Positions 1 through 34,251 of a stretch of DNA of 34,251 nucleotides are shown piece after piece. The position numbers were made by a program, and so were the translations under genes. The stretch spans positions 1-34,251 of IMG/VR virus record IMGVR_UViG_3300043567_000334. One strand, 5' to 3'. Numbering within the stretch: position 1 is the first letter of the stretch; every line of letters starts with the position of its first letter. The stretch comes from a virus. Under the pieces are notes generated by a model. It did not search any database, was not told the DNA's origin, and saw nothing but the letters and a program-made list of their open reading frames with translations.

Positions 1-2042
1 TTTATAAAACAATGGGAGGAGGTTTTCACGTTTATTTCAGATATACAAAAGACGTTTTAAAAGGGGATGTTTTCTCATATTGGGAAACTAAATCTGTAAT
101 GATTGAAATACGTGGAAACGGTCAATATTGTGCTTGTTATCCAAGTGAGGGATATACTCATTTAACAGGAGTAGAATATTTAAAACTTACTGAAATTGAA
201 ACTGAAAAAGAATGGTTAGCGATTAAAGATTATGCTCATTCATTTAACAGATACAAGGAGATAGTTAGTAGAACAAAGATTTCATCCAACGATAAGAAAT
301 GGGCGGAATCATGGAAAAATGATACACCTGACGGAAAATACAATTTAGAGTTTGAAGAAGAGGCAAAAGATTTATTGTATAGATCAGGATGGCAATTAAG
401 CACGGTAAAACAAGATAATGTTGAATATTGGACAAGACCAAACAAAGACGCAAAAGATGGTTTTAGTGCAACATTTGGACATTTTAAAAGTATGTTTTAT
501 ATTTTCTCTGAAGATGCAACTTGTGAACCATTTAAATCAAGACAAGCATATAGCCCATTTAATATACTTACTGAATTAAAGTACGATGGTGATTGGAAAA
601 GAGCAAAAGACGATTTAAGAAAGCGGTTTAACATGGTCGACAATGAAGAGTTTTGGTCGACAACAGAAAAAGGAAACTACTCACTTAATAACAAGCGATT
701 CAAGGATTTTTTAGAGTCAAACGATTTCTTTAAAAACTCACCTAACGAGGGGAGTACATTTGATTTTATACATAAAGATGGTATATTCTTAAAAATTGTT
801 TACGAAAAAGACATGAAGGATTTTGTTATTGATTGGGTAGAGCGAAATAAATGTGATGAAGGTGTGTTCAATTTGATTACAGGAAACTTAAAGTTTTTTA
901 AACGTGACTATTTATCTTTGTTAAAATCTAAACCTATAAAAACTTTAAAAGATACAAAAGATAATTGTTTTCTTTATTATCAAAACTGCATTGTAAATAT
1001 AACAAAACAAGGCAGGTCAGTTATGAGCTATTCAGAGATTGATTCAGGAGTATGGAGAGACCAAGTAATTAATAGAGACTACTTCCCTATCGACCACCAC
1101 CCATCAGAATACAGACAGTTTATTTGGAAAATATCAGGGCAAAATGTACAAAAATACAAAGCATTTCAAACTGTTATAGGCTACTTATTACATTCTCACA
1201 AAACGAATTCTAACAATAAAGCGATAGTATTTAATGACGAGGTGATTTCAGAGAATCCAAACGGAAGGAGTGGAAAAGGTGTATTTTGGAATGCGTTAAA
1301 ACATTTGCGTAAAGTTCAATCTTTAGATGGTAAAACATTTGATTTTAACAAGTCATTCCCTTATCAGAATGTATCGACAGATTGCCAAGTATTAGTATTT
1401 GATGACGTTAGAAAAAACTTTAATTTTGAGAATCTATTCAGTGTTATTACAGAGGGAATAACAATTGAGTATAAAGGAAAAGACTCTATAAAATTAGATG
1501 TTACAGAATCACCTAAAATTATTATCACAACAAACTACACTATCAACGGAGATTCAGCTTCATTTTTAGCACGTAAATACGAGGTGGAAATGAGTAGCTA
1601 TTTTAATGATAAGTATACACCTTTACATGAGTTTGGTCATCAGTTGTTCAATGATTGGGATCAAGAAGAATGGTCACGTTTTGACAACTACATGATGGAA
1701 TGTGTGCAAATATATTTAGAGAATGGATTGATTGAAATGCCTTTGTTTAATTTAGCTTATAGAAAGTTAGTTAATGAGATTTCAGATGAAATGTTGATTT
1801 TCTTTAATTCAATTGACAAAAACGAATGGTTAAAAGTAAAAACCGTTTATGATAATTTGCTTGACTCATTCCCTGAATTAAGAAAAAGAAACGTATCACA
1901 AAACATAATGACAAGGAACCTAAAGAAATTTTGCGAGTTTTACGATTTTAATTTTGAAAGCTCGTACAGTGGGGGAATTGGAAAAATAAAAATAGAAGTT
2001 ATTGACGAACTAACAAACCCATCAGAAGAATGCCCATTTTAA
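1..2042 (+). CDS. Primase-polymerase/SF3 helicase, 3' part (gene continues from 33963 across the circular join)
   Basis: This is the larger part of a replication protein that primes DNA synthesis and unwinds the phage template. The reading frame is open from base 1 (first full codon at base 3) and joins in frame to the ORF starting at 33963, giving 776 aa. The segment just after the join carries the prim-pol motif T-x-GGG-F-H-V-Y, with H106 in full-length numbering, and an acidic residue in I-E-I-R (E132). The C-terminal half has D5/SF3-type ATPase motifs: Walker A GRSGKG (K522), Walker B VLVFDD (D564/D565) and motif C with a conserved Asn after ITT (N608). Seen: the motifs and frame continuity. 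Known: prim-pol plus SF3 helicase fusions are common in phages and plasmids. The ATG at base 12 is internal, not the true start. The 3' end overlaps the next gene by 13 nt, so the two are probably co-translated. Confidence 0.93.
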   Translation, partial: YKTMGGGFHVYFRYTKDVLKGDVFSYWETKSVMIEIRGNGQYCACYPSEGYTHLTGVEYLKLTEIETEKEWLAIKDYAHSFNRYKEIVSRTKISSNDKKWAESWKNDTPDGKYNLEFEEEAKDLLYRSGWQLSTVKQDNVEYWTRPNKDAKDGFSATFGHFKSMFYIFSEDATCEPFKSRQAYSPFNILTELKYDGDWKRAKDDLRKRFNMVDNEEFWSTTEKGNYSLNNKRFKDFLESNDFFKNSPNEGSTFDFIHKDGIFLKIVYEKDMKDFVIDWVERNKCDEGVFNLITGNLKFFKRDYLSLLKSKPIKTLKDTKDNCFLYYQNCIVNITKQGRSVMSYSEIDSGVWRDQVINRDYFPIDHHPSEYRQFIWKISGQNVQKYKAFQTVIGYLLHSHKTNSNNKAIVFNDEVISENPNGRSGKGVFWNALKHLRKVQSLDGKTFDFNKSFPYQNVSTDCQVLVFDDVRKNFNFENLFSVITEGITIEYKGKDSIKLDVTESPKIIITTNYTINGDSASFLARKYEVEMSSYFNDKYTPLHEFGHQLFNDWDQEEWSRFDNYMMECVQIYLENGLIEMPLFNLAYRKLVNEISDEMLIFFNSIDKNEWLKVKTVYDNLLDSFPELRKRNVSQNIMTRNLKKFCEFYDFNFESSYSGGIGKIKIEVIDELTNPSEECPF

Positions 2043-3235
2043 GAGATTACCAAACTGAGATATCGCACAAAGCGAATATTATACTCAAAGAAAAGCGAAT
2101 AGTTTACTTAATGATGCAAGTTCGTACAGGCAAAACTTTGACTGCTTTAGAAACCGCTAAACTATACGGAGCTAACAACGTTCTATTCTTAACGAAAAAG
2201 AAAGCTATAAGCTCGATTGAAAGTGATTATACTAACTTTGGGTATACGTTTAATCTAACGGTTACAAACGATGAGCAATTAGCTAATATCGAAGGGAACT
2301 TTGATTTAATAATCCATGACGAACACCATAGGTTCGGAGCGTTTCCAAAGCCAAGTAAACGAGTGAAAGAATTTAAACTTAAGTATTCCCGTGTGCCAAT
2401 GATATTTTTAAGCGGTACACCTGCATCTGAAAGTTATTCTCAAATGTACCATCAGTTTTGGATTAGTTCTTATTCACCATTTAAAGACGTTAATTTTTAC
2501 AAGTGGTCGAAAACATTCGTGAATGTGAAGCAGAAAAACATGGGCTATGCAATGATTAACGACTATTCAGATGCAAAAATTGCATTGATTGACGAAGTAA
2601 TACAACCGTATATTATTAAGTTTACTCAAGAACAAAGCGGATTTGAATCAAAAGTAAAAGAACACGTGATCTATTACCCTACATTATGCAGAAACTTAAT
2701 TGAACGTTTAGAGAAAGACTTAATTATTGAGGGCAAAGAAAACGTAATATTAGCAGATTCGGGAGCAAAATTAATGCAGAAAGTTCACCAATTAGAGAAT
2801 GGAACTATTAAGTTTGAGTCGGGCAAATCAATGATTCTTAACACTCGCAAAGCTGAATTTATTAAAGATTACTTTGATGGCAAAAAGTTAGCGATATTTT
2901 ACTATTACGTTGAAGAGTTAGAATTATTAAAGTTAGTTTTCCCTAACTCTACAAGCGATTTAAACGAGTTTAACACATCGAACAAGCACTACATTGGACA
3001 ACAATACAGTTCTGCGTTAGGGGTCAATTTAAGTAATGCTCATTGCTTAGTATTTTACAACTTCGGTTTCTCAGGAACAAATTTCATTCAGTCAATTGAC
3101 AGGCTAACGACTAAAGAGCGAAAAGAAAACGATGTATTTTTTATTTTTGGCAAAGATTCGTTGACCGAAAAGATTTATAAAACAGTTTCACAAAAGAAAA
3201 ACTTTACACTTAAACAATATGTTAAAAATAACTAA
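2030..3235 (+). CDS. SF2 DEAD/DEAH-family helicase
   Basis: A 401-aa superfamily 2 helicase or translocase, acting on DNA during replication or recombination. Visible motifs: an N-terminal Q-like motif (RDYQ), Walker A VRTGKT (about residues 31-36), motif II DEHH (97-100), motif III SGTPA (128-132), and motif VI in QSIDRL near 354-359 with the expected arginine R358. The length fits compact phage SNF2/DEAH helicases without accessory domains. It overlaps the primase-helicase gene at its 5' end by 13 nt and the methyltransferase gene at its 3' end by 17 nt, so it belongs to the replication operon. The exact substrate (fork, branched DNA or RNA) cannot be told from sequence. Confidence 0.9.
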   Translation: MPILRDYQTEISHKANIILKEKRIVYLMMQVRTGKTLTALETAKLYGANNVLFLTKKKAISSIESDYTNFGYTFNLTVTNDEQLANIEGNFDLIIHDEHHRFGAFPKPSKRVKEFKLKYSRVPMIFLSGTPASESYSQMYHQFWISSYSPFKDVNFYKWSKTFVNVKQKNMGYAMINDYSDAKIALIDEVIQPYIIKFTQEQSGFESKVKEHVIYYPTLCRNLIERLEKDLIIEGKENVILADSGAKLMQKVHQLENGTIKFESGKSMILNTRKAEFIKDYFDGKKLAIFYYYVEELELLKLVFPNSTSDLNEFNTSNKHYIGQQYSSALGVNLSNAHCLVFYNFGFSGTNFIQSIDRLTTKERKENDVFFIFGKDSLTEKIYKTVSQKKNFTLKQYVKNN

Positions 3236-3830
3236 CGAAGACAACATGGAGCTTATGGCTCGTTACCCTGATAACTATTTTGATTTAGCAATAGTTGACC
3301 CTCCTTATGGGATTGATATTGCAAAATGGGATAGTATTGATTTAAAACCAAGTGAAGAATATTTTAAAGAATTATTTAGAGTCAGTAAAAAGCAAATTAT
3401 TTGGGGTGGTAATTACTTTAACCTTCCTCACTCTGAAGGTTGGATTTGTTGGGACAAAACATTTAAGTACAACCAAAAATTAGCAGTTGGTCATTTTGAA
3501 TTAGCTTGGTCAAATTTAGATATTAAACATTCATTTATAAGATTTACAAGTTGTGGAAATTTTCAAGGATTTGAAAACCCAAAAGCAAATTATGAGAAGA
3601 AAAAATCATTTCACCCAACTTCAAAACCTATTGAAATTTATAAATTTTGTTTAAAAAATTACGCAAAAGAAAACGATAAAATACTCGACACGCATTTAGG
3701 CTCAGGAAGTATTGCGATAGCTTGTCACGATTACGGATTTGATTTGACAGCTTGTGAATTAGATAAAGAGTATTTCGATAAAGCAATGCAACGTATTAAC
3801 AACCATACAGCACAACAAAAACTATTCTAA
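3219..3830 (+). CDS. Site-specific DNA methyltransferase (beta type, DPPY)
   Basis: A 203-aa amino-methyltransferase that would transfer methyl groups from S-adenosylmethionine to adenine N6 or cytosine N4. The catalytic motif DPPY is at residues 27-30, followed by a short target-recognition stretch, the FHPTSKP segment (131-137), and the SAM-binding motif D-T-H-L-G-S-G-S at 157-164. Motif IV before motif I defines the beta order. No cognate restriction enzyme is obvious. The next gene, a VRR-NUC nuclease, starts inside this stop codon (TAATG), so the two are translationally coupled. Likely roles are protecting phage DNA from host restriction or marking phage DNA. The recognition sequence cannot be predicted here. 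Confidence 0.92.
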   Translation: MLKITNEDNMELMARYPDNYFDLAIVDPPYGIDIAKWDSIDLKPSEEYFKELFRVSKKQIIWGGNYFNLPHSEGWICWDKTFKYNQKLAVGHFELAWSNLDIKHSFIRFTSCGNFQGFENPKANYEKKKSFHPTSKPIEIYKFCLKNYAKENDKILDTHLGSGSIAIACHDYGFDLTACELDKEYFDKAMQRINNHTAQQKLF

Positions 3831-4096
3831 TGAGCGAACAAGAACTACAAAGTAAGTGTATAAAGTATGCTAAAGCTAAAGGTTGGATAGTATTGAAAAT
3901 TATACGTTGCAATATGAGTGGGATGTCTGATTCAATTCTATTCAAAGACGGTCAAACAATATTTGTTGAATTTAAAGCTGAAAAAGGAATCCAATCTGAA
4001 TTGCAGAAATACGTTGAAAAGCAATTGATTGACCAAGGCTTCAAATATTATTTAATAAAAACTTTAGAAAAATTTAAAGAAATAGTTGCAGATTAA
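3830..4096 (+). CDS. VRR-NUC domain nuclease
   Basis: An 88-aa single-domain protein of the PD-(D/E)xK superfamily, VRR-NUC type. The pattern G-M-S-D followed by a hydrophobic strand and V-E-F-K gives candidate metal-binding residues D34, E47 and K49, followed by the Q-x-x-x-x-x-x-L and G-F-x-Y-Y-L-I pattern typical of this family. Family members in phages are structure-specific or junction nucleases used in replication and recombination. The start codon overlaps the methyltransferase stop. The gene is the last of the operon that begins at 33028. Confidence is high for the fold and lower for the biological substrate. Confidence 0.88.
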   Translation: MSEQELQSKCIKYAKAKGWIVLKIIRCNMSGMSDSILFKDGQTIFVEFKAEKGIQSELQKYVEKQLIDQGFKYYLIKTLEKFKEIVAD

Positions 4097-4115
4097 TTAT
4101 TAATGATTATATTTG
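4086..4115 (+). promoter_or_regulatory. Bacteroidota-type promoter (TTG-N19-TATATTTG)
   Basis: TTG at 4086-4088 and TATATTTG at 4108-4115 are separated by exactly 19 nt, matching the Flavobacterium/Bacteroides consensus TTG...TAnnTTTG. The -33 box lies in the end of the VRR-NUC gene. The 25-nt stretch between the -7 box and the ATG at 4141 is 20/25 identical to that of the promoter at 30382-30411. It should start transcription of the ERF/Gp157 early gene run. Confidence 0.8.
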
Positions 4116-4140
4116 TAACATAAATTAAAACACACACACA

Positions 4141-4353
4141 ATGAAAACAAACCTCAGAAAATTAGCATTGATCCTTCGGAAGGTAGACGCTAGCAAGTTC
4201 ATTTACATTAGCACATCAAGACATGATATTGTACTTGGAGCTATGAAACAAGACGTATTGATTGACCATTTAAACATAAATTGGGATTCTGTCGAATACG
4301 ATTTAGAAATGACAATATTTAAGAAAAACAATGTTAAATTAATTGTATCATGA
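4141..4353 (+). CDS. Hypothetical protein, first gene of early operon
   Basis: A 70-aa protein, not recognised. It is the first gene after the promoter at 4086-4115, with a CA-rich, Shine-Dalgarno-free leader, and its stop overlaps the ERF gene start by 4 nt (ATGA). It is basic at the N-terminus, with no signal peptide, transmembrane segment or cysteine motif. A first position in an early operon suggests early host takeover or recombination support, but this is inference only. Confidence 0.75.
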   Translation: MKTNLRKLALILRKVDASKFIYISTSRHDIVLGAMKQDVLIDHLNINWDSVEYDLEMTIFKKNNVKLIVS

Positions 4354-4853
4354 AAAACTTATACAGAGCGTTGGCTAACTTTCAACAAGAAGTGCCAACA
4401 ATACACAAAGGCACAGCAGGTTATGGCTACTCGTATGCAGACCTTACAGCGATTTACAAAGTAATCAATCCATTAATGAAAAAGCATGGATTAGGTTTTA
4501 CGCAACCGATAGTAAACAATCAAATGAAAACAATAGTATTTCATGTTGTAACCGGTGAATCAATTGAAAGCATTGCAGATATTCCAATGAACGTACAACT
4601 CAAAGGGATGAATGATTACCAGGTTATGGGTTCTGCATTTACTTACTTCAGACGATATACTTTGAGTTCTATGTTAGGGCTTGTAACCGATAAAGACATT
4701 GATGCGTCTGGCGAGCAAACAGGCAAACGTAAAGAAACAATAACAGACGAACGTTTGGCTGCTGCACTTGAGAAAATCAAAGATGGGTCTTACACAATGG
4801 AAAAATTAAAAGATAAATTTGAATTAACACCTAAACAATTAGAGCTATGTTAG
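4350..4853 (+). CDS. erf: ERF-family ssDNA annealing recombinase
   Basis: A 167-aa ERF superfamily protein, a single-strand annealing recombinase that promotes homologous recombination and genome circularisation after entry. Diagnostic features are the G-Y-x-Y-A-D-L-x-x-I motif near residues 25-35, I-x-P-L-M-K-K-H-G-L near 39-49, and F-T-Y-F-R-R-Y-T-L-S with L-G-L and D-x-D-A-S-G further on. The length is at the short end of the family. It starts four bases before the upstream stop, and the Gp157-like gene overlaps its end by 7 nt. Partners in the window likely include the ssDNA-binding-like protein at 5929 and the nucleases at 3830 and 33028. Confidence 0.9.
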   Translation: MKNLYRALANFQQEVPTIHKGTAGYGYSYADLTAIYKVINPLMKKHGLGFTQPIVNNQMKTIVFHVVTGESIESIADIPMNVQLKGMNDYQVMGSAFTYFRRYTLSSMLGLVTDKDIDASGEQTGKRKETITDERLAAALEKIKDGSYTMEKLKDKFELTPKQLELC

Positions 4854-5341
4854 AAAAATCACTATACAAGATTAATACTGAATACATGGAGTTATTTGGC
4901 AGGATAGAAATGGCAGAGGGTGTGTTGACTCCTGAGTTGGAAGAAGAGTTAATCATTAATAAATCGGAGTTAGAAGTTAAATCTATTGCTTACGTTGAAG
5001 TTATCAAACAAAGAGAAAGTTTAAACGATAGAATAGACGATGAAATTAAGCGATTACAAGCGGTTAAAAAGCACAATGATACATTGGTATCAAGACTTAA
5101 ATCAAATCTCTTACAAGCTGTTAATATATTTGGAAATTATGAGGCAGGATTCTTAAAATTTAGCACACGTAAATCTAAACAAGTAGTTGTTGATTTCGAT
5201 GTGAATGACTTGCCAAAGCAATATAAAACGGTTAAAGTAACTGAAACAGCAGATAAGGTAGCAATTAAGAAAGCAATCGAAAGCGGACAAGAAGTTTATG
5301 GTTGTCGTTTAGTAGAAAACATTAACTTAGCAATAAAATGA
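4847..5341 (+). CDS. Siphovirus Gp157-like protein
   Basis: A 164-aa protein with the layout of the siphovirus Gp157 family (named after Streptococcus thermophilus phage Sfi11): a long helical, coiled-coil-prone N-terminal two thirds rich in E, K and L (about residues 5-105), then a small beta domain with F-L-K-F-S-T-R-K-S and a late V-x-V-T-E-T-A-D-K segment. In many phages this gene lies next to an annealing protein, as here. The molecular role of the family is not settled; an accessory role in recombination or replication is inferred from position. Confidence 0.82.
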   Translation: MLEKSLYKINTEYMELFGRIEMAEGVLTPELEEELIINKSELEVKSIAYVEVIKQRESLNDRIDDEIKRLQAVKKHNDTLVSRLKSNLLQAVNIFGNYEAGFLKFSTRKSKQVVVDFDVNDLPKQYKTVKVTETADKVAIKKAIESGQEVYGCRLVENINLAIK

Positions 5342-5421
5342 ATGATTTATATTATGAATCCACTATTGAGATTCAGCAATTAGAAGGAGAAGAGTTAGAA
5401 TATTATTTAAAAACAATATGA
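5338..5421 (+). CDS. Possible 27-aa small protein
   Basis: An acidic mini-ORF that starts inside the Gp157-like stop region (ATGA-type overlap) and whose own end overlaps the next ATG in the same way. Overlaps at both ends are the pattern of the surrounding genes and are the only argument that it is translated; it may simply be a coupling relay for ribosomes. Confidence 0.4.
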   Translation: MNDLYYESTIEIQQLEGEELEYYLKTI

Positions 5422-5570
5422 AAAGAAGTATAGTTGACTTTAGCGACATACCTATCGATGAAATAAGGATGCGGTTAAAGTACCAAAAGAAAAAGTATAG
5501 CGTGACAGAGTGCGTCAAAGAGGCGTTTAAAATAGCAAACAATAAAATAAAAGAAGATGAAAGCAAGTGA
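5418..5570 (+). CDS. Hypothetical small basic protein (50 aa)
   Basis: A Lys-rich 50-aa protein, possibly ribbon-helix-helix-like or a short helical DNA-binding protein (an inference from the alternating helix pattern I-P-I-D-E-I-R-M-R-L-K and V-T-E-C-V-K-E-A-F-K-I). It starts at an ATGA overlap with the preceding mini-ORF. Its 3' end contains the first copy of a 25-nt direct repeat that also holds the start codon of the next gene. Confidence 0.6.
   Translation: MKRSIVDFSDIPIDEIRMRLKYQKKKYSVTECVKEAFKIANNKIKEDESK
5538..5562 (+). repeat. 25-nt direct repeat, copy 1
   Basis: An exact 25-nt copy of 5910-5934. It spans the end of one gene and includes the ATG at 5557. The segment contains AAAAGAAG just upstream of ATG, a weak purine-rich initiation context. 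The two copies flank one complete coding sequence. Confidence 0.9.
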
Positions 5571-5922
5571 ATTAAGAATTGGGAATCATATACAATGTTT
5601 AGATGAAATTTTAACTGTAGAATATTTAGATAAATTGCTTGTTAAAGGTAATTATCATAGAGATGCAGTTTGGAATACAAGTGTTCAATTAAAACATTGC
5701 AAACCAATACCACTAACTGAAGAGTGGTTATTGAAGTTTGGGTTTGAATCAGATGGTATAGAATGGTGGAATGGAGTTTTAAGTTTAGGTATATACAAAG
5801 ATGGTTTGTACTATTGCCCAACTGAAGATATACATTATAGACTTGGAAAAGAGTTTAAATATGTTCACCAATTGCAAAATTTACATCACGCATTAACAGA
5901 TGAAGAATTAACAATAAAATAA
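5557..5922 (+). CDS. Bacteroidota phage RIGN/PLTEEWLLKFGF-type conserved protein
   Basis: A 121-aa protein of a widespread Bacteroidota phage and prophage family whose function is not known. The recognisable pieces are E-L-R-I-G-N near residues 5-10, P-I-P-L-T-E-E-W-L-L-K-F-G-F in the middle, and the C-terminal V-H-Q-L-Q-N-L-x-x-A-L-T-x-E-E-L. It looks like a small beta-rich domain followed by helices, without catalytic signatures. The gene is bracketed by exact 25-nt direct repeats covering its own start and the start of the next gene, so it can be viewed as a recombination-removable cassette. Confidence 0.8.
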   Translation: MKASELRIGNHIQCLDEILTVEYLDKLLVKGNYHRDAVWNTSVQLKHCKPIPLTEEWLLKFGFESDGIEWWNGVLSLGIYKDGLYYCPTEDIHYRLGKEFKYVHQLQNLHHALTDEELTIK

Positions 5923-5934
5923 AAGAAGATGAAA
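5910..5934 (+). repeat. 25-nt direct repeat, copy 2
   Basis: The second exact copy of the 5538-5562 repeat. It covers the stop of the 5557 gene and the ATG at 5929. Recombination between the copies would excise one CDS and leave the next gene's start context intact. Confidence 0.9.
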
Positions 5935-6222
5935 AACGAAATGAAATTTAACGGAAAAATTACCAACATTTTAGAAATGATTGAAGTAGGAGCAAACAAA
6001 AAGATTGAGTTTGTAGTAACAGAAATAGAAGTGCAATACCCTCAATCAGTAAAGTTTGGAATCTTTGGGACGGACAAAGTAGATAAGTTTATCCAATACA
6101 ACAAGGTTGACCAAGAAGTTGAGGTGTTGTTTAACTTCAAGACTAACGAGTGGCAAGGGAAGTATTTTACGTCAATAGATGCGTGGAGAGTAAATAAAGT
6201 TGAATCAACAGAACCATTTTAA
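5929..6222 (+). CDS. DUF3127-like OB-fold protein, putative ssDNA-binding protein
   Basis: A 97-aa protein matching the DUF3127 pattern: an N-terminal G-K-I-T-N-I-L strand, F-V-V-T-E-I-E-V-Q-Y-P-Q-S-V-K-F, D-K-V-D-K-F, then a strand with G-K-Y-F-T-S-I-D-A-W-R-V. The strand order fits a small OB fold, and the position among recombination genes suggests a role like SSB in coating ssDNA alongside ERF. Unlike typical SSB there is no acidic C-terminal tip beyond a short S-T-E-P-F, though a terminal aromatic after P resembles SSB tails. The start lies within the second 25-nt repeat. Confidence 0.75.
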   Translation: MKNEMKFNGKITNILEMIEVGANKKIEFVVTEIEVQYPQSVKFGIFGTDKVDKFIQYNKVDQEVEVLFNFKTNEWQGKYFTSIDAWRVNKVESTEPF

Positions 6223-6223
6223 C

Positions 6224-6532
6224 ATGAAAAAGAAAGCAACAAGCCTCAGCGATTTGACTGAGGCTAAACGCCAGCAGGCAATAGAATATTACAAACACAT
6301 AGCACACGCAACAATGCTTTGCCAATCGGCTTTGCATTCATTAGACGATGTATCTGATAATATATTTCACAAGCGCGAAATTAAGCAAACTATAAACGCT
6401 TTTATTACAGGAGTTGAAAGGTTTGCTGTTACCTTTGTAGAAAATAACAACGAGACAATGGCTCAGAGTTACTCGAATATTATCAAGCAGATTGACGATT
6501 TCAAAGAAAATATTAAAGTGCAGATACAATGA
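6224..6532 (+). CDS. Hypothetical helical protein
   Basis: A 102-aa, mostly alpha-helical protein without recognisable motifs. The ATG at 6224 follows the previous stop by one base and is preferred to a TTG at 6200 that would overlap the OB-fold gene. No membrane segment. The stop overlaps the next start (ATGA). Confidence 0.65.
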   Translation: MKKKATSLSDLTEAKRQQAIEYYKHIAHATMLCQSALHSLDDVSDNIFHKREIKQTINAFITGVERFAVTFVENNNETMAQSYSNIIKQIDDFKENIKVQIQ

Positions 6533-6684
6533 TTTCAAGAAACAACAAGAACAGGAATCGTTGGATGATAGCAATGCAGTTTGATGTCGACCGTTGGAAG
6601 TTTAGAGAGAACAGAAAAGGATTAATAAACGTAGGCAGAATGATAAGAAAAGCCTTTTATAACAAATACGATGACAACAATTAA
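6529..6684 (+). CDS. Hypothetical small basic protein (51 aa)
   Basis: An Arg/Asn/Lys-rich 51-aa protein (R-N-N-K-N-R-N-R-W near the start) coupled to the upstream gene by an ATGA overlap and overlapping the next gene by 14 nt. The basic character suggests nucleic-acid binding; no family recognised. Confidence 0.55.
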   Translation: MISRNNKNRNRWMIAMQFDVDRWKFRENRKGLINVGRMIRKAFYNKYDDNN

Positions 6685-6850
6685 AGAACAAATAGAAGAA
6701 CTAAAATCATTCTTAACAGGTGATTTGTTTGAAGATGGTGATATTTTACAAAAGATTTATGAGTTGAAAAAACAACTTAATCCCGAAATAGAAACTAATC
6801 CTGAAGCGGATGACGACGATTTAGAGGAATGCTTGTACTGCGGAAGTTAA
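6671..6850 (+). CDS. Hypothetical acidic small protein with C-terminal CxxC
   Basis: A 59-aa helical protein with an acidic stretch (A-D-D-D-D-L-E-E) and a C-terminal C-L-Y-C that could hold half of a metal site. It directly abuts the next gene, which begins with its own C-x-x-C motif, so the two could form a shared zinc site or derive from one split zinc protein; this is speculation from adjacency. Confidence 0.55.
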   Translation: MTTIKEQIEELKSFLTGDLFEDGDILQKIYELKKQLNPEIETNPEADDDDLEECLYCGS

Positions 6851-7072
6851 ATGAAAAAGTGTTTTAGATGCAAGCGAAATCTACCCTTGTTTTTGTTTTT
6901 AAAAGACGATTCAAAATACCAAGTCAAAGCCGAAAAAGGTAAAACAAAAGTATGCAGATTGTGCAATATAAAGCGAAGTTTAAAAACAAATAGTATCTTT
7001 GCAAGGGTAGATGGGAAGTTTATAACAATAGAAAAAAGTAAGATTCAAATAATAAAACACTTTTTAAAATGA
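6851..7072 (+). CDS. Small zinc-ribbon protein
   Basis: A 73-aa protein with C-F-R-C near residues 4-7 and C-R-L-C near 35-38, a four-cysteine zinc ribbon as found in many Bacteroidota phage small proteins. The remainder is basic. Probably nucleic-acid or protein binding. It starts on the base after the preceding stop. A TATCTTTG at 6994-7001 inside the gene resembles a -7 box but lacks a -33 TTG at the right distance. Confidence 0.65.
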   Translation: MKKCFRCKRNLPLFLFLKDDSKYQVKAEKGKTKVCRLCNIKRSLKTNSIFARVDGKFITIEKSKIQIIKHFLK

Positions 7073-7431
7073 AGATAAAAGTTAGTACAAGGGTAGTATT
7101 CATCTTCAATGATCATGTTGTTAAAGTACCCATCAGTTTACGTGGCTACTTACAATGTTTACAAGAACGCGACCTTTGGGATAAGTACAAGCACTTAGGT
7201 TTATTAGGTGAACTTTACAGTTACAACCGTGGAATAATCAGAATGAAACGATACGACCCTATTAAGGCAGTTGACCACTACGACATAGCAAATGTAAAAG
7301 AATTAATTAAAGAGCTTGATATTGATATGTGCGACCTTTATAACAAAGCTAATTGGGGAGAATTGAATGGTAAACGATACCTAATTGATTACGGTATTAA
7401 CGAAGAGATATCAAAAATGTATAATTTATGA
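7069..7431 (+). CDS. Hypothetical protein with kinase-like C-lobe signature
   Basis: A 120-aa protein. Near the C-terminus, Y-L-I-D-Y-G-I resembles the D-Y-G/DFG metal-binding strand of protein-kinase-like folds, and the N-terminus has F-N-D-H-V-V-K-V-P, similar to a strand with the ATP-site lysine. The length is too short for a full kinase, so it would be a minimal or degenerate pseudokinase; this assignment is tentative. It overlaps its neighbours by 4 nt on both sides. Confidence 0.6.
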   Translation: MKIKVSTRVVFIFNDHVVKVPISLRGYLQCLQERDLWDKYKHLGLLGELYSYNRGIIRMKRYDPIKAVDHYDIANVKELIKELDIDMCDLYNKANWGELNGKRYLIDYGINEEISKMYNL

Positions 7432-7616
7432 ATGAGTATTACATATCCTACGGTCACGTAGAAGGCAGGAGAGTTAAAGCAAATGCAGGTTTAGAAGAAT
7501 TAGTTTTGGCAATACATAGTGAATCTAATGCAGGAAGTTGGGTGGAATTTATAAGTTTTTTAGATAAAACTTTTTATGTTAAAGCAAGTGAAATTTATAG
7601 TATAGAGCAAATATGA
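7428..7616 (+). CDS. Hypothetical protein (62 aa)
   Basis: A small protein with mixed alpha/beta pattern and several aromatic residues, no recognised family. ATGA overlaps at both ends place it in the early operon. Confidence 0.55.
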   Translation: MNEYYISYGHVEGRRVKANAGLEELVLAIHSESNAGSWVEFISFLDKTFYVKASEIYSIEQI

Positions 7617-7963
7617 AATTAAGATGTAAAGAAAAATACTTTGCTAATTTTACGTACGGTAAAGTCTACGAAGTTGTCGGACAAACAAAGAGCTATATTT
7701 GGGTAATAAACGACAAAGGGCAAGATCATCAATTTGATACTTTCGAGAACTATTTTGAAGTAGTTACCGATAACGCACCAAGTTATTACAATAATGAGAA
7801 AGGTAGTTTGTACAAGTTTGCAGAAGATCACGACTTAAACACATACGAATTTGATTTAGTTAAACGTCTTGTAAGATGCAGAAAAAAAGGCAACTTTGTT
7901 CAAGACCTTGAGAAAACAAAATTTTTAATTGATTTATATTTAAAAGAATGGAAAGAGAAATAA
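7613..7963 (+). CDS. SH3-like plus DUF3310-like protein
   Basis: A 116-aa protein with two parts. Residues 1-50 (C-K-E-K-Y-F-A-N-F-T-Y-G-K-V-Y-E-V-V) resemble a small SH3-like beta barrel. The C-terminal half resembles DUF3310, a phage family sometimes labelled nucleotide kinase: S-Y-Y, F-D-L-V-K-R-L-V-R-C-R-K-K-G-N-F-V-Q-D-L and L-I-D-L-Y-L. The neighbouring MazG-like gene supports a role in nucleotide metabolism. No P-loop is visible, so kinase activity should not be assumed. Confidence 0.65.
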   Translation: MKLRCKEKYFANFTYGKVYEVVGQTKSYIWVINDKGQDHQFDTFENYFEVVTDNAPSYYNNEKGSLYKFAEDHDLNTYEFDLVKRLVRCRKKGNFVQDLEKTKFLIDLYLKEWKEK

Positions 7964-8232
7964 TTAACTGGGCTAAAGCTCGTAAGTTAGACAACCCTGA
8001 CAACAAGTTTCAACAGTTAGCTAAGGTCATGGAAGAGGTTGGAGAGTTATCATCTGCAATACTAAAGCGAGATATTTCAGAAACGATTGACGCGCTTGGA
8101 GATACTTACATCACACTTGTGATATTAGCAAATCAAATGGGTTACTCGTTAGAAGATTGTGCAAAGAGAGCCTTTAAAGTTATTGAATACCGAAAAGGTA
8201 AAACCGAAAACGGAACGTTTATCAAAGAGTAA
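7948..8232 (+). CDS. mazG: MazG-like nucleotide pyrophosphohydrolase
   Basis: A 94-aa all-alpha NTP pyrophosphatase of the MazG superfamily. The metal-binding pattern E-E-V-G-E-L appears near residues 29-34 and D-A-L-G-D-T near 48-53, as in the E-E-x-x-E...D/E-x-x-D signature. Substrates may be (d)NTPs or alarmones such as (p)ppGpp, as proposed for other phage MazG proteins. It overlaps the 3' end of the DUF3310-like gene by 16 nt, and its stop overlaps the next ATG. Confidence 0.85.
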   Translation: MEREIINWAKARKLDNPDNKFQQLAKVMEEVGELSSAILKRDISETIDALGDTYITLVILANQMGYSLEDCAKRAFKVIEYRKGKTENGTFIKE

Positions 8233-8396
8233 TGAACAGAGAAATTGCATTTATATGTCCTAATGGTATTGTTAAGTTTTATCGTGCTGATGGAATGAGA
8301 AACTCAGAACACCCTGATAGTTTTTATAGACCTGAAGACATCGAAAAACTAAAAAAAGATTTTATAGTTAAATACGCAGAAGATTTATGGAAGTAA
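8232..8396 (+). CDS. Hypothetical small protein (54 aa)
   Basis: The last protein gene of the early operon, started by a TAATG overlap with the MazG-like gene. It contains the pattern N-G-I-V-K-F-Y-R-A-D-G and a helical C-terminus; no known family. The short length is normal for this gene cluster. Confidence 0.6.
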   Translation: MNREIAFICPNGIVKFYRADGMRNSEHPDSFYRPEDIEKLKKDFIVKYAEDLWK

Positions 8397-8399
8397 TTA

Positions 8400-8561
8400 A
8401 AATTAAACGATAGTGTTGGTATGTGATTAAAGTGTTACTATGGCTAATGGACAAGTACCATAAATCTAAGTGCCTAAAACTTAGCATATCACGATACGGT
8501 CGTAACACGCCAACATTTAGTTTTTTTAAACCCTTGCATCAATTGGTGTAAGGGTTTTTTT
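8400..8561 (+). ncRNA. Candidate structured ncRNA (pseudoknot plus intrinsic terminator)
   Basis: The gene-free stretch between the early and late blocks folds into nested and crossing helices. Helix A pairs 8412-8420 with 8509-8517 (two G-U). Helix C pairs GTGTTAC 8432-8438 with GTAACAC 8502-8508, stacked on A. Hairpins 8439-8443/8458-8462 and CTAAGT 8466-8471/ACTTAG 8479-8484 lie inside C. GTGAT 8423-8427, bulged between A and C, can pair with ATCAC 8488-8492 inside the C loop, which is a pseudoknot. A terminator follows at once. Base pairing was found by eye; I recognise no Rfam family. It could be processed from the early transcript, as I see no good promoter of its own. Confidence 0.5.
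8528..8561 (+). terminator. Intrinsic terminator at end of early block
   Basis: Arms 8528-8540 and 8545-8557 form a 13-bp stem (two G-U pairs) with an AATT loop, followed by a T-run to 8561. It ends the early transcript and the candidate ncRNA. Confidence 0.85.
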
Positions 8562-8571
8562 GTTATCTTTA
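8543..8571 (+). promoter_or_regulatory. Probable promoter variant (TTG-N18-TATCTTTA) for the sigma factor gene
   Basis: TTG at 8543-8545 (in the terminator loop and right arm) and TATCTTTA at 8564-8571 are 18 nt apart. The -7 box deviates from TAnnTTTG only in the last base. The ATG of the sigma factor follows 5 nt after the box, so the transcript would be nearly leaderless; this makes the call uncertain. Confidence 0.5.
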
Positions 8572-8576
8572 ACCCC

Positions 8577-9056
8577 ATGAATCTAACAGAAATAGCGAAG
8601 CACCACGACGAATGGGTACGAATTGTTAAACGATTCGGAGCCAAGACAGATGCAGAAGACATAGTACAAGATATGTATCTAAGGTTTTACAAGTACGGCA
8701 AAGGTCAGGTAGTAACCAAGTCATTCATTTGGATAATGCTGCGTAACTCTTTTTATGACTCATGCAAGCGTAATGTTTCAACAGTAGACATCGACCTTCT
8801 GGTTGACTTATCAGAAGACCAAAACAACAAAACGTATGAAATAGAGTTATACTATCAGAGTGTTGAAGAACAAATAAAAACATGGGAGTGGTTCGACCAA
8901 CAACTATTCTTATTATATTTACGAAGCGGAAAAAGTATGCGAGAATTAGAAAAGGAAACTAAAATAAGTTTGACCTCTATTTTTCACACTATTAAAAAAT
9001 GCAAAAGAAAACTAAAGATATGGCAAAAAGATCAAAAGGGTTTGGAGATACAGTAG
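8577..9056 (+). CDS. Phage RNA polymerase sigma factor (sigma-70 regions 2 and 4)
   Basis: A 159-aa ECF-sized sigma factor. Region 2 is seen at about residues 10-65 with D-A-E-D-I-V-Q-D-M-Y-L-R-F, the core-binding and -10 recognition helix, and region 4 at about 105-148 ends in an HTH (S-M-R-E-L-E-K-E-T-K-I-S-L-T-S-I-F-H-T-I). It would redirect host RNA polymerase to late phage promoters. It is the first gene after the early terminator and heads the packaging/structural block, the position expected for a late regulator. The sequences of its target promoters are not evident; late genes lack the TAnnTTTG box upstream. Confidence 0.85.
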   Translation: MNLTEIAKHHDEWVRIVKRFGAKTDAEDIVQDMYLRFYKYGKGQVVTKSFIWIMLRNSFYDSCKRNVSTVDIDLLVDLSEDQNNKTYEIELYYQSVEEQIKTWEWFDQQLFLLYLRSGKSMRELEKETKISLTSIFHTIKKCKRKLKIWQKDQKGLEIQ

Positions 9057-9385
9057 CTAAGTTTACTGAAGCAACAGGAATTGACAAAGCTGTTAAATTT
9101 ATTGCAGGTAAAGATTGTGGCTGCGATAAACGTAAAGAAGTACTTAACAAGTTATTCCCTTACAAAACTCCAGAATGTTTAACAGAACCTGAATACAAGC
9201 TATTAGAGGAGCTATTACCTCAAATTTCTGTTAAGATTAAACCAAGTCAACAAATAGAGTTCTTAAAGGTTTACAATAGAGTATTTAAAACAAACGAGCG
9301 ACCAACTTCATGCGCTAGTTGTCTAAACGATATGTTACGCAAAGTAAGAATAGTTTTTAATGAATATAACAACGAAATAAAATGA
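9020..9385 (+). CDS. Conserved Flavobacteriia phage protein (D-C-G-C-D-K-R-K motif)
   Basis: A 121-aa protein of a family common in flavobacterial phages and prophages just upstream of terminase. Visible: K-G-F-G-D-T near the N-terminus, G-K-D-C-G-C-D-K-R-K near residues 32-41, and a later C-A-S-C, so four cysteines could bind zinc. The ATG at 9020 is preferred to one at 8999 because the shorter form begins at the conserved region; both overlap the sigma factor gene. Function unknown; the neighbourhood suggests packaging or late regulation. Confidence 0.7.
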   Translation: MAKRSKGFGDTVAKFTEATGIDKAVKFIAGKDCGCDKRKEVLNKLFPYKTPECLTEPEYKLLEELLPQISVKIKPSQQIEFLKVYNRVFKTNERPTSCASCLNDMLRKVRIVFNEYNNEIK

Positions 9386-9600
9386 ACAATAAAACACTTA
9401 AAACAATAACAGACGCTTTTGAATTAGAAGTAAAAAGACTTGAGAATTTAGAAACTGAAAATAAAACTCTTTGGCGAAAAGTTTATAATTTGCAAAAAGA
9501 TAACGACATGTTAAGAGATGATTTAAAACTTTTGTCCGGGGAGATATTGAATAAAAAAGAACCATATGATGAATGTGACTTAGGTGCATTTTTAGGGTAA
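9382..9600 (+). CDS. Coiled-coil small protein
   Basis: A 72-aa protein with heptad-like L/K/E spacing through residues 5-55 and an acidic C-terminus. Linked by ATGA overlap to the preceding gene. Not recognised; perhaps a packaging accessory by position. Confidence 0.6.
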   Translation: MNNKTLKTITDAFELEVKRLENLETENKTLWRKVYNLQKDNDMLRDDLKLLSGEILNKKEPYDECDLGAFLG

Positions 9601-9622
9601 TTGAATAAACAATACAAAATCA

Positions 9623-9898
9623 ATGGCAGGAACAGGAGGAGCGAGACCAGGAGCAGGTCGTAAACCAAAAGATGAGGAGAACAGAATCAGAGATTTAATG
9701 ATGCCTTATTCATTAGATGCTGTTCAATGTCTAGCTAATATAGTAGTTAGTGATAAGTCAAAGGATGCTGATAAAATTAGTGCATCAAAGATTATCATTG
9801 AATACTCATATGGTAAACCAAAAGAAAGAGTTGAGAACGATATAAATATTACTGGAGTTGACTTCAATATAAAAGATATTGTTAACTTTACAAAATGA
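9623..9898 (+). CDS. terS: Terminase small subunit
   Basis: A 91-aa protein with the typical N-terminus G-G-A-R-P-G-A-G-R-K-P-K of phage small terminases, a helical middle, and Y-G-K-P-K-E-R-V near residues 73-80. It should recognise phage DNA and present it to the large subunit. It lies upstream of terL, separated only by a homing endonuclease gene whose ATG overlaps the terS stop by 4 nt. The length is short but normal for this family; the conserved C-terminal D-I-V-N-F ending suggests it is not truncated. Confidence 0.82.
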   Translation: MAGTGGARPGAGRKPKDEENRIRDLMMPYSLDAVQCLANIVVSDKSKDADKISASKIIIEYSYGKPKERVENDINITGVDFNIKDIVNFTK

Positions 9899-10497
9899 CA
9901 GGCATTTATAAGATAACAAGTCCAACTAACAAAGTATATATAGGTCAATCTATAAATATTGAGAGAAGATTTAAAAATTATAAAAGCATAAGCCAAACAA
10001 GAGGTCAAGTAATGTTGCATAACTCTTTTAAAAAACATGGTGTAAACAAGCATGTATTTGAAATAATAGAAGAGTGTATTGTTGAATCATTAAACGAAAG
10101 AGAAAGATATTATCAAGATTTTTACGATGTTTTAAATGGTGGTTTGAACTGCCTTTTAACAGACACAAAAGATAGTATTAAAGTTTATTCTGCTGAGTCT
10201 ATTGAGAGGATAAGACAAGGCAATTTAGGTAAAGAGATTCCTGACTCTGTTAGAAAGCAAACGAGCGAAACTATGAAGAGAAAAGGAATCAAGCCTAAAT
10301 TAAAAATGAATGGTTTTGATAACCATAAATCAATTAAGATAAAAAGTTTTAACATTGTAACTAATGAAGAGTTATTATTAAATTTATCTGAAACGTCTAA
10401 ATATTTTAAAGTAGATAGGGAGTTGATTTCAAACAGACTAAACAAAGTAACAGTAAGTTTTAGAAAGTTAAAGGATTGGCGTTTTGAATATGTTTAA
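9895..10497 (+). CDS. GIY-YIG homing endonuclease
   Basis: A 200-aa free-standing homing endonuclease. The catalytic GIY-YIG domain spans about residues 1-85: G-I-Y at 3-5, Y-I-G at 15-17, Arg at 24/25, and a catalytic Glu in N-E-R-E (68 or 70). The middle (about 95-135) has a NUMOD3-like S-A-E-S-I-E-R-I-R and S-E-T-M-K-R-K-G pattern, and the C-terminus resembles an IENR1/NUMOD1 DNA-binding repeat (S-E-T-S-K-Y-F). It sits between terS and terL without disrupting either, overlapping terS by 4 nt and terL by 8 nt. No intron is apparent. Confidence 0.92.
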   Translation: MTGIYKITSPTNKVYIGQSINIERRFKNYKSISQTRGQVMLHNSFKKHGVNKHVFEIIEECIVESLNERERYYQDFYDVLNGGLNCLLTDTKDSIKVYSAESIERIRQGNLGKEIPDSVRKQTSETMKRKGIKPKLKMNGFDNHKSIKIKSFNIVTNEELLLNLSETSKYFKVDRELISNRLNKVTVSFRKLKDWRFEYV

Positions 10498-11698
10498 TTT
10501 AAATCCTAAATACACAACTTTATTTAATGGAGATACTCGATACTATGTAATAACTGGAGGTAGAGGGTCTTCAAAATCATTTAGTGTAAATGCATTTTTA
10601 TTATTGTTAACTTATGAACCAGGACATACGATATTATTTACTAGGTATACTCTCACTTCTGCTCATGTATCTATCATACCTGAATTCATAGAAAAGATTG
10701 AAATACTTGATAGGTTTCAAGATTTTCACATAACGAAAGATGAAATCATAAATACAATAACTGGCAGTAAAATATTATTTAAAGGAATAAAAACGTCAAG
10801 TGGTCAACAGACTGCGAACCTAAAATCATTAGCTGGCGTTACTTGTTTTGTGTTAGATGAAGCTGAAGAATTGACTGATGAGGATATATTTGACAAGATA
10901 GATTTTTCAATTCGTGCAAAAGAAATGCAGAATAGGGTAATACTTGTTTTAAATCCAACTACTAAAACACACTTCATTTATCAAAAGTTTTTTGAGAGTA
11001 GAGGAGTTGAAGCAGGAGTCAACACAGTTAAAGGCGATACAACGTATATTCACACAACGTATAAGGATAACATATCAAATCTGTCTGAAAGTTTCTTAAA
11101 TCAAATAAAAACGATAAAAGAAAGACGTCCTGATAAATATAAACACACCATACTCGGAGGATGGTTAGAGAAAGCAGAAGGTGTTATCTTTACCAATTGG
11201 AGGATAGGTGAATACAACAAAGATAATGGAAGTGTATTTGGTCAGGATTATGGGTTTAGTAATGACCCTTCAACACTTGTTGAAACGTCAATTGATAAAA
11301 CTAACAAGATTATTTATGTTAGATTACACATTTATCAAACAGGGTTAACCACATCACAATTAGCACAACTAAATAGGCAATTTGCAGGACGTGACTTAAT
11401 AGTAGCGGATAATGCAGAGCCACGTTTGATAAATGAATTAAAGTCTCAAGGGCTTAATATTGTACCTACAATTAAGGGTGCGGATTCGGTTAAGTACGGA
11501 ATAAGTTTATTACAAGACTATGACTTAATTATTGACGAAAATTCAGTAGATTTGATAAAAGAATTAAATAACTATTGTTGGCTTGAAAAGAAATCAGAAA
11601 CACCGATAGATAAATATAACCACGCGTTGGATGCGTTACGTTATGCAGTTAGTTATCAGTTAGCAAACCCAAATAAAGGAAAATATGGAATCAGATAA
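10490..11698 (+). CDS. terL: Terminase large subunit
   Basis: A 402-aa packaging motor. The ATPase domain has Walker A G-G-R-G-S-S-K-S (about 23-30) and Walker B V-L-D-E-A-E-E (about 122-128). The C-terminal nuclease has acidic residues in Q-D-Y-G-F-S-N-D-P (about D254), V-A-D-N-A-E-P-R (about D308) and H-A-L-D-A-L-R-Y (about D382). The family is PBSX/Terminase_3-like. The ATG at 10490 is chosen over a TTG two codons upstream; it lies inside the homing endonuclease 3' end. Most members of this terminase group package by headful, which would agree with a circularly permuted genome, but the mechanism is an inference. Confidence 0.95.
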   Translation: MFNLNPKYTTLFNGDTRYYVITGGRGSSKSFSVNAFLLLLTYEPGHTILFTRYTLTSAHVSIIPEFIEKIEILDRFQDFHITKDEIINTITGSKILFKGIKTSSGQQTANLKSLAGVTCFVLDEAEELTDEDIFDKIDFSIRAKEMQNRVILVLNPTTKTHFIYQKFFESRGVEAGVNTVKGDTTYIHTTYKDNISNLSESFLNQIKTIKERRPDKYKHTILGGWLEKAEGVIFTNWRIGEYNKDNGSVFGQDYGFSNDPSTLVETSIDKTNKIIYVRLHIYQTGLTTSQLAQLNRQFAGRDLIVADNAEPRLINELKSQGLNIVPTIKGADSVKYGISLLQDYDLIIDENSVDLIKELNNYCWLEKKSETPIDKYNHALDALRYAVSYQLANPNKGKYGIR

Positions 11699-11879
11699 AA
11701 AGAGTTTAAGACAAATGATTAATGAAAGCAGCGCAAAGGTTGTGGATGCTTACAAAGATGAGTATGGGGATAATTGGAAATTTCAATGTGTTGAGTCAAT
11801 CGATAATGAAGTTGCGAAAGCTGAAGCGTCTTTGAAATATTGGAAGGGTGTGAGAGCTAAAGTAATGATAGCAAAATGA
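11685..11879 (+). CDS. Hypothetical protein (64 aa)
   Basis: A helical, charged 64-aa protein that overlaps terL by 14 nt and the next gene by 4 nt. No known motif. Confidence 0.6.
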   Translation: MESDKKSLRQMINESSAKVVDAYKDEYGDNWKFQCVESIDNEVAKAEASLKYWKGVRAKVMIAK

Positions 11880-12064
11880 AAGTAGATATAACAATTAAAC
11901 ATTATAACAATTCATGTGCTGATGGATGTTGTCTTGATTACGGTACAATAACAGAAGTAAATGGAGAGCAAGTAGTCGATAGTCAAGACATTGAAACAAT
12001 ACTTAAGCGCATTCTTGAAAAGTTAGGTTATGAAGTAGAAATAGAAAGTATTTATGAAGATTGA
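11876..12064 (+). CDS. Hypothetical protein (62 aa)
   Basis: A small acidic alpha/beta protein with a central A-D-G-C-C-L-D-Y segment. ATGA overlap upstream and 11-nt overlap with the tail chaperone gene. Function not recognised. Confidence 0.6.
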   Translation: MKVDITIKHYNNSCADGCCLDYGTITEVNGEQVVDSQDIETILKRILEKLGYEVEIESIYED

Positions 12065-12731
12065 AATTGACATCCCTTCCAACCTATCTGAAATAAGTTT
12101 AGATAGGTATCAGAAATATATGCTTACTTTGAACAACTCAGACGACAAAGAGTTTGTATTCCAGAAAATGATTGAAATATTTTGCGGTCTTGAATTAAAG
12201 GAAGTTGTTAAAATGAAAGCATCGACCGTAATAGAGTTGGTGCAACACTTTGACAAATTGTTTAACGAGAAGACAAAGTTCAAACATCGATTTAAATTGA
12301 ACGGTGTGGAGTTTGGATTTATACCTGACCTTGAAGAAATATCTTGGGGGGAATACATCGATATTGAATCTAACATTGGAGACTTTCAAAACATTCACAA
12401 AGCACTGGCTGTAATGTACAGACCGATTGTAAAAGACGTTAAAGGTAAATACGAAATAGAACCTTACAAGGGTGATTTAAGTTATTCAGAGGTCCTTAAA
12501 TACGCACCGTTGGACGTTGTACTTCCTGCATCTGTTTTTTTTTGGACTTTAGGAATAGAATTAATAAGCAGTACGCTGTCCTCTTTGGAGAAAATGAAGA
12601 ACAAAACCCGTATTCAGAGAATGTTCAATTCAGCAAACAATGGGGATGGTATAGTTCAATCTATCACGTTGCTCAAGGAGACATTAGAAGATTTGACGAA
12701 GTTACAGGGCTCGGGCTTCATCAGTGCTTAA
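12054..12731 (+). CDS. Putative tail assembly chaperone, short (G-like) form
   Basis: A 225-aa protein. The N-terminal part has helical content and the pattern F-I-P-D-L-E-E-I-S-W-G-E-Y-I-D-I near residues 88-105, followed by L-A-V-M-Y-R-P-I, seen in Bacteroidota phage tail-region proteins. A run of nine T at codon 161-164 allows -1 slippage into a second open frame that extends to 12808. This G/G-T arrangement is the hallmark of siphophage tail chaperones, which hold the tape measure during tail assembly. Seen: overlapping open frames and slippery site. Inferred: chaperone function. The 0-frame stop leaves an untidy 60-nt gap before the next gene, whereas the -1 frame abuts it. Confidence 0.68.
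   Translation: MKIEIDIPSNLSEISLDRYQKYMLTLNNSDDKEFVFQKMIEIFCGLELKEVVKMKASTVIELVQHFDKLFNEKTKFKHRFKLNGVEFGFIPDLEEISWGEYIDIESNIGDFQNIHKALAVMYRPIVKDVKGKYEIEPYKGDLSYSEVLKYAPLDVVLPASVFFWTLGIELISSTLSSLEKMKNKTRIQRMFNSANNGDGIVQSITLLKETLEDLTKLQGSGFISA
12536..12542 (+). promoter_or_regulatory. -1 ribosomal frameshift site (T TTT TTT)
   Basis: Within the T9 run at 12535-12543, the 0-frame reads GTT TTT TTT TGG. The heptamer T TTT TTT at 12536-12542 is the ideal X-XXY-YYZ slip site. After the shift the frame reads TTG GAC from 12542. No strong downstream pseudoknot is obvious; only weak hairpins follow. Confidence 0.72.
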
Positions 12732-12808
12732 CTTTTTTAACCTTTGAACAACAAAAAAGTAGAATCGAGGTTAAACAATTAAAGCGATCACATGAAAAAC
12801 TATTATAA
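12542..12808 (+). CDS. -1 frame extension of the tail assembly chaperone (G-T-like domain)
   Basis: An 88-codon open frame overlapping the 3' end of the short form and expressed most plausibly by -1 frameshift, giving a fusion of about 251 aa (163 shared residues plus 88). It has no good start codon of its own: the frame opens right at the slippery site with TTG. The peptide is protein-like, with W-G-W-Y-S-S-I-Y near its middle, V-T-G-L-G-L-H-Q-C-L-T-F-L and a charged C-terminal helix, similar in design to T domains that bind the tape measure. Its stop overlaps the next gene by 17 nt, as expected of a genuine phage gene. Confidence 0.7.
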   Translation: MDFRNRINKQYAVLFGENEEQNPYSENVQFSKQWGWYSSIYHVAQGDIRRFDEVTGLGLHQCLTFLTFEQQKSRIEVKQLKRSHEKLL

Positions 12809-13250
12809 CCTATCTACATTATTGCATGACTCTATACTTGCGGACCCATTGGTTAATCGAGTAACGAAGGGAAGTTTGGATAAAATCACTAATGCGAAAC
12901 AAGATATGTATCCACTTTGTCACATTATATTTAACGATGTAGCATTTAGAGGGAATACAACGGTGTATAATGTTTCATTGGTTATGATGAGTATAGTTGA
13001 TGTTAGTAAAGACGATGTAACGGATATTTACAAGGGTAACGACAACGAGGACGATGTGTTAAACACTACGTTAACTATACTAAACAGGATATTTGAGAGG
13101 GTAAGAAGAGGAGATATAAACGATGCTGGGTATGAAGTATTAGACGACACTGCAAGTTGTGAACCGTTTGTTGATAGATTCACCGATGCTGTTGCAGGTT
13201 GGACAATGACCTTTGACGTGTTGGCTCCAAACGAGATGACAATATGTTAG
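12792..13250 (+). CDS. Putative tail completion/terminator-like protein
   Basis: A 152-aa protein, alpha/beta with an N-terminal helix followed by strands (Y-P-L-C-H-I-I-F-N-D-V, T-V-Y-N-V-S-L-V-M-M) and a C-terminal strand W-T-M-T-F-D-V-L-A, the general layout of phage tail terminator or head-tail joining proteins. It lies between the tail chaperone and the gp10-like gene. No sequence signature is decisive, so the role rests on fold pattern and neighbours. Confidence 0.55.
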   Translation: MKNYYNLSTLLHDSILADPLVNRVTKGSLDKITNAKQDMYPLCHIIFNDVAFRGNTTVYNVSLVMMSIVDVSKDDVTDIYKGNDNEDDVLNTTLTILNRIFERVRRGDINDAGYEVLDDTASCEPFVDRFTDAVAGWTMTFDVLAPNEMTIC

Positions 13251-13822
13251 CAGATTTAAGGGAGTCGGGTTTACAAGACGCGTTGGATAGGTTCAAAACT
13301 TCGGTAATTAAACAGGCTCGTACTAACTTAACGAAGGGACGCGCACCTTTTGGATCGCATAACAACACACGAAAGTTATACAACTCTTTAAAAGGTGAAG
13401 CAAAGGTTTATGCTAAAGGTTACTTCTTGAACTTTCAAATGGAAGAGTACGGTAACTATCAAGACAAGGGGGTAAGGGGTAAACGTTCAAGTTCGAGAGC
13501 GCCGAACTCACCTTACAAGTTTGGAAGTGGCAAGGGAGCTAAAGGAGGATTGACAGAAGGAATACAAAGATGGGTTAAAGCACGTAAGTTTCAATTTAGA
13601 CAGCGTGACCCCGAAACCAAGAAGTCAACGGGTAAGTTCTTATCGTACGATGCTACAGCATGGATTATAACACGTTCAATCTACGCTAAAGGGTTAAGAC
13701 CAACTTTGTTTTTTACTAAACCATTTGAAGCAGCGTACAAACGATTACCACAAGAATTAGTCAATGACTTAAAAATAGATTTAGAAAAGATTTTTAACTA
13801 CTCAATTAAACAACCGAAATGA
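13244..13822 (+). CDS. HK97 gp10-like head-tail/minor tail component
   Basis: A 192-aa basic protein. It begins with an amphipathic helix (L-Q-D-A-L-D-R-F), has the motif Y-G-N-Y-Q-D-K-G-V-R-G near residues 64-74, a Gly/Ser/Lys-rich loop, and a C-terminal helical part ending in F-E-A-A-Y-K-R-L. This resembles gp10-like head-closure or tail completion proteins, in which the E-Y-G-x-Y-x-D-x-G-V loop is typical. It overlaps both neighbours by 4-7 nt. Confidence 0.6.
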   Translation: MLADLRESGLQDALDRFKTSVIKQARTNLTKGRAPFGSHNNTRKLYNSLKGEAKVYAKGYFLNFQMEEYGNYQDKGVRGKRSSSRAPNSPYKFGSGKGAKGGLTEGIQRWVKARKFQFRQRDPETKKSTGKFLSYDATAWIITRSIYAKGLRPTLFFTKPFEAAYKRLPQELVNDLKIDLEKIFNYSIKQPK

Positions 13823-14847
13823 TTAGAGCGCGATCACCTTATAAAATTAGTATTAATGAAGCAAGTCAAGTTAGTACAAAGATTGAATTGTTTATCAGTG
13901 CAACAACTTTCTCCGGTACACCACAATATACACTTGGTAAAGCAATTCCTGCATCAAATGCGCCAACAACTTACTACGACATTTCACCTTACATTCGTGA
14001 ATACTTTGATCATACTGCATATACTAACGTTACAAGTTTAACGGCTGCAGTTAGTTATACGTGTGTTGATAAACTTAATGTAAGGGTAAAGAGATACAAG
14101 ACTGTAGGAGTAACAGAAACATTAGTAGATACAACTGATTATATTGCAACGGATGGATACTCAGAGTTTGCCGATAGTGTTAATTATAACGGTGGAAATT
14201 ACTTGTTAGACCAAAAAAACTATTACTATCATAGCGGTTCAAATGCTGGGTTTATTATGCTTTACGCTGCAGCAAATGATAAAATAAGATGGACAAATGT
14301 AACCGATAGCATTGTTTATTTAAGCGCATCTTTAGCTTTAGGATTTTATTACGTACCACGTTGCTATAATTCAGAGTTTACAAAAGAATATAAAGTTGAG
14401 GTTATAAATAGTTCAAATGCAGTTCAAGCTACATGGACTTTTAAACCTGTTGAGGAATGTTTATACACGCCTGTTAAGGTTGACTTCATAAATAAACACG
14501 GAGCGTTTCAAAGGGAGTTTTTCTTTAAAGCATCGAACGATAACATTGAAGTAACAAACAAAGATTACAACTTAATGCAACCGTACAATTACAGTTTAAC
14601 AGGGGGGCAAAGAACAACGTACAATCAAAACGGAAAACAAAGTATAAAGGTCAATAGTGGATGGGTAGAGGAGGATTTTAAGGATAACTTAAAACAATTA
14701 ATGTTAAGTGAAAAAGTTCTGGTAGATGAAAAGCCTGCGATCCTTAAAACTAAATCAATTGAACTAAACAAGTCGCTTAATACTAAACAGATAAATTATA
14801 GTTTGGAGTTTGAGTTTGCTTATGACTTAATTAATAGCATTGTATAG
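13819..14847 (+). CDS. Bacteroidota phage tail structural protein
   Basis: A 342-aa, beta-rich, Thr/Ser/Tyr-rich protein. The N-terminal region carries I-R-A-R-S-P-Y and D-I-S-P-Y-I-R-E-Y, a pattern I associate with virion proteins of Bacteroidota siphophages. The C-terminal part ends in alternating strands (N-Y-S-L-E-F-E-F-A-Y). No signal peptide. Position directly before the 729-aa protein suggests a distal tail or baseplate subunit. Function is an inference. Confidence 0.6.
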   Translation: MIRARSPYKISINEASQVSTKIELFISATTFSGTPQYTLGKAIPASNAPTTYYDISPYIREYFDHTAYTNVTSLTAAVSYTCVDKLNVRVKRYKTVGVTETLVDTTDYIATDGYSEFADSVNYNGGNYLLDQKNYYYHSGSNAGFIMLYAAANDKIRWTNVTDSIVYLSASLALGFYYVPRCYNSEFTKEYKVEVINSSNAVQATWTFKPVEECLYTPVKVDFINKHGAFQREFFFKASNDNIEVTNKDYNLMQPYNYSLTGGQRTTYNQNGKQSIKVNSGWVEEDFKDNLKQLMLSEKVLVDEKPAILKTKSIELNKSLNTKQINYSLEFEFAYDLINSIV

Positions 14848-17037
14848 ATGAGACAGGTAGACGTATACATAGAAGTTATTACGGATTCAAATAACTATGA
14901 AAAGTTAGAGTTGTTTAACGATGAAGAAATACAAATAAATAGTTCGATTCAAAACGTTCAAGACCTTGCGAAGGTATACACTGACTTTACTCAGTCGTTT
15001 ACTATTCCTGCATCACCACGTAATAATAGGCTATTCGAACATTTTTATCAATCTGATGTAAATGCAAATGACAACCCTAATATTAAGCGCAACGCATTTA
15101 TCGAGATAGGTACTATTCCATTTAGAAGTGGGAAGATATCAATTGAAAGTTCAAACGTTGTTAAAGGACGTGTTGAAAGCTATTCAATAACGTTTTACGG
15201 TGATTTAACGAGCCTTAAAGATGCGTTCGGGGATGATAGCTTAAAGGATTTAGATTTAAGTTCGTACGGGTTTTTTTATAGTGGTTTTGCTGTAAAAGCA
15301 AGGTTAATAAACGCAAGCTCACAAGATGTTAAATTTCCTTTGATTTCATCCACTAAGCAATGGACTTATGGAGTAGGAGTAAATACAGACATAGATACAT
15401 CAAGCGGTGCAATTAGATTTAACGAGTTGTTTCCTGCATTGAAAGTTAAGCGTATTTTTGAAGCTATACAAACAAAGTATAACGTAACATTTGACTCTAA
15501 TTTCTTTAATCAAAAGTTATTTACAGAATTGTTTTTATGGTTAAAAAACGCTAAAACATTTAATACTTTAAGTGCTACAGAAAATGTTACGTTTGCAAGT
15601 ATTGTTGGTGATAAAATTTACAGCACTTATATCGATGTGACAAACGCTTCAGGTGTATCTGTAGTAGTAAATTATGTTTCTTTAATCCTAAATTTCGAGG
15701 TTTATGTTGACACTTTTTTAAACGGTAAATTTATAAGTACAACAACATTATCACAAAGCGAGGTCGTTTTTTCATCAAGTTTATTAGTAGGTTCAAACAA
15801 ATTAGAGTTTAAAGCGCGAACTAATTTATCGGGAACTGCTACTTTAAATTTTAATTTATATAGAAGGGACTACAACCCTTTAAATGGTATTGAGTCAGGG
15901 CGTTATTTAAACACCGCTGCATTTGTAAAAACTTTTGGGAATCCTTATGTAAATCCAACCGTATACGCTCCTAACGTTAAAGTTAGTGATTTTGTTAGTG
16001 GCATATTTAAAATGTTTAATCTTACTTGTTACGCTACATCAATAGGCAAATTTCAAGTAGAGCCGTTAGATGATTGGTATACAAAAGGAGCTGTTGTAGA
16101 TGTTACTGAATACGTCGACACGGACGAAATTACAATAGAGCGACATAAACTATACAAAGAAATATCTTTTGATTATGAGAAGTCAGAAAGTTTTTTAAAC
16201 GAAAAATATTTTAACGAAACAACAAACGCAACTCGGGAGTTTGGAAGTGTTAAAGAATCATTTCCTAATTACGATGGAGGGGATTACAAAATAGATGTAC
16301 CGTTTGAAAACATTTACTTTGTAAAAGAAGACATAACAGATGCTACCGAGCCGCCTGTTGCTTATTTGTTAAATGAGTCTACAGCTGTAGATAATTACGA
16401 TAACAAACCTATATTACTTTACTTAGATCAATACCAATCTACTTCATTTTATTTTAACGATGGTAGCACAACAAGTTTACTAACAGAATACAGACCCTTG
16501 TGCAATCAAGTAACGTACAACAATGCTGTTTATTCAAATCATTTTTCAACAGAGCCAAGCGCATTTAATGGTGTGACAATAGATAATTCTTTATACTCAA
16601 AATATTACAATCCTTATTTGCAGAATTTATTTAACAAAAAGAACAGACTAACCAACGTTAAGGCACTATTCCCTATATCATTACTAACATCGTTAAAGTT
16701 AAATGACCGTTTGATTATACGTGATAAACGATATGTGATTAATGAAATGAAAGTAAACTTAACAAGTGGTGAAGTAGATTTGTCTTTAATCAATGATTTT
16801 AGAGCGGTCGCGAATATTAACATTCCTGTTCAAAGTGCTGCAGAAAGCAATGTTGAGATACCTATATTTCTTGAAAATGGAGTAGCTGATATGTTAGGCT
16901 ATGGTGTTGATTTTATCACTTACACTACAGAGCAATTGGTTACGGTTACTATACCTGAGAATTTAACAGGATTACCAAAAACATTTAATTATTATAGAAA
17001 CACTAAACCTTACTTAACAATTTACCAAGATGCTTAA
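14848..17037 (+). CDS. Large tail/baseplate-associated protein
   Basis: A 729-aa protein. The N-terminal region has V-Y-T-D-F-T-Q-S-F-T-I-P-A-S-P-R-N-N near residues 42-60, F-R-S-G-K-I-S-I-E near 93-101 and Y-S-I-T-F-Y-G-D-L near 115-123, features I recognise from Bacteroidota phage tail genes, where they look like the baseplate or tail-hub module (distal tail protein/tail-associated-lysin analogue). The middle is beta-rich and likely interacts with fibres; the C-terminal part has K-L-N-D-R-L-I-I-R-D-K-R-Y-V-I-N. It lies just upstream of the tape measure, on the opposite side from the order in most lambda-like phages. No catalytic peptidoglycan hydrolase motif is visible. Confidence 0.65.
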   Translation: MRQVDVYIEVITDSNNYEKLELFNDEEIQINSSIQNVQDLAKVYTDFTQSFTIPASPRNNRLFEHFYQSDVNANDNPNIKRNAFIEIGTIPFRSGKISIESSNVVKGRVESYSITFYGDLTSLKDAFGDDSLKDLDLSSYGFFYSGFAVKARLINASSQDVKFPLISSTKQWTYGVGVNTDIDTSSGAIRFNELFPALKVKRIFEAIQTKYNVTFDSNFFNQKLFTELFLWLKNAKTFNTLSATENVTFASIVGDKIYSTYIDVTNASGVSVVVNYVSLILNFEVYVDTFLNGKFISTTTLSQSEVVFSSSLLVGSNKLEFKARTNLSGTATLNFNLYRRDYNPLNGIESGRYLNTAAFVKTFGNPYVNPTVYAPNVKVSDFVSGIFKMFNLTCYATSIGKFQVEPLDDWYTKGAVVDVTEYVDTDEITIERHKLYKEISFDYEKSESFLNEKYFNETTNATREFGSVKESFPNYDGGDYKIDVPFENIYFVKEDITDATEPPVAYLLNESTAVDNYDNKPILLYLDQYQSTSFYFNDGSTTSLLTEYRPLCNQVTYNNAVYSNHFSTEPSAFNGVTIDNSLYSKYYNPYLQNLFNKKNRLTNVKALFPISLLTSLKLNDRLIIRDKRYVINEMKVNLTSGEVDLSLINDFRAVANINIPVQSAAESNVEIPIFLENGVADMLGYGVDFITYTTEQLVTVTIPENLTGLPKTFNYYRNTKPYLTIYQDA

Positions 17038-17206
17038 TACAATTATACAACTATTGAAGTCTAACGATTTTTACGGTCAAAGCGAAATTATAGACATTGC
17101 TAAGGGCAAACATAAACTTACAAACTCGGTGCGTGAAAGCTACAAACAGGCTAAAAGAGAGTTATACTTAAAACAAGCTACAAATGGCAGAAAAGAAAAT
17201 AATTGA
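17030..17206 (+). CDS. Hypothetical small protein (58 aa)
   Basis: A basic, helical 58-aa protein that overlaps the large tail gene by 8 nt and the tape measure gene by 23 nt. It fills the otherwise empty 146-nt space between them. The pattern L-L-K-S-N-D-F-Y-G-Q-S-E is protein-like. No known family. Confidence 0.6.
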   Translation: MLNTIIQLLKSNDFYGQSEIIDIAKGKHKLTNSVRESYKQAKRELYLKQATNGRKENN

Positions 17207-19010
17207 GTTAGAGGTAAAGAATAATTTAGGGTCGCTTAAATCACAGCTTAGAGAGGCACAGGCTGAAGTAGCTAAGTTATCGGAGCAGTTTGGTGTAACA
17301 TCTAAAGAGGCAGCAAATGCAGCGAAAAGAGCAGCGGAACTAAAAGATCAAATTGAAGATGCGAAAGCATTAACAGATGCGTTTAACCCAGATGCTAAAT
17401 TCAAAGCCTTATCTTCATCGTTGGGTGGTGTTGCAAGTGGGTTCGCTGCCTATCAAGGTGCTTTGGGTTTAATTGGTGTTGAAAGCAAAGAAGTTGAAGC
17501 ACAGTTGCTCAAGGTTCAGAGCGCTATGGCTTTAGCTGAGGGGTTGCAATCAATAGGGGAATCAATCGATAGCTTTAAACAATTAGGGTCTGTAATAAAA
17601 AATCAAGTTGTAGCAGCATTCAGTACATTAAAGGGGGCTATAATTGGAACAGGTATAGGAGCTTTGGTTATTGCTATTGGATTTCTGTTACCGAAAATAA
17701 TTGAATGGTCAGATTGGACAGGGCGCGCGCGTAAAAAACAAGAGGAATTAAACGAAAGTTTAGAAAAACAACAAACTAAAATAAGAGAAAGCAGAAAAGA
17801 ACTTGAAAAAGATTTGGAATTTAGGTTAAGATATGCGAGAGCATTGGGTAAATCTGATGAAGAATTAGTAAAAATTAGAGAAAGCAACACTAAAAAAACA
17901 AATGCTAAAATTTACGAAGAAATTGAAGCCGCTCGTAAAACATTAAAAAATTTACGTGAAGTTGATTTAGGTATTATGGCTTCATCAAGGGAGCAGTATA
18001 ATGAACTTGTAAAAATCAACAAGAAAAAAAGAGAGGATTCACTTGATTTAATTAAATCCTTAAAGGGACAGATTGAAGACAATAACAAAGAGTTATTAAT
18101 TGAACAAACGGAGCAAAGCCGAAAAGAAAAAGATATTGTTGTAAAAGGAGCTAAAGAAAAAACAAATGTTGTTGTAGATTCTGCAAGTGATACTGCTGCG
18201 AAAGAATTAGAGATTGAAGAAAAAAGAATACAGAATCTTTTAAGGTTAAGGGATGAATATTTAAATGAAATCGAACAAGCTGAAAGTGATTACTATGATT
18301 CAAAACTATCAAAGGATGAATTAGAAATACAAAGTGTAAATGACAAGTATTTTAGATTAATTGAATTAGCAAAGGAATATGGAGAAAGTACGTTAGTTTT
18401 AGAACAGGCGCAAGCGGATGAATTAGCAAGAATTCAAAAAGATGTATCGGATAAAAAAGCGAAAACAGACCAAGAAACAAAAGACAAAGACAGTAAGGAT
18501 AAACAAGAATACCTTGATAAAGAAAAAGATTTAAGAGATAGGAAAATACAAATGGGACAACAGGCGTTTGGCGCGTTATCAGACCTATCAACTTTATTCG
18601 CACAGGGTAACGAAGCAGAACAACGTAAAGCGTTTCAATTAAGCAAAGCCGCTAATTTAGGGCTTGCAATTATGAACACTGCCAACGCAGTTACAGGAGC
18701 ATTAGCAGAGCCGAGTATTGTTCCAGGAGAAAGGTTTTTTAAGGCGGCATTAGCAGGAGCAACGGGGGGAATAAACATCGCAAAAATTGCAGCGACACAG
18801 TTTCAGAGTAGTGGCAGTGGCGGTGGTGGAGACACTGCAACAAGTACACCAACAGCACCACGTACTCCGTCATTTGACATTATACAAGCGCAACCACAAA
18901 TGCAGTTAGGAGCGTTGCAACAACAACCTATTAAAGCGTATGTAGTGAGTGGTGAAGTGTCGACAGCGCAAGCGTTAGACCGTAATAGAGTAAGAAATGC
19001 AACATTTTAA
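17184..19010 (+). CDS. Tape measure protein
   Basis: A 608-aa protein setting tail length. It has N-terminal coiled coil (residues 1-65), Ala/Gly-rich helices, one strongly hydrophobic segment at about 150-173 (G-A-I-I-G-T-G-I-G-A-L-V-I-A-I-G), then long charged coiled coil from about 183 to 460 rich in K/E/D, and a second Ala/Gly-rich C-terminal part. This is the standard tape measure architecture. At roughly 0.15 nm per residue a tail near 90 nm would be expected (a rule of thumb). The chaperone pair at 12054-12808 is its likely partner. Confidence 0.88.
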   Translation: MAEKKIIELEVKNNLGSLKSQLREAQAEVAKLSEQFGVTSKEAANAAKRAAELKDQIEDAKALTDAFNPDAKFKALSSSLGGVASGFAAYQGALGLIGVESKEVEAQLLKVQSAMALAEGLQSIGESIDSFKQLGSVIKNQVVAAFSTLKGAIIGTGIGALVIAIGFLLPKIIEWSDWTGRARKKQEELNESLEKQQTKIRESRKELEKDLEFRLRYARALGKSDEELVKIRESNTKKTNAKIYEEIEAARKTLKNLREVDLGIMASSREQYNELVKINKKKREDSLDLIKSLKGQIEDNNKELLIEQTEQSRKEKDIVVKGAKEKTNVVVDSASDTAAKELEIEEKRIQNLLRLRDEYLNEIEQAESDYYDSKLSKDELEIQSVNDKYFRLIELAKEYGESTLVLEQAQADELARIQKDVSDKKAKTDQETKDKDSKDKQEYLDKEKDLRDRKIQMGQQAFGALSDLSTLFAQGNEAEQRKAFQLSKAANLGLAIMNTANAVTGALAEPSIVPGERFFKAALAGATGGINIAKIAATQFQSSGSGGGGDTATSTPTAPRTPSFDIIQAQPQMQLGALQQQPIKAYVVSGEVSTAQALDRNRVRNATF

Positions 19011-19031
19011 TCAAAATTAAGTTATAAAGAT

Positions 19032-19598
19032 ATGCAGAACATAGAGCTAACAATTAAAGATGATGACCAAGGGGTTTTCGCAATTTCACTTGTAGACCGC
19101 CCTGCCATTGAAGAGACGTTTATTTTTCTAAGTGAAATTAGTGTTGAGTTACAAGTTACCAACGATGAAAAACGTGAGGTTGTGGGGCTTGCATTAGTGC
19201 CTAACAAACAGATTTTAAGACGTATTAAGGATAAAGAGTTTACGATTTCGTTTAGTGAGGAAACAATCGCAAAGGTGCAAGAACTTTATCTTAAAAAGAA
19301 TTACAATAACAACGTTACAGTTGACCATGACCACAATGTTGAGGGTGTTAGTTTAATCGAAAGTTGGATAGTTGAGGACGAGAAACACGACAAGTCTAAC
19401 ATTTATAAATTAGATGCTGTTAAAGGTAGTTGGGTTGTTAAGATGAAAGTTTACAATGAAGAGGTTTGGCAACAAATTAAAGACGGTAAATTCAAGGGCT
19501 TTAGTATTGAGGGGAAATTTGATGGCTTAGATCAACTTGAAGCAGAAAGCCATGAAGATATAATAAACGAAATTAAGGAACTTTTAAAATCAATATAA
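19032..19598 (+). CDS. XkdF-like prohead serine protease
   Basis: A 188-aa protein matching the XkdF-type capsid maturation protease family. Visible: E-V-V-G-L-A-L-V-P-N-K near residues 49-59, E-F-T-I-S-F-S-E-E-T-I near 69-79, V-D-H-D-H near 97-101 with candidate catalytic His99, L-I-E-S-W-I-V-E near 108-115, and K-G-F-S-I-E-G near 155-161 with candidate catalytic Ser158. The family cleaves scaffold and capsid termini during head maturation. It sits between the tape measure and fibre genes, well upstream of the scaffold and capsid genes. Confidence 0.83.
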   Translation: MQNIELTIKDDDQGVFAISLVDRPAIEETFIFLSEISVELQVTNDEKREVVGLALVPNKQILRRIKDKEFTISFSEETIAKVQELYLKKNYNNNVTVDHDHNVEGVSLIESWIVEDEKHDKSNIYKLDAVKGSWVVKMKVYNEEVWQQIKDGKFKGFSIEGKFDGLDQLEAESHEDIINEIKELLKSI

Positions 19599-19599
19599 A

Positions 19600-20316
19600 A
19601 TGGGAGTAACAATAATTGACAACACGCAAACGATTAACAACGCTACATGGAAGGTGCAACCAGACGTACTTGCATCCGAAAGTGGAATAGTAAAAGAAAA
19701 TGGGACTATCCACTACATAGATGGTAAGTTAAAATACCATGTTGACGGTTCTATTAAAGAATTAGGGGTTGGTGTTGATTACGGAATTACCGTGTTAGAT
19801 AGAATAACAGCTGTGCCAGGTTCACCAACGATTGGAGACCGTTATTTATTTGCAAGTGGAACGTATGCAGGTGTAATTGAATGGGATGGTACATTTTGGG
19901 CGTATGTATTACAGAACTCAGCGGCAACGGTTGGGACATTGGTAACTGCAGTTAAAAACAACACTACTTACAGATGGAATGGTACAAGTTGGGCTACGTA
20001 CACACAACAAAGAGTAATTGATTTAATATTGGACCGTAAAACAGATTCTTACACACTTGTAGCAACTGATAACGGTGAATGTATTGAAATGAACAAGGCA
20101 ACCGCCAACACTTTGACAGTGCCTTCAGGAGTTTTTACAGCAGGTCAACAAGTTTTGGTTACACAATATGGAGCGGGTCAAACGACAATTGCTGGATCAG
20201 GTGTAACGTTAAGAAGTGACGGCGGTAAACTAAAAATCAACAGTCAATATTCAAGTGCTACAATTCTGTTTATTTCAGCAACTGAAGCGTATGTATTTGG
20301 TAATTTAGCTTTATAA
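19600..20316 (+). CDS. Putative tail fibre/virion appendage protein
   Basis: A 238-aa protein, Gly/Thr-rich. Central P-T-I-G-D-R-Y-L-F-A-S-G-T-Y-A-G with W-D-G-T-F-W resembles the DUF2793-like repeat of phage appendages, and the C-terminal beta domain (S-Y-T-L-V, then V-L-V-T-Q-Y-G-A-G-Q-T-T-I) is a pattern common in phage fibre C-termini. Likely exposed on the virion and involved in host binding. It starts 2 nt after the protease stop. Confidence 0.65.
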   Translation: MGVTIIDNTQTINNATWKVQPDVLASESGIVKENGTIHYIDGKLKYHVDGSIKELGVGVDYGITVLDRITAVPGSPTIGDRYLFASGTYAGVIEWDGTFWAYVLQNSAATVGTLVTAVKNNTTYRWNGTSWATYTQQRVIDLILDRKTDSYTLVATDNGECIEMNKATANTLTVPSGVFTAGQQVLVTQYGAGQTTIAGSGVTLRSDGGKLKINSQYSSATILFISATEAYVFGNLAL

Positions 20317-20317
20317 A

Positions 20318-20563
20318 ATGACTGAGTTTAACGGCAATTTAACACCTTCATTTATAAGATTTAAAGAAGTCACTACCGCATTGGATAGTGACTCTTTATT
20401 TATACAGCCATTCAATAGTGGCATACCTAAAAAAATACTGATTACAAATTTAAGCGATGAAGATAACGGTGTTTTGTTTGGTGGCACAAGTGCAGATGAA
20501 GACGTTTATAGCTTAATAGGTGGCGTTGGTGCGAGTATTAATTCAGACATATATAATTTATGA
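20318..20563 (+). CDS. Hypothetical fibre-region small protein
   Basis: An 81-aa acidic, Gly-rich protein between two fibre-like genes, overlapping the next by 4 nt. The segment F-I-R-F-K-E-V-T-T-A-L resembles the N-terminal adaptor parts of Bacteroidota phage fibre proteins. Could be a fibre adaptor; no more can be said. Confidence 0.5.
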   Translation: MTEFNGNLTPSFIRFKEVTTALDSDSLFIQPFNSGIPKKILITNLSDEDNGVLFGGTSADEDVYSLIGGVGASINSDIYNL

Positions 20564-21588
20564 GCGATATAACAAAGAGAATTATAATTAAAAAGGGGTC
20601 TGGCATTGCAACTATTCCTGCAACATCAGACCATAGGGATGGTACATGGTTGTACACTGATTTGTACATTGGTGAATTTTACATGAACACTGCAAATGGG
20701 AAGATATACACGCGTACATTAAGTGGGATTTCAGAAATAATTTATAACGTTGCAGATTTTGAATTATTAGCAAATAAAGCCACAAATTTCACGGTTTTAA
20801 ACAACACTAAATATCCAACAACTCAAGCAGTCGAAAATCAAATTGACGCTAAACTTATTTCGACTGGTTATTGGAATGTAGCGAGTTCAGAAATTGCACG
20901 TGGATACAGGGCGCAACACAATTCAACAACTGTACTTTCTGAAAATATTGCGGTTGGCACTTTACAAGGTACAGCAACAGCAGTGGCGGTGTCAACAACT
21001 TCCATACAAACGAAAAAGACGCGTTTAAAAATTGGTGTTTCAACTCCTGCAGCAAATGGTGTGTGTGGTTACAGGTCAACAAGTGCTTTTAATATCATTG
21101 GCATGGGTTGGAGGTTTTGTGTTGCGTTTGGTGTTTCAGATACATCCTTAAATACAGGAGCAAGACAATTTTACGGAATGACTTCGGTAACAACTTTGTT
21201 GGGAATATCGTCTACTGTTCACGTTGAAAGTTTGACTAACATAGTTGGTATTGGATCGGATGCTTTGGATACTAATTTACAAGTATTCCATAACGATGGA
21301 ACAGGTACAGCTACAAAGATAGATTTAGGGGCTAATTTTATAGCAAACAGGACAGGAAGTGCAGCAACTGATTTCTTTGTGTTTGAACTTTATAATCCAT
21401 TTGGTTCAATGACTGTTTTTTATAAGGTTACGTCTTTGGAAAACAACGTAACAGTTGAGGGGTCAATAACTACGAATTTACCAAGTGATACTACACCGAT
21501 AACGATGCAAGCGGTTAGAACTTCGGGAGCGACATCAAACGCTTGTAGTTTTGATATTTCACAATTAACATTAAACTGTTTGGCATGA
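20560..21588 (+). CDS. Tail fibre-like protein
   Basis: A 342-aa protein. The N-terminal half carries G-E-F-Y-M-N-T-A-N-G-K-I-Y-T-R and N-N-T-K-Y-P-T-T-Q-A-V-E-N-Q-I (residues about 84-98), a trimeric fibre signature. The C-terminal two thirds (from about 105) are beta-rich with Thr/Gly/Ser and look like a receptor-binding head. Likely a receptor-binding protein; no enzymatic motif (depolymerase) visible. Confidence 0.68.
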   Translation: MSDITKRIIIKKGSGIATIPATSDHRDGTWLYTDLYIGEFYMNTANGKIYTRTLSGISEIIYNVADFELLANKATNFTVLNNTKYPTTQAVENQIDAKLISTGYWNVASSEIARGYRAQHNSTTVLSENIAVGTLQGTATAVAVSTTSIQTKKTRLKIGVSTPAANGVCGYRSTSAFNIIGMGWRFCVAFGVSDTSLNTGARQFYGMTSVTTLLGISSTVHVESLTNIVGIGSDALDTNLQVFHNDGTGTATKIDLGANFIANRTGSAATDFFVFELYNPFGSMTVFYKVTSLENNVTVEGSITTNLPSDTTPITMQAVRTSGATSNACSFDISQLTLNCLA

Positions 21589-21734
21589 TAGAGGTATATC
21601 AAGAAGTAAGGGGAGCTTATACTTATGTAGAAAGCACCTACTTAAATATAATTAGAGTAGGAAATGAGGTTTTGAATGCTGATGTAACAACCGAGATAAC
21701 AGCTCAAGAAACTATCATAAACAACTACATCTAA
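21585..21734 (+). CDS. Hypothetical small protein (49 aa)
   Basis: A 49-aa Tyr/Thr-rich peptide starting 4 nt before the upstream fibre gene stop (ATGA). Could be a fibre accessory. No family recognised. Confidence 0.5.
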   Translation: MIEVYQEVRGAYTYVESTYLNIIRVGNEVLNADVTTEITAQETIINNYI

Positions 21735-21770
21735 TTTACAACAAAGCCCCTAAATCAAGGTTATATAATT

Positions 21771-22385
21771 ATGAATGAAATCAAGTACATTTTAGAGCAA
21801 ATCAGAAAGACGAAAACAATAGTGCTAATTATAATTCTGCTTGCTTTCATTCTTTTTTATTACAAGTCATTGGTCACTCAAGTGGTGGTTAAAAAAATTG
21901 AAAGTGTTGACGAGGTGAAAAAAGACATTAATAACAATGTTTTAATTCAACAGATGTTAAATGAATTGATGATAAAATATAATGCTGATAGGGCTTATAT
22001 ATTTCAATTTCACAACACAATCAAGTACTACGATGGAACACACCGTAACCATCAATCAATGACGTTTGAAGTTTGCAACAATGGTATTAGTTCGGAAGCT
22101 CATAATTTACAGAATATTCCCGTTAGCTTATATCCAATGTTCTTACAACAGATAATGTTAGAAAGAATGAATTATTGCGACGTGAATAGCATTAAAGAGC
22201 AGACTACAAAAGCGTCTTTATTAAGGCAAGGGATTCAGTCGATATGTATAGCACCGTTTTTTAAAAAAGGAAGTTTTGTGGCTTACATTGGTTTAGACTT
22301 TGTAAAAGAAAATAAGTGTACAGAGATTGATTTTAAGGAGTTTAAAGAGTTTACAAATGAAATAGGTAATATATTAATGTTATGA
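21771..22385 (+). CDS. Membrane-anchored GAF-like protein
   Basis: A 204-aa protein with a basic N-terminus, one transmembrane helix at about residues 17-31 (I-V-L-I-I-I-L-L-A-F-I-L-F-Y), a short linker, then a cytoplasmic or periplasmic domain resembling GAF: A-D-R-A-Y-I-F-Q-F-H-N near 72-82, S-M-T-F-E-V near 96-101, and S-I-C-I-A-P-F and A-Y-I-G-L-D-F near 157-177. GAF domains bind small ligands, but the phage role is unknown. Candidates are sensing, exclusion, or a virion-associated membrane protein. It overlaps the next gene by 4 nt. Confidence 0.6.
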   Translation: MNEIKYILEQIRKTKTIVLIIILLAFILFYYKSLVTQVVVKKIESVDEVKKDINNNVLIQQMLNELMIKYNADRAYIFQFHNTIKYYDGTHRNHQSMTFEVCNNGISSEAHNLQNIPVSLYPMFLQQIMLERMNYCDVNSIKEQTTKASLLRQGIQSICIAPFFKKGSFVAYIGLDFVKENKCTEIDFKEFKEFTNEIGNILML

Positions 22386-22543
22386 GAAAAGGAGGAAAAA
22401 AAGGCTGTCAATGTAAAAATGGCACGTATTCAAAAGAGTGTTGCGATGGTAACTCTCAAGGTGTTGGAAGTACTAACCAACAAACAATTAGTAATGTAAA
22501 CCACACCATCGAAGTAAGGCAAATTACAACAGAAAGAGGTTAA
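22382..22543 (+). CDS. Conserved Cys-rich Bacteroidota phage protein
   Basis: A 53-aa protein beginning M-R-K-G-G-K-K-G-C-Q-C-K-N-G-T-Y-S, then C-C-D-G and Q-G-V-G. I recognise the C-x-C...G-T-Y-S-x-x-C-C-D-G pattern as a small protein repeatedly found in Bacteroidota phage structural regions; its function is unknown. Four cysteines suggest metal binding or disulphides. The GGAGG in its first codons is coding and not a ribosome binding site. Confidence 0.65.
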   Translation: MRKGGKKGCQCKNGTYSKECCDGNSQGVGSTNQQTISNVNHTIEVRQITTERG

Positions 22544-22566
22544 TAAAGTTATTAAAGAAAAAAGAT

Positions 22567-23127
22567 ATGACTAAAGAAATAAAAGACGCGTTGAAAACTA
22601 TCAAGACCTTCTTAGGAATGGAGGTGAAGTTAGAGCAAATGAAGTTAGCAGACGGTAACACGGTAATTGAAGCCGATTCATTTGAACCTGGTGCTAGCGT
22701 TATGATTGTAGTTCCTGAAGGTGAACCTGTTCCTTTAGAAGTTGGCAAGTACGAGCTTGAAGACGGTAGAGTTTTAATCGTTGAAGAAAAAGGATTGATT
22801 GCTTCAATCGAAGAAATGCCAAAAGAAACTGAGGAAGAGGAAGAGATGCCAGTTGAAGCGGATGTGACTCCAGAAGTTGAGGTTAAACAACCTAAAAAAG
22901 TTGTAAGCATCACTGAGCAACACTTCGCAGAAATGGAATCAAAGATTGCTGAACTTGAAACTAAGTTAGCTGCAATGACTCCAGAAGTAATCGAGTTGAC
23001 TGAAGAGCCAAAACCAATTCAGTACAACCCTGAAAACGCAAAACCAATTGAGCATATGGATTTAGCGATAAACACAGGTAAATCAACAAGAGATAAGATT
23101 TTAGAAGAAGTATACAATAACAAATAA
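22567..23127 (+). CDS. Putative head scaffold protein
   Basis: A 186-aa, strongly acidic protein directly upstream of the major capsid gene. Residues about 25-80 hold a beta domain (L-A-D-G-N-T-V-I-E, then V-P-L-E-V-G-K-Y-E-L-E-D-G-R), followed by a Glu/Pro-rich linker (85-110), a coiled coil (about 115-137) and a C-terminal tail. This layout and position fit a scaffold or assembly chaperone in Bacteroidota phages, perhaps a substrate of the XkdF-like protease. Confidence 0.65.
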   Translation: MTKEIKDALKTIKTFLGMEVKLEQMKLADGNTVIEADSFEPGASVMIVVPEGEPVPLEVGKYELEDGRVLIVEEKGLIASIEEMPKETEEEEEMPVEADVTPEVEVKQPKKVVSITEQHFAEMESKIAELETKLAAMTPEVIELTEEPKPIQYNPENAKPIEHMDLAINTGKSTRDKILEEVYNNK

Positions 23128-23138
23128 ACAAATAAAAA

Positions 23139-24098
23139 ATGGCTACAACAATTAACATTTCAACTTCATATGCTGGGCAAGATTCTAAGCTATGGGTAAA
23201 AGCTGCTTTATTAAGCGGTAACACTTTGGCAAATGGGGGTATGACTATCATTCCTAACATTGCTTACAAAACAACAATGTTCAAAATCGGAACAGACGAC
23301 ATTTTAAAGAACGCTACGTGTGATTTTGATGCTACATCTACTGTAACACTTTCTGAAAGAAGTTTGACATTAGAGCAATTTCAAGTTAATTTACAATTGT
23401 GTAAAAAAGACTTTTTGGCTACATGGCAAGCTGAAGAGATGGGATTCAGTGCAAACAAAGTTTTGGCAAAATCATTTGTTGATTACTTGTTGGCTTACAT
23501 CACTGATAAGGTTGCTTCATCTGTAGAGGTGTCTATTTGGAGAGGTACAAACGCAACAGCGGGTCAAATTGACGGTATCGCTACTTTGTTAGCTGCGGAT
23601 GCTGCTTTACCAACCGCTAACGAGGTTGCGGGTTCTTCTGCTATTTCTGCATCTGCTACGGTAATCGCTGAATTAGGTAAAATTGTCGATGCAATTCCTG
23701 CTGCATTGTACGGTTCACCTGATTTAAAAATCTACGTGCCACAAGGTGTTATGAAGGCTTACATTAGAGCTTTGGGTGGTTTCTCAGTAGCTGCTACTTC
23801 TAACTCAGGTGTTGATGCTAAAGGAACACAATGGTACAACGGTGGTGCTTTAACTTTCGATGGTATTCCATTATTCGTTGCTAACGGATTAGCTGCTAAC
23901 ACTGCGATCGCTGCTGAGACTTCAAATTTGTTCTTCGGTTGTGGTTTATTAAATGATACAAATGAAATCGCGCTTTTAGACATGAGTCCATTGGACGGTT
24001 CACAAAATGTAAGATTTGTATTACGTGCAGGAATGGCAGTTAATTACCATTCTGTATCAGACATTGTTACTTACAATATTCCAAACGCAGCTAACTAA
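23139..24098 (+). CDS. Major capsid protein
   Basis: A 319-aa protein, HK97-fold-like by layout: a short N-arm, C-D-F-D-A-T-S-T-V-T-L-S-E-R-S, a long helix (Q-A-E-E-M-G-F), an Ala-rich P-domain, and C-terminal strands with F-D-G-I-P-L-F-V-A-N-G and A-V-N-Y-H-S-V. The size, the upstream scaffold, the strong terminator after it and the codon-rich, Ala/Thr/Leu composition support it as the abundant capsid subunit. Fold assignment by eye only. Confidence 0.85.
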   Translation: MATTINISTSYAGQDSKLWVKAALLSGNTLANGGMTIIPNIAYKTTMFKIGTDDILKNATCDFDATSTVTLSERSLTLEQFQVNLQLCKKDFLATWQAEEMGFSANKVLAKSFVDYLLAYITDKVASSVEVSIWRGTNATAGQIDGIATLLAADAALPTANEVAGSSAISASATVIAELGKIVDAIPAALYGSPDLKIYVPQGVMKAYIRALGGFSVAATSNSGVDAKGTQWYNGGALTFDGIPLFVANGLAANTAIAAETSNLFFGCGLLNDTNEIALLDMSPLDGSQNVRFVLRAGMAVNYHSVSDIVTYNIPNAAN

Positions 24099-24120
24099 TT
24101 AACTAATTAATTAACCAATT

Positions 24121-24151
24121 AAGGGGAGGGTATATTCCCTCCTTTTTTTTT
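24121..24151 (+). terminator. Intrinsic terminator after the major capsid gene
   Basis: GGAGGG pairs with CCCTCC around a TATATT loop (stem extended by G-U and A-T pairs), followed by a nine-T run. A short AACTAATT tandem repeat (24093-24108) precedes it. Ends or attenuates the capsid transcript. Confidence 0.85.
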
Positions 24152-24164
24152 AAACTTTATTTTT

Positions 24165-24707
24165 ATGGCTTGTAATTTAAGTATAGGACGCGCGGAAGCG
24201 TGCAAAGAGGCAATCGGAGGACTCAAAGCGGTTTACTTCATTAACTATCAAATAGTACCTGGTGATGTAACGTTTTCAAATGACCTAATAACAGCAGTAA
24301 CAAACGTGGATAACTTGTACAAGTATGAGTTGAAATCAAACGAAAATGTATTTGATCAAGAAATAGTTTCAAGCCGTGAAGCTGGGACAACTTTCTTTCG
24401 TCAAACGTTAACAATTAAGTTGAAAAAACAAGATACTACAACTCACAAAGAAATCAAATTATTGGCTTACTCAAGACCTCACGTCCTTGTGGAAAACAAC
24501 AACGGTCAATTCTTTGTTATGGGATTGTTTAGAGGTGCTGATTTAACAGCAGGTTCAATAAATAATGGTGGGGCTTTAGGTGATTTTAATGGTTACAGTT
24601 TGACTTTTGTTGCGGAGGAGGCTCTACCTGCACCATTCACGGACATTACAAGTTCTGCTACGATTGTTTCTGACTGTTTCACTGGAGCAACAGTAACAAC
24701 TGCTTAG
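24165..24707 (+). CDS. Tail-tube-like structural protein, paralogue 1
   Basis: A 180-aa protein beginning M-A-C-N-L-S-I-G-R-A-E-A-C-K with G-G-L-K-A-V-Y-F-I-N, then a shared core: Y-K-Y-E-L-K-S-N-E-N-V, E-I-V-S-S-R-E, T-F-F-R-Q-T-L-T-I-K-L-K-K-Q-D and N-N-G-G-A-L-G-D-F-N-G-Y-S. It is clearly homologous to the adjacent 24710 gene. The beta-rich domain and expression between two terminators suggest an abundant subunit, probably tail tube; a head decoration protein is the alternative. Confidence 0.6.
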   Translation: MACNLSIGRAEACKEAIGGLKAVYFINYQIVPGDVTFSNDLITAVTNVDNLYKYELKSNENVFDQEIVSSREAGTTFFRQTLTIKLKKQDTTTHKEIKLLAYSRPHVLVENNNGQFFVMGLFRGADLTAGSINNGGALGDFNGYSLTFVAEEALPAPFTDITSSATIVSDCFTGATVTTA

Positions 24708-24709
24708 TC

Positions 24710-25297
24710 ATGCCTTGTTTAATAACACTTGGACGTTCAGAGCCTTGTAAGGATAGCCTTGGAGGGCTTAAAAACGTATATTTTATAAATCAAGATTTAC
24801 AATCAGGAAATATTGTGTTTTACGACCCTTCAGGTACACCCCCTTTTGTAAACACTGATGACGTTTGGTATGTGAATTTTGTTAATTCTATTTACAAATA
24901 TGAACTAAAATCTAACGAAAATGTTTATGACCAAGAGATAGTAAGTTCACGTGAAAATGGTACTACATTTTTTCGTCAGACATTGACTATTAAACTAAAA
25001 AAACAGGACATTGCAACGCATAACGCGGTTAAAACATTAGCATACGCAAAACCACGTATTTTAGTTGAAAACAACGAAGGACAATTTTTCTTAGTTGGAC
25101 TTTTGAGAGGTTGTGATGTAACAGCAGGAAGTATCAACAATGGTGGGGCGCTTGGTGATTTTAATGGATATTCCTTGACCTTCCAAGCCGAGGAGCTACT
25201 ACCGTCACCATTTGTAATAAATGGCACTAATTCATTTCGAGTTGGACAGGCTTCGACAATACCTTTATCAGCAGCATCGACAATTGTAACAAGTTAA
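24710..25297 (+). CDS. Tail-tube-like structural protein, paralogue 2
   Basis: A 195-aa protein, tandem paralogue of the 24165 product. The same segments recur (Y-K-Y-E-L-K-S-N-E-N-V, T-F-F-R-Q-T-L-T-I-K-L-K-K-Q-D, N-N-G-G-A-L-G-D-F-N-G-Y-S), with a longer insertion (about residues 38-60, including P-S-G-T-P-P-F) and a different C-terminal tail. It starts 2 nt after its neighbour's stop. The inserted loop may be an added surface feature, for example at a tail end or outside the tube. Confidence 0.6.
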   Translation: MPCLITLGRSEPCKDSLGGLKNVYFINQDLQSGNIVFYDPSGTPPFVNTDDVWYVNFVNSIYKYELKSNENVYDQEIVSSRENGTTFFRQTLTIKLKKQDIATHNAVKTLAYAKPRILVENNEGQFFLVGLLRGCDVTAGSINNGGALGDFNGYSLTFQAEELLPSPFVINGTNSFRVGQASTIPLSAASTIVTS

Positions 25298-25302
25298 TAC
25301 AC

Positions 25303-25333
25303 GGAGGGGTTTAAAACACCCCTCTTTTTTTTT
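25303..25333 (+). terminator. Intrinsic terminator after the paralogue pair
   Basis: GAGGGGT 25304-25310 pairs with ACCCCTC 25318-25324 over a 7-nt loop, followed by nine T. It closes the segment between the capsid terminator and the portal operon. Confidence 0.85.
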
Positions 25334-25368
25334 GCAACAAAAACACTCTTTTTTAGTTATACTATTAC

Positions 25369-25686
25369 ATGATAGTATTAACGACATCCACAAGCCCTCA
25401 AATAGTTTACTTCGTGCCACGTGAAGGCTCGGGAAACTCAGATAAGATATTCTTAACAGACGAACAAACAAACGTCACCACAACGATTAATATCACTACA
25501 TACGCAACTGGTGACTATTACCATACTGCGACCGCTACATTTGGGCTAAAAGAAGGACATACCTATGTTTGTAAGATAGGCAAAACAAACGACATTAGAT
25601 TTTACGGGCGTGTATTTTGTACGAATAATCCAAGCTCAAACTTCACTCAAACGGTAACAACAAACGAATTTATTATATATGAATAA
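25369..25686 (+). CDS. Hypothetical virion protein (105 aa)
   Basis: A beta-rich, Thr-rich 105-aa protein whose gene overlaps the portal gene start by 8 nt. A pattern of strands (Q-I-V-Y-F-V-P, T-T-I-N-I-T-T-Y) suggests a small virion protein such as a neck or fibre piece. Family not recognised. No clear promoter is seen between the terminator at 25303 and its ATG. Confidence 0.55.
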   Translation: MIVLTTSTSPQIVYFVPREGSGNSDKIFLTDEQTNVTTTINITTYATGDYYHTATATFGLKEGHTYVCKIGKTNDIRFYGRVFCTNNPSSNFTQTVTTNEFIIYE

Positions 25687-27400
25687 TAACATTATACAAC
25701 TATCTTCCTATACAGCTCCCGTAATTGTTGAGAACAATAAAAATGAGTGGGTAGAATATGGTGAAGATAATAACTACTATCAATTTTTAATTGACCGTTA
25801 TAGTAATTCAGCAACGAACAACGCTGTAATTAATAACATTTGTAGACTAATATACGGTCAAGGGTTAACGGCTACGGATAGCGCGATGAAGCCAAACGAA
25901 TGGGCGCAACTGTTATCTATATTAAAAGAAGACGATTTAAGACGTATTATCTTTGATTTGTACGCGTTAGGGCAGTGTGCCTTACAGATTCACTACGATA
26001 AGGGACATAAAGCAATTACTAGGGCTTTTCATACACCTATACAATTATTAAGGCCTGAGAAATGCAACAAAGATGGGGACATTGTAGGATATTTCTATTC
26101 TGACAATTGGAGCGACCCAAAGAAGTATGTACCTAATAGATTCGATGCGTTTGGAACGTCTAAAAAAGAAGTAGAGATTTTATATTTGGCGCCATATACT
26201 GCTGGGATGAAATACTTTTCAAATGTAGATTATCAAGGTGGAATTGATTACGCGTTACTTGAAGAAAAAATGGCTGAATACCTTATAAATGAGGTTAGTA
26301 ACTCTTTTTCACCAACAAGTATAATAAACTTTAACAACGGCACCCCAACTGACGAGATGAAGGATGAAATTTCAGCTCAAGTAATTAGTAAGCTTACAGG
26401 TTCAAAAGGTAAGAAAGTAGTAATATCCTTTAATGAAAATGAAGCTACCAAAACAACAATTGATTCAATACCTTTAAATGATGCTCCAGACCATTACCAA
26501 TATTTAAGCGAAGAGTCTACATTCAAGATATTACGTTCACACAACGTTACTACTCCATTATTGTTTGGTGTATCGGTTGCAAGTGGTTTTAGTTCCAATG
26601 CTGACGAAATGAAAACAGGAGCGTTGTTATTTGAAAACATGGTTATAAAGCCAAAACAACAAATGATTGTTGAAATGCTTAAAAAAGTGTTATCATTTAA
26701 TGGTGTATCACTTAACCTAAAGTTTAAAACATTGAATCCTTTACAAGGGGATGAGCCACAGCCCGTACAAGAGGTTAAAATGAGCGCACAAGATGAGTTA
26801 GACGTTGCGAAATATGGTGAAGATGTTGATTTAGATGAATGGGTGTTAGTTGATAGTAGAGAGGTTGATTATGAGTTAGAGGATGAATTGGATGCAGAGC
26901 TTGAAAAACTAAACGAGCCTACAAATCTTTCTAAGTTTTTAAACCTTGTGAAAACAGGTACGGCAAGACCAAATGCAACATCAATACAAGACGGTAAACT
27001 TTTCAAACATCGTTATAGATACGTTGGTGAAATAACTGAAAAGTCACGTTTGTTTTGTAAGAAAATGATTCAAGCTAATAAGGTTTATCGTAAGGAAGAT
27101 ATTGTTAGAATGAGTAATGAAATTGTAAACCAAACACGTACACGCACAGATGGTACAATTGGTGGTTTTGGACCTTTAGGAGCTACAACCTACGATATTT
27201 GGTTATATAAGGGCGGAAAATCTTGTCACCATAAATGGGTGAGAGAAACTTATTTAAGAAAATCGGACATTAATTCACCACTTGCAAAAAAGTTTACACC
27301 ATCACAAACACGTAAACAAGGTGAAATAGCACCGACAAACGACAAAAGAGTTTACACACGACCGATTGATATGCCTAACCAAGGAGCTTACAGAAAATAA
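25679..27400 (+). CDS. Portal protein with C-terminal capsid morphogenesis-like domain
   Basis: A 573-aa protein. Residues about 1-380 have the portal layout: N-terminal S-Y-T-A-P-V-I-V-E, helices with L-R-R-I-I-F-D-L-Y-A-L-G-Q-C-A near 90-105, and L-L-F-G-V-S-V-A-S-G-F-S-S-N-A-D-E-M-K-T-G near 294-314, the stem/clip region. An acidic linker (about 375-425) leads into a separate C-terminal domain (about 441-540) with S-R-L-F-C-K-K-M, G-F-G-P-L-G and G-G-K-S-C-H-H-K-W-V-R, like the minor-head/morphogenesis domain often fused to or following portals. Cys and His could bind metal. It forms the DNA entry vertex. Confidence 0.87.
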   Translation: MNNNIIQLSSYTAPVIVENNKNEWVEYGEDNNYYQFLIDRYSNSATNNAVINNICRLIYGQGLTATDSAMKPNEWAQLLSILKEDDLRRIIFDLYALGQCALQIHYDKGHKAITRAFHTPIQLLRPEKCNKDGDIVGYFYSDNWSDPKKYVPNRFDAFGTSKKEVEILYLAPYTAGMKYFSNVDYQGGIDYALLEEKMAEYLINEVSNSFSPTSIINFNNGTPTDEMKDEISAQVISKLTGSKGKKVVISFNENEATKTTIDSIPLNDAPDHYQYLSEESTFKILRSHNVTTPLLFGVSVASGFSSNADEMKTGALLFENMVIKPKQQMIVEMLKKVLSFNGVSLNLKFKTLNPLQGDEPQPVQEVKMSAQDELDVAKYGEDVDLDEWVLVDSREVDYELEDELDAELEKLNEPTNLSKFLNLVKTGTARPNATSIQDGKLFKHRYRYVGEITEKSRLFCKKMIQANKVYRKEDIVRMSNEIVNQTRTRTDGTIGGFGPLGATTYDIWLYKGGKSCHHKWVRETYLRKSDINSPLAKKFTPSQTRKQGEIAPTNDKRVYTRPIDMPNQGAYRK

Positions 27401-27413
27401 TCTACAAAGGTGG

Positions 27414-27443
27414 TTGCGTGTTGTAATCATTTTATTATCTTTG
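27414..27443 (+). promoter_or_regulatory. Promoter of the HNH homing endonuclease (TTG-N19-TATCTTTG)
   Basis: TTG at 27414-27416 and TATCTTTG at 27436-27443 with an exact 19-nt spacer. The gene start follows 16 nt further on. A consensus host-type promoter inside the late block, ahead of a selfish gene, suggests the homing endonuclease brought its own transcription signal. Confidence 0.8.
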
Positions 27444-27459
27444 TAAAAAATAAGATAAT

Positions 27460-27975
27460 ATGGAAACTTGGAAAGCAATTAAAGCATTTGAAAAACAATA
27501 TGAAGTTAGTAATATTGGAAATGTAAGAAGCATTGATAGGGTAGTAAAACATTATATAGAGGGTTTTACAAGAAAATATAAAGGAACTGCTAAAAGTTTA
27601 AGATTTGATAAAGACGGATATTTAAAATGCAATTTAAAAAACGATGGTAAAACATTTAATTTTAGAGTACATAGATTAGTAGGTGAAGCGTTTATACCAA
27701 ACATAGACAATAAGCCTGTTATAAACCATAAGAATGGTATTAAAACAGATAATAGAGTAGAAAATTTAGAGTGGTGTACAATAAGTGAAAACACAATACA
27801 CGCAACAAGAACAAGATTGATAAAAACAAAGTTAACAGATACTCAAGCAATGGAAATTTTTAACTCTAATTTATCACAAAGAGCATTAGCTAAAGTTTAT
27901 AATATAGATTCAAGTATTGTTTGGAGGATAAAAAATAAAAAAGCATACAAACACTTATGGCAGAAGCACTATTAA
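27460..27975 (+). CDS. HNH homing endonuclease (NUMOD4-HNH-HTH)
   Basis: A 171-aa free-standing homing endonuclease. N-terminal NUMOD4: M-E-T-W-K-A-I and Y-E-V-S-N-I-G-N-V-R-S (residues 14-24). Central HNH_3: V-H-R-L-V-G-E-A-F-I-P (70-80), N-H-K-N-G (89-93), N-L-E-W-C-T (102-107) and E-N-T-I-H-A (110-115), with H71/H90/N89 as candidate catalytic residues. The C-terminus looks like an HTH (Q-R-A-L-A-K-V-Y). It lies between the portal and the connector gene and overlaps the latter by 19 nt. No intron splicing features seen. Confidence 0.92.
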   Translation: METWKAIKAFEKQYEVSNIGNVRSIDRVVKHYIEGFTRKYKGTAKSLRFDKDGYLKCNLKNDGKTFNFRVHRLVGEAFIPNIDNKPVINHKNGIKTDNRVENLEWCTISENTIHATRTRLIKTKLTDTQAMEIFNSNLSQRALAKVYNIDSSIVWRIKNKKAYKHLWQKHY

Positions 27976-28457
27976 TATCGAAAAAAGACCTTCAAGAATA
28001 CACATCACTTAACGCAAATACAGATGTTGACAAGGTGATTCAATTTGTTCTTGTTGCTCAAAACATTTGGATACAACAATACACGGGTAGTAAGCTACTC
28101 GATAAGATTAAAACTGATATTACCAACAACACTCTTGCAGGTAACTATATAACCCTTGTAAGGTCGTATTTAAAGCCTATGTTGATCCATTTTACAATGG
28201 TTGAATATTTGCCTTTTTGTGCTTACACAATTTCAAATAAAGGGATTTATAAGCACCAATCTGAGAATAGTGAAATAGTATCTAAGGAGGAAGTTGATTA
28301 CTTAATCGAGAAAGAAAAACGTATTGCAGAAAGTTACTCTCAAAGGTTTTTAGATTACATTTGCAAGAACAATAGTTTATTTCCTGAGTATACAACCAAT
28401 GAGAATGGTGATGTTTACCCACAACATAATAACTATTTAACAAATTGGTATTTATGA
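27957..28457 (+). CDS. Head-tail connector-like protein
   Basis: A 166-aa, mostly helical protein resembling gp6-like connector/DUF6712-type proteins: D-V-D-K-V-I-Q-F-V-L-V-A-Q-N near residues 23-36 and a helix-rich body with Q-Y-T-G and L-L-D-K-I. The position directly downstream of the portal (apart from the homing endonuclease) fits a connector that closes the portal. The ATG at 27957 lies within the 3' end of the endonuclease gene. Confidence 0.65.
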   Translation: MAEALLISKKDLQEYTSLNANTDVDKVIQFVLVAQNIWIQQYTGSKLLDKIKTDITNNTLAGNYITLVRSYLKPMLIHFTMVEYLPFCAYTISNKGIYKHQSENSEIVSKEEVDYLIEKEKRIAESYSQRFLDYICKNNSLFPEYTTNENGDVYPQHNNYLTNWYL

Positions 28458-28549
28458 AGAAGAAAAAAGAGTACAAACCAAAGGAGGAAAATATAATTAA
28501 ACTTAAACAATACTTAAATGATATTAGCAAATTACGGAATAATAAGTAG
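28454..28549 (+). CDS. Possible 31-aa Lys-rich peptide
   Basis: A short Lys-rich ORF with an ATGA overlap to the connector gene. It contains AAAGGAGG at 28480-28487, a good Shine-Dalgarno-like sequence, but the next start (28518) is about 30 nt away, so it cannot serve that gene. May be a small peptide or translational relay; weak evidence. Confidence 0.35.
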   Translation: MKKKKEYKPKEENIIKLKQYLNDISKLRNNK

Positions 28550-29213
28550 TAGTGGAGGCTTGCCACCTTCTACATTGTTAACAAATCTATATGCAGTTTA
28601 CAAAGCTGAATCCAATGCAAATGATTCATTAGGTACGTATAATGGAACTGCTCAAGGTGGGTTGACTTATGTAAGCGGTCAAAGTGGTAATGCTTTTCAA
28701 TTTAACGGGACAAATTCTTATGTTAGTTTACCTAATGATTCTTTAAATTTCACAGGTGATTTTTCAGTAAATGTTTGGTTAAACACATCAACTTATACAG
28801 GATATAGAGGTATTGCAAGTTCTTACAAAGTGGTGGGTTCATTAGGCTATGGATGGATGACATATCATGAGGAGGTAACAAATCAATTTGCACTTTATTT
28901 AAGAGATGGGTCAAACCAGATGTTATACAGAACAAATGGCGGTATTCCCTTAAATTCATATAATATGATTACTTGGGTAAGACAAGTTGGACAAGACCCT
29001 AAAATATATATCAATGGAGTTTTATCAACTGGTTCATATACATTTGGTAATTCAAGTGTAAACCCATCATATCAGTCAAACCAACCATGTAATTTAGGTG
29101 GATGGAATAACACAAGTTATGGTTCTCATAAACAAGATGAAACTTTAATATGGAATAGACAATTAACATTAACAGAAATAACAGAATTACAAACTAAATA
29201 TTATCCTTTTTAA
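28518..29213 (+). CDS. LamG/concanavalin-like glycan-binding protein
   Basis: A 231-aa protein with a short N-terminal leader part (M-I-L-A-N-Y-G-I-I-S-S-S-G-G) and a LamG-like jelly-roll (about residues 25-225): A-V-Y-K-A-E-S-N-A-N-D-S-L-G-T-Y-N-G-T, F-N-G-T-N-S-Y-V-S-L, F-S-V-N-V-W-L-N, I-Y-I-N-G-V-L, and the C-terminal L-T-L-T-E-I-T-E-L. Such domains bind carbohydrates and decorate phage virions, adhering to host surface glycans or mucus. The gene lies in the structural region, with no signal peptide. Confidence 0.8.
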   Translation: MILANYGIISSSGGLPPSTLLTNLYAVYKAESNANDSLGTYNGTAQGGLTYVSGQSGNAFQFNGTNSYVSLPNDSLNFTGDFSVNVWLNTSTYTGYRGIASSYKVVGSLGYGWMTYHEEVTNQFALYLRDGSNQMLYRTNGGIPLNSYNMITWVRQVGQDPKIYINGVLSTGSYTFGNSSVNPSYQSNQPCNLGGWNNTSYGSHKQDETLIWNRQLTLTEITELQTKYYPF

Positions 29214-29215
29214 TT

Positions 29216-29449
29216 ATGAAAGTAAGACAATTAACAATAGAACAAAAAAACATCCTTACAGGTAAAATGTGGGGTTACGAAGGGCAGTTATTTAACCCAC
29301 AATTAGACGCAAACGGCAATTGGTTTATATCAAATGAAGAGGTAAACGGTTGTACATTACAACAAGCTGAATCAATACCTTGTGATGCGTGGTTATTAAC
29401 TTTGCCCGAAATAGATTATAATCCAATTGTAACAGGATTTCCTTTATGA
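29216..29449 (+). CDS. Hypothetical protein (77 aa)
   Basis: A 77-aa protein with W-G-Y-E-G-Q-L-F-N-P near residues 19-28, resembling small Bacteroidota phage proteins beside fibre genes. No enzymatic motif. Overlaps the next ORF by 4 nt. Confidence 0.6.
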   Translation: MKVRQLTIEQKNILTGKMWGYEGQLFNPQLDANGNWFISNEEVNGCTLQQAESIPCDAWLLTLPEIDYNPIVTGFPL

Positions 29450-29568
29450 AACGTAAATTCTACGAAGGGCAAATAATAAATAATAAAGTCGTTCAAACAG
29501 TTTGGAGCGACTCAAGTAATTACATGATAAATTTTACAGATGGAAGTTTTGAAGTTATTAAGAAATAG
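29446..29568 (+). CDS. Small protein (40 aa)
   Basis: A short ORF with ATGA coupling upstream and an internal overlap with the holin-like gene (starts at 29540). A coupling relay or genuine small protein; the sequence shows a basic N-terminus and an aromatic-rich middle. Confidence 0.45.
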   Translation: MKRKFYEGQIINNKVVQTVWSDSSNYMINFTDGSFEVIKK

Positions 29569-29746
29569 ATGGAATGCACCAACTCCAAACTTTTGGAAAA
29601 AAGTGCAAAGTGTTGGAATAGCAATCGGAGGTATAGGAGCGGTTTTAATCGCACCGCCTTTCGGTTTAGCAATTGCACCTTATATGGTGGCAGTTGGGTC
29701 AGTAGCAGGAGTATTATCACAATTGACAGTAGATGAGCAACGTTAG
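29540..29746 (+). CDS. Putative holin
   Basis: A 68-aa protein with W-K-K-V-Q-S-V near residues 19-25 and two closely spaced hydrophobic helices (about 24-38, G-I-A-I-G-G-I-G-A-V-L-I-A, and 42-60, G-L-A-I-A-P-Y-M-V-A-V-G), then a short polar C-terminus. This size and arrangement match class II-like holins in Bacteroidota phages, and the next gene is a lysin-like protein, forming a lysis cassette. It overlaps the 29446 gene in another frame and the lysin gene by 14 nt. Confidence 0.65.
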   Translation: MEVLKLLRNRWNAPTPNFWKKVQSVGIAIGGIGAVLIAPPFGLAIAPYMVAVGSVAGVLSQLTVDEQR

Positions 29747-30320
29747 AAATTATACAACAGACCAACTACTTGATAGAGTAGAAGAGTTGAAGTCGTTCAA
29801 AACTATTCCTGTTGGATATTGGATTCTTGGTGTTAGATCAAATGAGGATGCGCCAAATAAGTACGATGATAAGTTTTACTTATTCAATGGTGAACAATTT
29901 GTAAAAGTTGTTACAGGTACAACTAACCCCGGTACACCTATCTTAGAAGGTGGTTATTTGAAGTATAATAAGGTAGGTGCAGCGGTTGTTAAATCCAACG
30001 AATGGTATTACGATGTTTGGAAGTTTGGATTACATCAAGGTAAGCAACCTGCATTAAGGCAAGTGGGTAACTTCATTGTTTACCGTGACGGAGATAAAGA
30101 CAGTAAAAGCGAGGAAATCGGGACACCTATTAAAGGCAGTGGTTACGGGATCAACTTCCATAGCATTTCAAATGATTTATCCGTAAAAAAAATAGGTGAA
30201 AACATTGGTGGTTATTCAGCAGGTTGTCAAGTATGCAATAATGTAGAGCAATACAGCATGATCATAAATTTAATTAAAAATCAAAATAGAATAACATACT
30301 GTTTATTAGAAGAATTTTAG
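29733..30320 (+). CDS. Putative endolysin, L,D-transpeptidase/amidase-like
   Basis: A 195-aa protein directly after the holin. Two motifs, G-I-N-F-H (residues 139-143) and Y-S-A-G-C-Q-V (161-167), recall the H...S-x-G-C signature of YkuD-like enzymes that act on peptidoglycan, and a Y-R-D-G-D-K-D segment precedes them. The N-terminal region (about 1-110) is a substrate-binding or dimerisation part I cannot assign. Likely candidates are H143 and C165 as catalytic pair. Family placement is not certain; an unrelated cysteine hydrolase is possible. Confidence 0.62.
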   Translation: MSNVRNYTTDQLLDRVEELKSFKTIPVGYWILGVRSNEDAPNKYDDKFYLFNGEQFVKVVTGTTNPGTPILEGGYLKYNKVGAAVVKSNEWYYDVWKFGLHQGKQPALRQVGNFIVYRDGDKDSKSEEIGTPIKGSGYGINFHSISNDLSVKKIGENIGGYSAGCQVCNNVEQYSMIINLIKNQNRITYCLLEEF

Positions 30321-30341
30321 TATCTTTACTATGTGTTTTGG

Positions 30342-30371
30342 AGCGGTTTAGAAATAAATCGCTTTTTTTTT
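30342..30371 (+). terminator. Intrinsic terminator after the lysin gene
   Basis: A 9-bp stem (30342-30350 with 30355-30363, one G-U) closed by a GAAA tetraloop and followed by a T-run. It ends the late block just before the promoter at 30382. Confidence 0.88.
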
Positions 30372-30381
30372 GCTTAAAAGT

Positions 30382-30411
30382 TTGCGTATTAATAATAAAT
30401 GTTTAAATTTG
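30382..30411 (+). promoter_or_regulatory. Bacteroidota-type promoter (TTG-N19-TAAATTTG)
   Basis: TTG at 30382-30384 and TAAATTTG at 30404-30411 with a 19-nt spacer. The 25-nt leader to the ATG at 30437 is 20/25 identical to that after the 4086-4115 promoter. It starts the accessory/second lysis module. Confidence 0.82.
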
Positions 30412-30436
30412 TAATATAATTAAAAACATAAACACA

Positions 30437-30598
30437 ATGGAAGTAGTAGTAAACAACATCGCAAAAGACAAAGCAAAACAAGTTATGGATGCTTTATTTG
30501 AGTGTATGAATGATAAAAATTTATCAAAAGAAGAAAGACAACAATACTACCAAGATTACTTGGAGGTTTCAGCTAATTATTTAATACTTTGCAGATAA
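30437..30598 (+). CDS. Small protein (53 aa), first of accessory operon
   Basis: A 53-aa helical protein with a charged middle (K-N-L-S-K-E-E-R-Q-Q-Y-Y) immediately downstream of the promoter, in a CA-rich leader. Its stop overlaps the next ATG (TAATG). Family not recognised. Leader similarity with the early operon suggests early or coordinate expression. Confidence 0.6.
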   Translation: MEVVVNNIAKDKAKQVMDALFECMNDKNLSKEERQQYYQDYLEVSANYLILCR

Positions 30599-30930
30599 TG
30601 GAAAATGAAATGTTAGATAAAGTAATTCAACAAATGATTAAAAAAGGATACGGCGAAAACTTTATGAATGGAGAGTTAGTAGTGGCAATGATTAAGGATG
30701 TCTTAGAAATTTTAGAAAATAATCAGATGAATTCAGCAGTAGATTTTTTAGTTGAAACTATTGATAAAAAGTATATAAATGCTTTTATTACACGAATAGT
30801 TGAACAAGCAAAAGAAATTGAGAAAAAAGAAAAGTTAAAACATCAGTTATTTATTGGTAAAGTATCAGAGATAATTGGAAGCAGAAAAACATTAGAGTTA
30901 TTAAAAGAAGTAAACAACGAAATAATATGA
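30598..30930 (+). CDS. Helical protein (110 aa), unknown
   Basis: A helix-rich protein without a recognised domain. ATG at 30598, coupled to the previous stop, chosen over a TTG at 30589. Its stop overlaps the next gene (ATGA). No membrane or signal segments. Confidence 0.6.
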   Translation: MENEMLDKVIQQMIKKGYGENFMNGELVVAMIKDVLEILENNQMNSAVDFLVETIDKKYINAFITRIVEQAKEIEKKEKLKHQLFIGKVSEIIGSRKTLELLKEVNNEII

Positions 30931-31100
30931 AAACAGCAGAATTAATTGAAAGCCAAATTGCCGAAATCCGCGAGACTTTAGGTTATGGTAATAGATTCGA
31001 AAAAATTCCTTATTCAAAGGAGCTAGTAACAGAAACGCAAAAAGTTGTCGGAGAAAATTATTTATTCATTTTAAAAATTATGGGTCATGAAGCACGCTAG
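30927..31100 (+). CDS. Small protein (57 aa), unknown
   Basis: A 57-aa peptide with a helical N-terminus and Y-S-K-E-L-V-T. ATGA overlap upstream; overlaps the following membrane protein by 14 nt. Confidence 0.55.
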   Translation: MKTAELIESQIAEIRETLGYGNRFEKIPYSKELVTETQKVVGENYLFILKIMGHEAR

Positions 31101-31239
31101 AAAATTATTATACGCATTGATTTGCATTATCATTGTAGGATTTGTAAATCAGTATTGGAATACATCCACCGCAATATGGATTGCATTTGGTTTATTAGGT
31201 TGTTATTTAATTGGTAGAAGTTATGAGGACGTTAATTAA
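31087..31239 (+). CDS. Two-TM small membrane protein (possible second holin)
   Basis: A 50-aa protein with a basic N-terminus and two hydrophobic segments at about residues 7-21 (L-L-Y-A-L-I-C-I-I-I-V) and 28-43 (T-A-I-W-I-A-F-G-L-L-G-C-Y), with a short acidic C-terminus. It could be a holin or antiholin working with the secreted glucosaminidase downstream, or an unrelated membrane factor. It overlaps the next gene by 17 nt. Confidence 0.55.
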   Translation: MKHARKLLYALICIIIVGFVNQYWNTSTAIWIAFGLLGCYLIGRSYEDVN

Positions 31240-31552
31240 AAAAATATTCAAGGTAGACACGTTAATTATGCCTTCTGACGTGGAATTTGTAAGTCTTGAC
31301 AGCGACAGTGTATACGCATCATTTGAAGACCTTAGAGAGCGTCTTTACATACAAGAAGGATTAGTGTATGATGAGATAGGCGATCGCATTTGTACAACGA
31401 TGGAATTAGAACAGTTTGACAACTTTAAAGAAATTAACCAATGTACAACGTGTGGCGGTTCCGGTGAGTACATGGTTACAGATTACGACCAAGACGCACC
31501 GTTTCAAAACATTCTAATAAACTGCTATTGTGAGAAACCCTTCGAACTATGA
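31223..31552 (+). CDS. Zinc-finger-like protein (109 aa)
   Basis: A 109-aa protein. ATG at 31223 chosen over a TTG at 31211. The C-terminal part has C-T-T-C-G-G-S-G-E-Y, then C-Y-C, resembling half of a DnaJ-type zinc finger; N-terminal part basic and hydrophobic. Probably a small metal-binding regulatory or structural protein. It overlaps both neighbours by 17-23 nt. Confidence 0.55.
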   Translation: MRTLIKKIFKVDTLIMPSDVEFVSLDSDSVYASFEDLRERLYIQEGLVYDEIGDRICTTMELEQFDNFKEINQCTTCGGSGEYMVTDYDQDAPFQNILINCYCEKPFEL

Positions 31553-31838
31553 TTACATTTACGAGCGTGTACGTAACATGCTCGAAGCTGGATGGATTCA
31601 GTTGGACATCGCTAAACATTTAAACGTACCCGTTGCAACCGTTGGACACGCGATCGCAACATGGGAAGGAAAAAAGTATATAACAAGCCTATATTTTGGG
31701 CATAAAAACGAAGCATATAATGAAGAAGATTACATTTATAAAACCCCTACTTATGACGAGTTGTCTCCTGATGAGCAGTATATCTATCGGTCAATTGAGT
31801 TTACAGCAAATCAAGGACAAAGGGATAAAACATCCTGA
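31530..31838 (+). CDS. HTH DNA-binding protein (GTG start)
   Basis: A 102-aa protein with an HTH at about residues 20-45 (A-G-W-I-Q-L-D-I-A-K-H-L-N-V-P-V-A-T-V-G-H-A-I), followed by an acidic tail with S-P-D-E-Q-Y-I-Y. The only start that retains the N-terminal region is GTG at 31530, inside the previous gene. Its last 119 nt overlap the start of the glucosaminidase gene in another frame. It could regulate the module or the early promoters; unknown target. Confidence 0.6.
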   Translation: MRNPSNYDYIYERVRNMLEAGWIQLDIAKHLNVPVATVGHAIATWEGKKYITSLYFGHKNEAYNEEDYIYKTPTYDELSPDEQYIYRSIEFTANQGQRDKTS

Positions 31839-32085
31839 GATTGTTTACGCACAATACCGCCTTGAAACAGGAAATGGAGTTAGTAGAGCGTTCACGGAGT
31901 ATAACAATGCGTTTGGATTCATCTATAAAGGTCGTTTAATGCGTTTTAAGAGCGTTGACGCTTGCGTAGAGTATTACAAGACCTGGCAGGATAAAAGATA
32001 CGTTAAAGGCGATTATTACGTGTTCTTGCAAAAAATAGGATACGCAGAGGATGAGGGCTATATTGAAATGTTAAAAAAGTTTTGA
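31720..32085 (+). CDS. Secreted glucosaminidase-like peptidoglycan hydrolase
   Basis: A 121-aa protein with a signal peptide (M-K-K-I-T-F-I-K-P-L-L-M-T-S-C-L-L-M-S-S, cleavage probably near G24-Q25) and a compact GH73/FlgJ-like domain: H-P-E-I-V-Y-A-Q-Y-R-L-E-T-G near 38-51 with catalytic candidate E49, N-N-A-F-G-F near 62-67, and D-Y-Y-V-F-L-Q-K-I-G-Y-A-E-D near 98-111. It would cut the glycan strand of peptidoglycan after Sec export, so it would not need a canonical holin for crossing the membrane. ATG at 31720 is chosen over a TTG at 31696 because it begins the signal peptide. Confidence 0.8.
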   Translation: MKKITFIKPLLMTSCLLMSSISIGQLSLQQIKDKGIKHPEIVYAQYRLETGNGVSRAFTEYNNAFGFIYKGRLMRFKSVDACVEYYKTWQDKRYVKGDYYVFLQKIGYAEDEGYIEMLKKF

Positions 32086-32330
32086 TGGAAACAACTAAAG
32101 AATATAACAACAGACGAATAAACGAAATAAACGAAAGGATTAATTATCTTCAAAGTTACATTGATAACAATACGGCTTTAAAACATAATGAGAATGGAGT
32201 TGGTGGTTCTTATTTAAACCGAAGGAACTCAAGAATATCAGCAAACCATAATCAAAGAGTTAACGAATTTAAATCAGAAATAGAAGGATTAAAAAGAGTA
32301 GTAGAAATGCACATAAACAAATTAAAATGA
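32085..32330 (+). CDS. Coiled-coil small protein (81 aa)
   Basis: An 81-aa protein, helical, with E/N/R-rich stretches (residues about 1-25 and 45-80) likely forming coiled coil. Starts with a TGATG overlap at the glucosaminidase stop. Could be a lysis accessory. No transmembrane segment, so not a typical inner spanin. Confidence 0.55.
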   Translation: METTKEYNNRRINEINERINYLQSYIDNNTALKHNENGVGGSYLNRRNSRISANHNQRVNEFKSEIEGLKRVVEMHINKLK

Positions 32331-32578
32331 AAAAGATAATTATAGCAGCATCTTTGCTAATGGTCGGATGCGCAAAGGAAGATGTAAAACAGTGCAATTG
32401 TTTACGTATAACGGACATCAAGCAGGATTCAATTGTGATGTATAAAAACAATATTTACACCGCTGAGATAACAACCATAAGCGATTGTACATTTCTAAAA
32501 ACAAAACGTATGTTTAGTAGTGAAATAGAACCATATAAGCAAAACAAAGTAGGTGAATGCTGGCAACCTCCTTTTTAA
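32327..32578 (+). CDS. Small lipoprotein
   Basis: An 83-aa protein with a lipoprotein signal: M-K-K-I-I-I-A-A-S-L-L-M-V-G-C, lipobox L-L-M-V-G-C with Cys15 as the acylated residue, then A-K-E-D. Mature part about 68 aa with three further cysteines. In Bacteroidota, residues right after the acyl-Cys help decide surface export; acidic residues at +4/+5 here resemble but do not clearly match published export signals. Possible outer-membrane spanin-like or superinfection-exclusion lipoprotein. It precedes a terminator. Confidence 0.65.
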   Translation: MKKIIIAASLLMVGCAKEDVKQCNCLRITDIKQDSIVMYKNNIYTAEITTISDCTFLKTKRMFSSEIEPYKQNKVGECWQPPF

Positions 32579-32584
32579 CCAACT

Positions 32585-32611
32585 AAACCGATCTAACAAG
32601 TCGGTTTTTTT
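32585..32611 (+). terminator. Intrinsic terminator at the end of the accessory module
   Basis: A 7-bp stem (AAACCGA 32585-32591 with TCGGTTT 32601-32607) with a 9-nt loop and a T-run to 32611, starting 6 nt after the lipoprotein stop. Confidence 0.85.
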
Positions 32612-32897
32612 GTGATTCGTAAAAAAGTAAAAATTACATAAATAATTATTTCGGCTTTTATCCTTTCATTATCAGTGTTTTGAAACAAAAAATAAAATAT
32701 CCAAGTTACATCGCCCTTAGTAGTAGTAGTAAAACATTTATTTTTTTTTCTGAAAAAAACTTGACAAAGTGACTTTTTGATTATAACACTCTAAACAACA
32801 ATATTTTAACACCGAAAAAAACCGTAAAAATGACATTAAAAAATATTTCTAATTTTTCTTATTTGGAATGAATATAAATTAACATTATTTTTTATAA
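32612..32897. other. AT-rich gene-free region, possible origin or early control region
   Basis: About 290 nt with no ORF on either strand that I accept. It is very AT-rich, with A- and T-tracts, a (TAG)4 tract near 32719-32730, and a repeat of A-C-C-G-A-A-A-A-A-A/A-C-C-G-T-A-A-A-A-A at 32811-32830. Placement directly upstream of the primase-helicase operon fits a replication origin, but no iteron array or known initiator box is seen. Confidence 0.4.
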
Positions 32898-32931
32898 TTG
32901 TGTATTTAATTAAAATGATTGTTTATATTTG
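32898..32931 (+). promoter_or_regulatory. Promoter of the nuclease/primase-helicase operon
   Basis: TATATTTG at 32924-32931 is identical to the -7 box at 4108-4115, and a TTG lies at 32898-32900, a 23-nt spacer at the upper end of the known range. The first bases downstream (TACCATAA) resemble the other leaders. Drives the structured leader and the replication genes across the circular join. Confidence 0.7.
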
Positions 32932-32937
32932 TACCAT

Positions 32938-33027
32938 AATTATAGTAGTGGTAGCTATATTAAGAAACTTATTAAATTCCTCGAGTTGAAGTGACTACCA
33001 CCACGGATACTCGGGGTTTTGTTTTTT
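32938..33027 (+). promoter_or_regulatory. Structured leader RNA/attenuator with pseudoknot potential
   Basis: Two interleaved helices: GTGGTAG 32948-32954 with CTACCAC 32995-33001, and CCTCGAGT 32979-32986 with ACTCGGGG 33009-33016. The second is a terminator hairpin followed by TTTTG and six T, and the T-run ends on the base before the ATG at 33028. CTACCAC lies in the terminator loop, so the pairs cross as a pseudoknot. The order promoter, aptamer-like helix, terminator, ATG suggests attenuation, or a 90-nt stand-alone RNA. The base pairing was worked out by eye. Confidence 0.6.
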
Positions 33028-33960
33028 ATGAACAATTTTACATTTGTAAGGAGGGCAACTCCAAAAGACCTTGACATTAGAAAGTCAAGAATTGAAAAGA
33101 GTCAAAACAAAGCAACACTTGACCAACTTCAAAAGATTTCTGATTTAATTATTAAAGTTCATAATTCATATTATGAAGAGAAATTAAACGAGTTCATTAA
33201 AAAAGTTACTTTACAAGAAGAGGAACAAAACTTAAAGTTTAAAACTAACTCTGACAAGTTCAATAGAATGGTTGAAACGATAACATCAGGAGTTAAACCA
33301 ACTTTGAAATGTAATTGTATGGGTGATTTAATGTATATTAATAGCACCTACCAAATGATTGGTTGTACAAATTATAGAGATGTTAGTTTTGAACATTTTA
33401 AAATGTACAAGCCACAACAGTATAATAGTGAATGGACGTTAGAAAAAAAGATTGAAGAGTTCCAAGTTTCTAAACATTATTTATCTGCTATTTGCAAAGC
33501 ATTATCAATAAAAGTAAAGGCTTCTGACTTATATGAATTTTTAATCTTAAACAAAATTAAACTTCATAGAGAGGATATAAATAGAGAATTCTTTTACACT
33601 GCAAGAAATGCTCAAGAGCTATCAAGAAAACGAGAAGATTTAATCTATTCAGAACTTTCTAAAAAATATGATAGGCTTGAAAAACAATTAGTGATAGCTT
33701 ATCAATATTCTTATGAGAATTTTATTAGGTTTGCAATTCCTGACGTTATTGTTTTTGATAATAAGAACATAATTATCTATGAACAAAAAAAATCAATAGA
33801 AAACATTAATCTGTTACAAACAGAATTGTATGTTGAATTGATTAAGCAAATGGTAGACGATTCTTATACTGTACTTGTAAAGTATGTTATTGAAGAGGAT
33901 TATCCATTTATGCCTGAATTTGTAAATAAACATGAAATATTAACCTTAAATACCTTATAA
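33028..33960 (+). CDS. PD-(D/E)xK-type nuclease with Cys cluster
   Basis: A 310-aa protein. The C-terminal domain has A-I-P-D-V-I-V-F (D239) and I-I-I-Y-E-Q-K-K-S (E252, K254) in the spacing of a PD-(D/E)xK nuclease, and a coiled helical part precedes it. A middle C-N-C-M-G-D plus I-G-C could bind metal. ATG at 33028 is preferred to TTG at 33019 because the T-run of the leader hairpin would otherwise be coding. Likely an early recombination or host-DNA nuclease. It ends 2 nt before the primase-polymerase gene. Exact family unknown. Confidence 0.65.
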   Translation: MNNFTFVRRATPKDLDIRKSRIEKSQNKATLDQLQKISDLIIKVHNSYYEEKLNEFIKKVTLQEEEQNLKFKTNSDKFNRMVETITSGVKPTLKCNCMGDLMYINSTYQMIGCTNYRDVSFEHFKMYKPQQYNSEWTLEKKIEEFQVSKHYLSAICKALSIKVKASDLYEFLILNKIKLHREDINREFFYTARNAQELSRKREDLIYSELSKKYDRLEKQLVIAYQYSYENFIRFAIPDVIVFDNKNIIIYEQKKSIENINLLQTELYVELIKQMVDDSYTVLVKYVIEEDYPFMPEFVNKHEILTLNTL

Positions 33961-33962
33961 TT

Positions 33963-34251
33963 ATGATTGATTTTGCTTATGACCTTCTTAATGAAGGTTT
34001 AAACCCCTTGCCCTTAAATAGTAATAAATCACCAAAACTACCTAAAGGACATAATTATTTATATGAAAAAGTAAAAGAGGAAGATGTAGAAAAATTGTTT
34101 GCTTTTGCCGATAAGATTGGAATTGCTTGCGGTTTAGTTTCTGATGGTTTTTACTGTATTGATTTCGACTGTCATAACGGAGAGGACGTTGGAGCGATAT
34201 ATTCTGATTTTATAGATATACCTTTTGTTTATTCATTACTTGAAGAGGGCA
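33963..34251 (+). CDS. Primase-polymerase/SF3 helicase, 5' part (continues at base 1)
   Basis: The first 96 codons of the 776-aa replication protein described at the left end. It shows the N-terminal prim-pol pattern: G-L-N-P-L-P-L near residues 12-18 and the catalytic acids in C-I-D-F-D-C (D67, D69). The last base of the window is the first base of codon 97, which is completed by bases 1-2 (ATT, Ile). The third conserved motif (T-M-G-G-G-F-H) follows directly at the left end. The gene therefore begins here with ATG at 33963. Confidence 0.93.
   Translation, partial: MIDFAYDLLNEGLNPLPLNSNKSPKLPKGHNYLYEKVKEEDVEKLFAFADKIGIACGLVSDGFYCIDFDCHNGEDVGAIYSDFIDIPFVYSLLEEG

Follow-up and report, generated by a model that had tools for sequence, protein, structure and literature searches.

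The window is a 34,251-base virus record, with a terminase nearest to those of Nonlabens phages P12024L/S (55.6% identity). It contains a gene-free stretch that is bounded on one side by a 54-aa ORF (ORF call, 8232–8396, + strand), the last gene of the upstream unit, and on the other by a sigma-factor-like gene with a Sigma70_r2 domain (8577–9056, + strand; Pfam PF04542, 3.3e-06; PHROG sigma factor). An earlier note, made from the letters of this DNA, had placed a compact candidate non-coding RNA and a 13-bp terminator at 8400–8561, between two transcription units. The element and its setting are borne out, with limits redrawn to a structured RNA core of 106 nt at about 8412–8517 (+ strand; covariation in alignment A2, 130.6 bits in cmsearch with model R1) and an intrinsic terminator at 8528–8561 (+ strand). 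The latter is a perfect 13-bp hairpin (arms 8528–8540 and 8545–8557) followed by a T-run, with a folding z-score of -5.7, and is retained in relatives that lack the RNA. Just past the terminator (8562–8576), TATCTTTA lies six bases before the sigma ATG and is like a Bacteroidota -7 box; as read from its letters, it might yield a leaderless sigma mRNA.

The helices P1 to P4 and the pseudoknot that had been proposed are all present, together with a small hairpin P5, and all are formed on the + strand. The outer helix P1 (8414–8420 paired with 8509–8515) covaries, with four of its seven pairs changed on both sides among homologues. The inner helix P2, which pairs GTGTTAC (8432–8438) with GTAACAC (8502–8508), is paired in 100% of alignment cells and has two pairs changed on both sides. 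The pseudoknot is formed by GTGAT (8423–8427) and ATCAC (8488–8492), both strands of which covary, with compensatory changes in two other carriers, L084 and L299. A GGCT (8442–8445) that is identical in 9/9 distinct members precedes hairpin P3 (ATGG-ACAAGTA-CCAT, 8447–8461), whose 7-nt loop is near-invariant on a stem that varies across members. Hairpin P4 (CTAAGT-GCCTAAA-ACTTAG, 8466–8484) has an invariant loop, a C-G to G-C exchange at the stem base and a G-U pair in L024; in P5 (GAT-ACG-GTC, 8493–8501) two of three pairs are changed on both sides.

A search with the sigma protein returned 80 related phage loci, a handful of which have the same element in the same place at 96–99% identity, while most are without it. 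DNA-pattern scans covering 2.9 million viral contigs recovered the element in further phages, and two scans with independent motif sets, of which one omitted the P4 loop and the other the P3 loop, led to the same 16 contigs, so that the conservation of the loops is no artefact of the search. With an incomplete contig (L045/L302) these make 17 viral contigs, and with the window 18 records, comprising nine distinct sequences from at least six phage lineages. The carriers are the phages of the window's own type (W); L085, with a terminase 32–35% identical to those of an uncultured Caudoviricetes, a Maribacter phage and a Flavobacterium phage; L084, L089 and L088/L090, which bear cassette arrays, L084 having some genes in common with W; L227/L268/L282, identical over their shared stretch, on contigs of 88–169 kb; L300, which has a protein with 65% identity to Flavobacterium phages; and L299, which has a terminase similar to T4-like ones. 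Judged by these genes, the carriers would mostly be kin of phages of Flavobacteria and relatives, the hosts of L299 and L227 being uncertain.

The RNA family is uncatalogued. Rfam 15 has no family at the gathering threshold in the window, nor for the element in L299, L084, L089 and L090; relaxed thresholds gave only terminator-like, terminator-driven or chance matches to it, and no description of the family was found in the open-access literature. ARAGORN, run on the window and on 12 loci, predicted no tRNA or tmRNA at the element; the only one close by is the tRNA-Trp next to the element in L299. With the W sequence, blastn gave no match to the element in GenBank phages (50,697) or PLSDB plasmids, and a search of GenBank phages with the L299 copy did not find it; weak blastn matches in Polaribacter, Cellulophaga and Tenacibaculum concern the cassette end repeat only, and the model finds nothing there. 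Among Bacteroidota genomes, model R1 gave no match in 299 and in 395 genomes under stricter filters, and the motif pattern gave none in 395 and in 396; the genome sets overlap within about 1,500 genome searches overall, and the motif search is the better negative because the model search scores few candidates per genome. Matches of a 14-mer in bacterial genome contigs were all due to chance, in unrelated contexts. A second model match in the window (14071–14169, 24.5 bits), which lies within a coding gene, has no GGCU and contains broken P2 pairs, is taken to be due to chance.

The amount of perfect pairing, which had been singled out as unusual, turns out to lie within chance: the window's RNA alone folds with a z-score of -1.1, and 27 of 200 shuffled sequences fold equally well, so that the folding energy is no proof of an RNA. 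What exceeds chance is the covariation across homologues. Alignment A2 holds 9 distinct sequences in 106 columns, with 2 gap columns, both in L299, the most divergent member. The named structure including the pseudoknot has standard pairs in 283 of 287 cells (98.6%), and sliding the pair partners by 1–3 columns as a control lowers pairing to 29–48%. Both sides have changed in 13 of 32 pairs, pseudoknot included, against a mean of 5.8 in shuffled alignments, none of 500 of which reaches 13; as these controls take every sequence to be independent while one close group supplies four of the nine, the counts overstate the number of events. Every helix contains at least one doubly changed pair. The stem of P3, for example, reads ATGG/CCAT, GTAG/CTAC or CTAG/CTAG, and the pseudoknot reads GTGAT/ATCAC in W, GTGGT/ACCAC in L084 and GGGGT/ACCCC in L299, L227 being the exception with two pseudoknot pairs broken. 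Conservation and covariation in related phages, the absence of which had been named beforehand as refuting the candidate, are thus both found. Wobble pairs on the + strand occupy 20 G-U cells versus 2 A-C cells, which identifies it as the structured strand. The compensatory changes between groups show selection on the fold, and even with the counts overstated, the agreement among L299, L300, L084/L085 and W is hard to explain otherwise. On this comparative evidence, it is near certain that the element is a real structured RNA. Within the W group the RNA copies differ at 0–6 of 106 nt, while the sigma genes differ at 42–70 of about 480 nt and at 17–57% of fourfold sites; purifying selection and recent transfer would both produce so slow a change, and recent transfer could partly account for it.

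About half of the positions are invariant among the nine members, many of them in loops, among these GGCU, the core ACAAGU of the P3 loop and the P4 loop GCCUAAA. The GGC of GGCU may contact the GCC of the P4 loop; both sides are invariant. Such conservation, combined with an H-type pseudoknot made from P2 and an inner helix, would also suit a small ribozyme, self-cleaving or of another activity, whose nested pseudoknot would loosely recall HDV-type ribozymes in topology. HDV-like ribozymes hold their catalytic C in a joining strand at the place where, in the present family, P5 abuts P2 in 9/9 members and leaves no such strand; as no Rfam ribozyme family matches either, even at relaxed thresholds, we regard a catalytic RNA as improbable.

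The surroundings of the RNA differ from carrier to carrier. In W it stands between the upstream unit and the terminator, and there it is probably made as the 3' part of the early transcript, as the earlier note had supposed; the 120 nt before it contain no TAnnTTTG promoter. The L227 copy closes a rightward operon that faces leftward genes, the L300 copy comes after an endolysin-like gene and before a hairpin with a T-rich tail, and the L299 copy begins 2 nt past a tRNA-Trp, with an attC-like site right behind it. The L085 copy has a TAnnTTTG promoter-like box about 31 nt upstream with no gene in between, and a small gene begins about 16 nt downstream, for which the RNA may have a leader role. 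L084, L089 and L090 have the RNA flanked by attC-like boxes within small-ORF arrays. Upstream and downstream genes both vary, and no neighbour gene is constant across the carriers.

These positions bear on the main rival explanation, in which the element acts in cis in a 3' untranslated region, its tight pseudoknotted fold blocking 3'-to-5' exonucleases and so stabilising the upstream phage mRNA or tRNA. The copies in W, L227 and L300, each just before a terminator and behind a co-directional gene, and the copy after the tRNA in L299 are where such an element would be expected; yet a plain exonuclease block needs no invariant hairpin loops, the L085 copy sits behind its own promoter-like sequence rather than a gene, the upstream genes are unrelated and most relatives do without the RNA. 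We therefore consider this explanation unlikely, if still worth keeping in mind.

Presence of the RNA is patchy. Among 69 sigma-bearing related loci it occurs in 8 and is absent from 61, of which 38 retain the terminator. To place the W-type RNA on a tree of the sigma genes takes 5 changes, of which well-supported branches force at least 4; recombination between phages could inflate this count. The proposal that the RNA controls an early-late switch is rejected on this pattern: the sigma gene is mostly found without it, the other members of the family occur in unrelated settings, where the element has no sigma gene beside it, and complementarity between the RNA and the genome of its phage is not out of the ordinary. 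The patchy presence also bears on a ligand- or protein-sensing, riboswitch-like leader that would control the terminator before the sigma gene. The W copy does stand directly before a terminator and a same-strand gene, the loops are highly conserved and a small gene is close downstream in L085, but the terminator occurs without the RNA in those 38 loci, no alternative pairing with a terminator arm is seen by eye, the constant downstream gene expected of a riboswitch is missing, and in L227 the downstream operon is convergent, so that the RNA there is no leader of a downstream gene. There is accordingly little to recommend a sensing leader.

In some relatives without the RNA, its place is taken by another putative small RNA: in L022 and L023 about 100–150 nt upstream of the sigma gene (5001), in L057 at about 3220–3330 and in L058 at about 2975–3085. 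Its parts are a promoter-like box (TAnnTTTG), a hairpin of the form ATCG...CGATAA around GCCAGTA/GGCAGTA, and another hairpin followed by a T-run. The spot upstream of the sigma gene thus looks like an exchange site for small RNA genes. In L013, L015–L018, L020, L026 and others there is only the promoter-like TATATTTGCAT and at once the terminator, so that the transcript would be very short.

Movement of the RNA is seen most directly in the array-bearing phages. L089 and L090 have 172 bp in common at 100% identity, and L084 has 175–189 bp in common with both at 97–99%, all between unrelated flanks, and these otherwise unrelated contigs share nothing beyond this unit. The unit, which runs from ATAACGG to GCTAACG(G), has moved recently between contigs. 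Its end hairpin GTTAGCAAATCGTTTTAATGTTTGCTAAC has a similar form in cultured phages, namely in Polaribacter phage Danklef_1 (L358:910-1085), where the two arms are about 150 bases apart with mostly coding DNA between them, and in Cellulophaga phage phi39:1 (L357:905-970), where two such hairpins are next to each other. Flavobacteria-type phages bear attC-like arrays of small gene cassettes at L084:9760-9948, L089:6866-7121, L090:60-3000 and L299:4462-4514. The element might then be a DNA recombination site, its hairpins forming a single-stranded integron-type attC rather than an RNA, as the mobility of the unit and the place of its outer stem between attC-like boxes in L084, L089 and L090 would allow. 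W, L085, L227 and L300, however, have no attC-like R''/R' boxes flanking the element, invariant loops are no feature of attC sites, and the wobble pairs favour the top strand whereas attC recombination uses the bottom strand; this explanation is very improbable.

With no partner gene, and with a longest complementarity to the own phage genome of 10 nt against a random mean of 11.3, which is nothing above chance for an antisense RNA, regulation of the phage's own genome by base pairing is unlikely, and these findings point to an RNA that recognises a conserved host factor by its fold. We see an even chance that the element is an accessory, freestanding small RNA of Bacteroidota phages that acts in trans, via its three-dimensional structure, on a host factor in host take-over or counter-defence. 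In W the RNA would form the 3' end of the early transcript, ending at the terminator, and in other phages it would come from its own promoter-like sequence or follow a tRNA. It would accumulate as a free species of about 110–150 nt, in which the core of P1, P2 and pseudoknot would bring the invariant loops ACAAGU and GCCUAAA together; the folded RNA could then act in trans on a conserved host component, and this action may, as a guess, help take-over of the host or counter its defence. In a bolder form of this proposal, which is less likely than not, the family would represent a novel class of mobile RNA with a pseudoknot and a regulatory or inhibitory role, exchanged as a 170–190-bp unit, partly as a protein-less integron-type cassette, and disabling a host system by its tertiary fold.

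The invariant loops point to a specific partner, the fold lends itself to experiment, and the natural presence and absence among close phages makes the effect of the RNA directly testable. To our knowledge, there are few reports of small structured phage RNAs with strong covariation, and next to none for Bacteroidota phages. The transfer of so small a unit, which in some phages sits within attC-like arrays, suggests that RNA genes as well as ORFs travel in phage cassettes.

attC-site arrays are already on record for phages, a Polaribacter phage among them (PMC9892861). Such arrays without integrase (CALINs; PMC9892861) have a counterpart in the Flavobacteria-type phages whose attC-like arrays house some members of the RNA family, but the published cassettes are described as ORFs with attC sites, whereas here a structured RNA is part of the unit, and the copy in the window is outside any such array. 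Anti-CRISPR RNAs and other anti-defence RNAs of phages would be similar in action should the guess of counter-defence hold, a likeness of idea only, as the window's RNA shows neither a repeat-like sequence nor a target. With HDV-like ribozymes it shares a compact, nested pseudoknot topology, but it has an additional enclosing helix and an additional hairpin, and neither the joining strand with the catalytic C nor an Rfam match. GOLLD is often found near tRNA genes. The large ornate RNAs GOLLD and ROOL, partly phage-borne and of known structure (PMC12286853), measure several hundred nt, compared with about 106 nt for the window's RNA, and have no sequence or Rfam match to it, but both they and the present family are carried by phages in a patchy manner and combine a conserved fold with a lack of coding potential.
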